Positions 1 to 37,476 of a stretch of 37,476 bases of DNA are shown here, in pieces. Below the pieces are notes generated by a model. That model worked only from the letters and a program-made list of their open reading frames with translations, was not told where the DNA came from and did no database searches. The DNA is from a virus. The DNA is taken from positions 1 to 37,476 of IMG/VR virus record IMGVR_UViG_3300020179_000080. The stretch is one strand, 5' to 3'. Position 1 is the stretch's first letter; every line of letters begins with the position of its first letter. The translations under genes and the position numbers were made by a program.

Positions 1-1032
1 AGAAGGCTGCCCAGCGGAGGCTGGGTGGCTGATTTTCGAGTCGACGGCAAACGACGCCAGCTCAAGGCAAAGACAAAGGCAGAAGCCAAGGCCCGCATGG
101 ATGAGGCCCTGGACGAGAGCGCCGTTGCCAACAAGCGCAGACGAACCAACAGCTTCACCATTGGCCAGGCCTGGGCGTTGACCGCAAAGGTCCGCTGGGC
201 TGGCCAGGCCTGCGAAAGCAACGCCAACGGGTACGCCCGGCAGGTGGTGGCGTTCTTTGGTCCAGAGCGGGCGCTGGCAAGCATCAGCGTTCGAGACTTT
301 GAGGACATGCGCCAGCACTTCCTGCGACGGGGCAACAAGCCAGCCACCATCAACTGGAAGGCCTCGACGTTGCAGTCGATGTTTGCCGACGCCGAAAAGT
401 ACGAGCACATCAGCAGGGACGACATCCCGCGCTTTCCCAAGCGGTTGCCAATGAACAACATCAAGGAACGGATCCTTGAGGACGACGAACTGCGGGCGTT
501 CTGCGCCTACCTGCAGGCCATTGAGAAGCACGAGGCCGCCTACTTGCTGGTGTTCCTGTGTGAGGTCGGCTGTCGGTTCTCAGAGGCCGCTCGCCTAATC
601 GGCAGGGATGTGGACCTGCAGGCCAACAGGGTGGTGTTCCGCAAGACAAAGAACCGGCAGCCGCGAACGGTGCCGCTGACCACCGCCGCGGCCGATGCCA
701 TCCGTCCCTTCATGCCGGTGCTCTCAGGCCAGCACATTTGGGGGCTGCGGTACAAGCAGTTCCAGTACCTCTTTGACCGGGCCAAGGCGGCCGTGGGGCT
801 TGCTGACGACGAGCTGCTGACCATCCACGTCACCAGGCACACCTGCGCCTCACGCCTAACCCGCAGCGGATCGTCGCTGCTCAACGTCATGAAATGGGGA
901 GGCTGGGCTGGGCTCAAAAGTGTGCAGCGCTATGCCCACGTCGACCTGGCCTCGCTGGAGGCCGCGGCCGAGCTGTTGCAATGTGGACGAAGTGGTGGAC
1001 CGCCACCGCTGCAAAAAATTACTTGCAACTGA
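1..1032 (+). CDS. int: Tyrosine-type integrase, 5' end cut by the window edge
   Basis: Site-specific recombinase that would integrate and excise the phage genome. The frame is open to base 1; counted from a GTG at 25 it gives 335 residues. The first readable residues (RRLPSGGWVADFRVDGKRR) look like an arm-type DNA-binding strand, so the true start lies upstream. The catalytic set is intact in GTG-25 numbering: R184 (GCRFSEA), H268 and R271 (HVTRH), W294 and nucleophile Y303 (QRYAH). If the contig is circular, the frame continues from ATG 37354 and totals about 384 residues, a normal size for the family. It lies directly before a cluster of TTGCAA repeats that may be its arm sites. Functional call is secure; the N-terminus is inferred. 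Confidence 0.93.
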   Translation, partial: RRLPSGGWVADFRVDGKRRQLKAKTKAEAKARMDEALDESAVANKRRRTNSFTIGQAWALTAKVRWAGQACESNANGYARQVVAFFGPERALASISVRDFEDMRQHFLRRGNKPATINWKASTLQSMFADAEKYEHISRDDIPRFPKRLPMNNIKERILEDDELRAFCAYLQAIEKHEAAYLLVFLCEVGCRFSEAARLIGRDVDLQANRVVFRKTKNRQPRTVPLTTAAADAIRPFMPVLSGQHIWGLRYKQFQYLFDRAKAAVGLADDELLTIHVTRHTCASRLTRSGSSLLNVMKWGGWAGLKSVQRYAHVDLASLEAAAELLQCGRSGGPPPLQKITCN

Positions 1033-1226
1033 TTTGCAACCGTCGCCCAATGACCAGTCTGGGAGTCAATCTTGATCACATCGCCAAAGTGCGCACCTAG
1101 GCACTACAAGGCCGTAGAGCAAAACAAAGGACTGCAGCGCCTAGCTTTTCTCTTGCTAATACGGCCCTGCTGTACTCACAGTGGGTTTGCAACACACGAA
1201 TTGCAAATTGCAACCGATGTGCAACC
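1023..1226. repeat. Cluster of TTGCAA-type repeats, candidate attP / integrase arm sites
   Basis: Copies are at 1023-1030 (TTGCAACT), 1034-1041 (TTGCAACC), 1187-1194 (TTGCAACA), 1201-1208 (TTGCAAAT), 1208-1215 (TTGCAACC), and a degenerate GTGCAACC at 1219-1226. One more lies inside int at 976. The copies are mostly direct and fall in two groups flanking about 145 bases, directly after int. That spacing of short direct repeats around a central region is what phage attP sites of lambda-type integrases look like. No tRNA-like core identity is recognisable, so the role is inferred. They could instead be regulator sites for the polymerase gene. Confidence 0.5.
1104..1117 (+). promoter_or_regulatory. 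Candidate phage promoter motif, copy 1 (CTACAAGGCCGTAG)
   Basis: Dyad motif CTAC-N6-GTAG upstream of the RNA polymerase gene. Apart from orientation its 14 bases are identical to the copy at 28218-28231 in the late arm. It lies about 64 bases before the GTG at 1181, inside the TTGCAA repeat region. It would place the polymerase gene under its own control. Confidence 0.6.
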
Positions 1227-3631
1227 CATCTGACGGCCTGGTCGCTGAGCAGTTGCAGCGGCAGACCAAGGCCGAACGAAGGGCTGCCGAAGCGTTTCAG
1301 AGCTCTCAGCGGCGCCTGCGAGAGCTTGGCAAGGAGTCAGCCCTGCCATATGGCCAGCGGCTCTACAGCGTCTGCCTAGAGGCCTTAGCGGCGTCCCTGG
1401 AGGGGGCGTTTGAGGACTTCCTGCTGGCGCCGGATAAGGCCAGGGCCCACGCCGCGGCCATGCCCTACTTCGACGCCTTCAAGGGCGTGCATCACATTGC
1501 CGCAGTCGCCCTGGTGGCAACGCTGGACCAGCTCAGCCGCAAGCAGCGCATGGCCACGTTTTGCCAGAACCTTGGCAGGGCGGTAGAGGACGAAACAAGG
1601 CTTAGCCGGCTGGAGAACAAAAGCCCGCTGGAGCTGCGCCGGCTGATGCGGCATGGCATGAACCGCCGCAAGATTGCCAGCAAGGAAGTTATGGCCCAGC
1701 TGGGGTGCCCGGCCCCGGCATGGAACGACATGGCCCGGCTGCAGGTCGGGCAGTTCCTGCTGGATCACATCAACACAGCGACTGGGTTGGTGCGGGTGGT
1801 CAAGCACCGCATTGGCAGGACCATGCCGTATTTCGTGCTGCCCAGCGCTGAGGCGGAGGAGTTTATCCGTGAGTGCCCGCGGGGCACCTACAAGGCCTCG
1901 CACAGCGCCATGGTCTGCCCGCCTGAGCCTTGGCCGGGGCTGTATGGCGGCGGGCTGATGGGCAACCAGGAGTGTCTAATTCGGGTGCCCATCCAGGACA
2001 ACGAAGAGAAAGACAGCACCGCCATCGAGCACTACCGCAAGGCGGACTTGTACAACTTTTTTAAGGGGGTCAACCATTTGCAGGCCACCCCGTTGGTGGT
2101 CGACGCCCAGATGGTGGAGCTACAGCGCACGGCTTGGGACAACGGCATTGACGGGCTGTTTCCCTGCAGGCGGGCGCCGATGGACGTGCCCGAACGGTTG
2201 GGCGATGAACCCACGGCTGATGAGCTGCGGGCCCGCAACCGCCTGGCGGCCATGGCCCACCGCGACAGGGAGCAAAACAGAACGCGGCGGATCAAGATCG
2301 AGCGGGCGCTGCAGTCAGCCGAGGAGCTTGCTGGCCGCACTGTCTGGCAGTCCTATCACGCTGATCACAGAGGCCGGATTTACAGCGGGAACAAGTACGT
2401 CACCCATCAAGGGCCCGACTACGAGAAGGCGCTGTTGTCGTTTGAGCAGCAGGCTGCAGCCACCGACGAGGGCATCGAATGGATTTTCAAGGCTGCTGCC
2501 GGCCACTACGGGCTAAGTCGGAGCTACTGGAGCGAGCGGCTGCGCTGGGGACAGCAGCACAAGGACCAGATGCTGGCCGCTGCTGCTGACCCGCTGGGGC
2601 GCCTGGAGCTGTGGCGATCAGCAAAGGACCCATGGCAGTTCCTGCAGATGTGCAAAGGCCTGCAGGAGGCGCTGGAGACCGGTTCTACCGGCGTGCCCAT
2701 CCGCTTGGACCAGACAACCAGCGGCTGCGGAATCCTGGCTGCCTTGGTGCGGGACGCCAAGGTCGGCCGGCTTTGCAACCTGTTTGGCAACACCCCGCGA
2801 GACCTGTACTCCGTCATTGCTGAGCGGGTGGTCAGACGCCTGACAGTGGACCTGGAGATGGGCGACGAGCGGGCTAAGGCACTGGCCGAGCTTTGGCTTA
2901 ACCGTGGCATTGACCGCGGCTTGGTCAAGGGGCCGATCCTGGCAACGCCTTACGGGGGCTCTTACATGAGCCTCTGCGACAGCCTGGTTGACGCCTTGGA
3001 CGAGCACCTGGGCTACGTCCCGCTGGACGAGTTCGCCTTTCGCGTAGCCATTCCTGCCAAATACCTGGCCAGCCACCTGTGGGCCGAGCTCAAGGCCGTG
3101 GTGCAGCCCTGCATTGACGTGAAAACTTGGCTGAAAAAGTCCTGCCGGCTGGTCATGACGGCTGGGCACCCGCTGGAGTGGACGACCCCAATGGGCTGGC
3201 CGATGCGGCTTGCAGATCGGGAGCCAACCAAACGCAGAGTGACAACGCTGATGTTCGGGCGAAAGGTGAGCCTGAGTATCCAGGACCAGCCGGTCAGCTC
3301 CCCGCTGTCACCGACGCAGGCAAACAAGGGTATAGGCGCCAACTTTGTCCACGCCTTTGACGCTGCGCTTTGCCAGCAGCTCATCTACAGGGCCGGAGAG
3401 CTTGGTATGCCTTTGCTGACAAACCACGACTGTTTCGCCAGTCATATAAACGACGCCAGGCAGCTTCATACGATGTTACACAGCGGCTTTCGGGACATGC
3501 ACCGCACTAATTGGTTACAGGTAGCGCGTGAAGAAATTCAGTTGCTGACTGGTGTTTTGCTGCCTGAGCCACCTTACGTTGGAACCCTGCAGTCGGGTCT
3601 GGTTGGCACAAATCCGTATTTGTACTCATGA
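1181..3631 (+). CDS. T7-like single-subunit DNA-dependent RNA polymerase
   Basis: Transcribes the phage genome from phage-specific promoters. Catalytic elements of the T7 family are present, in GTG-1181 numbering: palm aspartate in DQTTSGCG (about 510; T7 D537), finger lysine and tyrosine in GLVKGPILATPYGG (about 583 and 591; T7 K631/Y639), GIGANFVHAFD, and NHDCF with D750 (T7 D812). At 816 residues it is close to T7 RNAP (883). The start is uncertain: GTG 1181, or ATG 1217 giving 804 residues; neither has a clear ribosome site. A T7-promoter-like TAATACG lies at 1157-1163. Its likely targets are the CTAC-N6-GTAG motifs along the window. Confidence 0.97.
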   Translation: MGLQHTNCKLQPMCNPSDGLVAEQLQRQTKAERRAAEAFQSSQRRLRELGKESALPYGQRLYSVCLEALAASLEGAFEDFLLAPDKARAHAAAMPYFDAFKGVHHIAAVALVATLDQLSRKQRMATFCQNLGRAVEDETRLSRLENKSPLELRRLMRHGMNRRKIASKEVMAQLGCPAPAWNDMARLQVGQFLLDHINTATGLVRVVKHRIGRTMPYFVLPSAEAEEFIRECPRGTYKASHSAMVCPPEPWPGLYGGGLMGNQECLIRVPIQDNEEKDSTAIEHYRKADLYNFFKGVNHLQATPLVVDAQMVELQRTAWDNGIDGLFPCRRAPMDVPERLGDEPTADELRARNRLAAMAHRDREQNRTRRIKIERALQSAEELAGRTVWQSYHADHRGRIYSGNKYVTHQGPDYEKALLSFEQQAAATDEGIEWIFKAAAGHYGLSRSYWSERLRWGQQHKDQMLAAAADPLGRLELWRSAKDPWQFLQMCKGLQEALETGSTGVPIRLDQTTSGCGILAALVRDAKVGRLCNLFGNTPRDLYSVIAERVVRRLTVDLEMGDERAKALAELWLNRGIDRGLVKGPILATPYGGSYMSLCDSLVDALDEHLGYVPLDEFAFRVAIPAKYLASHLWAELKAVVQPCIDVKTWLKKSCRLVMTAGHPLEWTTPMGWPMRLADREPTKRRVTTLMFGRKVSLSIQDQPVSSPLSPTQANKGIGANFVHAFDAALCQQLIYRAGELGMPLLTNHDCFASHINDARQLHTMLHSGFRDMHRTNWLQVAREEIQLLTGVLLPEPPYVGTLQSGLVGTNPYLYS

Positions 3632-3647
3632 GACTTACGTATGACAT

Positions 3648-3661
3648 CTACACCCCCGTGG
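3648..3661 (+). promoter_or_regulatory. Candidate phage promoter motif, copy 2 (CTACACCCCCGTGG)
   Basis: Dyad motif in the 69-base gap between the RNA polymerase and ssDNA-binding genes, 39 bases before the ATG at 3701. A small stem (CGTGG 3678-3682 with CCACG 3691-3695) lies between it and the start codon and could modulate translation. Confidence 0.55.
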
Positions 3662-3700
3662 AATAGGCGGTAATTTTCGTGGGCCTTTAACCACGACCAC

Positions 3701-4270
3701 ATGCCCAAACTGCAAGTCACCCCTCTCGCGGAGTGCCGTTGGTTCAAGCTCCTAGGTGAAGCCCGCGAAAACAAATTTGATCCCAGCAAGCCACCTACCT
3801 GGAGTTGCGAGCTGATTCTCGACAACGACAACAAGACCCACATGGCGTGGATCGAGGAAATGGAAGCTAAGTACAAGGAGTTTCACGGCGAAACAAAAAA
3901 ATCCGGCAACTGGTTTCCTGCCAAGCCTGACCCTGAATCCCCGCGTTCACGCACTGTGGTCAGCTTCAAGCTGCCGATGTGGACCCGCAAAGACGGCACC
4001 GTCAGCGAAGGCCCCTCAGTTTTTGACGCTGGTCGCAACCCCTGGGACCAGAAGCGCCTTGTGGGCAATGGTTCAAAAGTAATCATTGGCTTTGACATCT
4101 ACGCCTGGCCCAGCCGTGGCACAGGTGCTGGCCTGACGTTTCAACCCCGGCAGGCCCAAGTGGTCGACCTTGTTGAGTACGTCAGCGAGGAGAAGAAGGC
4201 GGAGTGCGTCTTTGAGCCAGTTCCCGGTGGCTTTGTAGACGAGGGCTGTGTGTTCAATGCAGTCAGTTGA
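3701..4270 (+). CDS. Single-stranded DNA-binding protein, T7 gp2.5-like
   Basis: Protein of 189 residues with the size, position and composition of the cyanophage gp2.5-type ssDNA-binding proteins. It would coat single strands at the fork and contact replication partners. Visible features are an aromatic-rich OB-fold-like core (KLPMWTRKDG..., IIGFDIYAWPSRG) and an acidic region near the C-terminus (LVEYVSEEKKAECVFEP). The extreme C-terminus, VDEGCVFNAVS, is less acidic than the T7 gp2.5 tail that binds polymerase. That is worth noting because no phage DNA polymerase gene is present. It overlaps the resolvase start by 14 bases and is the first gene after promoter motif copy 2. Confidence 0.8.
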   Translation: MPKLQVTPLAECRWFKLLGEARENKFDPSKPPTWSCELILDNDNKTHMAWIEEMEAKYKEFHGETKKSGNWFPAKPDPESPRSRTVVSFKLPMWTRKDGTVSEGPSVFDAGRNPWDQKRLVGNGSKVIIGFDIYAWPSRGTGAGLTFQPRQAQVVDLVEYVSEEKKAECVFEPVPGGFVDEGCVFNAVS

Positions 4271-4616
4271 CCTTTGCCTGCCGCTTGCGCCGAAGTCCAA
4301 GGCACGCCCGCGGACTTACCTGGGCCAGGCCAGGCCCTACATGGAGCAGGCCTACAAGGAATGGATTGCTAAGGCCAGAGCCCTGATGGGCGAATACTGG
4401 ACCCTCCCACCCCTTGATCACATCGACTGTTTGGTTGTCACCTTCTACGGGCCAGCCCGTGGTGATCTCGACAACCGCCTTGGCGCTCTGCTGGATGCAG
4501 GCAATGGCCTGATTTGGACAGACGACAACGTGAAAGTGATTGGCACGGTTGCAATGAAATGGCGCAAAAGCACCATCAAAGACGCTCACATCAACTTCAC
4601 CATTATTTGGCAATGA
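4257..4616 (+). CDS. RusA-like Holliday-junction resolvase
   Basis: Endonuclease of 119 residues that would resolve branched DNA before packaging, the job T7 gp3 does. The RusA-family acidic pattern is clear: GDLDNRLGALLDAGNG followed by WTDDNVKVI, giving the metal-binding aspartates D-x-DN ... D ... DD. The N-terminus has the usual basic strand (PKSKARPRTYLG). ATG 4257 is chosen over GTG 4248; both overlap the ssDNA-binding gene. The stop overlaps the next ATG (ATGA at 4613-4616), so translation is coupled. Replacement of the T7 gp3 endonuclease by a RusA type is an established alternative in phages. Confidence 0.85.
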   Translation: MQSVDLCLPLAPKSKARPRTYLGQARPYMEQAYKEWIAKARALMGEYWTLPPLDHIDCLVVTFYGPARGDLDNRLGALLDAGNGLIWTDDNVKVIGTVAMKWRKSTIKDAHINFTIIWQ

Positions 4617-4810
4617 TCAAATGTCCACATTGCGGCTCGGTCGACTCGACCGTTTCGTACACCTACAACAAACAGGATTACGTCCTGCGGCACCGTCGAT
4701 GCCGCGGTTGCGGCGCCGACTACCACACCCATGAAGTCCTTGCCATCAATGCTGGAAAGTCTCGTGGCTTCATCCTCGATCTCCCGCTTCAACAAGGAGG
4801 AACGGAGTGA
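4613..4810 (+). CDS. Small zinc-ribbon protein of unknown function
   Basis: Protein of 65 residues with two CxxC pairs, CPHCGSVDS near the N-terminus and CRGCG about 25 residues later, separated by an aromatic/basic stretch. This is the zinc-ribbon layout seen at the N-terminus of NrdR and in many small phage proteins. It starts in an ATGA overlap with the resolvase stop and its 3' end overlaps the primase-helicase frame. It could bind nucleic acid or recruit a partner; nothing more specific can be said. Confidence 0.75.
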   Translation: MIKCPHCGSVDSTVSYTYNKQDYVLRHRRCRGCGADYHTHEVLAINAGKSRGFILDLPLQQGGTE

Positions 4811-6380
4811 GTCGCGCTTTGTTGGCCATGGGTCTTGCGCTAGCTGCGGCAGCAGTGACGGCCTTGCGATCTACACCGACCACACCTACTGCTTCGTCTG
4901 CAACACCTACACGAAAGCGGAAGGGGAGGAACGACCCACCCGATCCAACCATCTTTCGCCAATGACCACCCTCACCATTGAGGCGTGGAAGGACGAGTCC
5001 TACCGGGGCCTGTCCAAGCGTGTGCTGGAGCAGTACGGCGTGCTGCGCACGGCTGACGGCATCGTCTTTCAATACCGGGACCAGGCGGGCAAGATCATTG
5101 CCCAGAAGTTCCGCAGCGAAGACAAGCGCATTAGCTGGAAAGGGGACGCAAAGAGCGTTGTCGGTTTCGGCAGCCATCTGGCCAATCCTGGCCATCACGA
5201 CGCCATTGCCATCTGCGAGGGCGAGCTTGATGCCCCATCGGTCTATGCCGCCACCAACGGCAAGGTTGTTGGCATCTCCGTGCCCAACGGTGCTCAGTCA
5301 GCAGCGGCCTGGGTGCGCAAGCACCTTGATCAGTTCAATCAGTTCAAGACCGTCTACATCGCCACTGATAACGACGAGCCAGGTGAGGCCGCGGCCAACG
5401 CCTTGGTGGAACTGTTTGAGGCTGGTCAGGTGCGGCGTGTGGTGTTCCCCCGCAAGGACGCCAACGACACCCTGCAGGAGCTCGGCGGGCAGGCCGTCAA
5501 AGAATCCATCTACGCCGCAAAGCAGCTGCGGCCTGATGGCATCAAGCCAGCGTCGGCCTACGAGGGCATTGTCCTCAAGCCGGCCAAACGCACGGCAGTC
5601 AACTGCGCCTTTGCCTGGTGGAACCAGAAGACACCCTTCTATGACAACCAGCTGATCGTGCTGATTGCTGGCTCAGGCATCGGCAAGACCACCTTTGCCC
5701 GTGCCCTGGCCCTCCATGACATGGAGAACGGCATCAAGGTCGGCTGGATTGGCCTGGAAGAAACAGCAGACGAGGCAATCTTCCGCTTCGTGGGCATGGC
5801 AGCTGGCTTGCAGCTTCATGCCAGGCAGACTTACGCCGGTCTTACCGATCAGCAGCTGCAAGACATTGCGCAGGCTGACAAGTTTGTGACCGGCAGCGGG
5901 ATGCTGGAACTGTTTGATCACTTTGGCTCGCTTGACGAGAACGTGATCCTCCAGCGGATGAACTACATGGTCCGCTCGCTGGGGTGCCAGCACATCTACC
6001 TTGACCACCTGACAATCATTGGCTCCGGCCTGGCGCAGGACGTTCGGCAGCTGGATGCGCTGATCACCAAGATCCGCTCTTTCATCGCGGCCACAAAATG
6101 CACGGTGTTTGCCATCAGTCACCTAAACCGCGGCAGCAGTCAGGTGAAAAACATGGAAGACGGCGGCGTCCCTGAGCTGCATGACATCAGGGGTAGCCAT
6201 TCCGTTGTGCAGTTGGCAGACACTATCTGGGCCCTGGGCCGCAGGCGCGGGACACAGCTAACCCATTCCTACTGCTTGAAAAACAGGATGCTCGGCCGAT
6301 GTGGCTATGCAGGCTCCTTCGTCTTCGACGAGGAAACACAAGCGCTGGAACAGAGATGGGAAGACCAGGCATTGAACTAA
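4731..6380 (+). CDS. T7 gp4-like primase-helicase
   Basis: Bifunctional replisome enzyme of up to 549 residues (T7 gp4A is 566). An N-terminal zinc site is present, C36-x2-C39 and C54-x2-C57, with the sequence CGSSDG typical of gp4. The TOPRIM primase domain has EGELD (E163), the DND metal site (D213/D215) and KDAND (about 240). The helicase domain has Walker A GSGIGKTT (314-321), then GLEET, YLDHLTII and ISHLNRG, ending in an arginine-containing loop. The start is uncertain: ATG 4731 and 4749 both overlap the zinc-ribbon gene and no ATG lies nearer the zinc motif. In T7 the next gene would be DNA polymerase; here it is a set of small unknown genes. Confidence 0.96.
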   Translation: MKSLPSMLESLVASSSISRFNKEERSESRFVGHGSCASCGSSDGLAIYTDHTYCFVCNTYTKAEGEERPTRSNHLSPMTTLTIEAWKDESYRGLSKRVLEQYGVLRTADGIVFQYRDQAGKIIAQKFRSEDKRISWKGDAKSVVGFGSHLANPGHHDAIAICEGELDAPSVYAATNGKVVGISVPNGAQSAAAWVRKHLDQFNQFKTVYIATDNDEPGEAAANALVELFEAGQVRRVVFPRKDANDTLQELGGQAVKESIYAAKQLRPDGIKPASAYEGIVLKPAKRTAVNCAFAWWNQKTPFYDNQLIVLIAGSGIGKTTFARALALHDMENGIKVGWIGLEETADEAIFRFVGMAAGLQLHARQTYAGLTDQQLQDIAQADKFVTGSGMLELFDHFGSLDENVILQRMNYMVRSLGCQHIYLDHLTIIGSGLAQDVRQLDALITKIRSFIAATKCTVFAISHLNRGSSQVKNMEDGGVPELHDIRGSHSVVQLADTIWALGRRRGTQLTHSYCLKNRMLGRCGYAGSFVFDEETQALEQRWEDQALN

Positions 6381-6568
6381 ACAGCTGGAAACAGCTGCGC
6401 AAAGGCCAGGCCGTCCATTTCTACACAGCTGACGGTTGGCGGAAAGGCCACGTCACCTTTGTCAACACCGCTTCAATCACGGTCCTTTGGGACCAAAACT
6501 CTACCCAACGAAACACCAATGTCTACGACCTCCGCAATGTTCGACTCTTTGACACCAGATCCAAATGA
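6356..6568 (+). CDS. Small hypothetical protein, possible SH3/KOW-like barrel
   Basis: Protein of 70 residues starting at ATG 6356, 25 bases inside the primase-helicase end. The sequence alternates hydrophobic and polar residues in short strands (GQAVHFYTADGWRKGHVTFV, then SITVLWDQ), which suggests a small beta-barrel of SH3/KOW type. That is an impression from pattern, not a family match. It is the first of four tightly packed small genes in the position occupied by DNA polymerase in T7. Confidence 0.6.
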   Translation: MGRPGIELNSWKQLRKGQAVHFYTADGWRKGHVTFVNTASITVLWDQNSTQRNTNVYDLRNVRLFDTRSK

Positions 6569-6728
6569 CAGACCACTTGACCTGTCGCTAGGAGTGATCA
6601 AACGTCTCCTAGAGGATGCTTACGGGCATTACAACAAGGCAATCATGAGCGACGCCAAGCACGTTGCCAGCTACTGGGACGGCTACATCCGCGCCTGCCA
6701 ACACATCTTGGAGGCAGAAAGAGAATGA
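6537..6728 (+). CDS. Small hypothetical protein
   Basis: About 63 residues from ATG 6537 (an alternative ATG lies at 6519). Predicted largely helical (GVIKRLLEDAYGHYNKAIM, SYWDGYIRACQHILEAERE). It overlaps the previous gene by about 30 bases and its stop overlaps the next ATG (6725-6728), so it belongs to a coupled chain. No family recognised. Confidence 0.55.
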   Translation: MFDSLTPDPNDRPLDLSLGVIKRLLEDAYGHYNKAIMSDAKHVASYWDGYIRACQHILEAERE

Positions 6729-6952
6729 GCTGGATGGTCCCTGGCCGCCTGCCGCAAGAAGGTCCTGAGCCAATTCTTGGTGAAGGCGTTAGCCGGGCGC
6801 ACAAGTATGAGCGCACCAAGGTCTTTTGGCTAAATGTCAAACGGCCTACTGCTTCACCAATGCGCGTAGCCATCAAGGCTGCAACCGCCCGCAAAGCCAT
6901 TCGCTATTGCAAAAACCGCTGGCCTGACGCAACTGTCACTGCAATCAAATGA
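6725..6952 (+). CDS. Small basic hypothetical protein
   Basis: Protein of 75 residues, basic, with a stretch KAATARKAIRYCKNRWPDATVTAI that resembles the small phage and host proteins that modify or sense amino-terminal stretches of repeats such as AxxARxAI...NxxP. The match is not strong enough to name. Start and stop both overlap neighbours as ATGA (6725-6728 and 6949-6952), which supports it being translated. Confidence 0.6.
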   Translation: MSWMVPGRLPQEGPEPILGEGVSRAHKYERTKVFWLNVKRPTASPMRVAIKAATARKAIRYCKNRWPDATVTAIK

Positions 6953-7173
6953 CCCTACTCAACAACCTCACTGATTTGTACTGGAGCCTTGGCGAGTACA
7001 GCATTGACGACCGCCGCCGCATGAAGGCAGTCGTTCATGAGCTAGCTGGCGTAATTCGCACCTGGGCCCCGGATCCAGGGCAAGCGCGTATTTGCCACTT
7101 GGCCATTAACGAGATAGCCGACCGTTTGCTGAAAGAGGTCGAGGAGCACGTCGACACGTCGAAAGAGACGTGA
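6949..7173 (+). CDS. Small helical hypothetical protein
   Basis: Protein of 74 residues, apparently all helical (LYWSLGEYSIDDRRRMKAVVHELAGVI, ICHLAINEIADRLLKEVEEHV). It begins in an ATGA overlap with the previous gene and ends in a stem-loop followed by a T run. The family is not recognised. It is last of the four genes that separate primase-helicase from exonuclease. Confidence 0.6.
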   Translation: MTLLNNLTDLYWSLGEYSIDDRRRMKAVVHELAGVIRTWAPDPGQARICHLAINEIADRLLKEVEEHVDTSKET

Positions 7174-7184
7174 CGCATTTTTTT
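7155..7184 (+). terminator. Weak terminator-like stem-loop before the exonuclease gene
   Basis: Perfect 6-bp stem CACGTC (7155-7160) / GACGTG (7167-7172) with loop GAAAGA, then a run of seven T at 7178-7184 after a 5-base gap. The gap makes it weaker than a canonical factor-independent terminator. It could instead be an RNA-processing or attenuation site. Confidence 0.4.
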
Positions 7185-7211
7185 CAAGCACACCAACGCC
7201 TTTGACTACCT

Positions 7212-7937
7212 ATGCGCATCCTTGTAGACGCTGAGACGTTTCTATTCCGGTGCATAGCCGGAGCAGAGCACGAAACTGAGTGGGCCCCTGACAAATGGAC
7301 CTACGAGGTTGACCTCTCGCAAGCCAAAGACGCTTTTGATCAAGAGATGGCTCGCGTGCAGGACATAATCCCAGGCACACCGCTCATCCTGACGTTTGGT
7401 GACATTAACAATTTTCGCTACGCCGTCTACCCGCAGTACAAGGCCAACCGCCGCAAGCAGCGCCGCCCTGCTGGGTTCACCGCCCTCAAGGACTGGGCCC
7501 GCAAGACCTGGGTATCGCAGTCCTACCCCGGCGTAGAGGGCGATGACGTGATTGGAATTATGGCTCGCGGTCACGACATCATTGTCAGCCGCGACAAAGA
7601 CCTAAAAACCATTGCTGGTACGCACCTCATTGGCGACGAACTGCACCCAATCGGACCGCCGCAAGCTGACATGGCCTTTTTTACGCAAGTTCTTACAGGC
7701 GATACGGCTGATGGCTACCCAGGTTGCCCCAAGGTTGGCCCGGTCAAAGCGGCGCAAATCCTTGAAGGTTGCAATAAGCCAAGCCAATTCTGGCTGGCAG
7801 TAGTCATGGCCTACAAAAGCAATGGCAGCAACGCTGAAACTGCGCTGCAAATGGCCCGCTGTGCACGCATCTTGCGACGCGGCGAATACGACATCGAAAA
7901 GGAGCGGCCGGTGTTGTGGGAGCCTCCTACCCTGTGA
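7212..7937 (+). CDS. T7 gp6-like 5'-3' exonuclease (FEN/PIN family)
   Basis: Exonuclease of 241 residues that would remove RNA primers and degrade host DNA. The FEN-family acidic sites are all visible: LVDAE (D6), the helical-arch basic YKANRRKQRR, EGDDVIG (E109/D111/D112), VSRDKDL, and a helix-hairpin-helix-like DTADGYPGCPKVGPVKA. Size fits T7 gp6 (300) and the shorter cyanophage versions. This is a stand-alone nuclease with no polymerase domain attached. It is the last replication gene of the + arm, immediately before promoter motif copy 3 and the lysin gene. Confidence 0.93.
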   Translation: MRILVDAETFLFRCIAGAEHETEWAPDKWTYEVDLSQAKDAFDQEMARVQDIIPGTPLILTFGDINNFRYAVYPQYKANRRKQRRPAGFTALKDWARKTWVSQSYPGVEGDDVIGIMARGHDIIVSRDKDLKTIAGTHLIGDELHPIGPPQADMAFFTQVLTGDTADGYPGCPKVGPVKAAQILEGCNKPSQFWLAVVMAYKSNGSNAETALQMARCARILRRGEYDIEKERPVLWEPPTL

Positions 7938-7940
7938 GTG

Positions 7941-7954
7941 ATACGGGGCCGTAA
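7941..7954 (+). promoter_or_regulatory. Candidate phage promoter motif, copy 3 (ATACGGGGCCGTAA)
   Basis: Dyad motif whose last base is the A of the lysin ATG at 7954. It is preceded by TGAGTG, as at copies 28218-28231 and 13754-13767 (complement). If RNA starts at the end of the motif the lysin message would be leaderless. Confidence 0.5.
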
Positions 7955-8664
7955 TGCAGCTCACCACCCAAGGCTTTGCCAACTTCTTCGCCTACTACCA
8001 GGGCGAGGCCATGCAGCAGCGTGGCGTAGAGCTCCTCTACCTGGCGCTAGCCAAGAAATGCCCGGAGCTGCTGGAGGACGACGCCGACTGGATTGAGGTC
8101 TACCGGCAGAAACCTGTCATCACGGTCGGCAACCCGCTGCTTGTGGAATACATGAGCCAGCTAGACAACGGCCCTGAGGGCTGGCGGCAATGCCAGACCA
8201 GCAGCATCGCCATGTGCCTGCGCTATCTCGGTACACGCCTCCCAGCTACCGGCCAACGCTTAGACGACGACCTCAAGTACCTGCCATTTGTCAAAAAACA
8301 CGGCGATACCACGTCACAGGTTGCCCACCAGCAAGCACTTACGGAGCTTGGCGTTCGCCATCGCTTTAGAACCAACCTGCACAAGCAAGATTTGATTCGT
8401 GAGATCGACAAGGGCTACCCCGTGGCCATCGGCGTGCTGCATCACGGTCCCGCGTCGGCTCCCAAGGGCGGCGGGCACTACATCGTGGTCCGCGGATACA
8501 CCGACACACACGCCCTGGTCCACGACCCCTACGGCTCGATTGATCTGGTCAATGGCGGCTGGGCTGCAACGGGCAACAACAGCGGCAAGAACGAGAAGTA
8601 CAGCTGGAAGAACCTGATTCCCCGCTGGGACATCGGTGGCGGCTGGGGCTGGACATTCAGCTGA
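7954..8664 (+). CDS. C39-like cysteine peptidase, probable cell-wall lysin
   Basis: Protein of 236 residues. The C-terminal two thirds has the C39-like peptidase pattern: QCQTSSIAMCLRYLG with C80 as nucleophile, GGGHYIVVRGY with H175, and VHDPYG with D191. The N-terminal about 55 residues (GEAMQQRGVELLYLALAKK..PELLEDDADW) share a pattern with the N-terminus of the glucosaminidase at 33440-34033, suggesting a common targeting domain. A role in cross-wall peptide cleavage at lysis or infection is inferred. It sits in the early arm, facing three small - strand genes. An alternative start is ATG 8011. Confidence 0.75.
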   Translation: MQLTTQGFANFFAYYQGEAMQQRGVELLYLALAKKCPELLEDDADWIEVYRQKPVITVGNPLLVEYMSQLDNGPEGWRQCQTSSIAMCLRYLGTRLPATGQRLDDDLKYLPFVKKHGDTTSQVAHQQALTELGVRHRFRTNLHKQDLIREIDKGYPVAIGVLHHGPASAPKGGGHYIVVRGYTDTHALVHDPYGSIDLVNGGWAATGNNSGKNEKYSWKNLIPRWDIGGGWGWTFS

Positions 8665-8668
8665 TTGA

Positions 8669-8890
8669 CTAAGAACAGCCGCGAGAGGCCTCCCAAGCCT
8701 CGCCAAGGTTTTGCGCAGCCTCTATGGCAAACCAGCGGGCTATAGCTGTCTGCTGATGCCACATTGTGTTTAGCAGCAAGGCCGCGTCCATCAGTCCATC
8801 AAAGTTCCGGTCATCATGCAGCTGCCGCAATGTTCTTTTAATTGCTTCCTCGCGGAACTGCAGCTCCTGGCTGATGACAAAGGGCTCCAC
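8669..8890 (-). CDS. Small helical cyanophage-type hypothetical protein
   Basis: Protein of 73 residues: EEAIKRTLRQLHDDRNFDGLMDAALLLNTMWHQQTAIARWFAIEAAQNL. The two-helix layout with a conserved-looking H/W-Q core resembles small proteins of unknown function found in many cyanophages next to lysis genes. That recognition is from memory and loose. It follows the holin-like gene by 2 bases and ends 4 bases from the end of the convergent lysin gene. Confidence 0.65.
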   Translation of the reverse strand: MEPFVISQELQFREEAIKRTLRQLHDDRNFDGLMDAALLLNTMWHQQTAIARWFAIEAAQNLGEAWEASRGCS

Positions 8891-8892
8891 GC

Positions 8893-9078
8893 CTACCTCT
8901 TGGCCAATGGCCCGACGATCCCTGCGAGGATTTCGACCACTCGGTACAGCTTCACCACCACGCGCCGGACTGAACTGAGGGCCTCGTCGTCTTTAGGCGT
9001 TGGCGTCAGGTTGACGATCACAAGCGCTGTACCATGCAGCGCTACCGCTAAAGCGACGTACTGGGCAAGGTGATCCAT
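8893..9078 (-). CDS. Small membrane protein, holin-like
   Basis: Protein of 61 residues starting at ATG 9078. One N-terminal membrane segment (YVALAVALHGTALVIVNL) is followed by TPTPKDDEAL and an amphipathic C-terminal part ending in a second hydrophobic stretch (VEILAGIVGPLAKR). The hydrophobic segment plus TPTPKDDE pattern is common to small phage membrane proteins usually annotated as holin-like. Promoter motif copy 4 lies 25 bases upstream. Together with the adjacent peptidase it may form a lysis cassette at the end of the early arm. Confidence 0.65.
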   Translation of the reverse strand: MDHLAQYVALAVALHGTALVIVNLTPTPKDDEALSSVRRVVVKLYRVVEILAGIVGPLAKR

Positions 9079-9103
9079 AACGCAGGGATCTAACTGCCCA
9101 ACG

Positions 9104-9117
9104 CTACGGGGTTGTAA
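9104..9117 (-). promoter_or_regulatory. Candidate phage promoter motif, copy 4 (TTACAACCCCGTAG on - strand)
   Basis: Dyad motif in the 46-base gap between two - strand genes, 25 bases before the ATG of the holin-like gene (9078). Confidence 0.55.
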
Positions 9118-9124
9118 CGATCTG

Positions 9125-9376
9125 TCAAACGTGCGGGCCAGGCACCTCAAGCCGAGCAACACGCTGCTCTATCGAATTGAGCCGTGAATAGTATTCCTTG
9201 CGGTCGGCCTTGATGTCCACATGCAACTGTTCAAGGCGTGTGGCCACGTTGTCCACACTGGCGGCCAGGCGAATTACAGCGTCTCTCCCCTCCCTGCCGC
9301 GTGACCCCAGGGCCCCTACGCCCATGGCGCTGACTGTTATGGCGGCGCCTAACACCGCGGCAGCAACCTCAACCAC
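9125..9376 (-). CDS. Small membrane-anchored coiled-coil protein
   Basis: Protein of 83 residues from a GTG start at 9376. It has an N-terminal membrane segment (VAAAVLGAAITVSAMGVGALG) followed by a coiled coil (VIRLAASVDNVATRLEQLHVDIKADRKEYYSRLNSIEQRVARLE). This layout fits an inner-membrane spanin-like or lysis-accessory protein. No lipoprotein partner is visible, so the function is inferred from context only. Confidence 0.55.
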   Translation of the reverse strand: MVEVAAAVLGAAITVSAMGVGALGSRGREGRDAVIRLAASVDNVATRLEQLHVDIKADRKEYYSRLNSIEQRVARLEVPGPHV

Positions 9377-9497
9377 GAGCGAGCTCTGCGTACAGCGTCA
9401 GCCTACCAATTCGCAATGCCTACGCAAACGCTTGCTATTACTGGATTTGCGCTACTGCAAAGCGCAGATAGCCTTGGACTGTTGACGCTACAAACTC

Positions 9498-9548
9498 ATG
9501 AAAAAAGGCGGCAAAGGCGGCAAAGGCGGCGGCAAAAAGGGGTATTGA
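9498..9548 (+). CDS. 16-residue Lys/Gly micro-ORF
   Basis: ATG 9498 to TGA 9546-9548 encodes MKKGGKGGKGGGKKGY. It ends 2 bases before the ATG of the next gene, so it could couple translation. The Lys/Gly repeat gives it a strongly biased composition. Very short ORFs are easily spurious; its spacing and charge similarity to the next gene are the support. Confidence 0.35.
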   Translation: MKKGGKGGKGGGKKGY

Positions 9549-9550
9549 CC

Positions 9551-9703
9551 ATGGCTGCCAAAAAAGGTCTCTACGCCAACATCCACGCCAAGCGCAAGCG
9601 CATTGCGGCTGGGTCTGGTGAGCAGATGCGGAAACCTGGGTCCAAAGGCGCTCCAAGCGCTAAGGACTTTAAGGATTCTGCTAAGACAGCTAAGAAAAAG
9701 TAA
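9551..9703 (+). CDS. Small conserved basic phage protein
   Basis: Protein of 50 residues starting at ATG 9551: it opens with MAAKKGLYANIHAKRKRI and continues through AAGSGEQMRKPGSKGAPSAKDF to a lysine-rich end. This Lys-rich pattern (GLYANIHAKRKRIAAGSGE) is one I recognise as widespread in cyanophages and other marine phages; its function is unknown to me. It is the last + strand gene before the strong terminator at 9713-9756. Confidence 0.85.
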   Translation: MAAKKGLYANIHAKRKRIAAGSGEQMRKPGSKGAPSAKDFKDSAKTAKKK

Positions 9704-9712
9704 GGCAACACT

Positions 9713-9756
9713 GCAGGTGGTTAGGTGGCTTAGTGCCCCTGACCCCTGCTTTTTTT
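9713..9756 (+). terminator. Strong factor-independent terminator of the + strand arm
   Basis: A 15-bp stem pairs 9713-9729 with 9735-9749, with two bulged T (9718, 9726), one T-G pair and a 5-base loop. It is followed at once by seven T (9750-9756). It ends the + strand transcription unit where the - strand late arm arrives from the other side. Confidence 0.85.
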
Positions 9757-9828
9757 GTGTCCAGATTTGGCCTTTGTCCTGACGGAGTTACCAATGCTGG
9801 TCTTCTTGAAGCGGGCACGGGAGACGTG
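9730..9828 (-). CDS. Small basic protein (KTSIGNS...RGQG type), start codon not visible
   Basis: The frame closing at TAA 9730-9732 reads HVSRARFKKTSIGNSVRTK then a Lys/Gly-rich tail ending SRGQGH. I recognise the KTSIG-S ... RGQG pattern from small basic proteins in cyanophages and marine phages, so the frame looks real. No ATG, GTG or TTG lies in frame. The frame runs back without a stop to the TAG (9865-9867) that ends the holin-like gene. The start may be a rare codon, a lost codon, or readthrough. The given start (9828) is arbitrary. The 3' end overlaps the terminator hairpin of the opposite strand. Confidence 0.4.
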   Translation of the reverse strand, partial: HVSRARFKKTSIGNSVRTKAKSGHKKSRGQGH

Positions 9829-9864
9829 ATGAACAGCTGCCGTGCCCGACTTCGCTAGTTGCCT

Positions 9865-10122
9865 CTACTCTGCCTTGCGCGACAACGAAATCAGCGTTGT
9901 CAGCACACCCATCATGACGGCAACCGTGCGGGAGTCACTATCCGTGCAACCCATCGGTGCTGGATCAATCGCTTTGCCTTGGGGGGTGCCGATGTACTTG
10001 GCATACCAAGGGAAGACCACCTTGGGGAGGATGTAGAAACGGCAGGAGGCCCACTGGGCTCCAGCTACCACGACGATGGTGGCGGAGACGCCGACGATGC
10101 TGCGCCAGAGCCAAGGAGGCAT
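9865..10122 (-). CDS. Small membrane protein in the holin position after the tail-fiber genes
   Basis: Protein of 85 residues with a hydrophobic N-terminal segment (SIVGVSATIVVVAGAQW), a central polar part with two cysteines, and a second hydrophobic segment (TVAVMMGVLTTLISL). Two membrane segments, small size and position just after the tail-fiber genes match the T7 gene 17.5 holin position. Holin function is inferred. Its ATG shares a base with the previous stop (TGATG). Its stop is in frame with the small basic ORF that follows. Confidence 0.6.
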   Translation of the reverse strand: MPPWLWRSIVGVSATIVVVAGAQWASCRFYILPKVVFPWYAKYIGTPQGKAIDPAPMGCTDSDSRTVAVMMGVLTTLISLSRKAE

Positions 10123-10574
10123 CAGGGAGGAGAGAGCTGAGTTAAATCAACTTCTTCAGATTCTCCCGTCTCGTTGTTGTATCTATAGACAATGCCATTG
10201 ATCTCGTAAATAGAAGGGTACTGCCACTCAAGAGATTCTTCGTTCCATACCAAGGAAATTTCGTTATCGGGACAGGGTACTGGTGCTTCCCATGTCAAGG
10301 TGGAGTCGTTGAGCACCCAACTTGGATAGGGCGACGGCGGCAAAAATGCATCATGGACAGAATCGTAGACAAAGCCCTGGCCGGCAAAAACATTGCGGAA
10401 GTTGTTGTTGTAGCTGGTTTGGACCCACTGCGTTGTTTCGCCATAAAGCTGGCGTAGTAGGTCAATGCCCAGTTGTTCAGTCTCAGCGCCAGCTTCGCCA
10501 ACGATGCAGTCGTTGTTGACAACCAACACGCGGATCACTCTGCCAGTGCTGTCAATTTCAGCAAAATGTGCCAT
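10122..10574 (-). CDS. Phage tail-fiber-associated protein (cyanophage type)
   Basis: Protein of 150 residues opening MAHFAEIDSTGRVIRVLVVN, with QTSYNNNFRNVFAGQGFVYDSVHDAF and PYPSWVLNDSTLTWEAPVP. I recognise this combination (FA-ID..VI-VIVV, then YDS..DAF.PPKPYPSWVL) from a protein widely found next to tail-fiber genes in cyanophages. Its role is not established as far as I know; a fiber accessory or structural role is inferred. It is joined by one-base overlaps (TAATG, TGATG) to both neighbours. Confidence 0.75.
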   Translation of the reverse strand: MAHFAEIDSTGRVIRVLVVNNDCIVGEAGAETEQLGIDLLRQLYGETTQWVQTSYNNNFRNVFAGQGFVYDSVHDAFLPPSPYPSWVLNDSTLTWEAPVPCPDNEISLVWNEESLEWQYPSIYEINGIVYRYNNETGESEEVDLTQLSPP

Positions 10575-11374
10575 TAGAACGTAATACTCCCTGTGCCTGT
10601 GAATTGATAAATTCTGTACCCGCCTGATGCTGTCACCGTTGGCGATCCTGTTGTTATTGCAGGGTCATAAGAACTGGCGTAGCGAATAATTACTATGCCG
10701 TTTTGACCGAATAAGTTTTCCCCAGAGCCGCCGCCGCCAGTATTAGCACCGTCGCTGCCTGAGCCGCCTGAAAACCCGGTAGGTGCCCCACCGCCAGCGC
10801 GATATACACTTGATCCAGTAATGGACGAAGCAATGCCAGTCCCCCCACCAGAACTATGACTGGTACCCGCCGCTCCAGCGGCACCCGCGCCGCCGCCACC
10901 ACCGCCGTTGAATTGTCCTTGACATTGTGAAAGGTCAGGTCTGAATGGGCAATAGAACTCCCGATGCCTACCTGGACCCCCTTGAAATCCTTGATTTGAA
11001 ATTCCAGGGCCGCCGCCGCCACTGACGGCCCCACCGCCACCAGAGCCACCAGCCCCGCTACCGCCATGACCACCACCAGATGACGTTATCAGCGAGCCAA
11101 AAGAAGAGTCGCCGCCGTTAGTACCAGAAGAACCTCCTGCCCCAACCGTAACAACATAGGTTAAACCACCAGTGACAGGTAAAGCCGCTTCTGCACTTGA
11201 ATTGGCTCCCGAAAGCTCACCCGGTACGTTGCACCGGTAACCGCCTGCTCCGCCGCCGCCGTTTTCATTACCTCCGCCCTGACGAGCCCCTCCGCCAGCA
11301 ATGACAAGGTATTCAATAGTAGGAGGGGGATTTTTTGCCCCGGCACCTGCCATCAAAAGCTGCATGATGGGCAT
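10574..11374 (-). CDS. Glycine-rich receptor-binding / tail-fiber tip protein
   Basis: Protein of 266 residues. It has a short hydrophobic start, then EYLVIAGGGARQGGGNENGGGGAGGYR, a classic opening of phage glycine-rich tip domains. Several Gly-rich runs follow over residues 90-215, ending in a beta-rich C-terminus (IVIIRYASSYDPA...GYRIYQFTGTGSITF). Such poly-Gly sandwiches form the distal adhesin of many fibers, so it likely contributes to host recognition. It is coupled by TAATG to the fiber gene before it. Confidence 0.8.
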   Translation of the reverse strand: MPIMQLLMAGAGAKNPPPTIEYLVIAGGGARQGGGNENGGGGAGGYRCNVPGELSGANSSAEAALPVTGGLTYVVTVGAGGSSGTNGGDSSFGSLITSSGGGHGGSGAGGSGGGGAVSGGGGPGISNQGFQGGPGRHREFYCPFRPDLSQCQGQFNGGGGGGAGAAGAAGTSHSSGGGTGIASSITGSSVYRAGGGAPTGFSGGSGSDGANTGGGGSGENLFGQNGIVIIRYASSYDPAITTGSPTVTASGGYRIYQFTGTGSITF

Positions 11375-12033
11375 TAGCTCAGCCCTCCACCACTGATCAC
11401 AAAAGTATCGCTAGCAACGCACAAAACCGTTGCAAGCCCGTATTCAGCCAGTGTTCTATTTCCGGTGTCCGCCGTGCCGGCTTTCCGCAACGTGACAGAA
11501 CCACCTTGCGTAATTGTTTGATTACTGCCGCTGTCGTTGTAGATGCTGATTGCATCACCTACTGAAAACACACCGGATGGAATTGTGACGCCACCTGTTG
11601 TGATACTAATGTGCTTGCCAGCATCCCCTACTACAAGGGTATAGGCGGCTGTTTTGCTATTAGCCGGAACCTGCGGATAGGTCTGACCACTGTTGAACGT
11701 GATGGCGCCGGTCATGGTGCCACCTAAAATGGGAAGTGCTGCACTAGCCAGGTCGTAGGCAGATTTCACTGCCGCTGGGGTGGCTGCCGTCGTTGTGCTA
11801 GTGCTGCTGGTACTGTCTGTGAGTTGCACAGCGCCAGCACTGCTGGTCGTCGCTGCTTGCAGCTTGCTGCCGGCAATGGCAGCAGATGCGTTGATGTCGG
11901 CGTCACTGATGGCGCCGTCGGCAATCATCGCGCCGGTGACCATACCGGTATCACCAGTCGTCACCACGTTGTCCACCGTCACCGTTTTGGTGCTGGTGAC
12001 GATCGAATCAACCTTGACGGATCCGTAGGGCAT
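11374..12033 (-). CDS. Tail-fiber / phage structural adhesin protein
   Basis: Protein of 219 residues. The N-terminus (GSVKVDSIVTSTKTVTVD..., GAMIADGAISDADINASAAIAGSKL) resembles the repeating beta/helix segments of phage tail fibers. The middle has the AAVKSAYDLA and GGTMTGAITFNSG signatures of tail-fiber repeats. The C-terminus is a beta-rich head (GKHISITTGGVTIPSGVFSVGDAISIYNDSGSNQTI). It probably forms part of a branched or extended fiber with the neighbours. It is linked by TAATG to the next gene. Confidence 0.8.
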   Translation of the reverse strand: MPYGSVKVDSIVTSTKTVTVDNVVTTGDTGMVTGAMIADGAISDADINASAAIAGSKLQAATTSSAGAVQLTDSTSSTSTTTAATPAAVKSAYDLASAALPILGGTMTGAITFNSGQTYPQVPANSKTAAYTLVVGDAGKHISITTGGVTIPSGVFSVGDAISIYNDSGSNQTITQGGSVTLRKAGTADTGNRTLAEYGLATVLCVASDTFVISGGGLS

Positions 12034-12056
12034 GGTTCAGCTCAGAGAATGGTTTA

Positions 12057-12179
12057 TTAGGTGCTAGTAGGCACCGTGATGCTGTAGTCGCTGGTGGTAT
12101 CCATATTAGTCAACCCATCGGGCAATCCGCTTGTGCTGATGCCAGTGATAAGTCTAGAGCCAACAATGGTAATAGTCAT
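12057..12179 (-). CDS. Short 40-residue ORF between fiber genes
   Basis: ATG 12179 to TAA 12057-12059 encodes 40 residues beginning MTITIVGSRLITGISTSGLP and ending in a Thr/Ser-rich tail. It starts 2 bases after the tail-fiber stop and fills most of the gap to the next gene, in keeping with the tight packing here. The beta-prone, Thr-rich composition fits a fiber-associated peptide. No homolog is named. Confidence 0.45.
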   Translation of the reverse strand: MTITIVGSRLITGISTSGLPDGLTNMDTTSDYSITVPTST

Positions 12180-12181
12180 AA

Positions 12182-13738
12182 TTAGACGATGACCCAAGAT
12201 TGACCAGGGCCCACGGTAACGGTGACCCCAGGTTGAATTGTGATCTCCCCGGCACTCATGGCGTTCTTGCCTGCCGTGATGGAATAATTGGTGGTAATAT
12301 TTTGGCTATTTTCGTAGAACACGTCATCTCCGCCACCACCTGTTGCCCCACCAGCAGTACCCCAGCCCAAAGAGCCATAGCCATCGGTCACCAGGAACTG
12401 ACCGTTTGTTCCATCGGTTCCGGGCAGGTTGAATGTGACGTTGGTCGCCACCACGGCAGGCGCCCGCAGGGCGACGTAGTTGCTGCTGTCGGCGTCAGCA
12501 AAACGTGATTGTGATTGTGCGTTTAGAGTTAGGTTTCCTCCAATCGTGCCGCCATAAAGGTTTACATAACGAGTTTCAGGGTTGTTTGCGAAATAACTCA
12601 GATAAATCCAACTAGCGTCAGAAGTCGCGTACCGCAGGCGAACTGATAGTCCGGCATCGCCAACAAAACCATTGGGTAGGCCGGTTAGCGGGGTAAAAGC
12701 GCCAATGTTGGTACTGTCACCAACCTCGATGTAGGTGTTGTTAGCTGGATTTGCGGGGATTGCCGCAACGTTGTTCACCAATGTGAACAGCACTGCGTTG
12801 GAGACTGCGGCAGCAGCATTGGTAGCAAGAGTGTTTGCCTGGTTGGCCGTGGTGACGGCGTTATTGGCAGTCGTTACAGCATTGCCTGCCGCAGTGCTTG
12901 CGTTATTGGCTGTAGTTACAGCATTGCTTGCATTGCCTGCTGCTGTATTGGCAGTACTTAATGCGGTGCTTGCATCGCCTGCTGCTGTATTGGCTGTGTT
13001 GAGCGCAGTGGTGGCGTTGCCGGCTGCTGTATTAGCTGTGCTTACCGCAGAAGCAGCGTTGCTTGCAGCTGTGTTGGCTGTGGTAACCGCGTTGCTGGCA
13101 TCGCTTGCAGCCGTGCCAGCAGTGCTATTGGCTGCATTTGCCGTTGAAACGGCGGAGTTAGCAGCGCTAACCGCTGCTGCCGCGTTGGCATTTGCAGTAT
13201 TGGCTGTTGACGTTGCAGCTGTTGATGCCGCCGTTGATGCGTTGGCTGCGGCCGTAGCGTTATCTGCCGCAGTCGTCGCGGCTGCTGCCGTGGCACTGGC
13301 GGTGTTCGCTGCCGTTGTGGCTGCTGTCGCCGCGGCCGTTGCCGTGTTCGCTGCCGTCTGCGCCGCCACAGCTGCAGCAGCGCCAGAGTCGTTGCGGTCC
13401 TGCTGCTCCTGGACAACGTACAGGTTCTGCAGGTCAGCGTTATTGAGGTCGGCAGCGGTCAGGTTGGAGCCGTCTTGCCACGGCACCAGTTGGACCGAAT
13501 CAGGCGTGTCACGCAGCACCGTAAGCGTGACACCATTTGCTGGTGCAGTGGTCAGCTGGACTTGAGTGCCGCTGCTCCAGTTGTAATCCGTGCCATCAAC
13601 CAGCAGCGATGTGTAGGCACCAGTAAGGATGTTGTATCCGGTGTAGAGCTTGACGTGCGCCTTCAGCAGATACGGATAGGGAACGGAAAACGTGGTCGTT
13701 GATCCGTTCCCGGCGTATGTGGCATAGGAAAAGGGCAT
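12182..13738 (-). CDS. T7 gp17-like tail fiber
   Basis: Protein of 518 residues. Residues 1-115 match the T7 tail-fiber N-terminal attachment domain (FSYATYAGNGSTTTFSVPYPYL ... LTVLRDTP ... FQDG/WQDGSNLTAADLN-like ... NLYVVQEQQD). Residues about 120-320 are an Ala/Thr/Asn-rich shaft built on 14-residue repeats. The C-terminal 200 residues are beta-rich with a Gly-rich region (GTAGGATGGGGDD) and would carry the distal end. Promoter motif copy 5 lies 15 bases upstream of the ATG. The long shaft is an obvious site for length variation by repeat gain or loss. Confidence 0.92.
   Translation of the reverse strand: MPFSYATYAGNGSTTTFSVPYPYLLKAHVKLYTGYNILTGAYTSLLVDGTDYNWSSGTQVQLTTAPANGVTLTVLRDTPDSVQLVPWQDGSNLTAADLNNADLQNLYVVQEQQDRNDSGAAAAVAAQTAANTATAAATAATTAANTASATAAAATTAADNATAAANASTAASTAATSTANTANANAAAAVSAANSAVSTANAANSTAGTAASDASNAVTTANTAASNAASAVSTANTAAGNATTALNTANTAAGDASTALSTANTAAGNASNAVTTANNASTAAGNAVTTANNAVTTANQANTLATNAAAAVSNAVLFTLVNNVAAIPANPANNTYIEVGDSTNIGAFTPLTGLPNGFVGDAGLSVRLRYATSDASWIYLSYFANNPETRYVNLYGGTIGGNLTLNAQSQSRFADADSSNYVALRAPAVVATNVTFNLPGTDGTNGQFLVTDGYGSLGWGTAGGATGGGGDDVFYENSQNITTNYSITAGKNAMSAGEITIQPGVTVTVGPGQSWVIV
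12900..13110 (-). repeat. 42-bp tandem repeats in the tail-fiber shaft
   Basis: Imperfect 42-base units, each encoding about 14 residues of the form ANTAAGxAsxALsT (two heptads). At least four consecutive units are clear between about 12915 and 13085, with more diverged units extending to about 13390. They encode a probable trimeric coiled-coil or helical shaft. Confidence 0.75.
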
Positions 13739-13753
13739 GGGACCGCCAGACCG

Positions 13754-13767
13754 CTACAGGCTCGTAG
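13754..13767 (-). promoter_or_regulatory. Candidate phage promoter motif, copy 5 (CTACGAGCCTGTAG on - strand)
   Basis: Dyad motif 15 bases before the tail-fiber ATG. Its upstream flank CACAATGAGTG is identical to the flank of the copy at 28218-28231, so the conserved element is longer than 14 bases in these two. This is the position of the T7 phi17 promoter. Confidence 0.65.
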
Positions 13768-13791
13768 CACTCATTGTGGCCGTTAGCGGTC

Positions 13792-16700
13792 CTAAGGGCT
13801 AGTCACAACCGCTGCCTTGCTCTCGGCAGCGTCAATGCTCTGCGACCGCAACCGTTTCGACCGCAATGCCCGAAGCTCAGTTGCCGCAGGCGTATCGGAA
13901 ACCTCCATGCGCTCACGGGCTAGGGCGGCGTAATACTCCTGAATCTGCCCCAACACCCAAGGGCCAGGCTGCTGGCGGTACAGCGTCGAAGGCATGTCCT
14001 TTACCCGCGGGTCCGTAGTAGTCGCAGGATTGGCATCCCACTTTTTGTACTGCGAACTGTTAATGACGTAGTTGACCGCCTCGTAGTAGGTCCTGCCGTT
14101 GGTGGCCTTGTCCAGCAGGTCAGACAGGTCGACAGGGATGGAAACAGTTTGTTCCTGGAAGCTGTTGCCAATCATGTAATCGATCTTGCCCGGCACCCGG
14201 TACAGGGTCTTTCCGCCAAACAGGGGATGCCTGCTGTACTGCTCGCCTTTTGTAAAGCCGTGGTAGTGGTTGAACTCCTTCTCGCCGTCACTGCCCAATG
14301 GCACCCCATAAAGGCGACCAGTCATAAGTTCAGTCGGCGGATCCAGCAGCCCTAGACGGTCAAGCGTGGAATAGACCTTGTTGCCTGCGTCCCATTGCAT
14401 AGGCACGCCAGTCGGCCATTCGTTTTTCAGGATCCAATCGTTCCAAGGGGTGATGTTGCGCCCTAAATGATCTGTCTCTTTCTGCGTAGCTCCAGCAAAG
14501 GTTGCAAGCATAGGGCTGGCGTTCATCAGGAAGTTTTGCAGCCCTTCTCGCATTTGCTCCAATGGGTCGTCCGTCCCTATCTGCTCTATTAAATAAGCGT
14601 CAGTGGGGTTGAGCTGGCGATTGCGGGCCACACCCTCGTAACCCAAGCCAAATGCCCCTTCTACAGTGCGCATTACGCCAGAAGCGGGGTTGAACTGGCC
14701 GTTTGCAATAAACGCGGCTAAGCGCTGGAAGGCCTCAGGCGTTTGCTCGGTCAAGGCTTCGCTAAGCATCTGCAGCGACCGAAAGCCGGTCTGCCGCATG
14801 AGTTGGCCGGTGCCAACTTGCATCAGCTGCCACCAGGCCTGCTGCCCGTCCCACTTGGAGTTCATGCCAGTAACCATGGCCTCCTTAAGGTCCTTCCACA
14901 GGAACAGCGTGTTGAGAACTGGCAAACCGCCCAAGTTAAAGGGGACACCAAAGACGCTGTTTTCACGGTTGTATTTCTTCCATGTGGCTCTTTTCCGTGG
15001 ATCAAGAGGAGCACTGCCAGTGAGCTTGCCCCAGTCGTTATCTAGCGAGCCAAAAAGTGTCAACATCCCGCCAAACATCACCCAGGCTGCCTGCGTAGCA
15101 GCAAGAAGCTGCGGAGGTATGGGATCGCCGGCCTTAATTTTGTTCACAATTCGAGCAGTGTTGATAATTGGCGGTGCGCCAAGCCCTATGTCCCACAACG
15201 CCTGATTCCAAGGGGACCGCCAAAAACTGATAAGCATGTCGCCGTAATCGTTTTTGCGTATTGGCCGCATGGCATCGTCCACAGTTTTGCCAAACCCCTG
15301 CCCTGGGCGGTTTTGCATACGCGCATACTGAGAAAAATCCCAGGATTTACGGTTGGCCGGATCCGCCAGCACTGGTACGCCAACCTTTTCAGAGGCGATA
15401 TAAGCGGCAATTTCATCGTTGCTAAATTCCTCGCCTAAGTCGAACTGCTTGCGGAAACTGGCTATTTGATTTTCCGACGGTTCAGCCGTATAAAGCACGT
15501 CTTGAAGTTTTTGATCAACATACTGGCGACGTGTAGCCCAGCTCCAATCGGGCCCTTCGTGAAAGGATTGAATAAAGAAGTCGTTAGCCCGGTCAGTCAT
15601 ATAGACCCGCAGCCCTGCACGCTGGTCTACAGCGCCAAGCATTTGCAGGGCCGGGGTAATGGGTAGCTTAATTTCCCGCCCAGCCATTTTAGACATGCCC
15701 TTTTCCAATAGGTAATTTGCAAACAACTTGCTGCTAACCTGCCACTTGTCGCGTACTTGTATTGCTAAATGTGCAGGGTTAGAAGCCCAAGGCTCTTTTA
15801 AGACCTGATCAGCAATTTTATATTGTTCCTCAATCGGGATTGCGCCTGTCTGAGCGCCAAAAGCATCAGGGTTGCCGGCAAATGGCGCTTCAGCGTTAAA
15901 GAAACCCTTGCGCAATGACTCAGACCAAGACTGCTTAATTACGGTTTCGGCACGCAATGCAGCCTCAGCCGCGGCCCGAGCCCCGTCAATGTTGCTCTTT
16001 AATAGATCGCGGTGGAACAGCGTGGCTCCGCCATGAATCAGTGGGCCGTTGCCAGCAGCTTTTTTTAGCCCTTCAGCCACAAAAACCATTTTTTGGCTGA
16101 GGTAATTCATCATTACCTGCGTCTTAGCAGCAAACAGGATCGTGTCCTTGTAGAAACCCCGTACTAGGGCTTTCCAATCCCAGCCCTTGTCAAGCCTGCC
16201 CATTGGGTCGATGCCATCAACCTTGGCGGCATCAATTAGCTCAGTCAGTTCCAACTGGCCGCTAGGCCCTTTGTTAGCTGCGTCAACAACCTTGGCGGCA
16301 ATGCTGTCCGGTCCCACCAAGTCAGCAGGGGTTGCACCAATTAACTCCTCAGCAATTTGGTCAAGCTCGGCCTTGGCCTCATTGCCGGTTTGCGCCCAGA
16401 CCGAATCCGGCAGCTCCAGGTCTTCGCCAATCACCCGTTTCCACTGCTGCAGCAGCTGACCAGAGCGGCGCTTAGCCACCCGCATGGAACGGTGGGCAAA
16501 CAGCGCCTTGATGTAGGCGTCGACAAACTCCGCCTTGGCTTCTCGGCCAGGCGGCAGGCCGGTCTCACCAATGTTGTCGGCAATGCCCTGCATCTTGCGG
16601 ATCACGTTGTTCCGCGTGATGTCGGCAAACACCTGGGCCTTGGTGGCGTTGTCCAAAATGCCAAGGAAGGGCGCCACGTTCTGCGCAATGGCTTGACTAA

Positions 16701-17184
16701 GCAGGTCCTTTTGCACGGCAATGCCGGCCTCCTCAAAGGCGTCCAGCAGGCGGGCTCGGAAGGCGTCCTTGTCGTTGATGGCCGTGACCACGTTGAAATC
16801 AGACGGCGAATACTTAGCCCAATCACCCGTCAGGGCCTGCAGCATTGAGCCCAACTGCACAGCGCTTTCGACGCCCATGCGGTCGACCATCTGAGCAAAG
16901 TTCTCAAATTCTCCGTCCGAACCAATCGGCTTACTGCGTGATCCAGCAGCGCGGGCAGCCCAGTCGTCTAGGCGATCTGGGTCGACTGTCATGTCGTCCC
17001 ACATCTGATTGAAATTAGTCTCCAGCTCCTCGCCCGTAGTGCGGTCGCGGAAGACAAAGTTTTTGGCCGGGTCAGGCTCTTCAGGAGGTCGCTCGCTATT
17101 GAGGGCGTAACGAGCTTGCTCAATGTCCCGCTTGCGCTGCTCAAGCGCTTGGATCTGCTGGAACAGGTCATCGCAGTTAGACAT
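13792..17184 (-). CDS. Giant internal virion protein, gp16-position, second half
   Basis: Protein of 1130 residues between the ParB/HExxH protein and the tail fiber, the place of T7 gp16, the ejected inner-core protein that builds a channel across the cell envelope. The N-terminus is a charged coiled coil (DLFQQIQALEQRKRDIEQARYAL). Several long helical regions follow, plus moderately hydrophobic segments (about residues 645-730, e.g. LLAATQAAWVMFGGMLTLFGSL) that could contact membrane. No enzymatic motif is recognised. It begins 3 bases after the preceding stop. With its neighbour it looks like a gp16 divided in two; this is inferred from position and size, not detected similarity. Confidence 0.75.
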   Translation of the reverse strand: MSNCDDLFQQIQALEQRKRDIEQARYALNSERPPEEPDPAKNFVFRDRTTGEELETNFNQMWDDMTVDPDRLDDWAARAAGSRSKPIGSDGEFENFAQMVDRMGVESAVQLGSMLQALTGDWAKYSPSDFNVVTAINDKDAFRARLLDAFEEAGIAVQKDLLSQAIAQNVAPFLGILDNATKAQVFADITRNNVIRKMQGIADNIGETGLPPGREAKAEFVDAYIKALFAHRSMRVAKRRSGQLLQQWKRVIGEDLELPDSVWAQTGNEAKAELDQIAEELIGATPADLVGPDSIAAKVVDAANKGPSGQLELTELIDAAKVDGIDPMGRLDKGWDWKALVRGFYKDTILFAAKTQVMMNYLSQKMVFVAEGLKKAAGNGPLIHGGATLFHRDLLKSNIDGARAAAEAALRAETVIKQSWSESLRKGFFNAEAPFAGNPDAFGAQTGAIPIEEQYKIADQVLKEPWASNPAHLAIQVRDKWQVSSKLFANYLLEKGMSKMAGREIKLPITPALQMLGAVDQRAGLRVYMTDRANDFFIQSFHEGPDWSWATRRQYVDQKLQDVLYTAEPSENQIASFRKQFDLGEEFSNDEIAAYIASEKVGVPVLADPANRKSWDFSQYARMQNRPGQGFGKTVDDAMRPIRKNDYGDMLISFWRSPWNQALWDIGLGAPPIINTARIVNKIKAGDPIPPQLLAATQAAWVMFGGMLTLFGSLDNDWGKLTGSAPLDPRKRATWKKYNRENSVFGVPFNLGGLPVLNTLFLWKDLKEAMVTGMNSKWDGQQAWWQLMQVGTGQLMRQTGFRSLQMLSEALTEQTPEAFQRLAAFIANGQFNPASGVMRTVEGAFGLGYEGVARNRQLNPTDAYLIEQIGTDDPLEQMREGLQNFLMNASPMLATFAGATQKETDHLGRNITPWNDWILKNEWPTGVPMQWDAGNKVYSTLDRLGLLDPPTELMTGRLYGVPLGSDGEKEFNHYHGFTKGEQYSRHPLFGGKTLYRVPGKIDYMIGNSFQEQTVSIPVDLSDLLDKATNGRTYYEAVNYVINSSQYKKWDANPATTTDPRVKDMPSTLYRQQPGPWVLGQIQEYYAALARERMEVSDTPAATELRALRSKRLRSQSIDAAESKAAVVTSP

Positions 17185-17187
17185 GAC

Positions 17188-20100
17188 TTAGCAACCTCCG
17201 TTGAGTGCTTGGGTTTTGAGCGCGGCAATCTGGGCATCCAAACCAGCAACTTCGTTGTTGATTCGGGCTTGTACCGCTTTGTTATCGGAAGCCCACATTT
17301 TCAGAAACTCGTAACGGCTTACTTGGTTGTCAGTAAAAAGGTCAAGCGCTGAATCAAACGCGCGCTCGCGGGCGATGTCGCCCTCGTAGACCTTGCGGAA
17401 AAAGTCCTCAGCTGACGTAAAACCGTTGCCCTGCCAGTAGTTCCTGAACTGTTCAAGGAACTGCTGCATTTTGTCAAACGCGCGCAGCACACCACCTGCA
17501 ACCTTGGCGGTCATGGTGTCGCCCCAGGACTTGCCGTTCTTCTTGGGTAGAACGCTGTCCAGAGCGGCCACAAAGTCCTGCTGGAACATTTTTCCGTAGG
17601 GATCGCTAACACCCCTCGCCCGCAGCTCCGCATAAGTCTGATAGGCCACGGCCATGCGCTCAATCGTTGCCACCTCCATCCGGGCAGGGATGCCGGAGTA
17701 ATCCGTAATCCGCTGCTTGCCAAAAGCGGTTTCCATCGCCTTCATCTCACCCAGATTCATTAAGCCAAGTTGGACCCGGTGAAAGGCTTCGTGGTGGGCG
17801 ACAGAGATCAGCTCGCTTGGAGACGCCTCAAGCATCCCAAAGATTGTCACTACATCTTTGGTGGTGCTGTATCTCCCTTGCACCGGCACAATTTGATCTC
17901 CGCCACCCCATGCGGCACTCCGGCGCTCCATCAGAAACTTATCCTCAAACTTAACGGCAACGTGATCACCGGCCACGTCCCTGATAATTTGAGTCAAAGC
18001 CGCTTCCCAGAGTTTTTTGTCACTTGGTGGGATGGTGATGCCAGCGTCGCCAAGCCGGATAAATGCCCGCTCTTTCTTTCGCCGAATTGGGTCAACGCTT
18101 TGCAATTCGCCAAGGGCATTGGTAAAGCCTTGGTCGGGCACCTCAACGGCCATTTGCTTGCCCACCGGGGCAGCAGCAGAACCCGTTTGGGCTTTTACCT
18201 GTGTCTTGATCTGCTCGTTGACCGCTACGCCATGGCGGCGAATGGCCGGGATGTCGTAACCCTGGGCCTCCAGGGCAGCGACCAGGCGGTCCTCGCCAGC
18301 TGATTTCTTGCTGGCATTACGCAGCATGTACGCCGCACGGTCTAAATCGTTTGCGAATTTGAGCGTGGCGCTGCCGTAGCGCGGTGCGGACTTGCTCAGG
18401 TCGGGCGGGAACGAGAACGCTGGCCTCTCGGAGTCGGGCTTGTCCCACCCATCCAGCATCCCGTTGGCCTTCTTCTCTTCCAGAGGCATGAAGTCGTACC
18501 CCATGGCCTCGCGGTTGGCCCGCTCGATCTCAAACTGCCGGCGTGCGTCCATCTGGGCGTACTCGGTGCCCAAACGGATCTCGTCCATGATTGCTTGAGC
18601 GCCCGGAGAGCCAGCCGTCAGGCCATTAGCTTCCAAGTCCTTGGCGGCCAATGCGGGGTCCACCAAAGGGCCTGCAGGGATTTCAGGGATTGGCGTTGCG
18701 CTGGGGCGGACTTCGCCGTTGGCGACTGCCTTTTGTATGACTTGATCCTTTAGAGCCTGGCGGCCGGCCTCGGTCAAAAACACCTGCTCTGGTGCTTGAG
18801 GTTCAGGAGCAGGGACGGCCTCTGCTGCCTTTGGTGCAACTGGAGGTGGAGACGCCTCCGCTGCTGTTTCCAACTGCTGCAGGATGCGCTTGATGATGGG
18901 TGCGGGCTTAGCGCCATTGGCCACCGCAGCGGCAGCCTCATTCAGCATTTGGCTAATGGGAGTGCCGGCGGCGTACTTGGCAGCGTCGAACTCACCCAGC
19001 ACCGCCTGCGCAGTGGCGCCTGCGTCGATCACCTGCTGGGCATTGACCTCAGTGCCGCCCTTGTCAGCCAGTTGTTGCACCGAACGGCCGCGGCCAACCC
19101 GTTTGAACAGGTTTTTGTTGCCGATCAGCTCGGCGCGAATCTTGCCGGCCAACTCCGCTTTGATGACAGTGGTGTCCAGCTCCTCATCGCCAAACAAGTT
19201 TTTCTGATTGGTCTTCACCTTGGGTGCGCTGCTGGCCATCTGGGCCAGCTCGCTAAAAGCCCGGTCTGTCATGTCCCGCCCCTGGGCGAGCTGATAGACG
19301 CGGTTCATCTTTTCCGGCTCCAGGCCGCTACCGCCAAGCGCCAGGGCCCGGCCCATAGACAGCTCGCCATCAATGGCGGACTGCAGCAAATTGTCCGGCA
19401 ACTTGCTCAGCGCCAGGCCCTGGGCGCCAAGGCCAGAGCCTAGCGGGATGCCTGATGCCTCCAGCTGGGCGGCGTCCTGGATGCCGGCCTCACGGATGAA
19501 CTTGGCTGCGTCAAACGCTGTGCCACCACCGGATGAGATGTTGCTGATGGCCCCCATGGCACGGGCCTGCTCAGCGGTTTGAGCGGGCAGCTCCTCAACG
19601 CGAATTGAAGGGACGCCTAGCTCTTTGGCTTTGGCCAGGCGGTTGTGGCCATTAACCACAAACGTCTGCCCGTCAGCAGGGTCTGTCCAAACTTGGATAA
19701 CACCCTCGGCGTCGGTGTTCCATTTGGAGACGCCCTGCAGCGAGTTGCCGATCTGCTGGCCTTGGGCGTTGATGCCTCCCTTGAATTGGAAGCGGCCAGG
19801 GTCAACTTGGATTGAGTTGACATCAAACAGCTGCACGCCGTCCGCAGCCCGGTTGGAAAGCAGGGCAACGCCTTCTTGGCCCAAGGAGTCGATGCCATCA
19901 AGCACGTCCTGCCGTGTGAACTGCTCAAAGTCCCGGCCGGTCAGCTCACGGACGCGGTTGTAGAGCAAAGTCCCGTTTTCGGGACTTGCCAGCGACATCA
20001 AATTGGCGTTAGGCACCGCGGTCGATGCCCACTGCTGCCGCATAGGCACCATCGGGTCGGCCAAGTTTTCAGCTGGCATGGCCATGAAGGCCGGATTTAG

Positions 20101-21408
20101 CCCAGGCACCACCTCAAACTGGCTTTGCTCCTGCAGGTGACGGTCAACCTCAGGCACCACGGGGCCAGAGCCAGTGGCCAGCTCCTGCAGCCGCTGGTCA
20201 TCAAGCCGGTTGACGCCCATGGCAACGACATCAACCTCAGGCAGCGCCGGGTCGTAGAAGGGATCGACGTTTGGATCAGCCTGCGGCAGAGGGGCGTCGG
20301 GGTTGAGAACAGCACCGCCTGGAGCCATTGGCTCAGACGGCACCGCGGCAGCGGCCGGCTCACCTACCAGCTGATCGCGGGCCTGCGCAGTGGTTTGCGC
20401 TGCAGGCTGTGCTGCAGGTGGCTGCTGCTGTGCCTCCTCGCGAAAGCGGTATTCGTCAGGTGACACCTCCTCCTGGATGCCAGATGCCACCGTTTGCTGG
20501 CGGGAATTTGTGGCCTCAGTGAGAGTGCGGCGCTCCCGCAAGTTGCGAGCAATGTTGGGCAAGCCTTTAAGGCCCGCCGAAACGGTCTTGCCAACACCCA
20601 GAAAACCCAGGCCAACGGCCACCTCAGCGCCTGCGTTGGGCAGCAAGCTCTTAAGCGATGAGCTCAGCCGGTCATCTTGCGGAGAGACAGCAAACGGGCT
20701 GTTGGGCACCGCATTAGCGATGTTGCCGGATAGGTTGTCTGTGATCAGGGTTGTCAGAAACGATTCCGTGCCAATGCCAGCCGTCCAGCGGGCGGCCTTG
20801 GCCGCGCCAGGGCTTAGAAAGCCAAAGGCTTGCGGGCCAACAATGCGGGAAGCAGCCGCACCACCCAGAAAAGAAGCCGATGCCAGCGCAGGAATGTCGC
20901 TGAACCACGTCTTCTGGTAGGTCGACATCTCCTCCGGCAGCTTGGCGTCTATCGCCTTGGCCAGGTATCTAGTGAGCTCGTTGATACCCCTGCCAACAGG
21001 CGTTGATACAGGATCGGCTGGCTTCCATCCGTTGGCGGCCCGCTGCGCCAGGTTGAGCGCGGCATAGGCCGCGTCGGCTGGCATCTTCACGGCAGCGCCG
21101 TGGACCACCTGCCGTTCCAGCGGAGTGCTGTAGCGAACCCGGCCCTTAGGGTCCTGATACTGCACCGGGGCAAACATGCTGCCTGGCGCCATCAACGGCG
21201 TTGAAACAGTTCCAGTTGGCGTGTACCCGGCGTTCATTAAGCCGGCTTGCTTCAGGAAATACTTGGCCTCGTTTTTGATGCCAGCTGGCGTGAAGTACCA
21301 CGTCCAGGGGCGGCCAGGAGGTTTGGCTTTGGGCTTGGCGGCAGGCTGCTGTGGGATAACAGGTGTCGCCTCAAGGCCAGTGATCTGCCTACGCCGCTGC
21401 TCGGGCAT
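17188..21408 (-). CDS. Giant internal virion protein with ParB-like and HExxH domains
   Basis: Protein of 1406 residues from ATG 21408 (a TTG at 21426 would add six). A proline-rich N-terminus is followed by a long helical stretch. A ParB/sulfiredoxin-like segment lies at about 530-650 (VNSIQVDPGRFQFKG ... TFVVNGHNRLAKAKELG). Ala/Pro linkers follow, then a zincin signature HEAFH at 1206-1210 (VAHHEAFHRVQLG), with a downstream acidic helix (ATIERMAVAYQTYAE) that could supply the third ligand. It is in the gp16 position and is probably packaged and ejected with DNA. The ParB-like fold occurs in ejected antirestriction-type proteins of other phages; here nuclease or protease activity is an inference. 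Confidence 0.8.
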   Translation of the reverse strand: MPEQRRRQITGLEATPVIPQQPAAKPKAKPPGRPWTWYFTPAGIKNEAKYFLKQAGLMNAGYTPTGTVSTPLMAPGSMFAPVQYQDPKGRVRYSTPLERQVVHGAAVKMPADAAYAALNLAQRAANGWKPADPVSTPVGRGINELTRYLAKAIDAKLPEEMSTYQKTWFSDIPALASASFLGGAAASRIVGPQAFGFLSPGAAKAARWTAGIGTESFLTTLITDNLSGNIANAVPNSPFAVSPQDDRLSSSLKSLLPNAGAEVAVGLGFLGVGKTVSAGLKGLPNIARNLRERRTLTEATNSRQQTVASGIQEEVSPDEYRFREEAQQQPPAAQPAAQTTAQARDQLVGEPAAAAVPSEPMAPGGAVLNPDAPLPQADPNVDPFYDPALPEVDVVAMGVNRLDDQRLQELATGSGPVVPEVDRHLQEQSQFEVVPGLNPAFMAMPAENLADPMVPMRQQWASTAVPNANLMSLASPENGTLLYNRVRELTGRDFEQFTRQDVLDGIDSLGQEGVALLSNRAADGVQLFDVNSIQVDPGRFQFKGGINAQGQQIGNSLQGVSKWNTDAEGVIQVWTDPADGQTFVVNGHNRLAKAKELGVPSIRVEELPAQTAEQARAMGAISNISSGGGTAFDAAKFIREAGIQDAAQLEASGIPLGSGLGAQGLALSKLPDNLLQSAIDGELSMGRALALGGSGLEPEKMNRVYQLAQGRDMTDRAFSELAQMASSAPKVKTNQKNLFGDEELDTTVIKAELAGKIRAELIGNKNLFKRVGRGRSVQQLADKGGTEVNAQQVIDAGATAQAVLGEFDAAKYAAGTPISQMLNEAAAAVANGAKPAPIIKRILQQLETAAEASPPPVAPKAAEAVPAPEPQAPEQVFLTEAGRQALKDQVIQKAVANGEVRPSATPIPEIPAGPLVDPALAAKDLEANGLTAGSPGAQAIMDEIRLGTEYAQMDARRQFEIERANREAMGYDFMPLEEKKANGMLDGWDKPDSERPAFSFPPDLSKSAPRYGSATLKFANDLDRAAYMLRNASKKSAGEDRLVAALEAQGYDIPAIRRHGVAVNEQIKTQVKAQTGSAAAPVGKQMAVEVPDQGFTNALGELQSVDPIRRKKERAFIRLGDAGITIPPSDKKLWEAALTQIIRDVAGDHVAVKFEDKFLMERRSAAWGGGDQIVPVQGRYSTTKDVVTIFGMLEASPSELISVAHHEAFHRVQLGLMNLGEMKAMETAFGKQRITDYSGIPARMEVATIERMAVAYQTYAELRARGVSDPYGKMFQQDFVAALDSVLPKKNGKSWGDTMTAKVAGGVLRAFDKMQQFLEQFRNYWQGNGFTSAEDFFRKVYEGDIARERAFDSALDLFTDNQVSRYEFLKMWASDNKAVQARINNEVAGLDAQIAALKTQALNGGC

Positions 21409-21440
21409 TGATTTCGCGCCACACAACTACCCCTATTTCA

Positions 21441-21454
21441 CCGCACATATGCGG
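21441..21454 (-). other. Perfect stem-loop in the leader of the ParB/HExxH gene
   Basis: CCGCA (21441-21445) and TGCGG (21450-21454) form a 5-bp stem with a 4-base loop, between promoter motif copy 6 and the ATG at 21408. No T run follows, so it is not a terminator; an RNA-processing or stability element is possible. Confidence 0.4.
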
Positions 21455-21458
21455 AGTT

Positions 21459-21472
21459 GTCCGGGGTCGTAA
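21459..21472 (-). promoter_or_regulatory. Candidate phage promoter motif, copy 6 (TTACGACCCCGGAC on - strand)
   Basis: Dyad motif directly after the stop codon of the gp15-like gene and 50 bases before the ATG of the ParB/HExxH protein. Its left half TTACGACCCCG matches the copy at 33388-33401 closely. The right half is degenerate (GGAC for GTAG). Confidence 0.5.
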
Positions 21473-23797
21473 TTATCCCCCAAACGTGAGCTGCTGGTGC
21501 CAGCTGGCAATACCGGCCAAAGCAGGGTATTGATCAGCCAAAACGCGAGCGGCAATCATCGAGTTGACCGAATTGGCGGCGGAAGACAGGCGCCGCTTGA
21601 TTTTTAGTAGTTGTTGATCAGTACGCGTGTCGCGGTAGTTCGGATAAAAACGCAGCTGTTGTTCGAGAAACTCGTAGCCGCTCTGAGCTCCTGCATCACG
21701 CCATGCACGCTCAAACTTCATCGGCATTTGCTTGCCGTCCTCTGCGAGGTCCATGACATCCAGAATTGCGGGCAGCGACAGCACTGGAACACTGCTGTAC
21801 TGCCGCAGCAGCACTGAGCGATTGGGGATGCTGTCCAGCTGATTGATGTCGTAGACCTTGGGGGTCGGCACCTTGCTGTTGGGTTGCACAGGCAGTGGCT
21901 GGGGGCGCCTGGAGGGACCGCCGCTGCTACCGCCTGGGTACAGGCTTCGGAACAGCTCACCGTCCTTGTTCTCGTCTTTTTGCAGCCGGTAAATGGCGCC
22001 TTTGACGATCTGCTCTACCTGTGCGTCGCTTGGGTCGGTGCCGTACTTGGCTCGCCAGTCTTGAATGGCAGCATCAGCAACGCTCAGATACCGGCGATAC
22101 GCCAGAGCCTTACCCGCCTCCATGTCTTGGCGGTTGCCGGGGTTAACATGTTGGTACTGCTGGGCAAGTTCAACAGCAATCTGCCGGTTGATTGCCCTGT
22201 CTCGCGGTACGCGAACAGAGGCAGTAGTGCCCTGCTGTTGGGCCGCCTGCTTGATCTCTGCGTCAGACCGCAGCAAGAACTGAGTTCTCTTATCGCGGTC
22301 GAGGATCTGGTTAGCTGTTGCCGTTTGCCGGTCCCTAGCCTCGTTCACATCAAAATTGCTGCCATAAGCGCCCTGCAGCCACAGGTAAAAGTCGGGAACG
22401 GCGGCTTCGTTGCTGCCGATGTAGAGAAACTTGTTGGAGTTGCCAACCACGTCTGCGGCAATCTTGGTCAGTTCGTCAAAGCCAATTCGGTCAACATCTT
22501 GATTTTGTGGGCTGTTGTAGGTTTCTTTGATCAAATTGTTGGCAATAACGGACTGCTGGGGCCCTGGCGGAACGTTGTAGAGCGCTTTAGCCAGCTTGTC
22601 TCGAAAACCTCCAATCCCTTCAGTTCGCTCGCGCAAGCGCTCAGCGGCACCTGCCTTGCCGTACTTAAGCCGCGAGTCCAGGTTCTCCTGCGCATACAGC
22701 TGGCCTAACGTGTAAGTCAGCGGCTTGCCGGTCTCAGCATTGATAATTGCCTTGCCATTAGCCCCGACAACAGGCGTGTTGCTCGGGATGCTGTCAATAA
22801 AAGCTCGCTGAGAAGTGTCGCCGTAGAAGTTGCTGTCGGCTTGCAGGATCCTGTAGACCTCCTCCAAGCGCTTAGTTGCGCCGCCAGGGAGCCCGCTTGT
22901 CATGGCTGACTGTTGCATGACTTGAGCTAGGCGCAGCCTTAAGGCAGAGGCAAATTGCTGCGGGTTGTCCTTAATCGAGTAGGTGTAGCCGTTGTATTCG
23001 ATCTGACCGGAGCTGTTGGCGTTGCCAATGATCAGCTTGAGCTGAGCAGCTGTCTGCTTAGGCACCTGCTCATCAAGAAACTTGACTCGATCCTGGGCAA
23101 GGGCATTGGCAACGCTCTCGCTGGCCTTGGTCGTAGCGGGCAAAAAGTATTTTTGAAAACCAGGGCTGCCGCTGTCAATCTTGTATTTCTGCGTGATCTG
23201 TCTGGTGTAGTCAGCATTGATTTTCTGCAGCGCACCAAACCCTTGGTCCTCGCCCAGGTAATTGATCTCCCCGCCTCGTGACTGCACATAGCCGGGCAGG
23301 CCCATGGAAAACTCCTGGGCAGCCAGCTTGACCAGCCCGCGCTCGTACCCGATCTGTTTGTACGGATCAAGGAAGTTCATCAGGGCCCCGGCCTGCGGGT
23401 CCTTGGCTGCCACGTTTCGAGTCGCTGCAGCACGTTGCAGCTGGGCTACCTCAGTGCTTTCGTCGACCTTGACCAAGGCCCGCTGCTGGGCCTCGTAGGC
23501 CTCGGCTTCGCCCTGATCCATGCGCCAGTCGGCAAAGGCCAGACCAGCGGACTGCGCCACGCTCACCGCGTTCTTGGTGAAGGGCACCAGGGCCTCAGCC
23601 AGCAGGGCGTAGTTGTTGCTGCCCTGGACGTAGGTGGTGCCGCCCGTGTTGACGGTCTGCACGCCCTGCGGGTTGTTGCTGAACGCAGCTGGGGCAGCTG
23701 GCTTTGCCAACTGCTGCTCCATGGGCCGCAGGAAGACATCGACAGGGCGAGCCGACGTATTGAGCTCGCCAGGTTGCAGGTTCTGGGGGCGTGCCAT
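21473..23797 (-). CDS. Internal virion protein, T7 gp15-like
   Basis: Protein of 774 residues (T7 gp15 is 747), mostly helical, in gp15 position between the gp14-like gene and the gp16-position genes. The N-terminus (SARPVDVFLRPMEQQLAKPAAPAA) and TYVQGSNNYALLAEALVPF resemble cyanopodovirus gp15 proteins. It would be part of the inner core that is ejected and helps pull in DNA. The call rests on length, order and general character rather than a strong motif. Promoter motif copy 6 follows at once. Confidence 0.8.
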   Translation of the reverse strand: MARPQNLQPGELNTSARPVDVFLRPMEQQLAKPAAPAAFSNNPQGVQTVNTGGTTYVQGSNNYALLAEALVPFTKNAVSVAQSAGLAFADWRMDQGEAEAYEAQQRALVKVDESTEVAQLQRAAATRNVAAKDPQAGALMNFLDPYKQIGYERGLVKLAAQEFSMGLPGYVQSRGGEINYLGEDQGFGALQKINADYTRQITQKYKIDSGSPGFQKYFLPATTKASESVANALAQDRVKFLDEQVPKQTAAQLKLIIGNANSSGQIEYNGYTYSIKDNPQQFASALRLRLAQVMQQSAMTSGLPGGATKRLEEVYRILQADSNFYGDTSQRAFIDSIPSNTPVVGANGKAIINAETGKPLTYTLGQLYAQENLDSRLKYGKAGAAERLRERTEGIGGFRDKLAKALYNVPPGPQQSVIANNLIKETYNSPQNQDVDRIGFDELTKIAADVVGNSNKFLYIGSNEAAVPDFYLWLQGAYGSNFDVNEARDRQTATANQILDRDKRTQFLLRSDAEIKQAAQQQGTTASVRVPRDRAINRQIAVELAQQYQHVNPGNRQDMEAGKALAYRRYLSVADAAIQDWRAKYGTDPSDAQVEQIVKGAIYRLQKDENKDGELFRSLYPGGSSGGPSRRPQPLPVQPNSKVPTPKVYDINQLDSIPNRSVLLRQYSSVPVLSLPAILDVMDLAEDGKQMPMKFERAWRDAGAQSGYEFLEQQLRFYPNYRDTRTDQQLLKIKRRLSSAANSVNSMIAARVLADQYPALAGIASWHQQLTFGG

Positions 23798-23809
23798 GGC
23801 TCGCAGGGA

Positions 23810-24610
23810 TTACTTCAGGGCTTTGATCTGTGCAGCAGTGCCGAGGTAGGCGTTGACGCCACCCAACACAGCAGTGCCCGCGTTGAGAGCGGTCATGCTT
23901 GCTGGGGCGCTGCCGGTCATTGACGGTGGCGGTGGCATCACCATCGTCGGCAGCGGAGGGAATGGCGCAATCGGATCCAGGTAGGGCTGCTTTTCGTAGA
24001 AAGTCTGGCTGTTGTATTCGTTGAGATAGCGGGTCACCTGGGCCAGCTGATCGCGGTTGTATTGCCGCTGCCGCAGGCCCTGCTCGATGTTCTTCAGCGT
24101 CTTGTAGTCGCCCATCTGACGGGCGTAGTTGGCGACGTAGCGGTCAGAGGACTTGCCTTCCTGCATCGACGCCTGAAACGCTGCAGAGGACTGCAACGCC
24201 CTGTAGGCGTATTGCTGTATGGCAACTGCCTCCTGCATCCCGCGCTCCTGAAGCTGTTGCTGAATGGCCGCAGCGTTGACCGCGTAATTGGCCCCAGCAC
24301 TAGCGCGTGTTTGCGCAACGCGCCCGGCCTGATCTATTTCCTTGGCAAATTCGTAGTTGCGCAGCTGCTGGGTGTAGGCCTGTTTTTGGTTGTAATCGAC
24401 CGTAGTTGCCCAAAAGCTGTACTGATTATTTAGGTTTTGCATATCTGCGTTAAACCCTGCCTGCCACTCGTTAAACCGAGTGGTGGCGTTCTGGAACGCG
24501 GTTTGATTGAGGTATTCCTGTTGACGTGCCTGGTCTTGAGCACTGCTTGTGAGAAAACTGAGTCCGGTAGAGACCGCAGCTACGCCTAGGGATACTGGAT
24601 CAATAATCAT
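23810..24610 (-). CDS. Internal virion protein, T7 gp14-like
   Basis: Protein of 266 residues. The N-terminus has the pattern of podovirus gp14 proteins: a hydrophobic segment (VSLGVAAVSTGLSFLTSSAQDQARQQEYLNQ), then an Asn/Gln-rich helical region (NLNNQYSFWATTVDYNQKQAYTQQLRNYEFAKEIDQAGR). A Pro/Met-rich stretch and a short hydrophobic C-terminus complete it. It would insert into the outer membrane or form the first ejected pore piece. Its start overlaps the stop of the gp13-like gene by one base. Confidence 0.82.
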   Translation of the reverse strand: MIIDPVSLGVAAVSTGLSFLTSSAQDQARQQEYLNQTAFQNATTRFNEWQAGFNADMQNLNNQYSFWATTVDYNQKQAYTQQLRNYEFAKEIDQAGRVAQTRASAGANYAVNAAAIQQQLQERGMQEAVAIQQYAYRALQSSAAFQASMQEGKSSDRYVANYARQMGDYKTLKNIEQGLRQRQYNRDQLAQVTRYLNEYNSQTFYEKQPYLDPIAPFPPLPTMVMPPPPSMTGSAPASMTALNAGTAVLGGVNAYLGTAAQIKALK

Positions 24611-25056
24611 TAGACGCTCCTCCAGAATGGGCAGAACAATGCAGAGCTTGGCCCAAATGGCCGCGGGCTTTCAACAGTAAAGCCAAGATGAGAAAGCCAG
24701 CGAATGGCCGCACGGTTTTTGGAGTAGACGTAGTTGCCAATCGGTTGGCCGGCCTCTTTCAAGCAGTAATCCACCCACTCGCGGCCGTGCTTGCAGAGCA
24801 TCCGGCGGTGATTCTTTGTGGCCGTTAGCGAGTGGGTGCCAAGCAACCAAATACGGTCATGGCAGATGCCTGTAATGCCCACAGGGCGGCCATCATCGCC
24901 CTCAATGGCTTTGCAGATACTGCTGTTCAGAAAGCTGTCTAACACCGCTTCCAAGGGCTGCATCTGGTGACTGAGCATCACCTCCACGCAGTCCTGCTCC
25001 CGTAAGTGCAAGCCAATTTCCATGGCTACCTCCTCGGTGGCTTCAATCCATCTCAT
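24610..25056 (-). CDS. T7 gp13-like virion protein with GNAT-type C-terminus
   Basis: Protein of 148 residues; T7 gp13 is 138 and sits in the same slot. The start is ATG 25056, overlapping the tail-tube B stop as ATGA. Residues 110-135 (EAGQPIGNYVYSKNRAAIRWLSHLGF) have the N..A.RWL..LGF pattern of GNAT acetyltransferases, but the acetyl-CoA binding loop is not evident. The family probably kept the fold for a structural role. It follows the usual gp12-gp13-gp14 order. Confidence 0.82.
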   Translation of the reverse strand: MRWIEATEEVAMEIGLHLREQDCVEVMLSHQMQPLEAVLDSFLNSSICKAIEGDDGRPVGITGICHDRIWLLGTHSLTATKNHRRMLCKHGREWVDYCLKEAGQPIGNYVYSKNRAAIRWLSHLGFTVESPRPFGPSSALFCPFWRSV

Positions 25057-27548
25057 CGCAGTGACCTCGCTTTGCCAGTAAGCAACCCGACCCACTCGCA
25101 AGTAGAGAATTTGCAGGGGTGGGGGGTGTTGTTGTGAATCTCGACCATGCAGCGCTCGCCGCGGCTCATGATTGGAATGTTGAAAACACCTTCAAAAAAA
25201 CGATTGGTGTCAGGGTCAAAACCGTTGGGATTAGCAGAGCCCAGAGTTGACACTCGACTCCCTAACACAGTTCCGTCAAACACATAGATGCCTGTGTCCC
25301 TGCCCTCAGGAATGACATGAATTTGGAAAAACGCTGTTTCGTGGTAGCGCAGCTTGGCGTTCCGCACCTGTGTGCGCTCTACGTTGGCTGCCGCCTTGCC
25401 TCCGCCAATTTCCTTATAAAGTTTGAAGCGTGTGAAACGATAACGAAAGTTGTAAGGCACACCAAAATAAATGGGTTGCGTAGACCAATCGCCATTTGCC
25501 GTAATAGTTGAACCGGCCGTGATGTACCCCAAAAGCACGCCACCATTTCCGGTAGTGCTAAAGCCAGACCAGGCTTGAATTGTGCTAGTGGCTGCAAATG
25601 GCAGCGTCCAAGTGGTCAGCTTAGTTGTGGCATTGTAGGTGCCTGCGCTAACCCGCATGGCAACAGGCGTTTCTGTAGTTGTTGATATGCGACGATCTAG
25701 CAGCAGTGGATACGGGGCATTAGTTGGAGGCTCGGGAGAACGGTCTTGTACCGGCATTTTTTCTAAAAAGATTTCTACGCCGTAACGCACAAGCGCAAAC
25801 AGCGTTTCCCGAATACACAAAATTTGAAGGATTTCATCTGCAGCATTAAACTGCCAATAGCTCCAGCTAGACTGCGCTCTTTCAGCGCCAGACCCGGCGT
25901 TGCGAATAAAATACTTATAGACGTAGATTCGATTTTTATGACCAACAGAGCTGCTAATTGAAAACACAGCGTTACTGGTGTCGTTGACTGTCATAGAAAA
26001 GACATTGCTGGGCACAAAAGCCGAAACGTACCCTGTCAGATCCTGCGCATCGGCTGTCAAGGCAGTGCCAGCGCCACGAACACTGAACTCCCGGAACATG
26101 GAGAAATCGCCATTGGCCTGGCAAAACACAATCCCGCCACCTGCCAACTGGGGCCGGACGTTAATATCAACCTCAAACTGCGTCAACACCGTAATCTGTG
26201 CCGTAGCCGGCGTCAGCACCGTTTCAGCAGCGTTGAAGCGGAACTGATACTGCGGCGAAAATAGGATTAGCTCGTCTTGGTACGGAATGGCATAACGCAA
26301 CACCGAAACGCGGTTGTTGCTGGCCACCACGTCAATCGGGTCAGTATCAAGCACTGTGGTGACAGTCTCTGGAAAAAATTCAAAAAATTCCCTTACTCGG
26401 CTTAGGATTACGTTTTCATCTGACAAAAATCCAAGTCGATTTTTGTAAATGAAAATATCGTTGATTGGATTACCAATAAAGCTGGGGTCAGGTGCGGTGT
26501 CATAGTCACCTGCTACCCGCTGGCCCCAGACCGGTATAGTGATGCCGTTTTGCGCACTACCGTTAGCCGGGCCAAAATAAAAACTACCGTTAGGCAAGCG
26601 AACAAGTAAATGCGGCATGGTTGCAGCATTGATTTGATATTCCACGCCAGGGGAAACGGTTTCAGACCATACGCCTTCTCCAAAATCGCCGCTGTTGGGC
26701 TTAAATTCAACGTAATAGCCATCAAAGTTGTTGCCTGGGTCGCCTGTTATTTCAATTTGATAGCCAACTGGAGCAATCGTTGGCAGCTCAGTAAAGGCTT
26801 GAACTTTATCGAGAATTGCTCCAATATCCGCGTTGGCCCTCGCATCATTGGCAGCCACAGTGATTGGGCTGTTAGAGCGCAAGTGGATAACCGAACCGCT
26901 TCGGCTCATAGTTACACCTGCGCCGGACAATGCCGACATTAGATTTTGTGCAATATCGGCTGAACTAATACGATTTTCGGTAACAGTCTGACCGGTGCTC
27001 ACAACAGGCGCAACAGCCGTTTGCACCTGCGCTTGCGTACCATTTACGTTAACTGTATAAGTTTGGCCGTAATTGGCAGCTTTAACCCAAATAAGCGCTT
27101 CATGCGCTGCTGGTCTTGGCACAATAGGCGCTACGGCAACGTTCATTGCCGGCGCTGTGTTGGTATTGGTAATAAAAGTAAAATCGGCAATGGTGACAGC
27201 CCGCAGCTGTGCCTTGGCATTTGTTACCCCTGCCAAATACCCATTACCAAATGGTGCAACAACGGTTTGCGCGACACCATTTAGATCAAATACACGAACT
27301 TGAGTGTTAGTAACAACTGCTAAATATTCCTCAATATTATCACGCAAAATGCCGTGAATATAACAGTCGCCAAAATTAGTAGCAGATGCTTTGGCAATAG
27401 TTTGCGTACAATCACGTTTGCGCAGGCCCTCCAGGATTGAGGACATGCCATTGATCTGGATCTCGCCTTGAGAAGGGTCGCGCTGTGCATCAGGTTGCTG
27501 GCTGATGCCTTGAGCAAGATTTGGAATTGAGTACGAATACAGGCTCAT
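25053..27548 (-). CDS. Tail tubular protein B (T7 gp12-like nozzle)
   Basis: Protein of 831 residues (T7 gp12 is 794). The N-terminus carries the family's signature MSLYSYSIPNLAQGISQQPDAQRDPSQGEIQINGMS region. Inside are INDIFIYKNRLGFLSDENVILSR and several beta-rich segments typical of the nozzle. It closes the tail, holds DNA in and contacts the fibers. Its ATG shares a base with the tail-tube A stop (TGATG) and its end overlaps the gp13-like gene (ATGA). Confidence 0.96.
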   Translation of the reverse strand: MSLYSYSIPNLAQGISQQPDAQRDPSQGEIQINGMSSILEGLRKRDCTQTIAKASATNFGDCYIHGILRDNIEEYLAVVTNTQVRVFDLNGVAQTVVAPFGNGYLAGVTNAKAQLRAVTIADFTFITNTNTAPAMNVAVAPIVPRPAAHEALIWVKAANYGQTYTVNVNGTQAQVQTAVAPVVSTGQTVTENRISSADIAQNLMSALSGAGVTMSRSGSVIHLRSNSPITVAANDARANADIGAILDKVQAFTELPTIAPVGYQIEITGDPGNNFDGYYVEFKPNSGDFGEGVWSETVSPGVEYQINAATMPHLLVRLPNGSFYFGPANGSAQNGITIPVWGQRVAGDYDTAPDPSFIGNPINDIFIYKNRLGFLSDENVILSRVREFFEFFPETVTTVLDTDPIDVVASNNRVSVLRYAIPYQDELILFSPQYQFRFNAAETVLTPATAQITVLTQFEVDINVRPQLAGGGIVFCQANGDFSMFREFSVRGAGTALTADAQDLTGYVSAFVPSNVFSMTVNDTSNAVFSISSSVGHKNRIYVYKYFIRNAGSGAERAQSSWSYWQFNAADEILQILCIRETLFALVRYGVEIFLEKMPVQDRSPEPPTNAPYPLLLDRRISTTTETPVAMRVSAGTYNATTKLTTWTLPFAATSTIQAWSGFSTTGNGGVLLGYITAGSTITANGDWSTQPIYFGVPYNFRYRFTRFKLYKEIGGGKAAANVERTQVRNAKLRYHETAFFQIHVIPEGRDTGIYVFDGTVLGSRVSTLGSANPNGFDPDTNRFFEGVFNIPIMSRGERCMVEIHNNTPHPCKFSTCEWVGLLTGKARSLR

Positions 27549-28210
27549 CAGAGGCGCATCCCATGGCTAATGCGTCGAGTGGCTAAGCCAGAAGCTGGCG
27601 CATAAGTCGGGAAAGGCAGGTAGCCGCGGCTGCCAGTCAGCAGGTTGGGCTCATCCACCTGCTGCTCCATGCGCTCAAGAATTGCTTGCGCATCACGCTC
27701 GTCCTGCAAGCTGTAGCGGATTAAGGCATCAGCCCCTAGCACGCGAGCGGCAAACACTCGCGCTGCGCGTATCGTCGTCCAACGGTTGTAGGCCTCTGGC
27801 ACTTGATCCCACGGCAGCAGCCAGATCACGTCAGCGTGCAGCGAGGTGATCTCAGCTTCGAGAATGTTGGTTTTTTTGTAGCGGTCGTAGACCACCTGCC
27901 CACGCAGTTGAAAGCGACCGGCATAGGCATAAGGGTCAGTGCGGAAGCTGGCCAAGTTTGCTGGAACTGTGATCTGCTTGGTGCCGCTGTCCTTAACAAA
28001 CTCGTAGTTGTACTCGCTATTCCAGGACCAGCCCTTGACTTGCCCTTCCTTGTGAAACTCCAGCAAGGTGCGTTCGGCAATGCGCGCATCCATGATCTGC
28101 TGGTTTTCCAGCGTGCTCACGGGCTGCTCGCCAATGTTTTCCAGCAATACGTTGACCGCATCAAGAAGGGTTGTCCTGCCCGGCGTGACCGATTGGTTGG
28201 CGAGTCCCAT
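27548..28210 (-). CDS. Tail tubular protein A (T7 gp11-like)
   Basis: Protein of 220 residues from ATG 28210; upstream in-frame codons fall inside the promoter motif. It opens with MGLANQSVTPGRTTLLDAVN and continues into a leucine-rich helix of the family; the WSWNSEYNYEF region and the basic/aromatic ending are also typical. It forms the adaptor ring between portal and nozzle. It is the first gene after the capsid terminator and promoter motif copy 7, so late expression restarts here. This resembles T7, where promoters and a terminator separate gene 10 from the tail genes. Confidence 0.93.
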   Translation of the reverse strand: MGLANQSVTPGRTTLLDAVNVLLENIGEQPVSTLENQQIMDARIAERTLLEFHKEGQVKGWSWNSEYNYEFVKDSGTKQITVPANLASFRTDPYAYAGRFQLRGQVVYDRYKKTNILEAEITSLHADVIWLLPWDQVPEAYNRWTTIRAARVFAARVLGADALIRYSLQDERDAQAILERMEQQVDEPNLLTGSRGYLPFPTYAPASGLATRRISHGMRL

Positions 28211-28217
28211 TGAGCGT

Positions 28218-28231
28218 CTACGGCCTTGTAG
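28218..28231 (-). promoter_or_regulatory. Candidate phage promoter motif, copy 7 (CTACAAGGCCGTAG on - strand)
   Basis: Dyad motif 7 bases before the tail-tube A ATG and 21 bases after the capsid-gene terminator. The 14 bases equal those of copy 1 before the RNA polymerase gene. The upstream flank CACAATGAGTG is shared with copy 5. Confidence 0.7.
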
Positions 28232-28252
28232 CACTCATTGTGCTAGAGAACG

Positions 28253-28280
28253 AAAAAAGGGGCCAGCATTGCCGGCCCCT
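28253..28280 (-). terminator. Factor-independent terminator after the capsid gene
   Basis: On the - strand a 10-bp stem (28280-28271 with 28267-28258, one G-T pair, 3-base loop) is followed directly by six T (28258-28253). It lies 32 bases after the capsid stop codon, the same place as the T7 late terminator after gene 10. Confidence 0.92.
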
Positions 28281-28312
28281 CTGGCAAACATTCCGTAAAA
28301 CACCCTAATGGC

Positions 28313-29353
28313 TTAGGGGATCACGATCTTGCAAGCCGATTCAGCGCGCAGCACGCCCATGCCGATGGCTTGGCGGGCCACCATCAGATCGGCTTGGTAC
28401 TGAACCTTGTATTCAGAACCAGTCATCTGCAGCGAAGGGCTCAGCAGGGTAAGGACGCCCACAGCCTCCTTGCTAAAGATCAGGCCTTTGCACTTGCTCA
28501 GGTTTTGAGCGTAATCAGCGTTGTGGTCGCCAGATTGAAGTGTGTAGTTGGCCTGGGTGACGTGGTTGGACATCAGGATGGGGATGCCAGCCACCTGCAG
28601 GGTTTGACCCGTGGCAATGGTGCCATTGCCGCCACCACCACCGTTGAAATCGGTGTTGATTGCGCGGGAAGACTGCGAGATCAGGAAGTAGTCCTCAGGA
28701 GTGAACACTGCGCACATGCTGTCCACAGGCACGTCCTTGCCTTCAAATGCCACGCGGGCATCAAAGATGGCGTTGACCAGGGCATCACCCTTGGCCTGGC
28801 GGGTGGCGCCTGCGCCCGTGTAGTCAGAGCCCAGCGTGATGCCGTTGCCTGTCTTGTGAGCGTTAATAGCCTTGTTCAAGGGCTGTGTGGAGTTGCTGGC
28901 AGCCGCAAAAATCATGCGAGCTACTCGCCGGTCATACTCCGATGCCAAGGCGCGGCCCAGCTCAGTTGTATAAACCTGGCGGACATCGAAGTACGACATC
29001 AGCTCGTCCACCTCAAGGATCGCCACGTCGGAGATCATCAAGGCGTCAAGCGTAATAACGCGCTCGTTCAGATCGCTAGGGTCATTGCCAGTGCCATTGA
29101 TCGCTGTCCCCGGTTGGTGGTAGTAGGCCTCCATGCGCCCCGTGATTGGGAAGGCTACGGATTTGCCTCCACGGATGTTCCGCTCGCGGACTTTGCCTTT
29201 GAAAACCGTGGCACGCAAAAAGCTGTCAAGCACCTCAGCGGCGCCCAACTTGAGCATCAAGGCACGGTCGGCATCAAGGCCAGCTGCGCCGGGACCCCAG
29301 GTGGCGGCGGCGCCGTTAATTTGGCCAAGACGTGAAAGATCAGGAGCAACCAT
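28313..29353 (-). CDS. Major capsid protein, T7 gp10-like
   Basis: Protein of 346 residues (T7 gp10A is 345). HK97-fold features of the family are visible: an N-arm (LDADRALMLKLGAAEVLDSFLRATVF), FPITGRMEAYYHQPG, RVITLDALMISDVAILEVDELMSYFDVR, and FTPEDYFLISQSSRAINTDF. No ribosome site lies directly before the ATG; a 22-codon leader frame with a good site overlaps it (see 29340-29408). It is followed by the strong terminator, which limits read-through into tail genes. Confidence 0.97.
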   Translation of the reverse strand: MVAPDLSRLGQINGAAATWGPGAAGLDADRALMLKLGAAEVLDSFLRATVFKGKVRERNIRGGKSVAFPITGRMEAYYHQPGTAINGTGNDPSDLNERVITLDALMISDVAILEVDELMSYFDVRQVYTTELGRALASEYDRRVARMIFAAASNSTQPLNKAINAHKTGNGITLGSDYTGAGATRQAKGDALVNAIFDARVAFEGKDVPVDSMCAVFTPEDYFLISQSSRAINTDFNGGGGGNGTIATGQTLQVAGIPILMSNHVTQANYTLQSGDHNADYAQNLSKCKGLIFSKEAVGVLTLLSPSLQMTGSEYKVQYQADLMVARQAIGMGVLRAESACKIVIP

Positions 29354-29408
29354 TGTTTTGGTATGCGAAGAAATTTGAGTTTTTAGACCGCTTCTCCTTC
29401 ACCGTCAC
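29340..29408 (-). CDS. Possible 22-residue leader ORF overlapping the capsid start
   Basis: GTG 29408 opens a frame of 22 codons (VTVKEKRSKNSNFFAYQNNG plus two) ending at TGA 29340-29342, so it overlaps the capsid ATG (29351-29353) in another frame. AAGGAGG lies 7 bases before the GTG, one of the clearest ribosome sites in the window, while the capsid ATG lacks one. Ribosomes finishing this frame could restart at the capsid ATG. Translation is inferred. Confidence 0.35.
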   Translation of the reverse strand: MTVKEKRSKNSNFFAYQNNGCS

Positions 29409-29458
29409 AGGTTGTCCTCCTTAGAGGGCCCGCCGCTTAGGTGGCGTCTGGCAAAAAG

Positions 29459-30319
29459 CTAACCAAATAAATCACTTGCTGCCAACATTTTTGCAACCTT
29501 GCCGCGGTAAGCCTCGTCAACTTCGTACAGCCGCTGGCCGCGGTCATTGGTTTTACCCATTGCATCCAGCACCTGTTGCTGACTTTCAAAACGAGTTTGC
29601 TGCGGCGCATCTCCGCCCCCGTAGAGCTTTGGCTCTATGACTGCATCTGGAGCGGCGCGGCGTGCAACCATTGCTTTTATGGCCCACTTGATGGCCTCCT
29701 TGTTGCCGCTGTCAACTACAGCGTTGTAGTCAGCCAGCTCATTGGCATTGAGATTGCTGGCAGCCCAGCTGCTTAGCTCAGCAAACCCTTGGTTGCCACC
29801 CACCATGTCTTTAATTTGAGCCGCATCAGCGTCGGTTAACACCTCCTGCTGTTGCCCAGCAGGAGCCTGGGCCTTTGAGACGTAGTTCTCCACCACCTGG
29901 CGGGGGACCTTAAAGACCTCCGCGAGATCATCAAAGTGACTGCTTACGTCCTCGCCGCTGTCGGCGCGAAACATAACGTCCGCCAAGTCAATACCTTTGC
30001 CAGCCAGAGCTGCCACGGCTTCCTGGCCATAGACCTGGACAGCCTGCTCTTGCGAATAACCTTCGGCCTGTGCAGCCTCAGAATCGGTTGCGGGCTCTGA
30101 TTGTCTGCCTAATTTTTTCTCCAACTCCTGATAGGAGCGAGCCAGGTCTTCGACGTTCTTGAACTTGCCGGCTAGCAGCTCAGGCTCTTGTTGGGCCTGC
30201 TGCTGTTCTTTGACAAACTCCTCCAGCAGGCTTTCCTGGCCGGGCGCCACCATGCCTTCCGTTGCTGCCTCAGGCGCGGTGATCTGAGGCGCGGTTTGCG
30301 CGTTTGGGGTCGTGGTCAT
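29459..30319 (-). CDS. Capsid scaffolding protein, T7 gp9-like
   Basis: Protein of 286 residues, acidic and Gln/Glu/Ala-rich. It has helical stretches (LEEFVKEQQQAQQEPELLAGKFKNVEDLARSYQELEKKLGRQSE) and a basic-to-mixed C-terminus that would bind the coat protein. Size and order between portal and capsid match T7 gp9 (307). The KFKNVEDLA..Y.ELEKKLG segment is typical of podovirus scaffolds. Its start overlaps the portal stop as ATGA (30316-30319). Confidence 0.9.
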   Translation of the reverse strand: MTTTPNAQTAPQITAPEAATEGMVAPGQESLLEEFVKEQQQAQQEPELLAGKFKNVEDLARSYQELEKKLGRQSEPATDSEAAQAEGYSQEQAVQVYGQEAVAALAGKGIDLADVMFRADSGEDVSSHFDDLAEVFKVPRQVVENYVSKAQAPAGQQQEVLTDADAAQIKDMVGGNQGFAELSSWAASNLNANELADYNAVVDSGNKEAIKWAIKAMVARRAAPDAVIEPKLYGGGDAPQQTRFESQQQVLDAMGKTNDRGQRLYEVDEAYRGKVAKMLAASDLFG

Positions 30320-31932
30320 ACGGGTTGGTCTTCAGGGGGTTGTTCAGCCGCCATCTGCATGTCCTGCGTAGTAGCAGCTGCATTGGCGAGTTTTTGTGGG
30401 TCGGCCATGCTTGATTGCATAGCCTGCTGAGCCATGGCCATCTGCTGTTGCTGTTGTGCTTCAGCAGCTAGCTCGTCCTCGGACTTGACAAGCCCAAGGA
30501 TGTCGATGCCCATGGAGTACGCCAAGCGCTTGATTAGCTCAGGCGGCTTGACGTACTGGGCAAGCCCTTCAGGTCCAATCGTGTTGCCAAGCGTGGTCGT
30601 GAACCGCACCAACTGCTCCAAGTCATTACCGCGGCCGACAGCTGCCAAGCCAACAGTCATTACTGGCTTAACCAACTCCTTCGGCATTTTGGGCACCTTG
30701 CCCTGGCGAGTCAGGATGTCGAGCTTGCGGGCCACATACGGGACCTGAAACTCTGTTGTCAGAATTGAATAGATGCTGCCCAGGCTGTTCTCGATCTGAA
30801 GTGCCTGCAGCCGAACTTCTTCTGCAGTGACGCGCTCAGCGTCTCGCATGTCAGCCAGCATGAACGCCTGCGCCAAACGGGCCTCAATTTGCTGCTTGCC
30901 CTGCATGGCCACGCTGAGGTCTGATGACTTTTGCACCTGTAACGCCAAGACATCATTGGGATCACCCGTGACAAATGAGCCGTTTGCGGCTCGGGCCAGA
31001 TCAGCAGCTTTAGTGACACCGCTGGGTTTGACTAAAAACAACACCTTGCTACTAGCCAGTGCGCCTTCTGCAATGGCCTGACAAAGTGCTTCAACTGTTT
31101 GCAGGTCAGCAATGGCGGCACTTTCGATGTAGCCCACGCCATAGGGAGCGCCATCGCATCTAGTCATGCGTAATGGCAGCCAGGGGCTTACCTCTTTAGG
31201 CGATTTGCCTTCAGTGCCAGGAATTTTTTTACCACGCACCTCTTGGTGCCAATAGACATACCCGTTCTTCCAGCAAACGTAGGTGTAGAGCTTGACGGTC
31301 CTTTCCTTGCCTTCAGCTGTTAGATGACGATCTTGATCAAGGATGCCATGCAGCTCGTCGTCTTCTTCCTGCAACAGTTCTTGAATTTTCTGAGGCAGTT
31401 GTGCAATAGCAAGCTGCTCACAGGTCACTACTTCCAACGGATTACCCATGGGGTCCCGTGAAACCACAAAGCGGTTTAAATGAAAGACCCGCAGGCCCTC
31501 CGAAGAGATGTAAAGCAAGGCGTTGCCTGAAACAATCAGGTGCAACAACGCCTCGTGAAACACCACGCGGTCATTGCTGGCCTCAATCTCCCGCAAAACC
31601 ATCCGCTCGATCTTGCTAAGCGCTTCTTCCGTAGTGGATTTTTGCTCTGGGGTGACGCCTTGCTTGGCAAGTTCTCCGTCATCAAGCGAGAAACGGAAAA
31701 ACTGCTGCGTTGGCGGCAACAAGGCCAAAAGCATCCGACTAGCCAGGTTCAAGACACCGCGAGCGCCGATGCCGTTCCACGGAACCGCGTAAGAGTCCTT
31801 GTGATTCTTGTCTGGCTCGTTGGTATTAGGAATTAGGTACGGAATCGTCAGCCGAGCAGCCGTTCGTGCGCGATCCAGGTAGTGATCACGGTCACTTTCA
31901 AGCCGCCGGTAGCACTGTTCAGCTGATTCCAT
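30316..31932 (-). CDS. Portal protein (head-tail connector), T7 gp8-like
   Basis: Protein of 538 residues (T7 gp8 is 536). It starts with YRRLESDRDHYLDRARTAARLTIPYLIP, the characteristic opening of the family, then has NLASRMLLALLPPTQQFFRFSL, and later MRDAERVTAEEVRLQALQIENSLGSIYS. The C-terminus is Gln/Met-rich. It forms the dodecameric DNA gate at the vertex. It follows the gp7.3-like cluster by 3 bases. Confidence 0.97.
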   Translation of the reverse strand: MESAEQCYRRLESDRDHYLDRARTAARLTIPYLIPNTNEPDKNHKDSYAVPWNGIGARGVLNLASRMLLALLPPTQQFFRFSLDDGELAKQGVTPEQKSTTEEALSKIERMVLREIEASNDRVVFHEALLHLIVSGNALLYISSEGLRVFHLNRFVVSRDPMGNPLEVVTCEQLAIAQLPQKIQELLQEEDDELHGILDQDRHLTAEGKERTVKLYTYVCWKNGYVYWHQEVRGKKIPGTEGKSPKEVSPWLPLRMTRCDGAPYGVGYIESAAIADLQTVEALCQAIAEGALASSKVLFLVKPSGVTKAADLARAANGSFVTGDPNDVLALQVQKSSDLSVAMQGKQQIEARLAQAFMLADMRDAERVTAEEVRLQALQIENSLGSIYSILTTEFQVPYVARKLDILTRQGKVPKMPKELVKPVMTVGLAAVGRGNDLEQLVRFTTTLGNTIGPEGLAQYVKPPELIKRLAYSMGIDILGLVKSEDELAAEAQQQQQMAMAQQAMQSSMADPQKLANAAATTQDMQMAAEQPPEDQPV

Positions 31933-31935
31933 GGG

Positions 31936-32370
31936 TTACACCGAGATGTTGGCGCCAGAGCCGACGCCATAGCTGCCAGAACCCATCCGCAGGCTGGCGG
32001 TAGTGGTTCTGGCGCCCTGTGCGCGGGTCCTGTTGTCGTCCACGGCAGCTGTGGGCGCTTGCTTGTTGGCTTGACGCGCCAGAATCTGTAGCGATTGCGT
32101 AACAGCGGTGCCAGCCGAGCGGATTTGGTCCAGCCGCCGCTGCTGCTCGCCTTGCAAGCGCGTTACATCAGCTCGCTGCTGCCGTACAGCGTCTTCTTGC
32201 TGCGCTTGCAGCGCCAAAAGCTGCGCTTGCTGGGCGGTAGCTGTGGTTGTGCGCTCTTGTGCCAAGCGATCCAGCTCGCGTTGACGCTCTTGAGCAATGC
32301 GGTCCAGCCGATCCCGCTCTCGCTGGGCTTCAGCTTCAATGTGCTCGCGTGGTCGTCCTCCTCCGCACAT
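31936..32370 (-). CDS. gp7.3-like small virion protein, copy C
   Basis: Protein of 144 residues, third and last of three tandem related genes before the portal. It starts MCGGGRP, has a long charged coiled coil (EAEAQRERDRLDRIAQERQRELDRLAQERTTTA...), and ends LRMGSGSYGVGSGANISV. T7 gp7.3, as I remember it, ends in a similar basic-hydrophobic then GGGINI motif and sits in the same position before gene 8. T7 gp7.3 is a minor virion protein needed for adsorption. The family call is inferred from the C-terminal motif and synteny. Confidence 0.65.
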   Translation of the reverse strand: MCGGGRPREHIEAEAQRERDRLDRIAQERQRELDRLAQERTTTATAQQAQLLALQAQQEDAVRQQRADVTRLQGEQQRRLDQIRSAGTAVTQSLQILARQANKQAPTAAVDDNRTRAQGARTTTASLRMGSGSYGVGSGANISV

Positions 32371-32372
32371 GG

Positions 32373-32774
32373 TCAGACTCCAATGTTGAGGCCAGTGCCA
32401 GGAGAAGCAGGCAGCGCAGCCCGGCTAATCCGCAGGTTGCTTTCGGGCTTCTTCTTCTTCACCGTGGCAGCAGTGGTTGTAGCGGCCTGCGGCGATTCAG
32501 TTTGCGATGCTGTAATTGCGTAGGTCGATGCTTGCTGTGCAGCAGAAGCCGCAGCAGCTGCAGCAGCCTCATTCTCGTAACGCTTCTGCAGATCAGCCGT
32601 TTCCAAAGTGGCCTTGTCAATTTGGGCCTTCAGCGAGTTTTGAAAATCAGTCTGCTGTTTTTGCATTTGGCCCTGGTAATCCTCCAGGGCTTTGCGATTT
32701 TTGGCAATTTCCTCCTCGCTTGGACCGCGATACACGATCTCTGGCGCCTTTGGCTGGTTTCCTCCAAAGCACAT
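32373..32774 (-). CDS. gp7.3-like small virion protein, copy B
   Basis: Protein of 133 residues: MCFGGNQP start, a coiled coil (PSEEEIAKNRKALEDYQGQMQKQQTDFQNSLKAQIDKATLETADLQKRYENE), a Thr/Ala linker, a KKKK patch, and the end LRISRAALPASPGTGLNIGV. The end matches the C-terminal signature of the other two copies best (LRI-R...GLNI). It is separated by 2 bases from copy C and by 10 from copy A. Confidence 0.68.
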   Translation of the reverse strand: MCFGGNQPKAPEIVYRGPSEEEIAKNRKALEDYQGQMQKQQTDFQNSLKAQIDKATLETADLQKRYENEAAAAAAASAAQQASTYAITASQTESPQAATTTAATVKKKKPESNLRISRAALPASPGTGLNIGV

Positions 32775-32784
32775 GGCAAACCTC

Positions 32785-33195
32785 CTAGGTGGATTGGGTG
32801 GTGATGTTTAGGCCAGAGCCGCCGCTGTTAGCCACGGCCGCCGTACTGCGCCCGATACGCAGTCCGCCTTTGCCCTTGCTGCCGGTTAAGCCGCGGGCAT
32901 TGGCGCCCACAACTGGCGCTTGCGCTGTTTTTTCGGGTGGCGGCGTTCCAATTAACGTCGCCATGCGCATAGCCGCAGCGTTTGTGTTTTCGGCGTTTTG
33001 CCGTGCCTGGGCAGATAGTTTCTGCTGCACGCCTTCTTGCTCACGCAATGCAGCAGTCAACTGCTGCTGCATTTGCTGAGTGCCGCTATTGATTGTTTGA
33101 TCAATGGCAGCTTTCTGCAGCTGGAACTCGTTGTTGTAGGCGCTGTAATCCGGCATGGTGATCTTTGCCGGGCTGCCGCCTCCTCCAGAGCACAT
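32785..33195 (-). CDS. gp7.3-like small virion protein, copy A
   Basis: Protein of 136 residues: MCSGGGGSPAK start, Gln-rich coiled coil (LQKAAIDQTINSGTQQMQQQLTAALREQEGVQQKL), a GSKGKGG linker, and the end LRIGRSTAAVANSGGSGLNI plus a few residues. Together the three copies share an MC-x-GG start, a central coiled coil and an LR(M/I)...G(L/A)NI end, so they look like diverged duplicates. Its start overlaps the preceding stop by one base. Confidence 0.68.
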   Translation of the reverse strand: MCSGGGGSPAKITMPDYSAYNNEFQLQKAAIDQTINSGTQQMQQQLTAALREQEGVQQKLSAQARQNAENTNAAAMRMATLIGTPPPEKTAQAPVVGANARGLTGSKGKGGLRIGRSTAAVANSGGSGLNITTQST

Positions 33196-33386
33196 CAGGG
33201 CACCTCCACGTCAAACGCGCTTTGCTGCTGGTCATCCAGCCGCTTCTTAAGCCAACGCACCACGGAGACCTGGCCAGCGCGAAACCAAACCTCTTTTTCC
33301 GTCAAATCCATGGACGGCGCCTGGTCGGGAAACTGCTCGGCTAACAGGCCGATCACTTTCGCATCAATGGCGGGGACGTAGCCCAC
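33195..33386 (-). CDS. Small conserved podovirus protein
   Basis: Protein of 63 residues from a GTG start (33386): MGYVPAIDAKVIGLLAEQFP, then DLTEKEVWFRAGQVSVVRWLKKRL. I recognise this E.W.RAGQ..VV..L arrangement as a small protein that often precedes the virion genes of T7-like marine phages; its function is unknown. Promoter motif copy 8 ends one base before the GTG, so its message may be leaderless. Confidence 0.75.
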   Translation of the reverse strand: MGYVPAIDAKVIGLLAEQFPDQAPSMDLTEKEVWFRAGQVSVVRWLKKRLDDQQQSAFDVEVP

Positions 33387-33387
33387 T

Positions 33388-33401
33388 CTGCGGGGTCGTA
33401 G
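33388..33401 (-). promoter_or_regulatory. Candidate phage promoter motif, copy 8 (CTACGACCCCGCAG on - strand)
   Basis: Dyad motif ending one base before the GTG start at 33386. It would drive the structural operon (gp7.3-like, portal, scaffold, capsid) up to the terminator at 28253-28280. Confidence 0.6.
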
Positions 33402-33439
33402 ACGTAGTAAGCGTACCCATAAAGGCGCAAAAGGCCCAG

Positions 33440-34033
33440 CTATGGCCGACGCCGAAGAATGGTAATTAGCTTTTTGCTATACAGCGGGTCCGTGGCATAG
33501 CCCTCTGACTGCAGCAACCGGGCACATTCCTCTGCAGAAGTTGCTCGGTTGACCCCGCGAAACCCTTTGTAGTCCTTGTACCAGCGATCACAGAGGTAGC
33601 GGACAGCATGGCCAAGGCTGGTGAAGTCCATGAAAGACGCTGTGATCTGCACAGCTTTGCCGTCATACACCTCTTGCGTCTTTTTCGGCGTTCCTGGCCC
33701 CTTAAGTCCAAACATGTTCCAGCGACCAGACGGATGAGCCCCGTAATTGCTCTCCAAAGCCCACTGAGCAGCGACCACCTGCGGGAAACGGGCCCCGTAG
33801 GCCGCGGCAGCCGCCTTAACCCCCTCCCAGCTATTTGGATACTCATGCTCGGCTAGCTGCTTAGCGGTAAATAGCTGCAACCACTCAGCCGATTGGTGCA
33901 AAAGCGCTGGATCCGTGGCCTTGATGTGCTCATACAGCAGGTTGATAGCCTCCTGCTGGTGGTTTTCGCCTCTAAACCACCGCCAGCAATCCCGCCATTT
34001 TTGTGGCGTGATTAAACCATCGTGAATTGTCAT
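33440..34033 (-). CDS. Glucosaminidase-type endolysin
   Basis: Protein of 197 residues. Residues about 75-190 match the GH73/FlgJ-type glucosaminidase fold: FPQVVAAQWALESNYGAHPSGRWNMFGLKG, with the catalytic glutamate in LESNYG; TASFMDFTSLGHAVRYLCDRWYKDYKGF; and GYATDPLYSKKLITIL. It would cut the glycan strands of peptidoglycan. The N-terminal 60 residues share a GE..QQ....LLY....PALL...AEW pattern with the C39-like lysin at 7954-8664. It is divergent from TerS, with promoter motif copy 9 between them. Confidence 0.85.
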   Translation of the reverse strand: MTIHDGLITPQKWRDCWRWFRGENHQQEAINLLYEHIKATDPALLHQSAEWLQLFTAKQLAEHEYPNSWEGVKAAAAAYGARFPQVVAAQWALESNYGAHPSGRWNMFGLKGPGTPKKTQEVYDGKAVQITASFMDFTSLGHAVRYLCDRWYKDYKGFRGVNRATSAEECARLLQSEGYATDPLYSKKLITILRRRP

Positions 34034-34047
34034 AGTGGATTACAGCT

Positions 34048-34061
34048 CTACACCCTTGTAA
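34048..34061 (+). promoter_or_regulatory. Candidate phage promoter motif, copy 9, in a divergent gap (CTACACCCTTGTAA)
   Basis: Dyad motif in the 30-base gap between the glucosaminidase (-) and TerS (+). It ends 2 bases before the TerS ATG and, read on the - strand as TTACAAGGGTGTAG, is 14 bases before the glucosaminidase ATG. The symmetry may allow use in both directions. Confidence 0.55.
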
Positions 34062-34063
34062 CC

Positions 34064-34303
34064 ATGCCAGACCTGCAGCAGCAACTTGCCGAAATGCACG
34101 AGGAGGTCGTTGCGCAAGTACTGGAAGACCTCAGGAACGGCGACCGCAAGGCCCGCGCTGAGGCCATGCAGCTCCTCAAGCAAAACAACGTCACCTCCGT
34201 CGCTCAGGAGGGCAGCACCTTGCGGAAGCTAGCCGGCAAGCTGGACTTCTCCAGCATGGAAGACAAGGTGGTGCCTCTTAATCGCCAACGCGAAGCCGGT
34301 TGA
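34064..34303 (+). CDS. Probable small terminase subunit (T7 gp18-like), on the opposite strand to TerL
   Basis: Protein of 79 residues from ATG 34064: MPDLQQQLAEMHEEVVAQVL, a basic middle (RNGDRKARAEAMQLLKQNNVTSV), then LRKLAGKLDFSSMEDKVVPL. Length and helical layout fit gp18-type small terminases, and the KDNNVTSVxxEGSxLxxL element is one I associate with cyanophage TerS. It lies next to TerL but is transcribed towards it; their 3' ends overlap by 26 bases. TerS would recognise the concatemer and recruit TerL. Confidence 0.7.
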   Translation: MPDLQQQLAEMHEEVVAQVLEDLRNGDRKARAEAMQLLKQNNVTSVAQEGSTLRKLAGKLDFSSMEDKVVPLNRQREAG

Positions 34304-36041
34304 CACCCCCGTGCGAACGATTGGCGGCTTTTGGTCGCCAACCCAGGGCCAGCGCATCAATGGCAGCACCGCTTTCATCCAGCCAGGCGTCATAGGCCTC
34401 CTGCTGCAGCTGATCAGCCCGGGCTTGGGCAGCCCGCTGCTGGTCCTGGGCAGCGGACTCAACAAAGAACCCGCAGGCAATCGCCAGTGCATCCAAGCGG
34501 TCGTCATGACTTAGGCAGCCCTTCTCTGCTGTCAGCCGGCTGGCCTGGACAAACAATGAACGGCTGTAGCCGGTCTCGGGGTCTTCATCGAGCAAGCGGT
34601 AGTCCTGCTTGATGACACGGGTGGTGACCACTAGCCGGTGCTGCTGAATCAATGGCCCCAACGTGTCGCACAACCGCTGCTCCTTGCGTTGGTTATGACG
34701 CACCTCCTCAATGGTCACCGGATGCTCCCGCATCAAGTGCGGCTTAAGCAATGCAGTGAACATGCCATCACCCATGTTTGATTCCGCCACGACGTAGTTC
34801 ACGTCCCACTTTTTGGCGACGTTTGACAGGTGTTGCAGCACCTCATCGGCGTAACCCAGCGTGCTGCCGCCGGACTCCAGCAGAAACAAGTTGCCATTTA
34901 GCTCTGCCACCACTGCCCAGGCCAATTCATCAGCGCCGCGGCCAGCGGGGTCAATCGCCAAAACGCACCGCCACTGCTCACTACGGGACATCCAGCCGTT
35001 TTGAAAGATCGGGCGGTGGTAGAAGCGGTCTGACCCCATCCCTACGCAGACCAGTTCCTGCAGGCGCATGTCGGGCTGGTTCGACCACACGACTGTCTCC
35101 GGCAGAGCCGTGCCGTCGATGTCCATCACGATCAGGTCCCCCAGGCGGATGGGGAACTTGTCCAGCGTTGCCAGACGGGTGTTGAGCATGAACTGCAACT
35201 CAAAGCTGGCCTTGGTCATGGCCGCTTTGCGCTGCAACAAGTCCTCGTGCGCAAATCGCTCAGGGTCAGTCGGCTCGCCAATCAAAGACGGGTCCGCCAG
35301 CACCTCCTGCTCCAGCACCGGATCAAGGTTGCCCTCGTAGCTGTCCAACTCCTTGGGGTACAGCGCAGGCCAGTACCGGGCTGAATAGCTGCGCTCCCGG
35401 ACTAACCGCAGGTAGATCGAGGTCTCGGTGTGGGGTGTGCCGAGATAAAGGATCTTCCGCGCTAACGGCTGCCCTTCATCTGGCTTGATGATCGACTGGA
35501 TCTCCTCAACTGCATGGGCCACACGCTCTTGCTTGAGCTGTGTGATCACATTGGCCAACGTCTCCACGTCATCCAAGATCGCGCACGTACAACGCTGACC
35601 AGTGGTTTGCCCCATGATTCCCATCGACCGCACTGACGGGGACTGCTCCACCATCGTTGGGCCCACATCAAACGCCACGCTGGAGAAACGGTTGGTGGGC
35701 CCTGGCATCAAGCACTGCAGGATGTCCACCTCACCAATGCAGCGCAGCATGAAAGACGAGAAATCCGTCGCCTTCACTGCTGTGGCTGACACCACCAAGA
35801 TTTTTTCGCTGGGGTCAACCCGTAGACGCCACAACGCATAAAACGACGCCAGGATCGACTTACCTAACCCCCGGAACGCCACCGTCAACGACCGCTCCGG
35901 GCCGTTTTGCATCCAGTCGCAAACCCTTACCTGCTGACGGGTAGGGCTATCAGCTAGCCCTAACTCCCGCAGCAGATAACAAGTGAAGTTCGGAAAGCTG
36001 TCCCGCAGAACATCCGGTAACGGCTCCCACAGCTCCTTCAC
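34278..36041 (-). CDS. Terminase large subunit (T7 gp19-like)
   Basis: Packaging ATPase and nuclease of 587 residues (T7 gp19 is 586). Walker A AFRGLGKS is at 55-62 and Walker B ILDDVE at 155-160, with the coupling region GTPHTETSIY after it. The C-terminal nuclease domain shows LAIDPAGRGADELAWAVV and VVAESNMGDGMF, and ends with CLSHDDRLDALAIACGF, a typical T7 TerL ending. The start is GTG 36041 in a GTGA overlap with the preceding gene. Confidence 0.97.
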   Translation of the reverse strand: MKELWEPLPDVLRDSFPNFTCYLLRELGLADSPTRQQVRVCDWMQNGPERSLTVAFRGLGKSILASFYALWRLRVDPSEKILVVSATAVKATDFSSFMLRCIGEVDILQCLMPGPTNRFSSVAFDVGPTMVEQSPSVRSMGIMGQTTGQRCTCAILDDVETLANVITQLKQERVAHAVEEIQSIIKPDEGQPLARKILYLGTPHTETSIYLRLVRERSYSARYWPALYPKELDSYEGNLDPVLEQEVLADPSLIGEPTDPERFAHEDLLQRKAAMTKASFELQFMLNTRLATLDKFPIRLGDLIVMDIDGTALPETVVWSNQPDMRLQELVCVGMGSDRFYHRPIFQNGWMSRSEQWRCVLAIDPAGRGADELAWAVVAELNGNLFLLESGGSTLGYADEVLQHLSNVAKKWDVNYVVAESNMGDGMFTALLKPHLMREHPVTIEEVRHNQRKEQRLCDTLGPLIQQHRLVVTTRVIKQDYRLLDEDPETGYSRSLFVQASRLTAEKGCLSHDDRLDALAIACGFFVESAAQDQQRAAQARADQLQQEAYDAWLDESGAAIDALALGWRPKAANRSHGGVNRLRVGD

Positions 36042-36211
36042 TTCTTCTTCTTAGCTTCCACTTCAACAGCAGCAGCAGGCTCCTCAGCCTTCTCCACCAC
36101 ACCTTCGACGTAATACCCCGCAGGGACTACGCCATCCAGCGTCTCCTCCTCCACCACGCAGGCACCAACCAGACCTAAATCCAGTCGTTGGTTATTGGTC
36201 AGATAAGGCAT
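36038..36211 (-). CDS. Small acidic hypothetical protein preceding TerL
   Basis: Protein of 57 residues from ATG 36211, supported by GGAGAGG about 6 bases upstream. It begins MPYLTNNQRLDLGLVGACVV, then an acidic Glu/Val-rich part, and ends in KKKK. It overlaps the TerL GTG as GTGA, so it is coupled to TerL. It fits the small proteins of unknown function seen next to terminase genes in podoviruses; no function assigned. Confidence 0.7.
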   Translation of the reverse strand: MPYLTNNQRLDLGLVGACVVEEETLDGVVPAGYYVEGVVEKAEEPAAAVEVEAKKKK

Positions 36212-36344
36212 CACACCTCTCCAGTAACCAACGCAGTCTGCCGACAAGGGGACCATCCAGCCAGAGACCTGGCTGATCAGTCCCCCGCTCCAACTCAGTC
36301 GACCACGACCAAGCGACCAACCTACAAGTCGGAGCCAGCTCATC

Positions 36345-36755
36345 CTAAGCCTCGTCTCCACTTAACCCACCAGGAACCCTCAGCAACTTCGCTCGCTCAC
36401 TTGGCCTTAACGCCTCACCCATCACCTCAATCGCTGCACGCTGCGCTTCCACCTGGCTTGGATGCAACACCCGGTACAGCCGTTTCCTGGACCCCCCTCC
36501 CCAACTGCTGGTCAAACCAAGACAACTGATCAGCCCGTTATCCAGCAGCAAATCCACAGCCCTCAATACCGTCGCCTTCCCTAACCCACACACCTCCGCC
36601 AACGCCTTGTGGCTCATCTCTGTCGTCCCCCCGCACTCCCCCCGCTGGTCATGCCATGCCGCCTCCCACAACACCCCATACACCAACCCACACTCCTTCC
36701 CAAGCTCACAGGCCTCCCGCATTAACGGGCAGGCACCATCCAACCGAACAGCCAT
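36345..36755 (-). CDS. Winged-helix DNA-binding protein, possible repressor or replication regulator
   Basis: Protein of 136 residues from ATG 36755. A helix-turn-helix is clear at about residues 45-85: MSHKALAEVCGLGKATVLRAVDLLLDNGLISCLG, followed by a basic wing (SSWGGGSRKRLYRVLHP). This layout occurs in phage and plasmid regulators and replication initiators. Upstream lie two 33-bp direct repeats flanking promoter motif copy 10; repeat 1 abuts the start codon, so autoregulation is plausible. It is the only candidate regulator of lysogeny in the window; no CI-like protein is seen. Confidence 0.7.
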   Translation of the reverse strand: MAVRLDGACPLMREACELGKECGLVYGVLWEAAWHDQRGECGGTTEMSHKALAEVCGLGKATVLRAVDLLLDNGLISCLGLTSSWGGGSRKRLYRVLHPSQVEAQRAAIEVMGEALRPSERAKLLRVPGGLSGDEA

Positions 36756-36788
36756 CAAGGGTTCTGTGCAGAACACAGATAAAGAAGG
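36756..36788. promoter_or_regulatory. Direct repeat / operator candidate 1, with internal dyad GTTCT-N4-AGAAC
   Basis: This 33-base element begins right after the winged-helix ATG and matches 36837-36869 at 29 of 33 positions. The internal dyad is at 36761-36774. Differences between the copies fall mainly in the dyad's 4-base loop, the pattern expected of a protein-binding site. Confidence 0.65.
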
Positions 36789-36791
36789 ACG

Positions 36792-36805
36792 CTACACCCC
36801 CGTAG
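36792..36805 (+). promoter_or_regulatory. Candidate phage promoter motif, copy 10 (CTACACCCCCGTAG)
   Basis: A complete CTAC-N6-GTAG copy between the two 33-base direct repeats. On the + strand it reads like copy 2 and would transcribe into the non-coding right end and, if circular, into int. On the - strand it would transcribe the winged-helix gene. Direction cannot be settled from sequence. Confidence 0.6.
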
Positions 36806-36836
36806 TCCAATCCCGGCAGTTACCCCGATAAACCCC

Positions 36837-36869
36837 CAAGGGTTCTATCTAGAACACAGATATAGAAGG
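36837..36869. promoter_or_regulatory. Direct repeat / operator candidate 2, with internal dyad GTTCT-N4-AGAAC
   Basis: Second 33-base copy, 81 bases from the first in the same orientation, with its dyad at 36842-36855. Promoter motif copy 10 lies between the copies. Confidence 0.65.
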
Positions 36870-37353
36870 GGGCCATCCGAGCCGCTATCCGTACCCCCGC
36901 CACTACCGGAAATTACGCGCTCATATCCGGCTATCGCCAGGAAATAAACGCTGGCCAAATGCCGAAAATGAGTCGCGCGATAAGCGGGGCTATTCCAGCG
37001 CACGGAACGGCGACTCCCCCCATACCCCCCTGCTTGCGCTCTCTACGGGCCGCCTGCAACGCTGCCGCAACTGCTCACCTGCCGGCCCGGGTGCCTGCCT
37101 GTGTCTGCCCACATCGCCGATGTGCGCGAGCGGGTGCTGGCGCCTGCTGGCGGGGTTGCTGAAGGTCGCTGGCGGTGGCCGGGTCACGCCCGGACATGCC
37201 CACCAACGCACGCGCCCCAAGTTACCGGCGAGGGGCTGGCGGATGGCAGGCAGGTGGCTGGCGATGGCCAGCAGGTGGCGGGGTATGGCGTGGGGTAATG
37301 CGGGCAGGTTGCGGGGGTGTGTCGGCGGCGGCCAGCAACACCCTGCTCCTTTT
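36870..37353. other. Non-coding right-end region with iterated GCTGGCG motifs; candidate origin or control region
   Basis: About 480 bases with no convincing gene; short frames are all GC-driven. The left part holds a near-palindrome, CCGGAAAT ... ATATCCGG, around 36905-36935. The top strand changes from C-rich (about 37010-37110) to strongly G-rich (37130-37320). In the G-rich part four GCTGGCG copies occur at 37146, 37168, 37235 and 37257. The last forms a perfect inverted repeat, GCTGGC-GATG-GCCAGC (37257-37272). Iterons, a dyad and a base-composition switch in a gene-free gap suggest an origin or regulatory RNA; unproven. Confidence 0.4.
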
Positions 37354-37476
37354 ATGAAGATTTATTACAAGTTGCCACCTGATCATCTCCAGGGCCGGAG
37401 AGATCCGCAAGACTGCAGACGTTGCCGGAGCTGCGTCAGCAGCACCACGACCACCGGCAGCACCTCGACACATGCC
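37354..37476 (+). CDS. int: Probable N-terminal part of the integrase, continuing across the contig ends
   Basis: From ATG 37354 there are 41 codons without a stop up to the last base. Because the window length is divisible by three, this frame joins exactly the integrase frame at base 1. The joined product would begin MKIYYKLPPDH, contain a cysteine cluster (CRRCRSC), then a Thr/Ser stretch, then the recognisable RRLPSGGW strand. No Shine-Dalgarno sequence is visible before the ATG, and a GC-rich stretch this long can be open by chance, so this is only moderately supported. It is the simplest explanation of an integrase lacking its first residues. Confidence 0.5.
   Translation, partial: MKIYYKLPPDHLQGRRDPQDCRRCRSCVSSTTTTGSTSTHA

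Follow-up and report, generated by a model that had tools for sequence, protein, structure and literature searches.

The replisome of coliphage T7 consists of gp5, gp4, gp2.5 and host thioredoxin, and its T7-type contacts are made by gp4 and gp2.5, each of which docks on gp5 through an acidic tail ending in Phe. Infection of Prochlorococcus MED4 is a trait of the MPP-C clade of cyanopodoviruses. Two phages of this clade, P-SCSP1 and P-SCSP2, have been described as lacking a DNA polymerase, for which both a host polymerase and a divergent phage polymerase were offered as hypotheses, and takeover of host Pol III of the SPP1 type is cited in the same work (Cai et al., 2022; PMC9860041). Novelty cannot be claimed for T7-like cyanophages without a polymerase as such, since they were already described in 2022 under the same hypotheses. 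The lineage studied here is separate from MPP-C; the phenomenon of polymerase loss itself is already known.

The window, which is the whole stretch of 37,476 nt analysed here (IMGVR_UViG_3300020179_000080), encodes a T7-like replication module (Table 1). Pfam and phrog profile matches recovered the RNA polymerase, gp2.5-type single-stranded DNA-binding protein (SSB), RusA, gp4 and gp6-type exonuclease at the positions first assigned to them, and the four coupled small genes s1–s4 (6356–7173) are genuine ATG-to-TGA frames, each overlapping the preceding ORF by 4 to 32 nt. RusA occupies the place of endonuclease I in polymerase-bearing T7-like phages, and gp4 carries the Zn motif, Toprim and DnaB_C, with some uncertainty in the position of its start codon. 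A Zn-ribbon gene was absent from the first gene list. A scan of the window for tRNA genes and attP found none.

Table 1. Replication-associated and neighbouring genes of the window.
Feature	Position	Strand	Evidence and remarks
Tyrosine integrase	25..1032	+	PF00589 2e-20; gene start missing at contig end
T7-type single-subunit RNA polymerase	1181..3631	+	PF00940 8.7e-52, PF14700 3.3e-14
gp2.5-like ssDNA-binding protein (SSB)	3701..4270	+	phrog_112 2.7e-13; C-terminus ...CVFNAVS
RusA-like Holliday junction resolvase	4248..4616	+	PF05866 2.1e-7; phrog_140 6e-13
NrdR-type Zn-ribbon protein, 65 aa	4613..4810	+	phrog_10675 6.6e-5; between RusA and gp4
gp4-type primase-helicase	4731..6380	+	phrog_239 3.5e-122; PF03796 2.5e-15; PF13155 6e-10
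s1, 70 aa, no family	6356..6568	+	ATG-to-TGA frame
s2, 63 aa, no family	6537..6728	+	ATG-to-TGA frame
s3, 75 aa, no family	6725..6952	+	ATG-to-TGA frame
s4, 74 aa, three-helix (predicted)	6949..7173	+	ATG-to-TGA frame; AF2 pLDDT 90.6
gp6-type 5'-3' exonuclease	7212..7937	+	PF02739/PF01367; phrog_107 8.7e-52

The phage is an Autographiviridae (T7-like) cyanophage of the S37C6 / S-SRP02 lineage, as evidenced by its single-subunit RNA polymerase and by T7-type portal, nozzle and terminase (PF12236, PF25675 and PF22530) and capsid (MCP homology). The family trait it lacks, a gene 5-type polymerase between gp4 and gp6, is typical but not strictly defining, MPP-C phages lacking it as well. In the structural (virion) gene tree the window forms a five-row clade (support 100/100) with S37C6, S31C1, S38C3 and S-SRP02, to which its MCP is 53–86% identical. 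These relatives make up the S-SRP02-like cluster, or uvMED group G9, comprising Oinezvirus S37C6, Nohivirus S31C1, Stopalavirus S38C3 and the isolate S-SRP02 (PMC8790148; PMC3861242), and all four likewise encode a tyrosine integrase. S37C6 shares with the window 86% identity in MCP, 73% in gp4, the gene order and the lack of a polymerase, whereas S-SRP02 and S38C3 additionally lack gp4. The hosts of the window phage are probably freshwater picocyanobacteria. An attempt to assign the host through MAG contigs matched a single contig, which is probably a misbinned phage.

The window phage is genuinely without a DNA polymerase gene whilst encoding its own helicase-primase, as originally claimed. 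Pfam profiles for DNA_pol_A, DNA_pol_B and DNA_pol3_alpha gave no match in any of the six frames of the window, in a search in which the control phage P-RSP2 scored positive for pol A, and the same three families detected no polymerase in 17 polymerase-less relatives, several of them complete. In gene order, all 71 relatives spanned across the slot between gp4 and the exonuclease have a gap of 15–1858 nt with no polymerase, compared with at least 1832 nt, polymerase included, in polymerase-bearing loci. Gene 5 polymerase is missing from all five members tested of the S-SRP02-like / G9 lineage. More widely, polymerase-less phages fall in three places in the structural-gene tree, on which a single polymerase-less clade is rejected (p 4e-8), and the polymerase tree is consistent with vertical inheritance in cyanophages. 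Loss in the S37C6 / S-SRP02 lineage has been hidden because the exonuclease orthologues (phrog_107) of S37C6 and S-SRP02 carry the public annotation 'DNA polymerase I'.

With no polymerase gene of its own, the phage must therefore borrow a host polymerase. The explanation we consider probable is that an ancestor of the S37C6 / S-SRP02 lineage lost gene 5, as the comparison with relatives shows, and that the phage DNA would be synthesised by a host polymerase, to which exclusion points. Most likely this would be Pol III, the replicative enzyme, working with the host clamp and elongating gp4 primers at a fork opened by gp4, while the phage would supply, from genes that are present, its RNA polymerase, helicase-primase, SSB, resolvase and primer-removing exonuclease. 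The T7-type tail contacts of gp4 and gp2.5 with gp5 are gone, as the gp4 and SSB sequences show, and recruitment would probably run through other contacts, with the Zn-ribbon protein, s3 and s4 as the best candidates on the strength of their association with polymerase-less phages. A search for a beta-clamp motif in the replication proteins of the window gave nothing clear, with pattern-level matches only, and no sliding clamp (DNA_pol3_beta_3) was found in any of 19 records. A phage sliding clamp as the borrowed link was discarded, as the 'Pol III beta' of S-SRP02 is a weak match that scores equally well against RusA.

The proposal that a gene in the slot recruits the host polymerase holds in part. 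None of s1–s4 occurs in the 81 spanned polymerase-bearing loci, and s3 and s4 recur across polymerase-less lineages, s3 with homologues in three of them and s4 with homologues 56–58% identical in MPP-C-like polymerase-less phages. None of the four is universal, however, and in 11 relatives gp4 adjoins the exonuclease with none of them between. s1 is present in the window's group and in the group lacking gp4, and s2 in 63/74 and 45/47 of these, respectively; in whole records, s4 occurs in 7/16 without and 0/21 with a polymerase. Structure prediction gave a confident three-helix model for s4, with no informative fold match. The Zn-ribbon gene, which lies outside the slot, is a better common factor than the slot genes, being present in 63/74 of the window's group, 47/47 of the gp4-less group and 19/34 of the polymerase-less S39C11-query group but in none of the 81 polymerase-bearing loci, and in 13/16 against 0/21 of whole records. 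The Zn-ribbon is a common small fold. All of these associations are clustered by clade, with few independent events behind each.

Phages of freshwater and marine picocyanobacteria may instead carry these small genes as ordinary lineage or host-range genes, unlinked to polymerase recruitment, a possibility that we regard as almost evenly balanced, leaning slightly against. It agrees with the patchy distribution of s1–s4, and phylogenetic clustering would let any lineage gene track polymerase loss. Against it, s3, s4 and the Zn-ribbon gene are shared by lineages placed apart in the structural tree, and so far, among the T7-like phages examined, they appear only in those without a polymerase, the freshwater polymerase-bearing S-SRP01 being among the records that lack them. 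This alternative opposes only the adaptor part of the argument and is compatible with synthesis by a host polymerase. A broader version of the adaptor proposal, which we find rather doubtful, would have polymerase-less T7-like phages share the Zn-ribbon protein, s3 and s4, partly by gene exchange between lineages, as adaptors coupling the fork to the host replicase, with one clade further shedding gp4, gaining a bacterial-type SSB tip and hijacking nearly the whole host replisome.

The weak acidic tail of the SSB had been read as fitting loss of its usual partner, and this is borne out in both docking proteins. Neither gp4 (...RWEDQALN) nor the SSB of the window ends in an acidic-Phe tip; the [DE]F ending is found on gp4 in 12/19 polymerase-bearing against 0/29 polymerase-less dereplicated phages, and on the SSB in 41/41 distinct MPP-B tails against 0/45 in the window's group. 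These counts are clustered by clade and amount to about two independent contrasts on the tree, so that no significance is claimed; the tail loss fits the inherited absence of the polymerase. The sister clade of the window's group lacks gp4 as well as the polymerase, so that there, at least, replication must rely on the complete fork machinery of the host. Among the distinct SSB tails of this clade, 37/39 finish with a [DE]xPF motif resembling the bacterial SSB-Ct, a tip that is near-universal only in this clade. As a general mark of polymerase loss the SSB-Ct tip fails, since polymerase-bearing G8 phages end in PF and the window SSB does not. The ORF replacing gp4 there (ORF2) yielded a confident structure model with no PDB match above noise, and its weak matches in a viral structure library, among them a 'replisome organizer' and the G39P helicase loader, were not significant.

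Recruitment of host DNA polymerase I in place of Pol III seems unlikely. Pol I is a family A relative of gp5, so gp4 contacts could be re-targeted to it, gp4 is kept in the window's lineage, and the idea has been proposed before (PMC9860041), but the acidic-Phe docking tips are gone from both gp4 and the SSB, and the sister clade without gp4 has to take helicase and primase from the host in any case, a dependence that speaks for the replicative machinery. Far less probable is a highly diverged cryptic polymerase, the option kept open for MPP-C (PMC9860041). Three large minus-strand frames, in the range of 774–1412 aa, lack any Pfam family and might harbour one, yet they lie within the virion block, where internal virion proteins are expected; the other large frames on this strand encode tail fibre, nozzle, portal and terminase, in agreement with the earlier assignment of the large frames to virion genes. 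A T7-like polymerase HMM built from nine polymerases, run on six frames with filters off, also found no match (best E 5.5, where controls score 1e-58 to 1e-250), and the polymerase sits in the gp4–exonuclease slot at every polymerase-bearing T7-like locus examined.

That the gene is missing through an incomplete or mis-assembled contig is barely credible, for although the contig is linear and about 3.3–4.7 kb short between its ends relative to G001, the slot is intact in the 71 relatives and in two independent contigs matching it gap-free at 97% identity, and the complete genomes of the relatives G001 (42,461 bp, with a 127-bp terminal repeat) and S37C6 have no polymerase anywhere. The G001 equivalent of the missing part holds an integrase and ORFs of up to 337 aa, with no polymerase, and loss of a segment between 6380 and 7212, raised at the outset as a possible artefact, is not what the contigs and relatives show.

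T7-like cyanophages are usually counted by their DNA polymerase gene. The S37C6 / S-SRP02 lineage, like MPP-C, is missed by this marker. Related phages with both polymerase and gp4, with gp4 alone, and with neither form a stepwise series that amounts to a natural experiment on handover of the replisome to the host, which the cultured member S-SRP02 makes testable.

In comparison with known systems, the window shares with MPP-C the T7-like order of RNA polymerase, SSB, gp4 and exonuclease with no DNA polymerase, and with P-SCSP2 also an integrase and the Zn-ribbon gene. It differs in belonging to another lineage of the structural tree, not monophyletic with P-SCSP1 and P-SCSP2, with a capsid protein only ~36% identical, in possessing s1–s4, in having RusA where P-SCSP1 has endonuclease I, in its GC content (~57% vs 34–39%) and in carrying its virion genes on the opposite strand. 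With coliphage T7 it has in common orthologues of gp4, gp2.5, gp6 and the RNA polymerase, but gp5 and the docking tails of gp4 and gp2.5 are lost, and RusA replaces gp3. SPP1 possesses an initiator, a loader and a DnaB-like helicase, whereas the window keeps the fused gp4 primase-helicase, with no initiator or helicase loader recognised in it besides one weak O-like winged-helix ORF (36345–36776). The likeness to SPP1 would lie in the strategy, in which the phage provides some of the fork proteins and relies on the replicase of its host.

No match to DNA_pol_A, DNA_pol_B or DNA_pol3_alpha was found in six-frame searches of the window or of 17 polymerase-less relatives, while phage P-RSP2, the positive control, matched DNA_pol_A. 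A custom profile of T7-like polymerases (nine or ten sequences), which scored its controls at E values of 1e-58 to 1e-250, reached at best E 5.5 in the window with all filters off. The original prediction that this 37,476-bp window, a single linear virus record of IMG/VR, carries no polymerase gene is therefore upheld. Nor has a segment been lost from the contig between gp4, the primase-helicase, and the exonuclease, as this slot is crossed gap-free at 97% identity by two nearly identical contigs of other metagenomes, and all 71 spanned relatives found by gp4 (71/71) have a gap of 15–1858 nt with a polymerase in none. Polymerase-encoding loci of other lineages (81 loci) have a gap of at least 1832 nt and contain the polymerase. 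The contig is incomplete, since relative G001, complete by its 127-bp terminal repeat, is ∼3.3–4.7 kb longer; the additional sequence holds an integrase and ORFs of up to 337 aa, and no polymerase was found in it. Comparison with the relatives shows the absence of the polymerase to be inherited in this lineage.

In T7, gp4 and gp2.5 possess acidic tails with a terminal Phe, which dock on the gp5 polymerase. A C-terminal [DE]F was observed in the gp4 of 12 of 19 polymerase-encoding and 0 of 29 polymerase-less dereplicated phages, and in the single-stranded DNA-binding protein (SSB) in 41/41 distinct tails of MPP-B vs. 0/45 of the window's group, counts which are clustered by clade and for which no significance is claimed. 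Loss of the SSB tip fits polymerase loss in the window's group, but the trend is not universal, as the SSBs of the polymerase-less MPP-C cyanopodoviruses retain the [DE]F end.

The four small slot genes, s1–s4, belong to no Pfam family and have no convincing PHROG. Iterated profiles detected s1, s2, s3 and s4 in 52, 63, 26 and 20 of the window group's 74 loci. The corresponding counts are 35, 45, 35 and 27 among 47 loci from relatives lacking gp4, and zero among the 81 polymerase-encoding loci. Among 34 polymerase-less loci retrieved with S39C11 as query, part of which group with MPP-C in the gp4 tree, s3 occurs in 14 and s4 in 16, and the s4 of these MPP-C-like phages is 56–58% identical to that of the window. 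The Zn-ribbon gene was found in the window's group, the relatives lacking gp4, the S39C11-query loci and the polymerase-encoding loci (63/74, 47/47, 19/34 and 0/81, respectively; 13/16 polymerase-less and 0/21 polymerase-encoding whole records), and is also present in P-SCSP2. In 11 relatives (L044–L056), however, gp4 abuts the exonuclease and s1–s4 are all absent, so no slot gene is indispensable, and the proposal that one of them recruits a host polymerase is favored by their co-occurrence with polymerase absence but not by these phages, all 11 of which retain the Zn-ribbon gene.

Phages S-SRP02 and S38C3 and ∼60 IMG/VR loci (L319–L379) lack both gp4 and the polymerase, yet keep the RNA polymerase, SSB and exonuclease. 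No DnaB_C helicase was found anywhere in 17 long records of this group, and the gp4 position is taken in all 47 spanned loci by two ORFs, one of which encodes a longer Zn-ribbon protein. Of the 39 distinct SSB tails in this group, 37 terminate in [DE]xPF, as the C-terminal tip of bacterial SSB does, compared with 0 of 69 distinct tails in the polymerase-encoding B, E and named sets, although the SSB of polymerase-encoding G8 phages also ends in PF. This clade, which is not the window's own branch, argues that the window's lineage lives on host fork machinery. Phage DNA would be synthesized by a host polymerase, more probably Pol III than Pol I given that close relatives have also shed helicase and primase, with the Zn-ribbon protein, s3 and s4 as candidate adaptors.

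Uncultured phage S37C6 shares 86% identity with the window in the capsid protein and 73% in gp4. When portal, capsid, tail tube and exonuclease are used to build a tree, the window groups with S37C6, S31C1, S38C3 and freshwater Synechococcus phage S-SRP02. MPP-C lies elsewhere, as does S39C11, the sister of polymerase-encoding P-RSP2; a single clade of all polymerase-less phages was rejected (p 4e-8). The polymerase tree of polymerase-encoding cyanophages is consistent with vertical inheritance, making losses the simpler reading, and two are a safe minimum, as the gp4 and exonuclease tree of 48 representatives requires only two changes. The host is inferred from that of S-SRP02 (Synechococcus SR-C1) and from GC content.

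Relative to the replication genes, the virion block runs in the opposite direction, a layout shared with S37C6 and S31C1 but not with S-SRP02 and S38C3. Two genes separated by 25 kb match the two halves of one endolysin family, so that the lysis enzyme is apparently split. A winged-helix ORF kept in G001 and S37C6 could be an initiator, regulator or small terminase.

Features of the window and of two related records
Feature	Position	Strand	Details
Replication block	25–7937	+	integrase, T7-type RNA polymerase, gp2.5-like SSB, RusA, Zn-ribbon, gp4, s1–s4, gp6-type exonuclease
Zn-ribbon protein	within 25–7937	+	65 aa
s1–s4	within 25–7937	+	four small overlapping ORFs
Endolysin part	7954–8664	+	phrog_10051 residues 227–450
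Virion genes	10122–36041	-	tail fibre, nozzle, portal, capsid, terminase
1412-aa frame	17188–21426	-	internal virion protein position; phrog_21 (portal-annotated) match over residues 526–791 only
Endolysin part	33440–34033	-	phrog_10051 residues 32–209
Winged-helix protein	36345–36776	-	143 aa; adjoins terminase; weakly matches O-like families of phage replication initiators
Exonuclease, S-SRP02	L081:22389–23129		gp6-type (phrog_107), publicly annotated DNA polymerase I
Exonuclease, record L001	L001:20647–21378		gp6-type (phrog_107), publicly annotated DNA polymerase I

The S-SRP02 paper gives ORF34 as DNA polymerase I and uses a "DNA polymerase" in its tree (PMC8790148). ORF34 is a gp6-type exonuclease (phrog_107), which apparently served as the polymerase in that concatenated tree. 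No report of polymerase absence in the window's lineage was found in the literature searched, which does not prove that none exists. Besides the isolates, IMG/VR holds MPP-C-like polymerase-less phages (L277, L286, L288, L301 and L305), some with s3, s4 or Zn-ribbon genes like those of the window. Polymerase-less T7-like cyanophages are already known as MPP-C, for which the use of host Pol I, the use of host Pol III and a divergent polymerase have already been put forward as hypotheses (PMC9860041).
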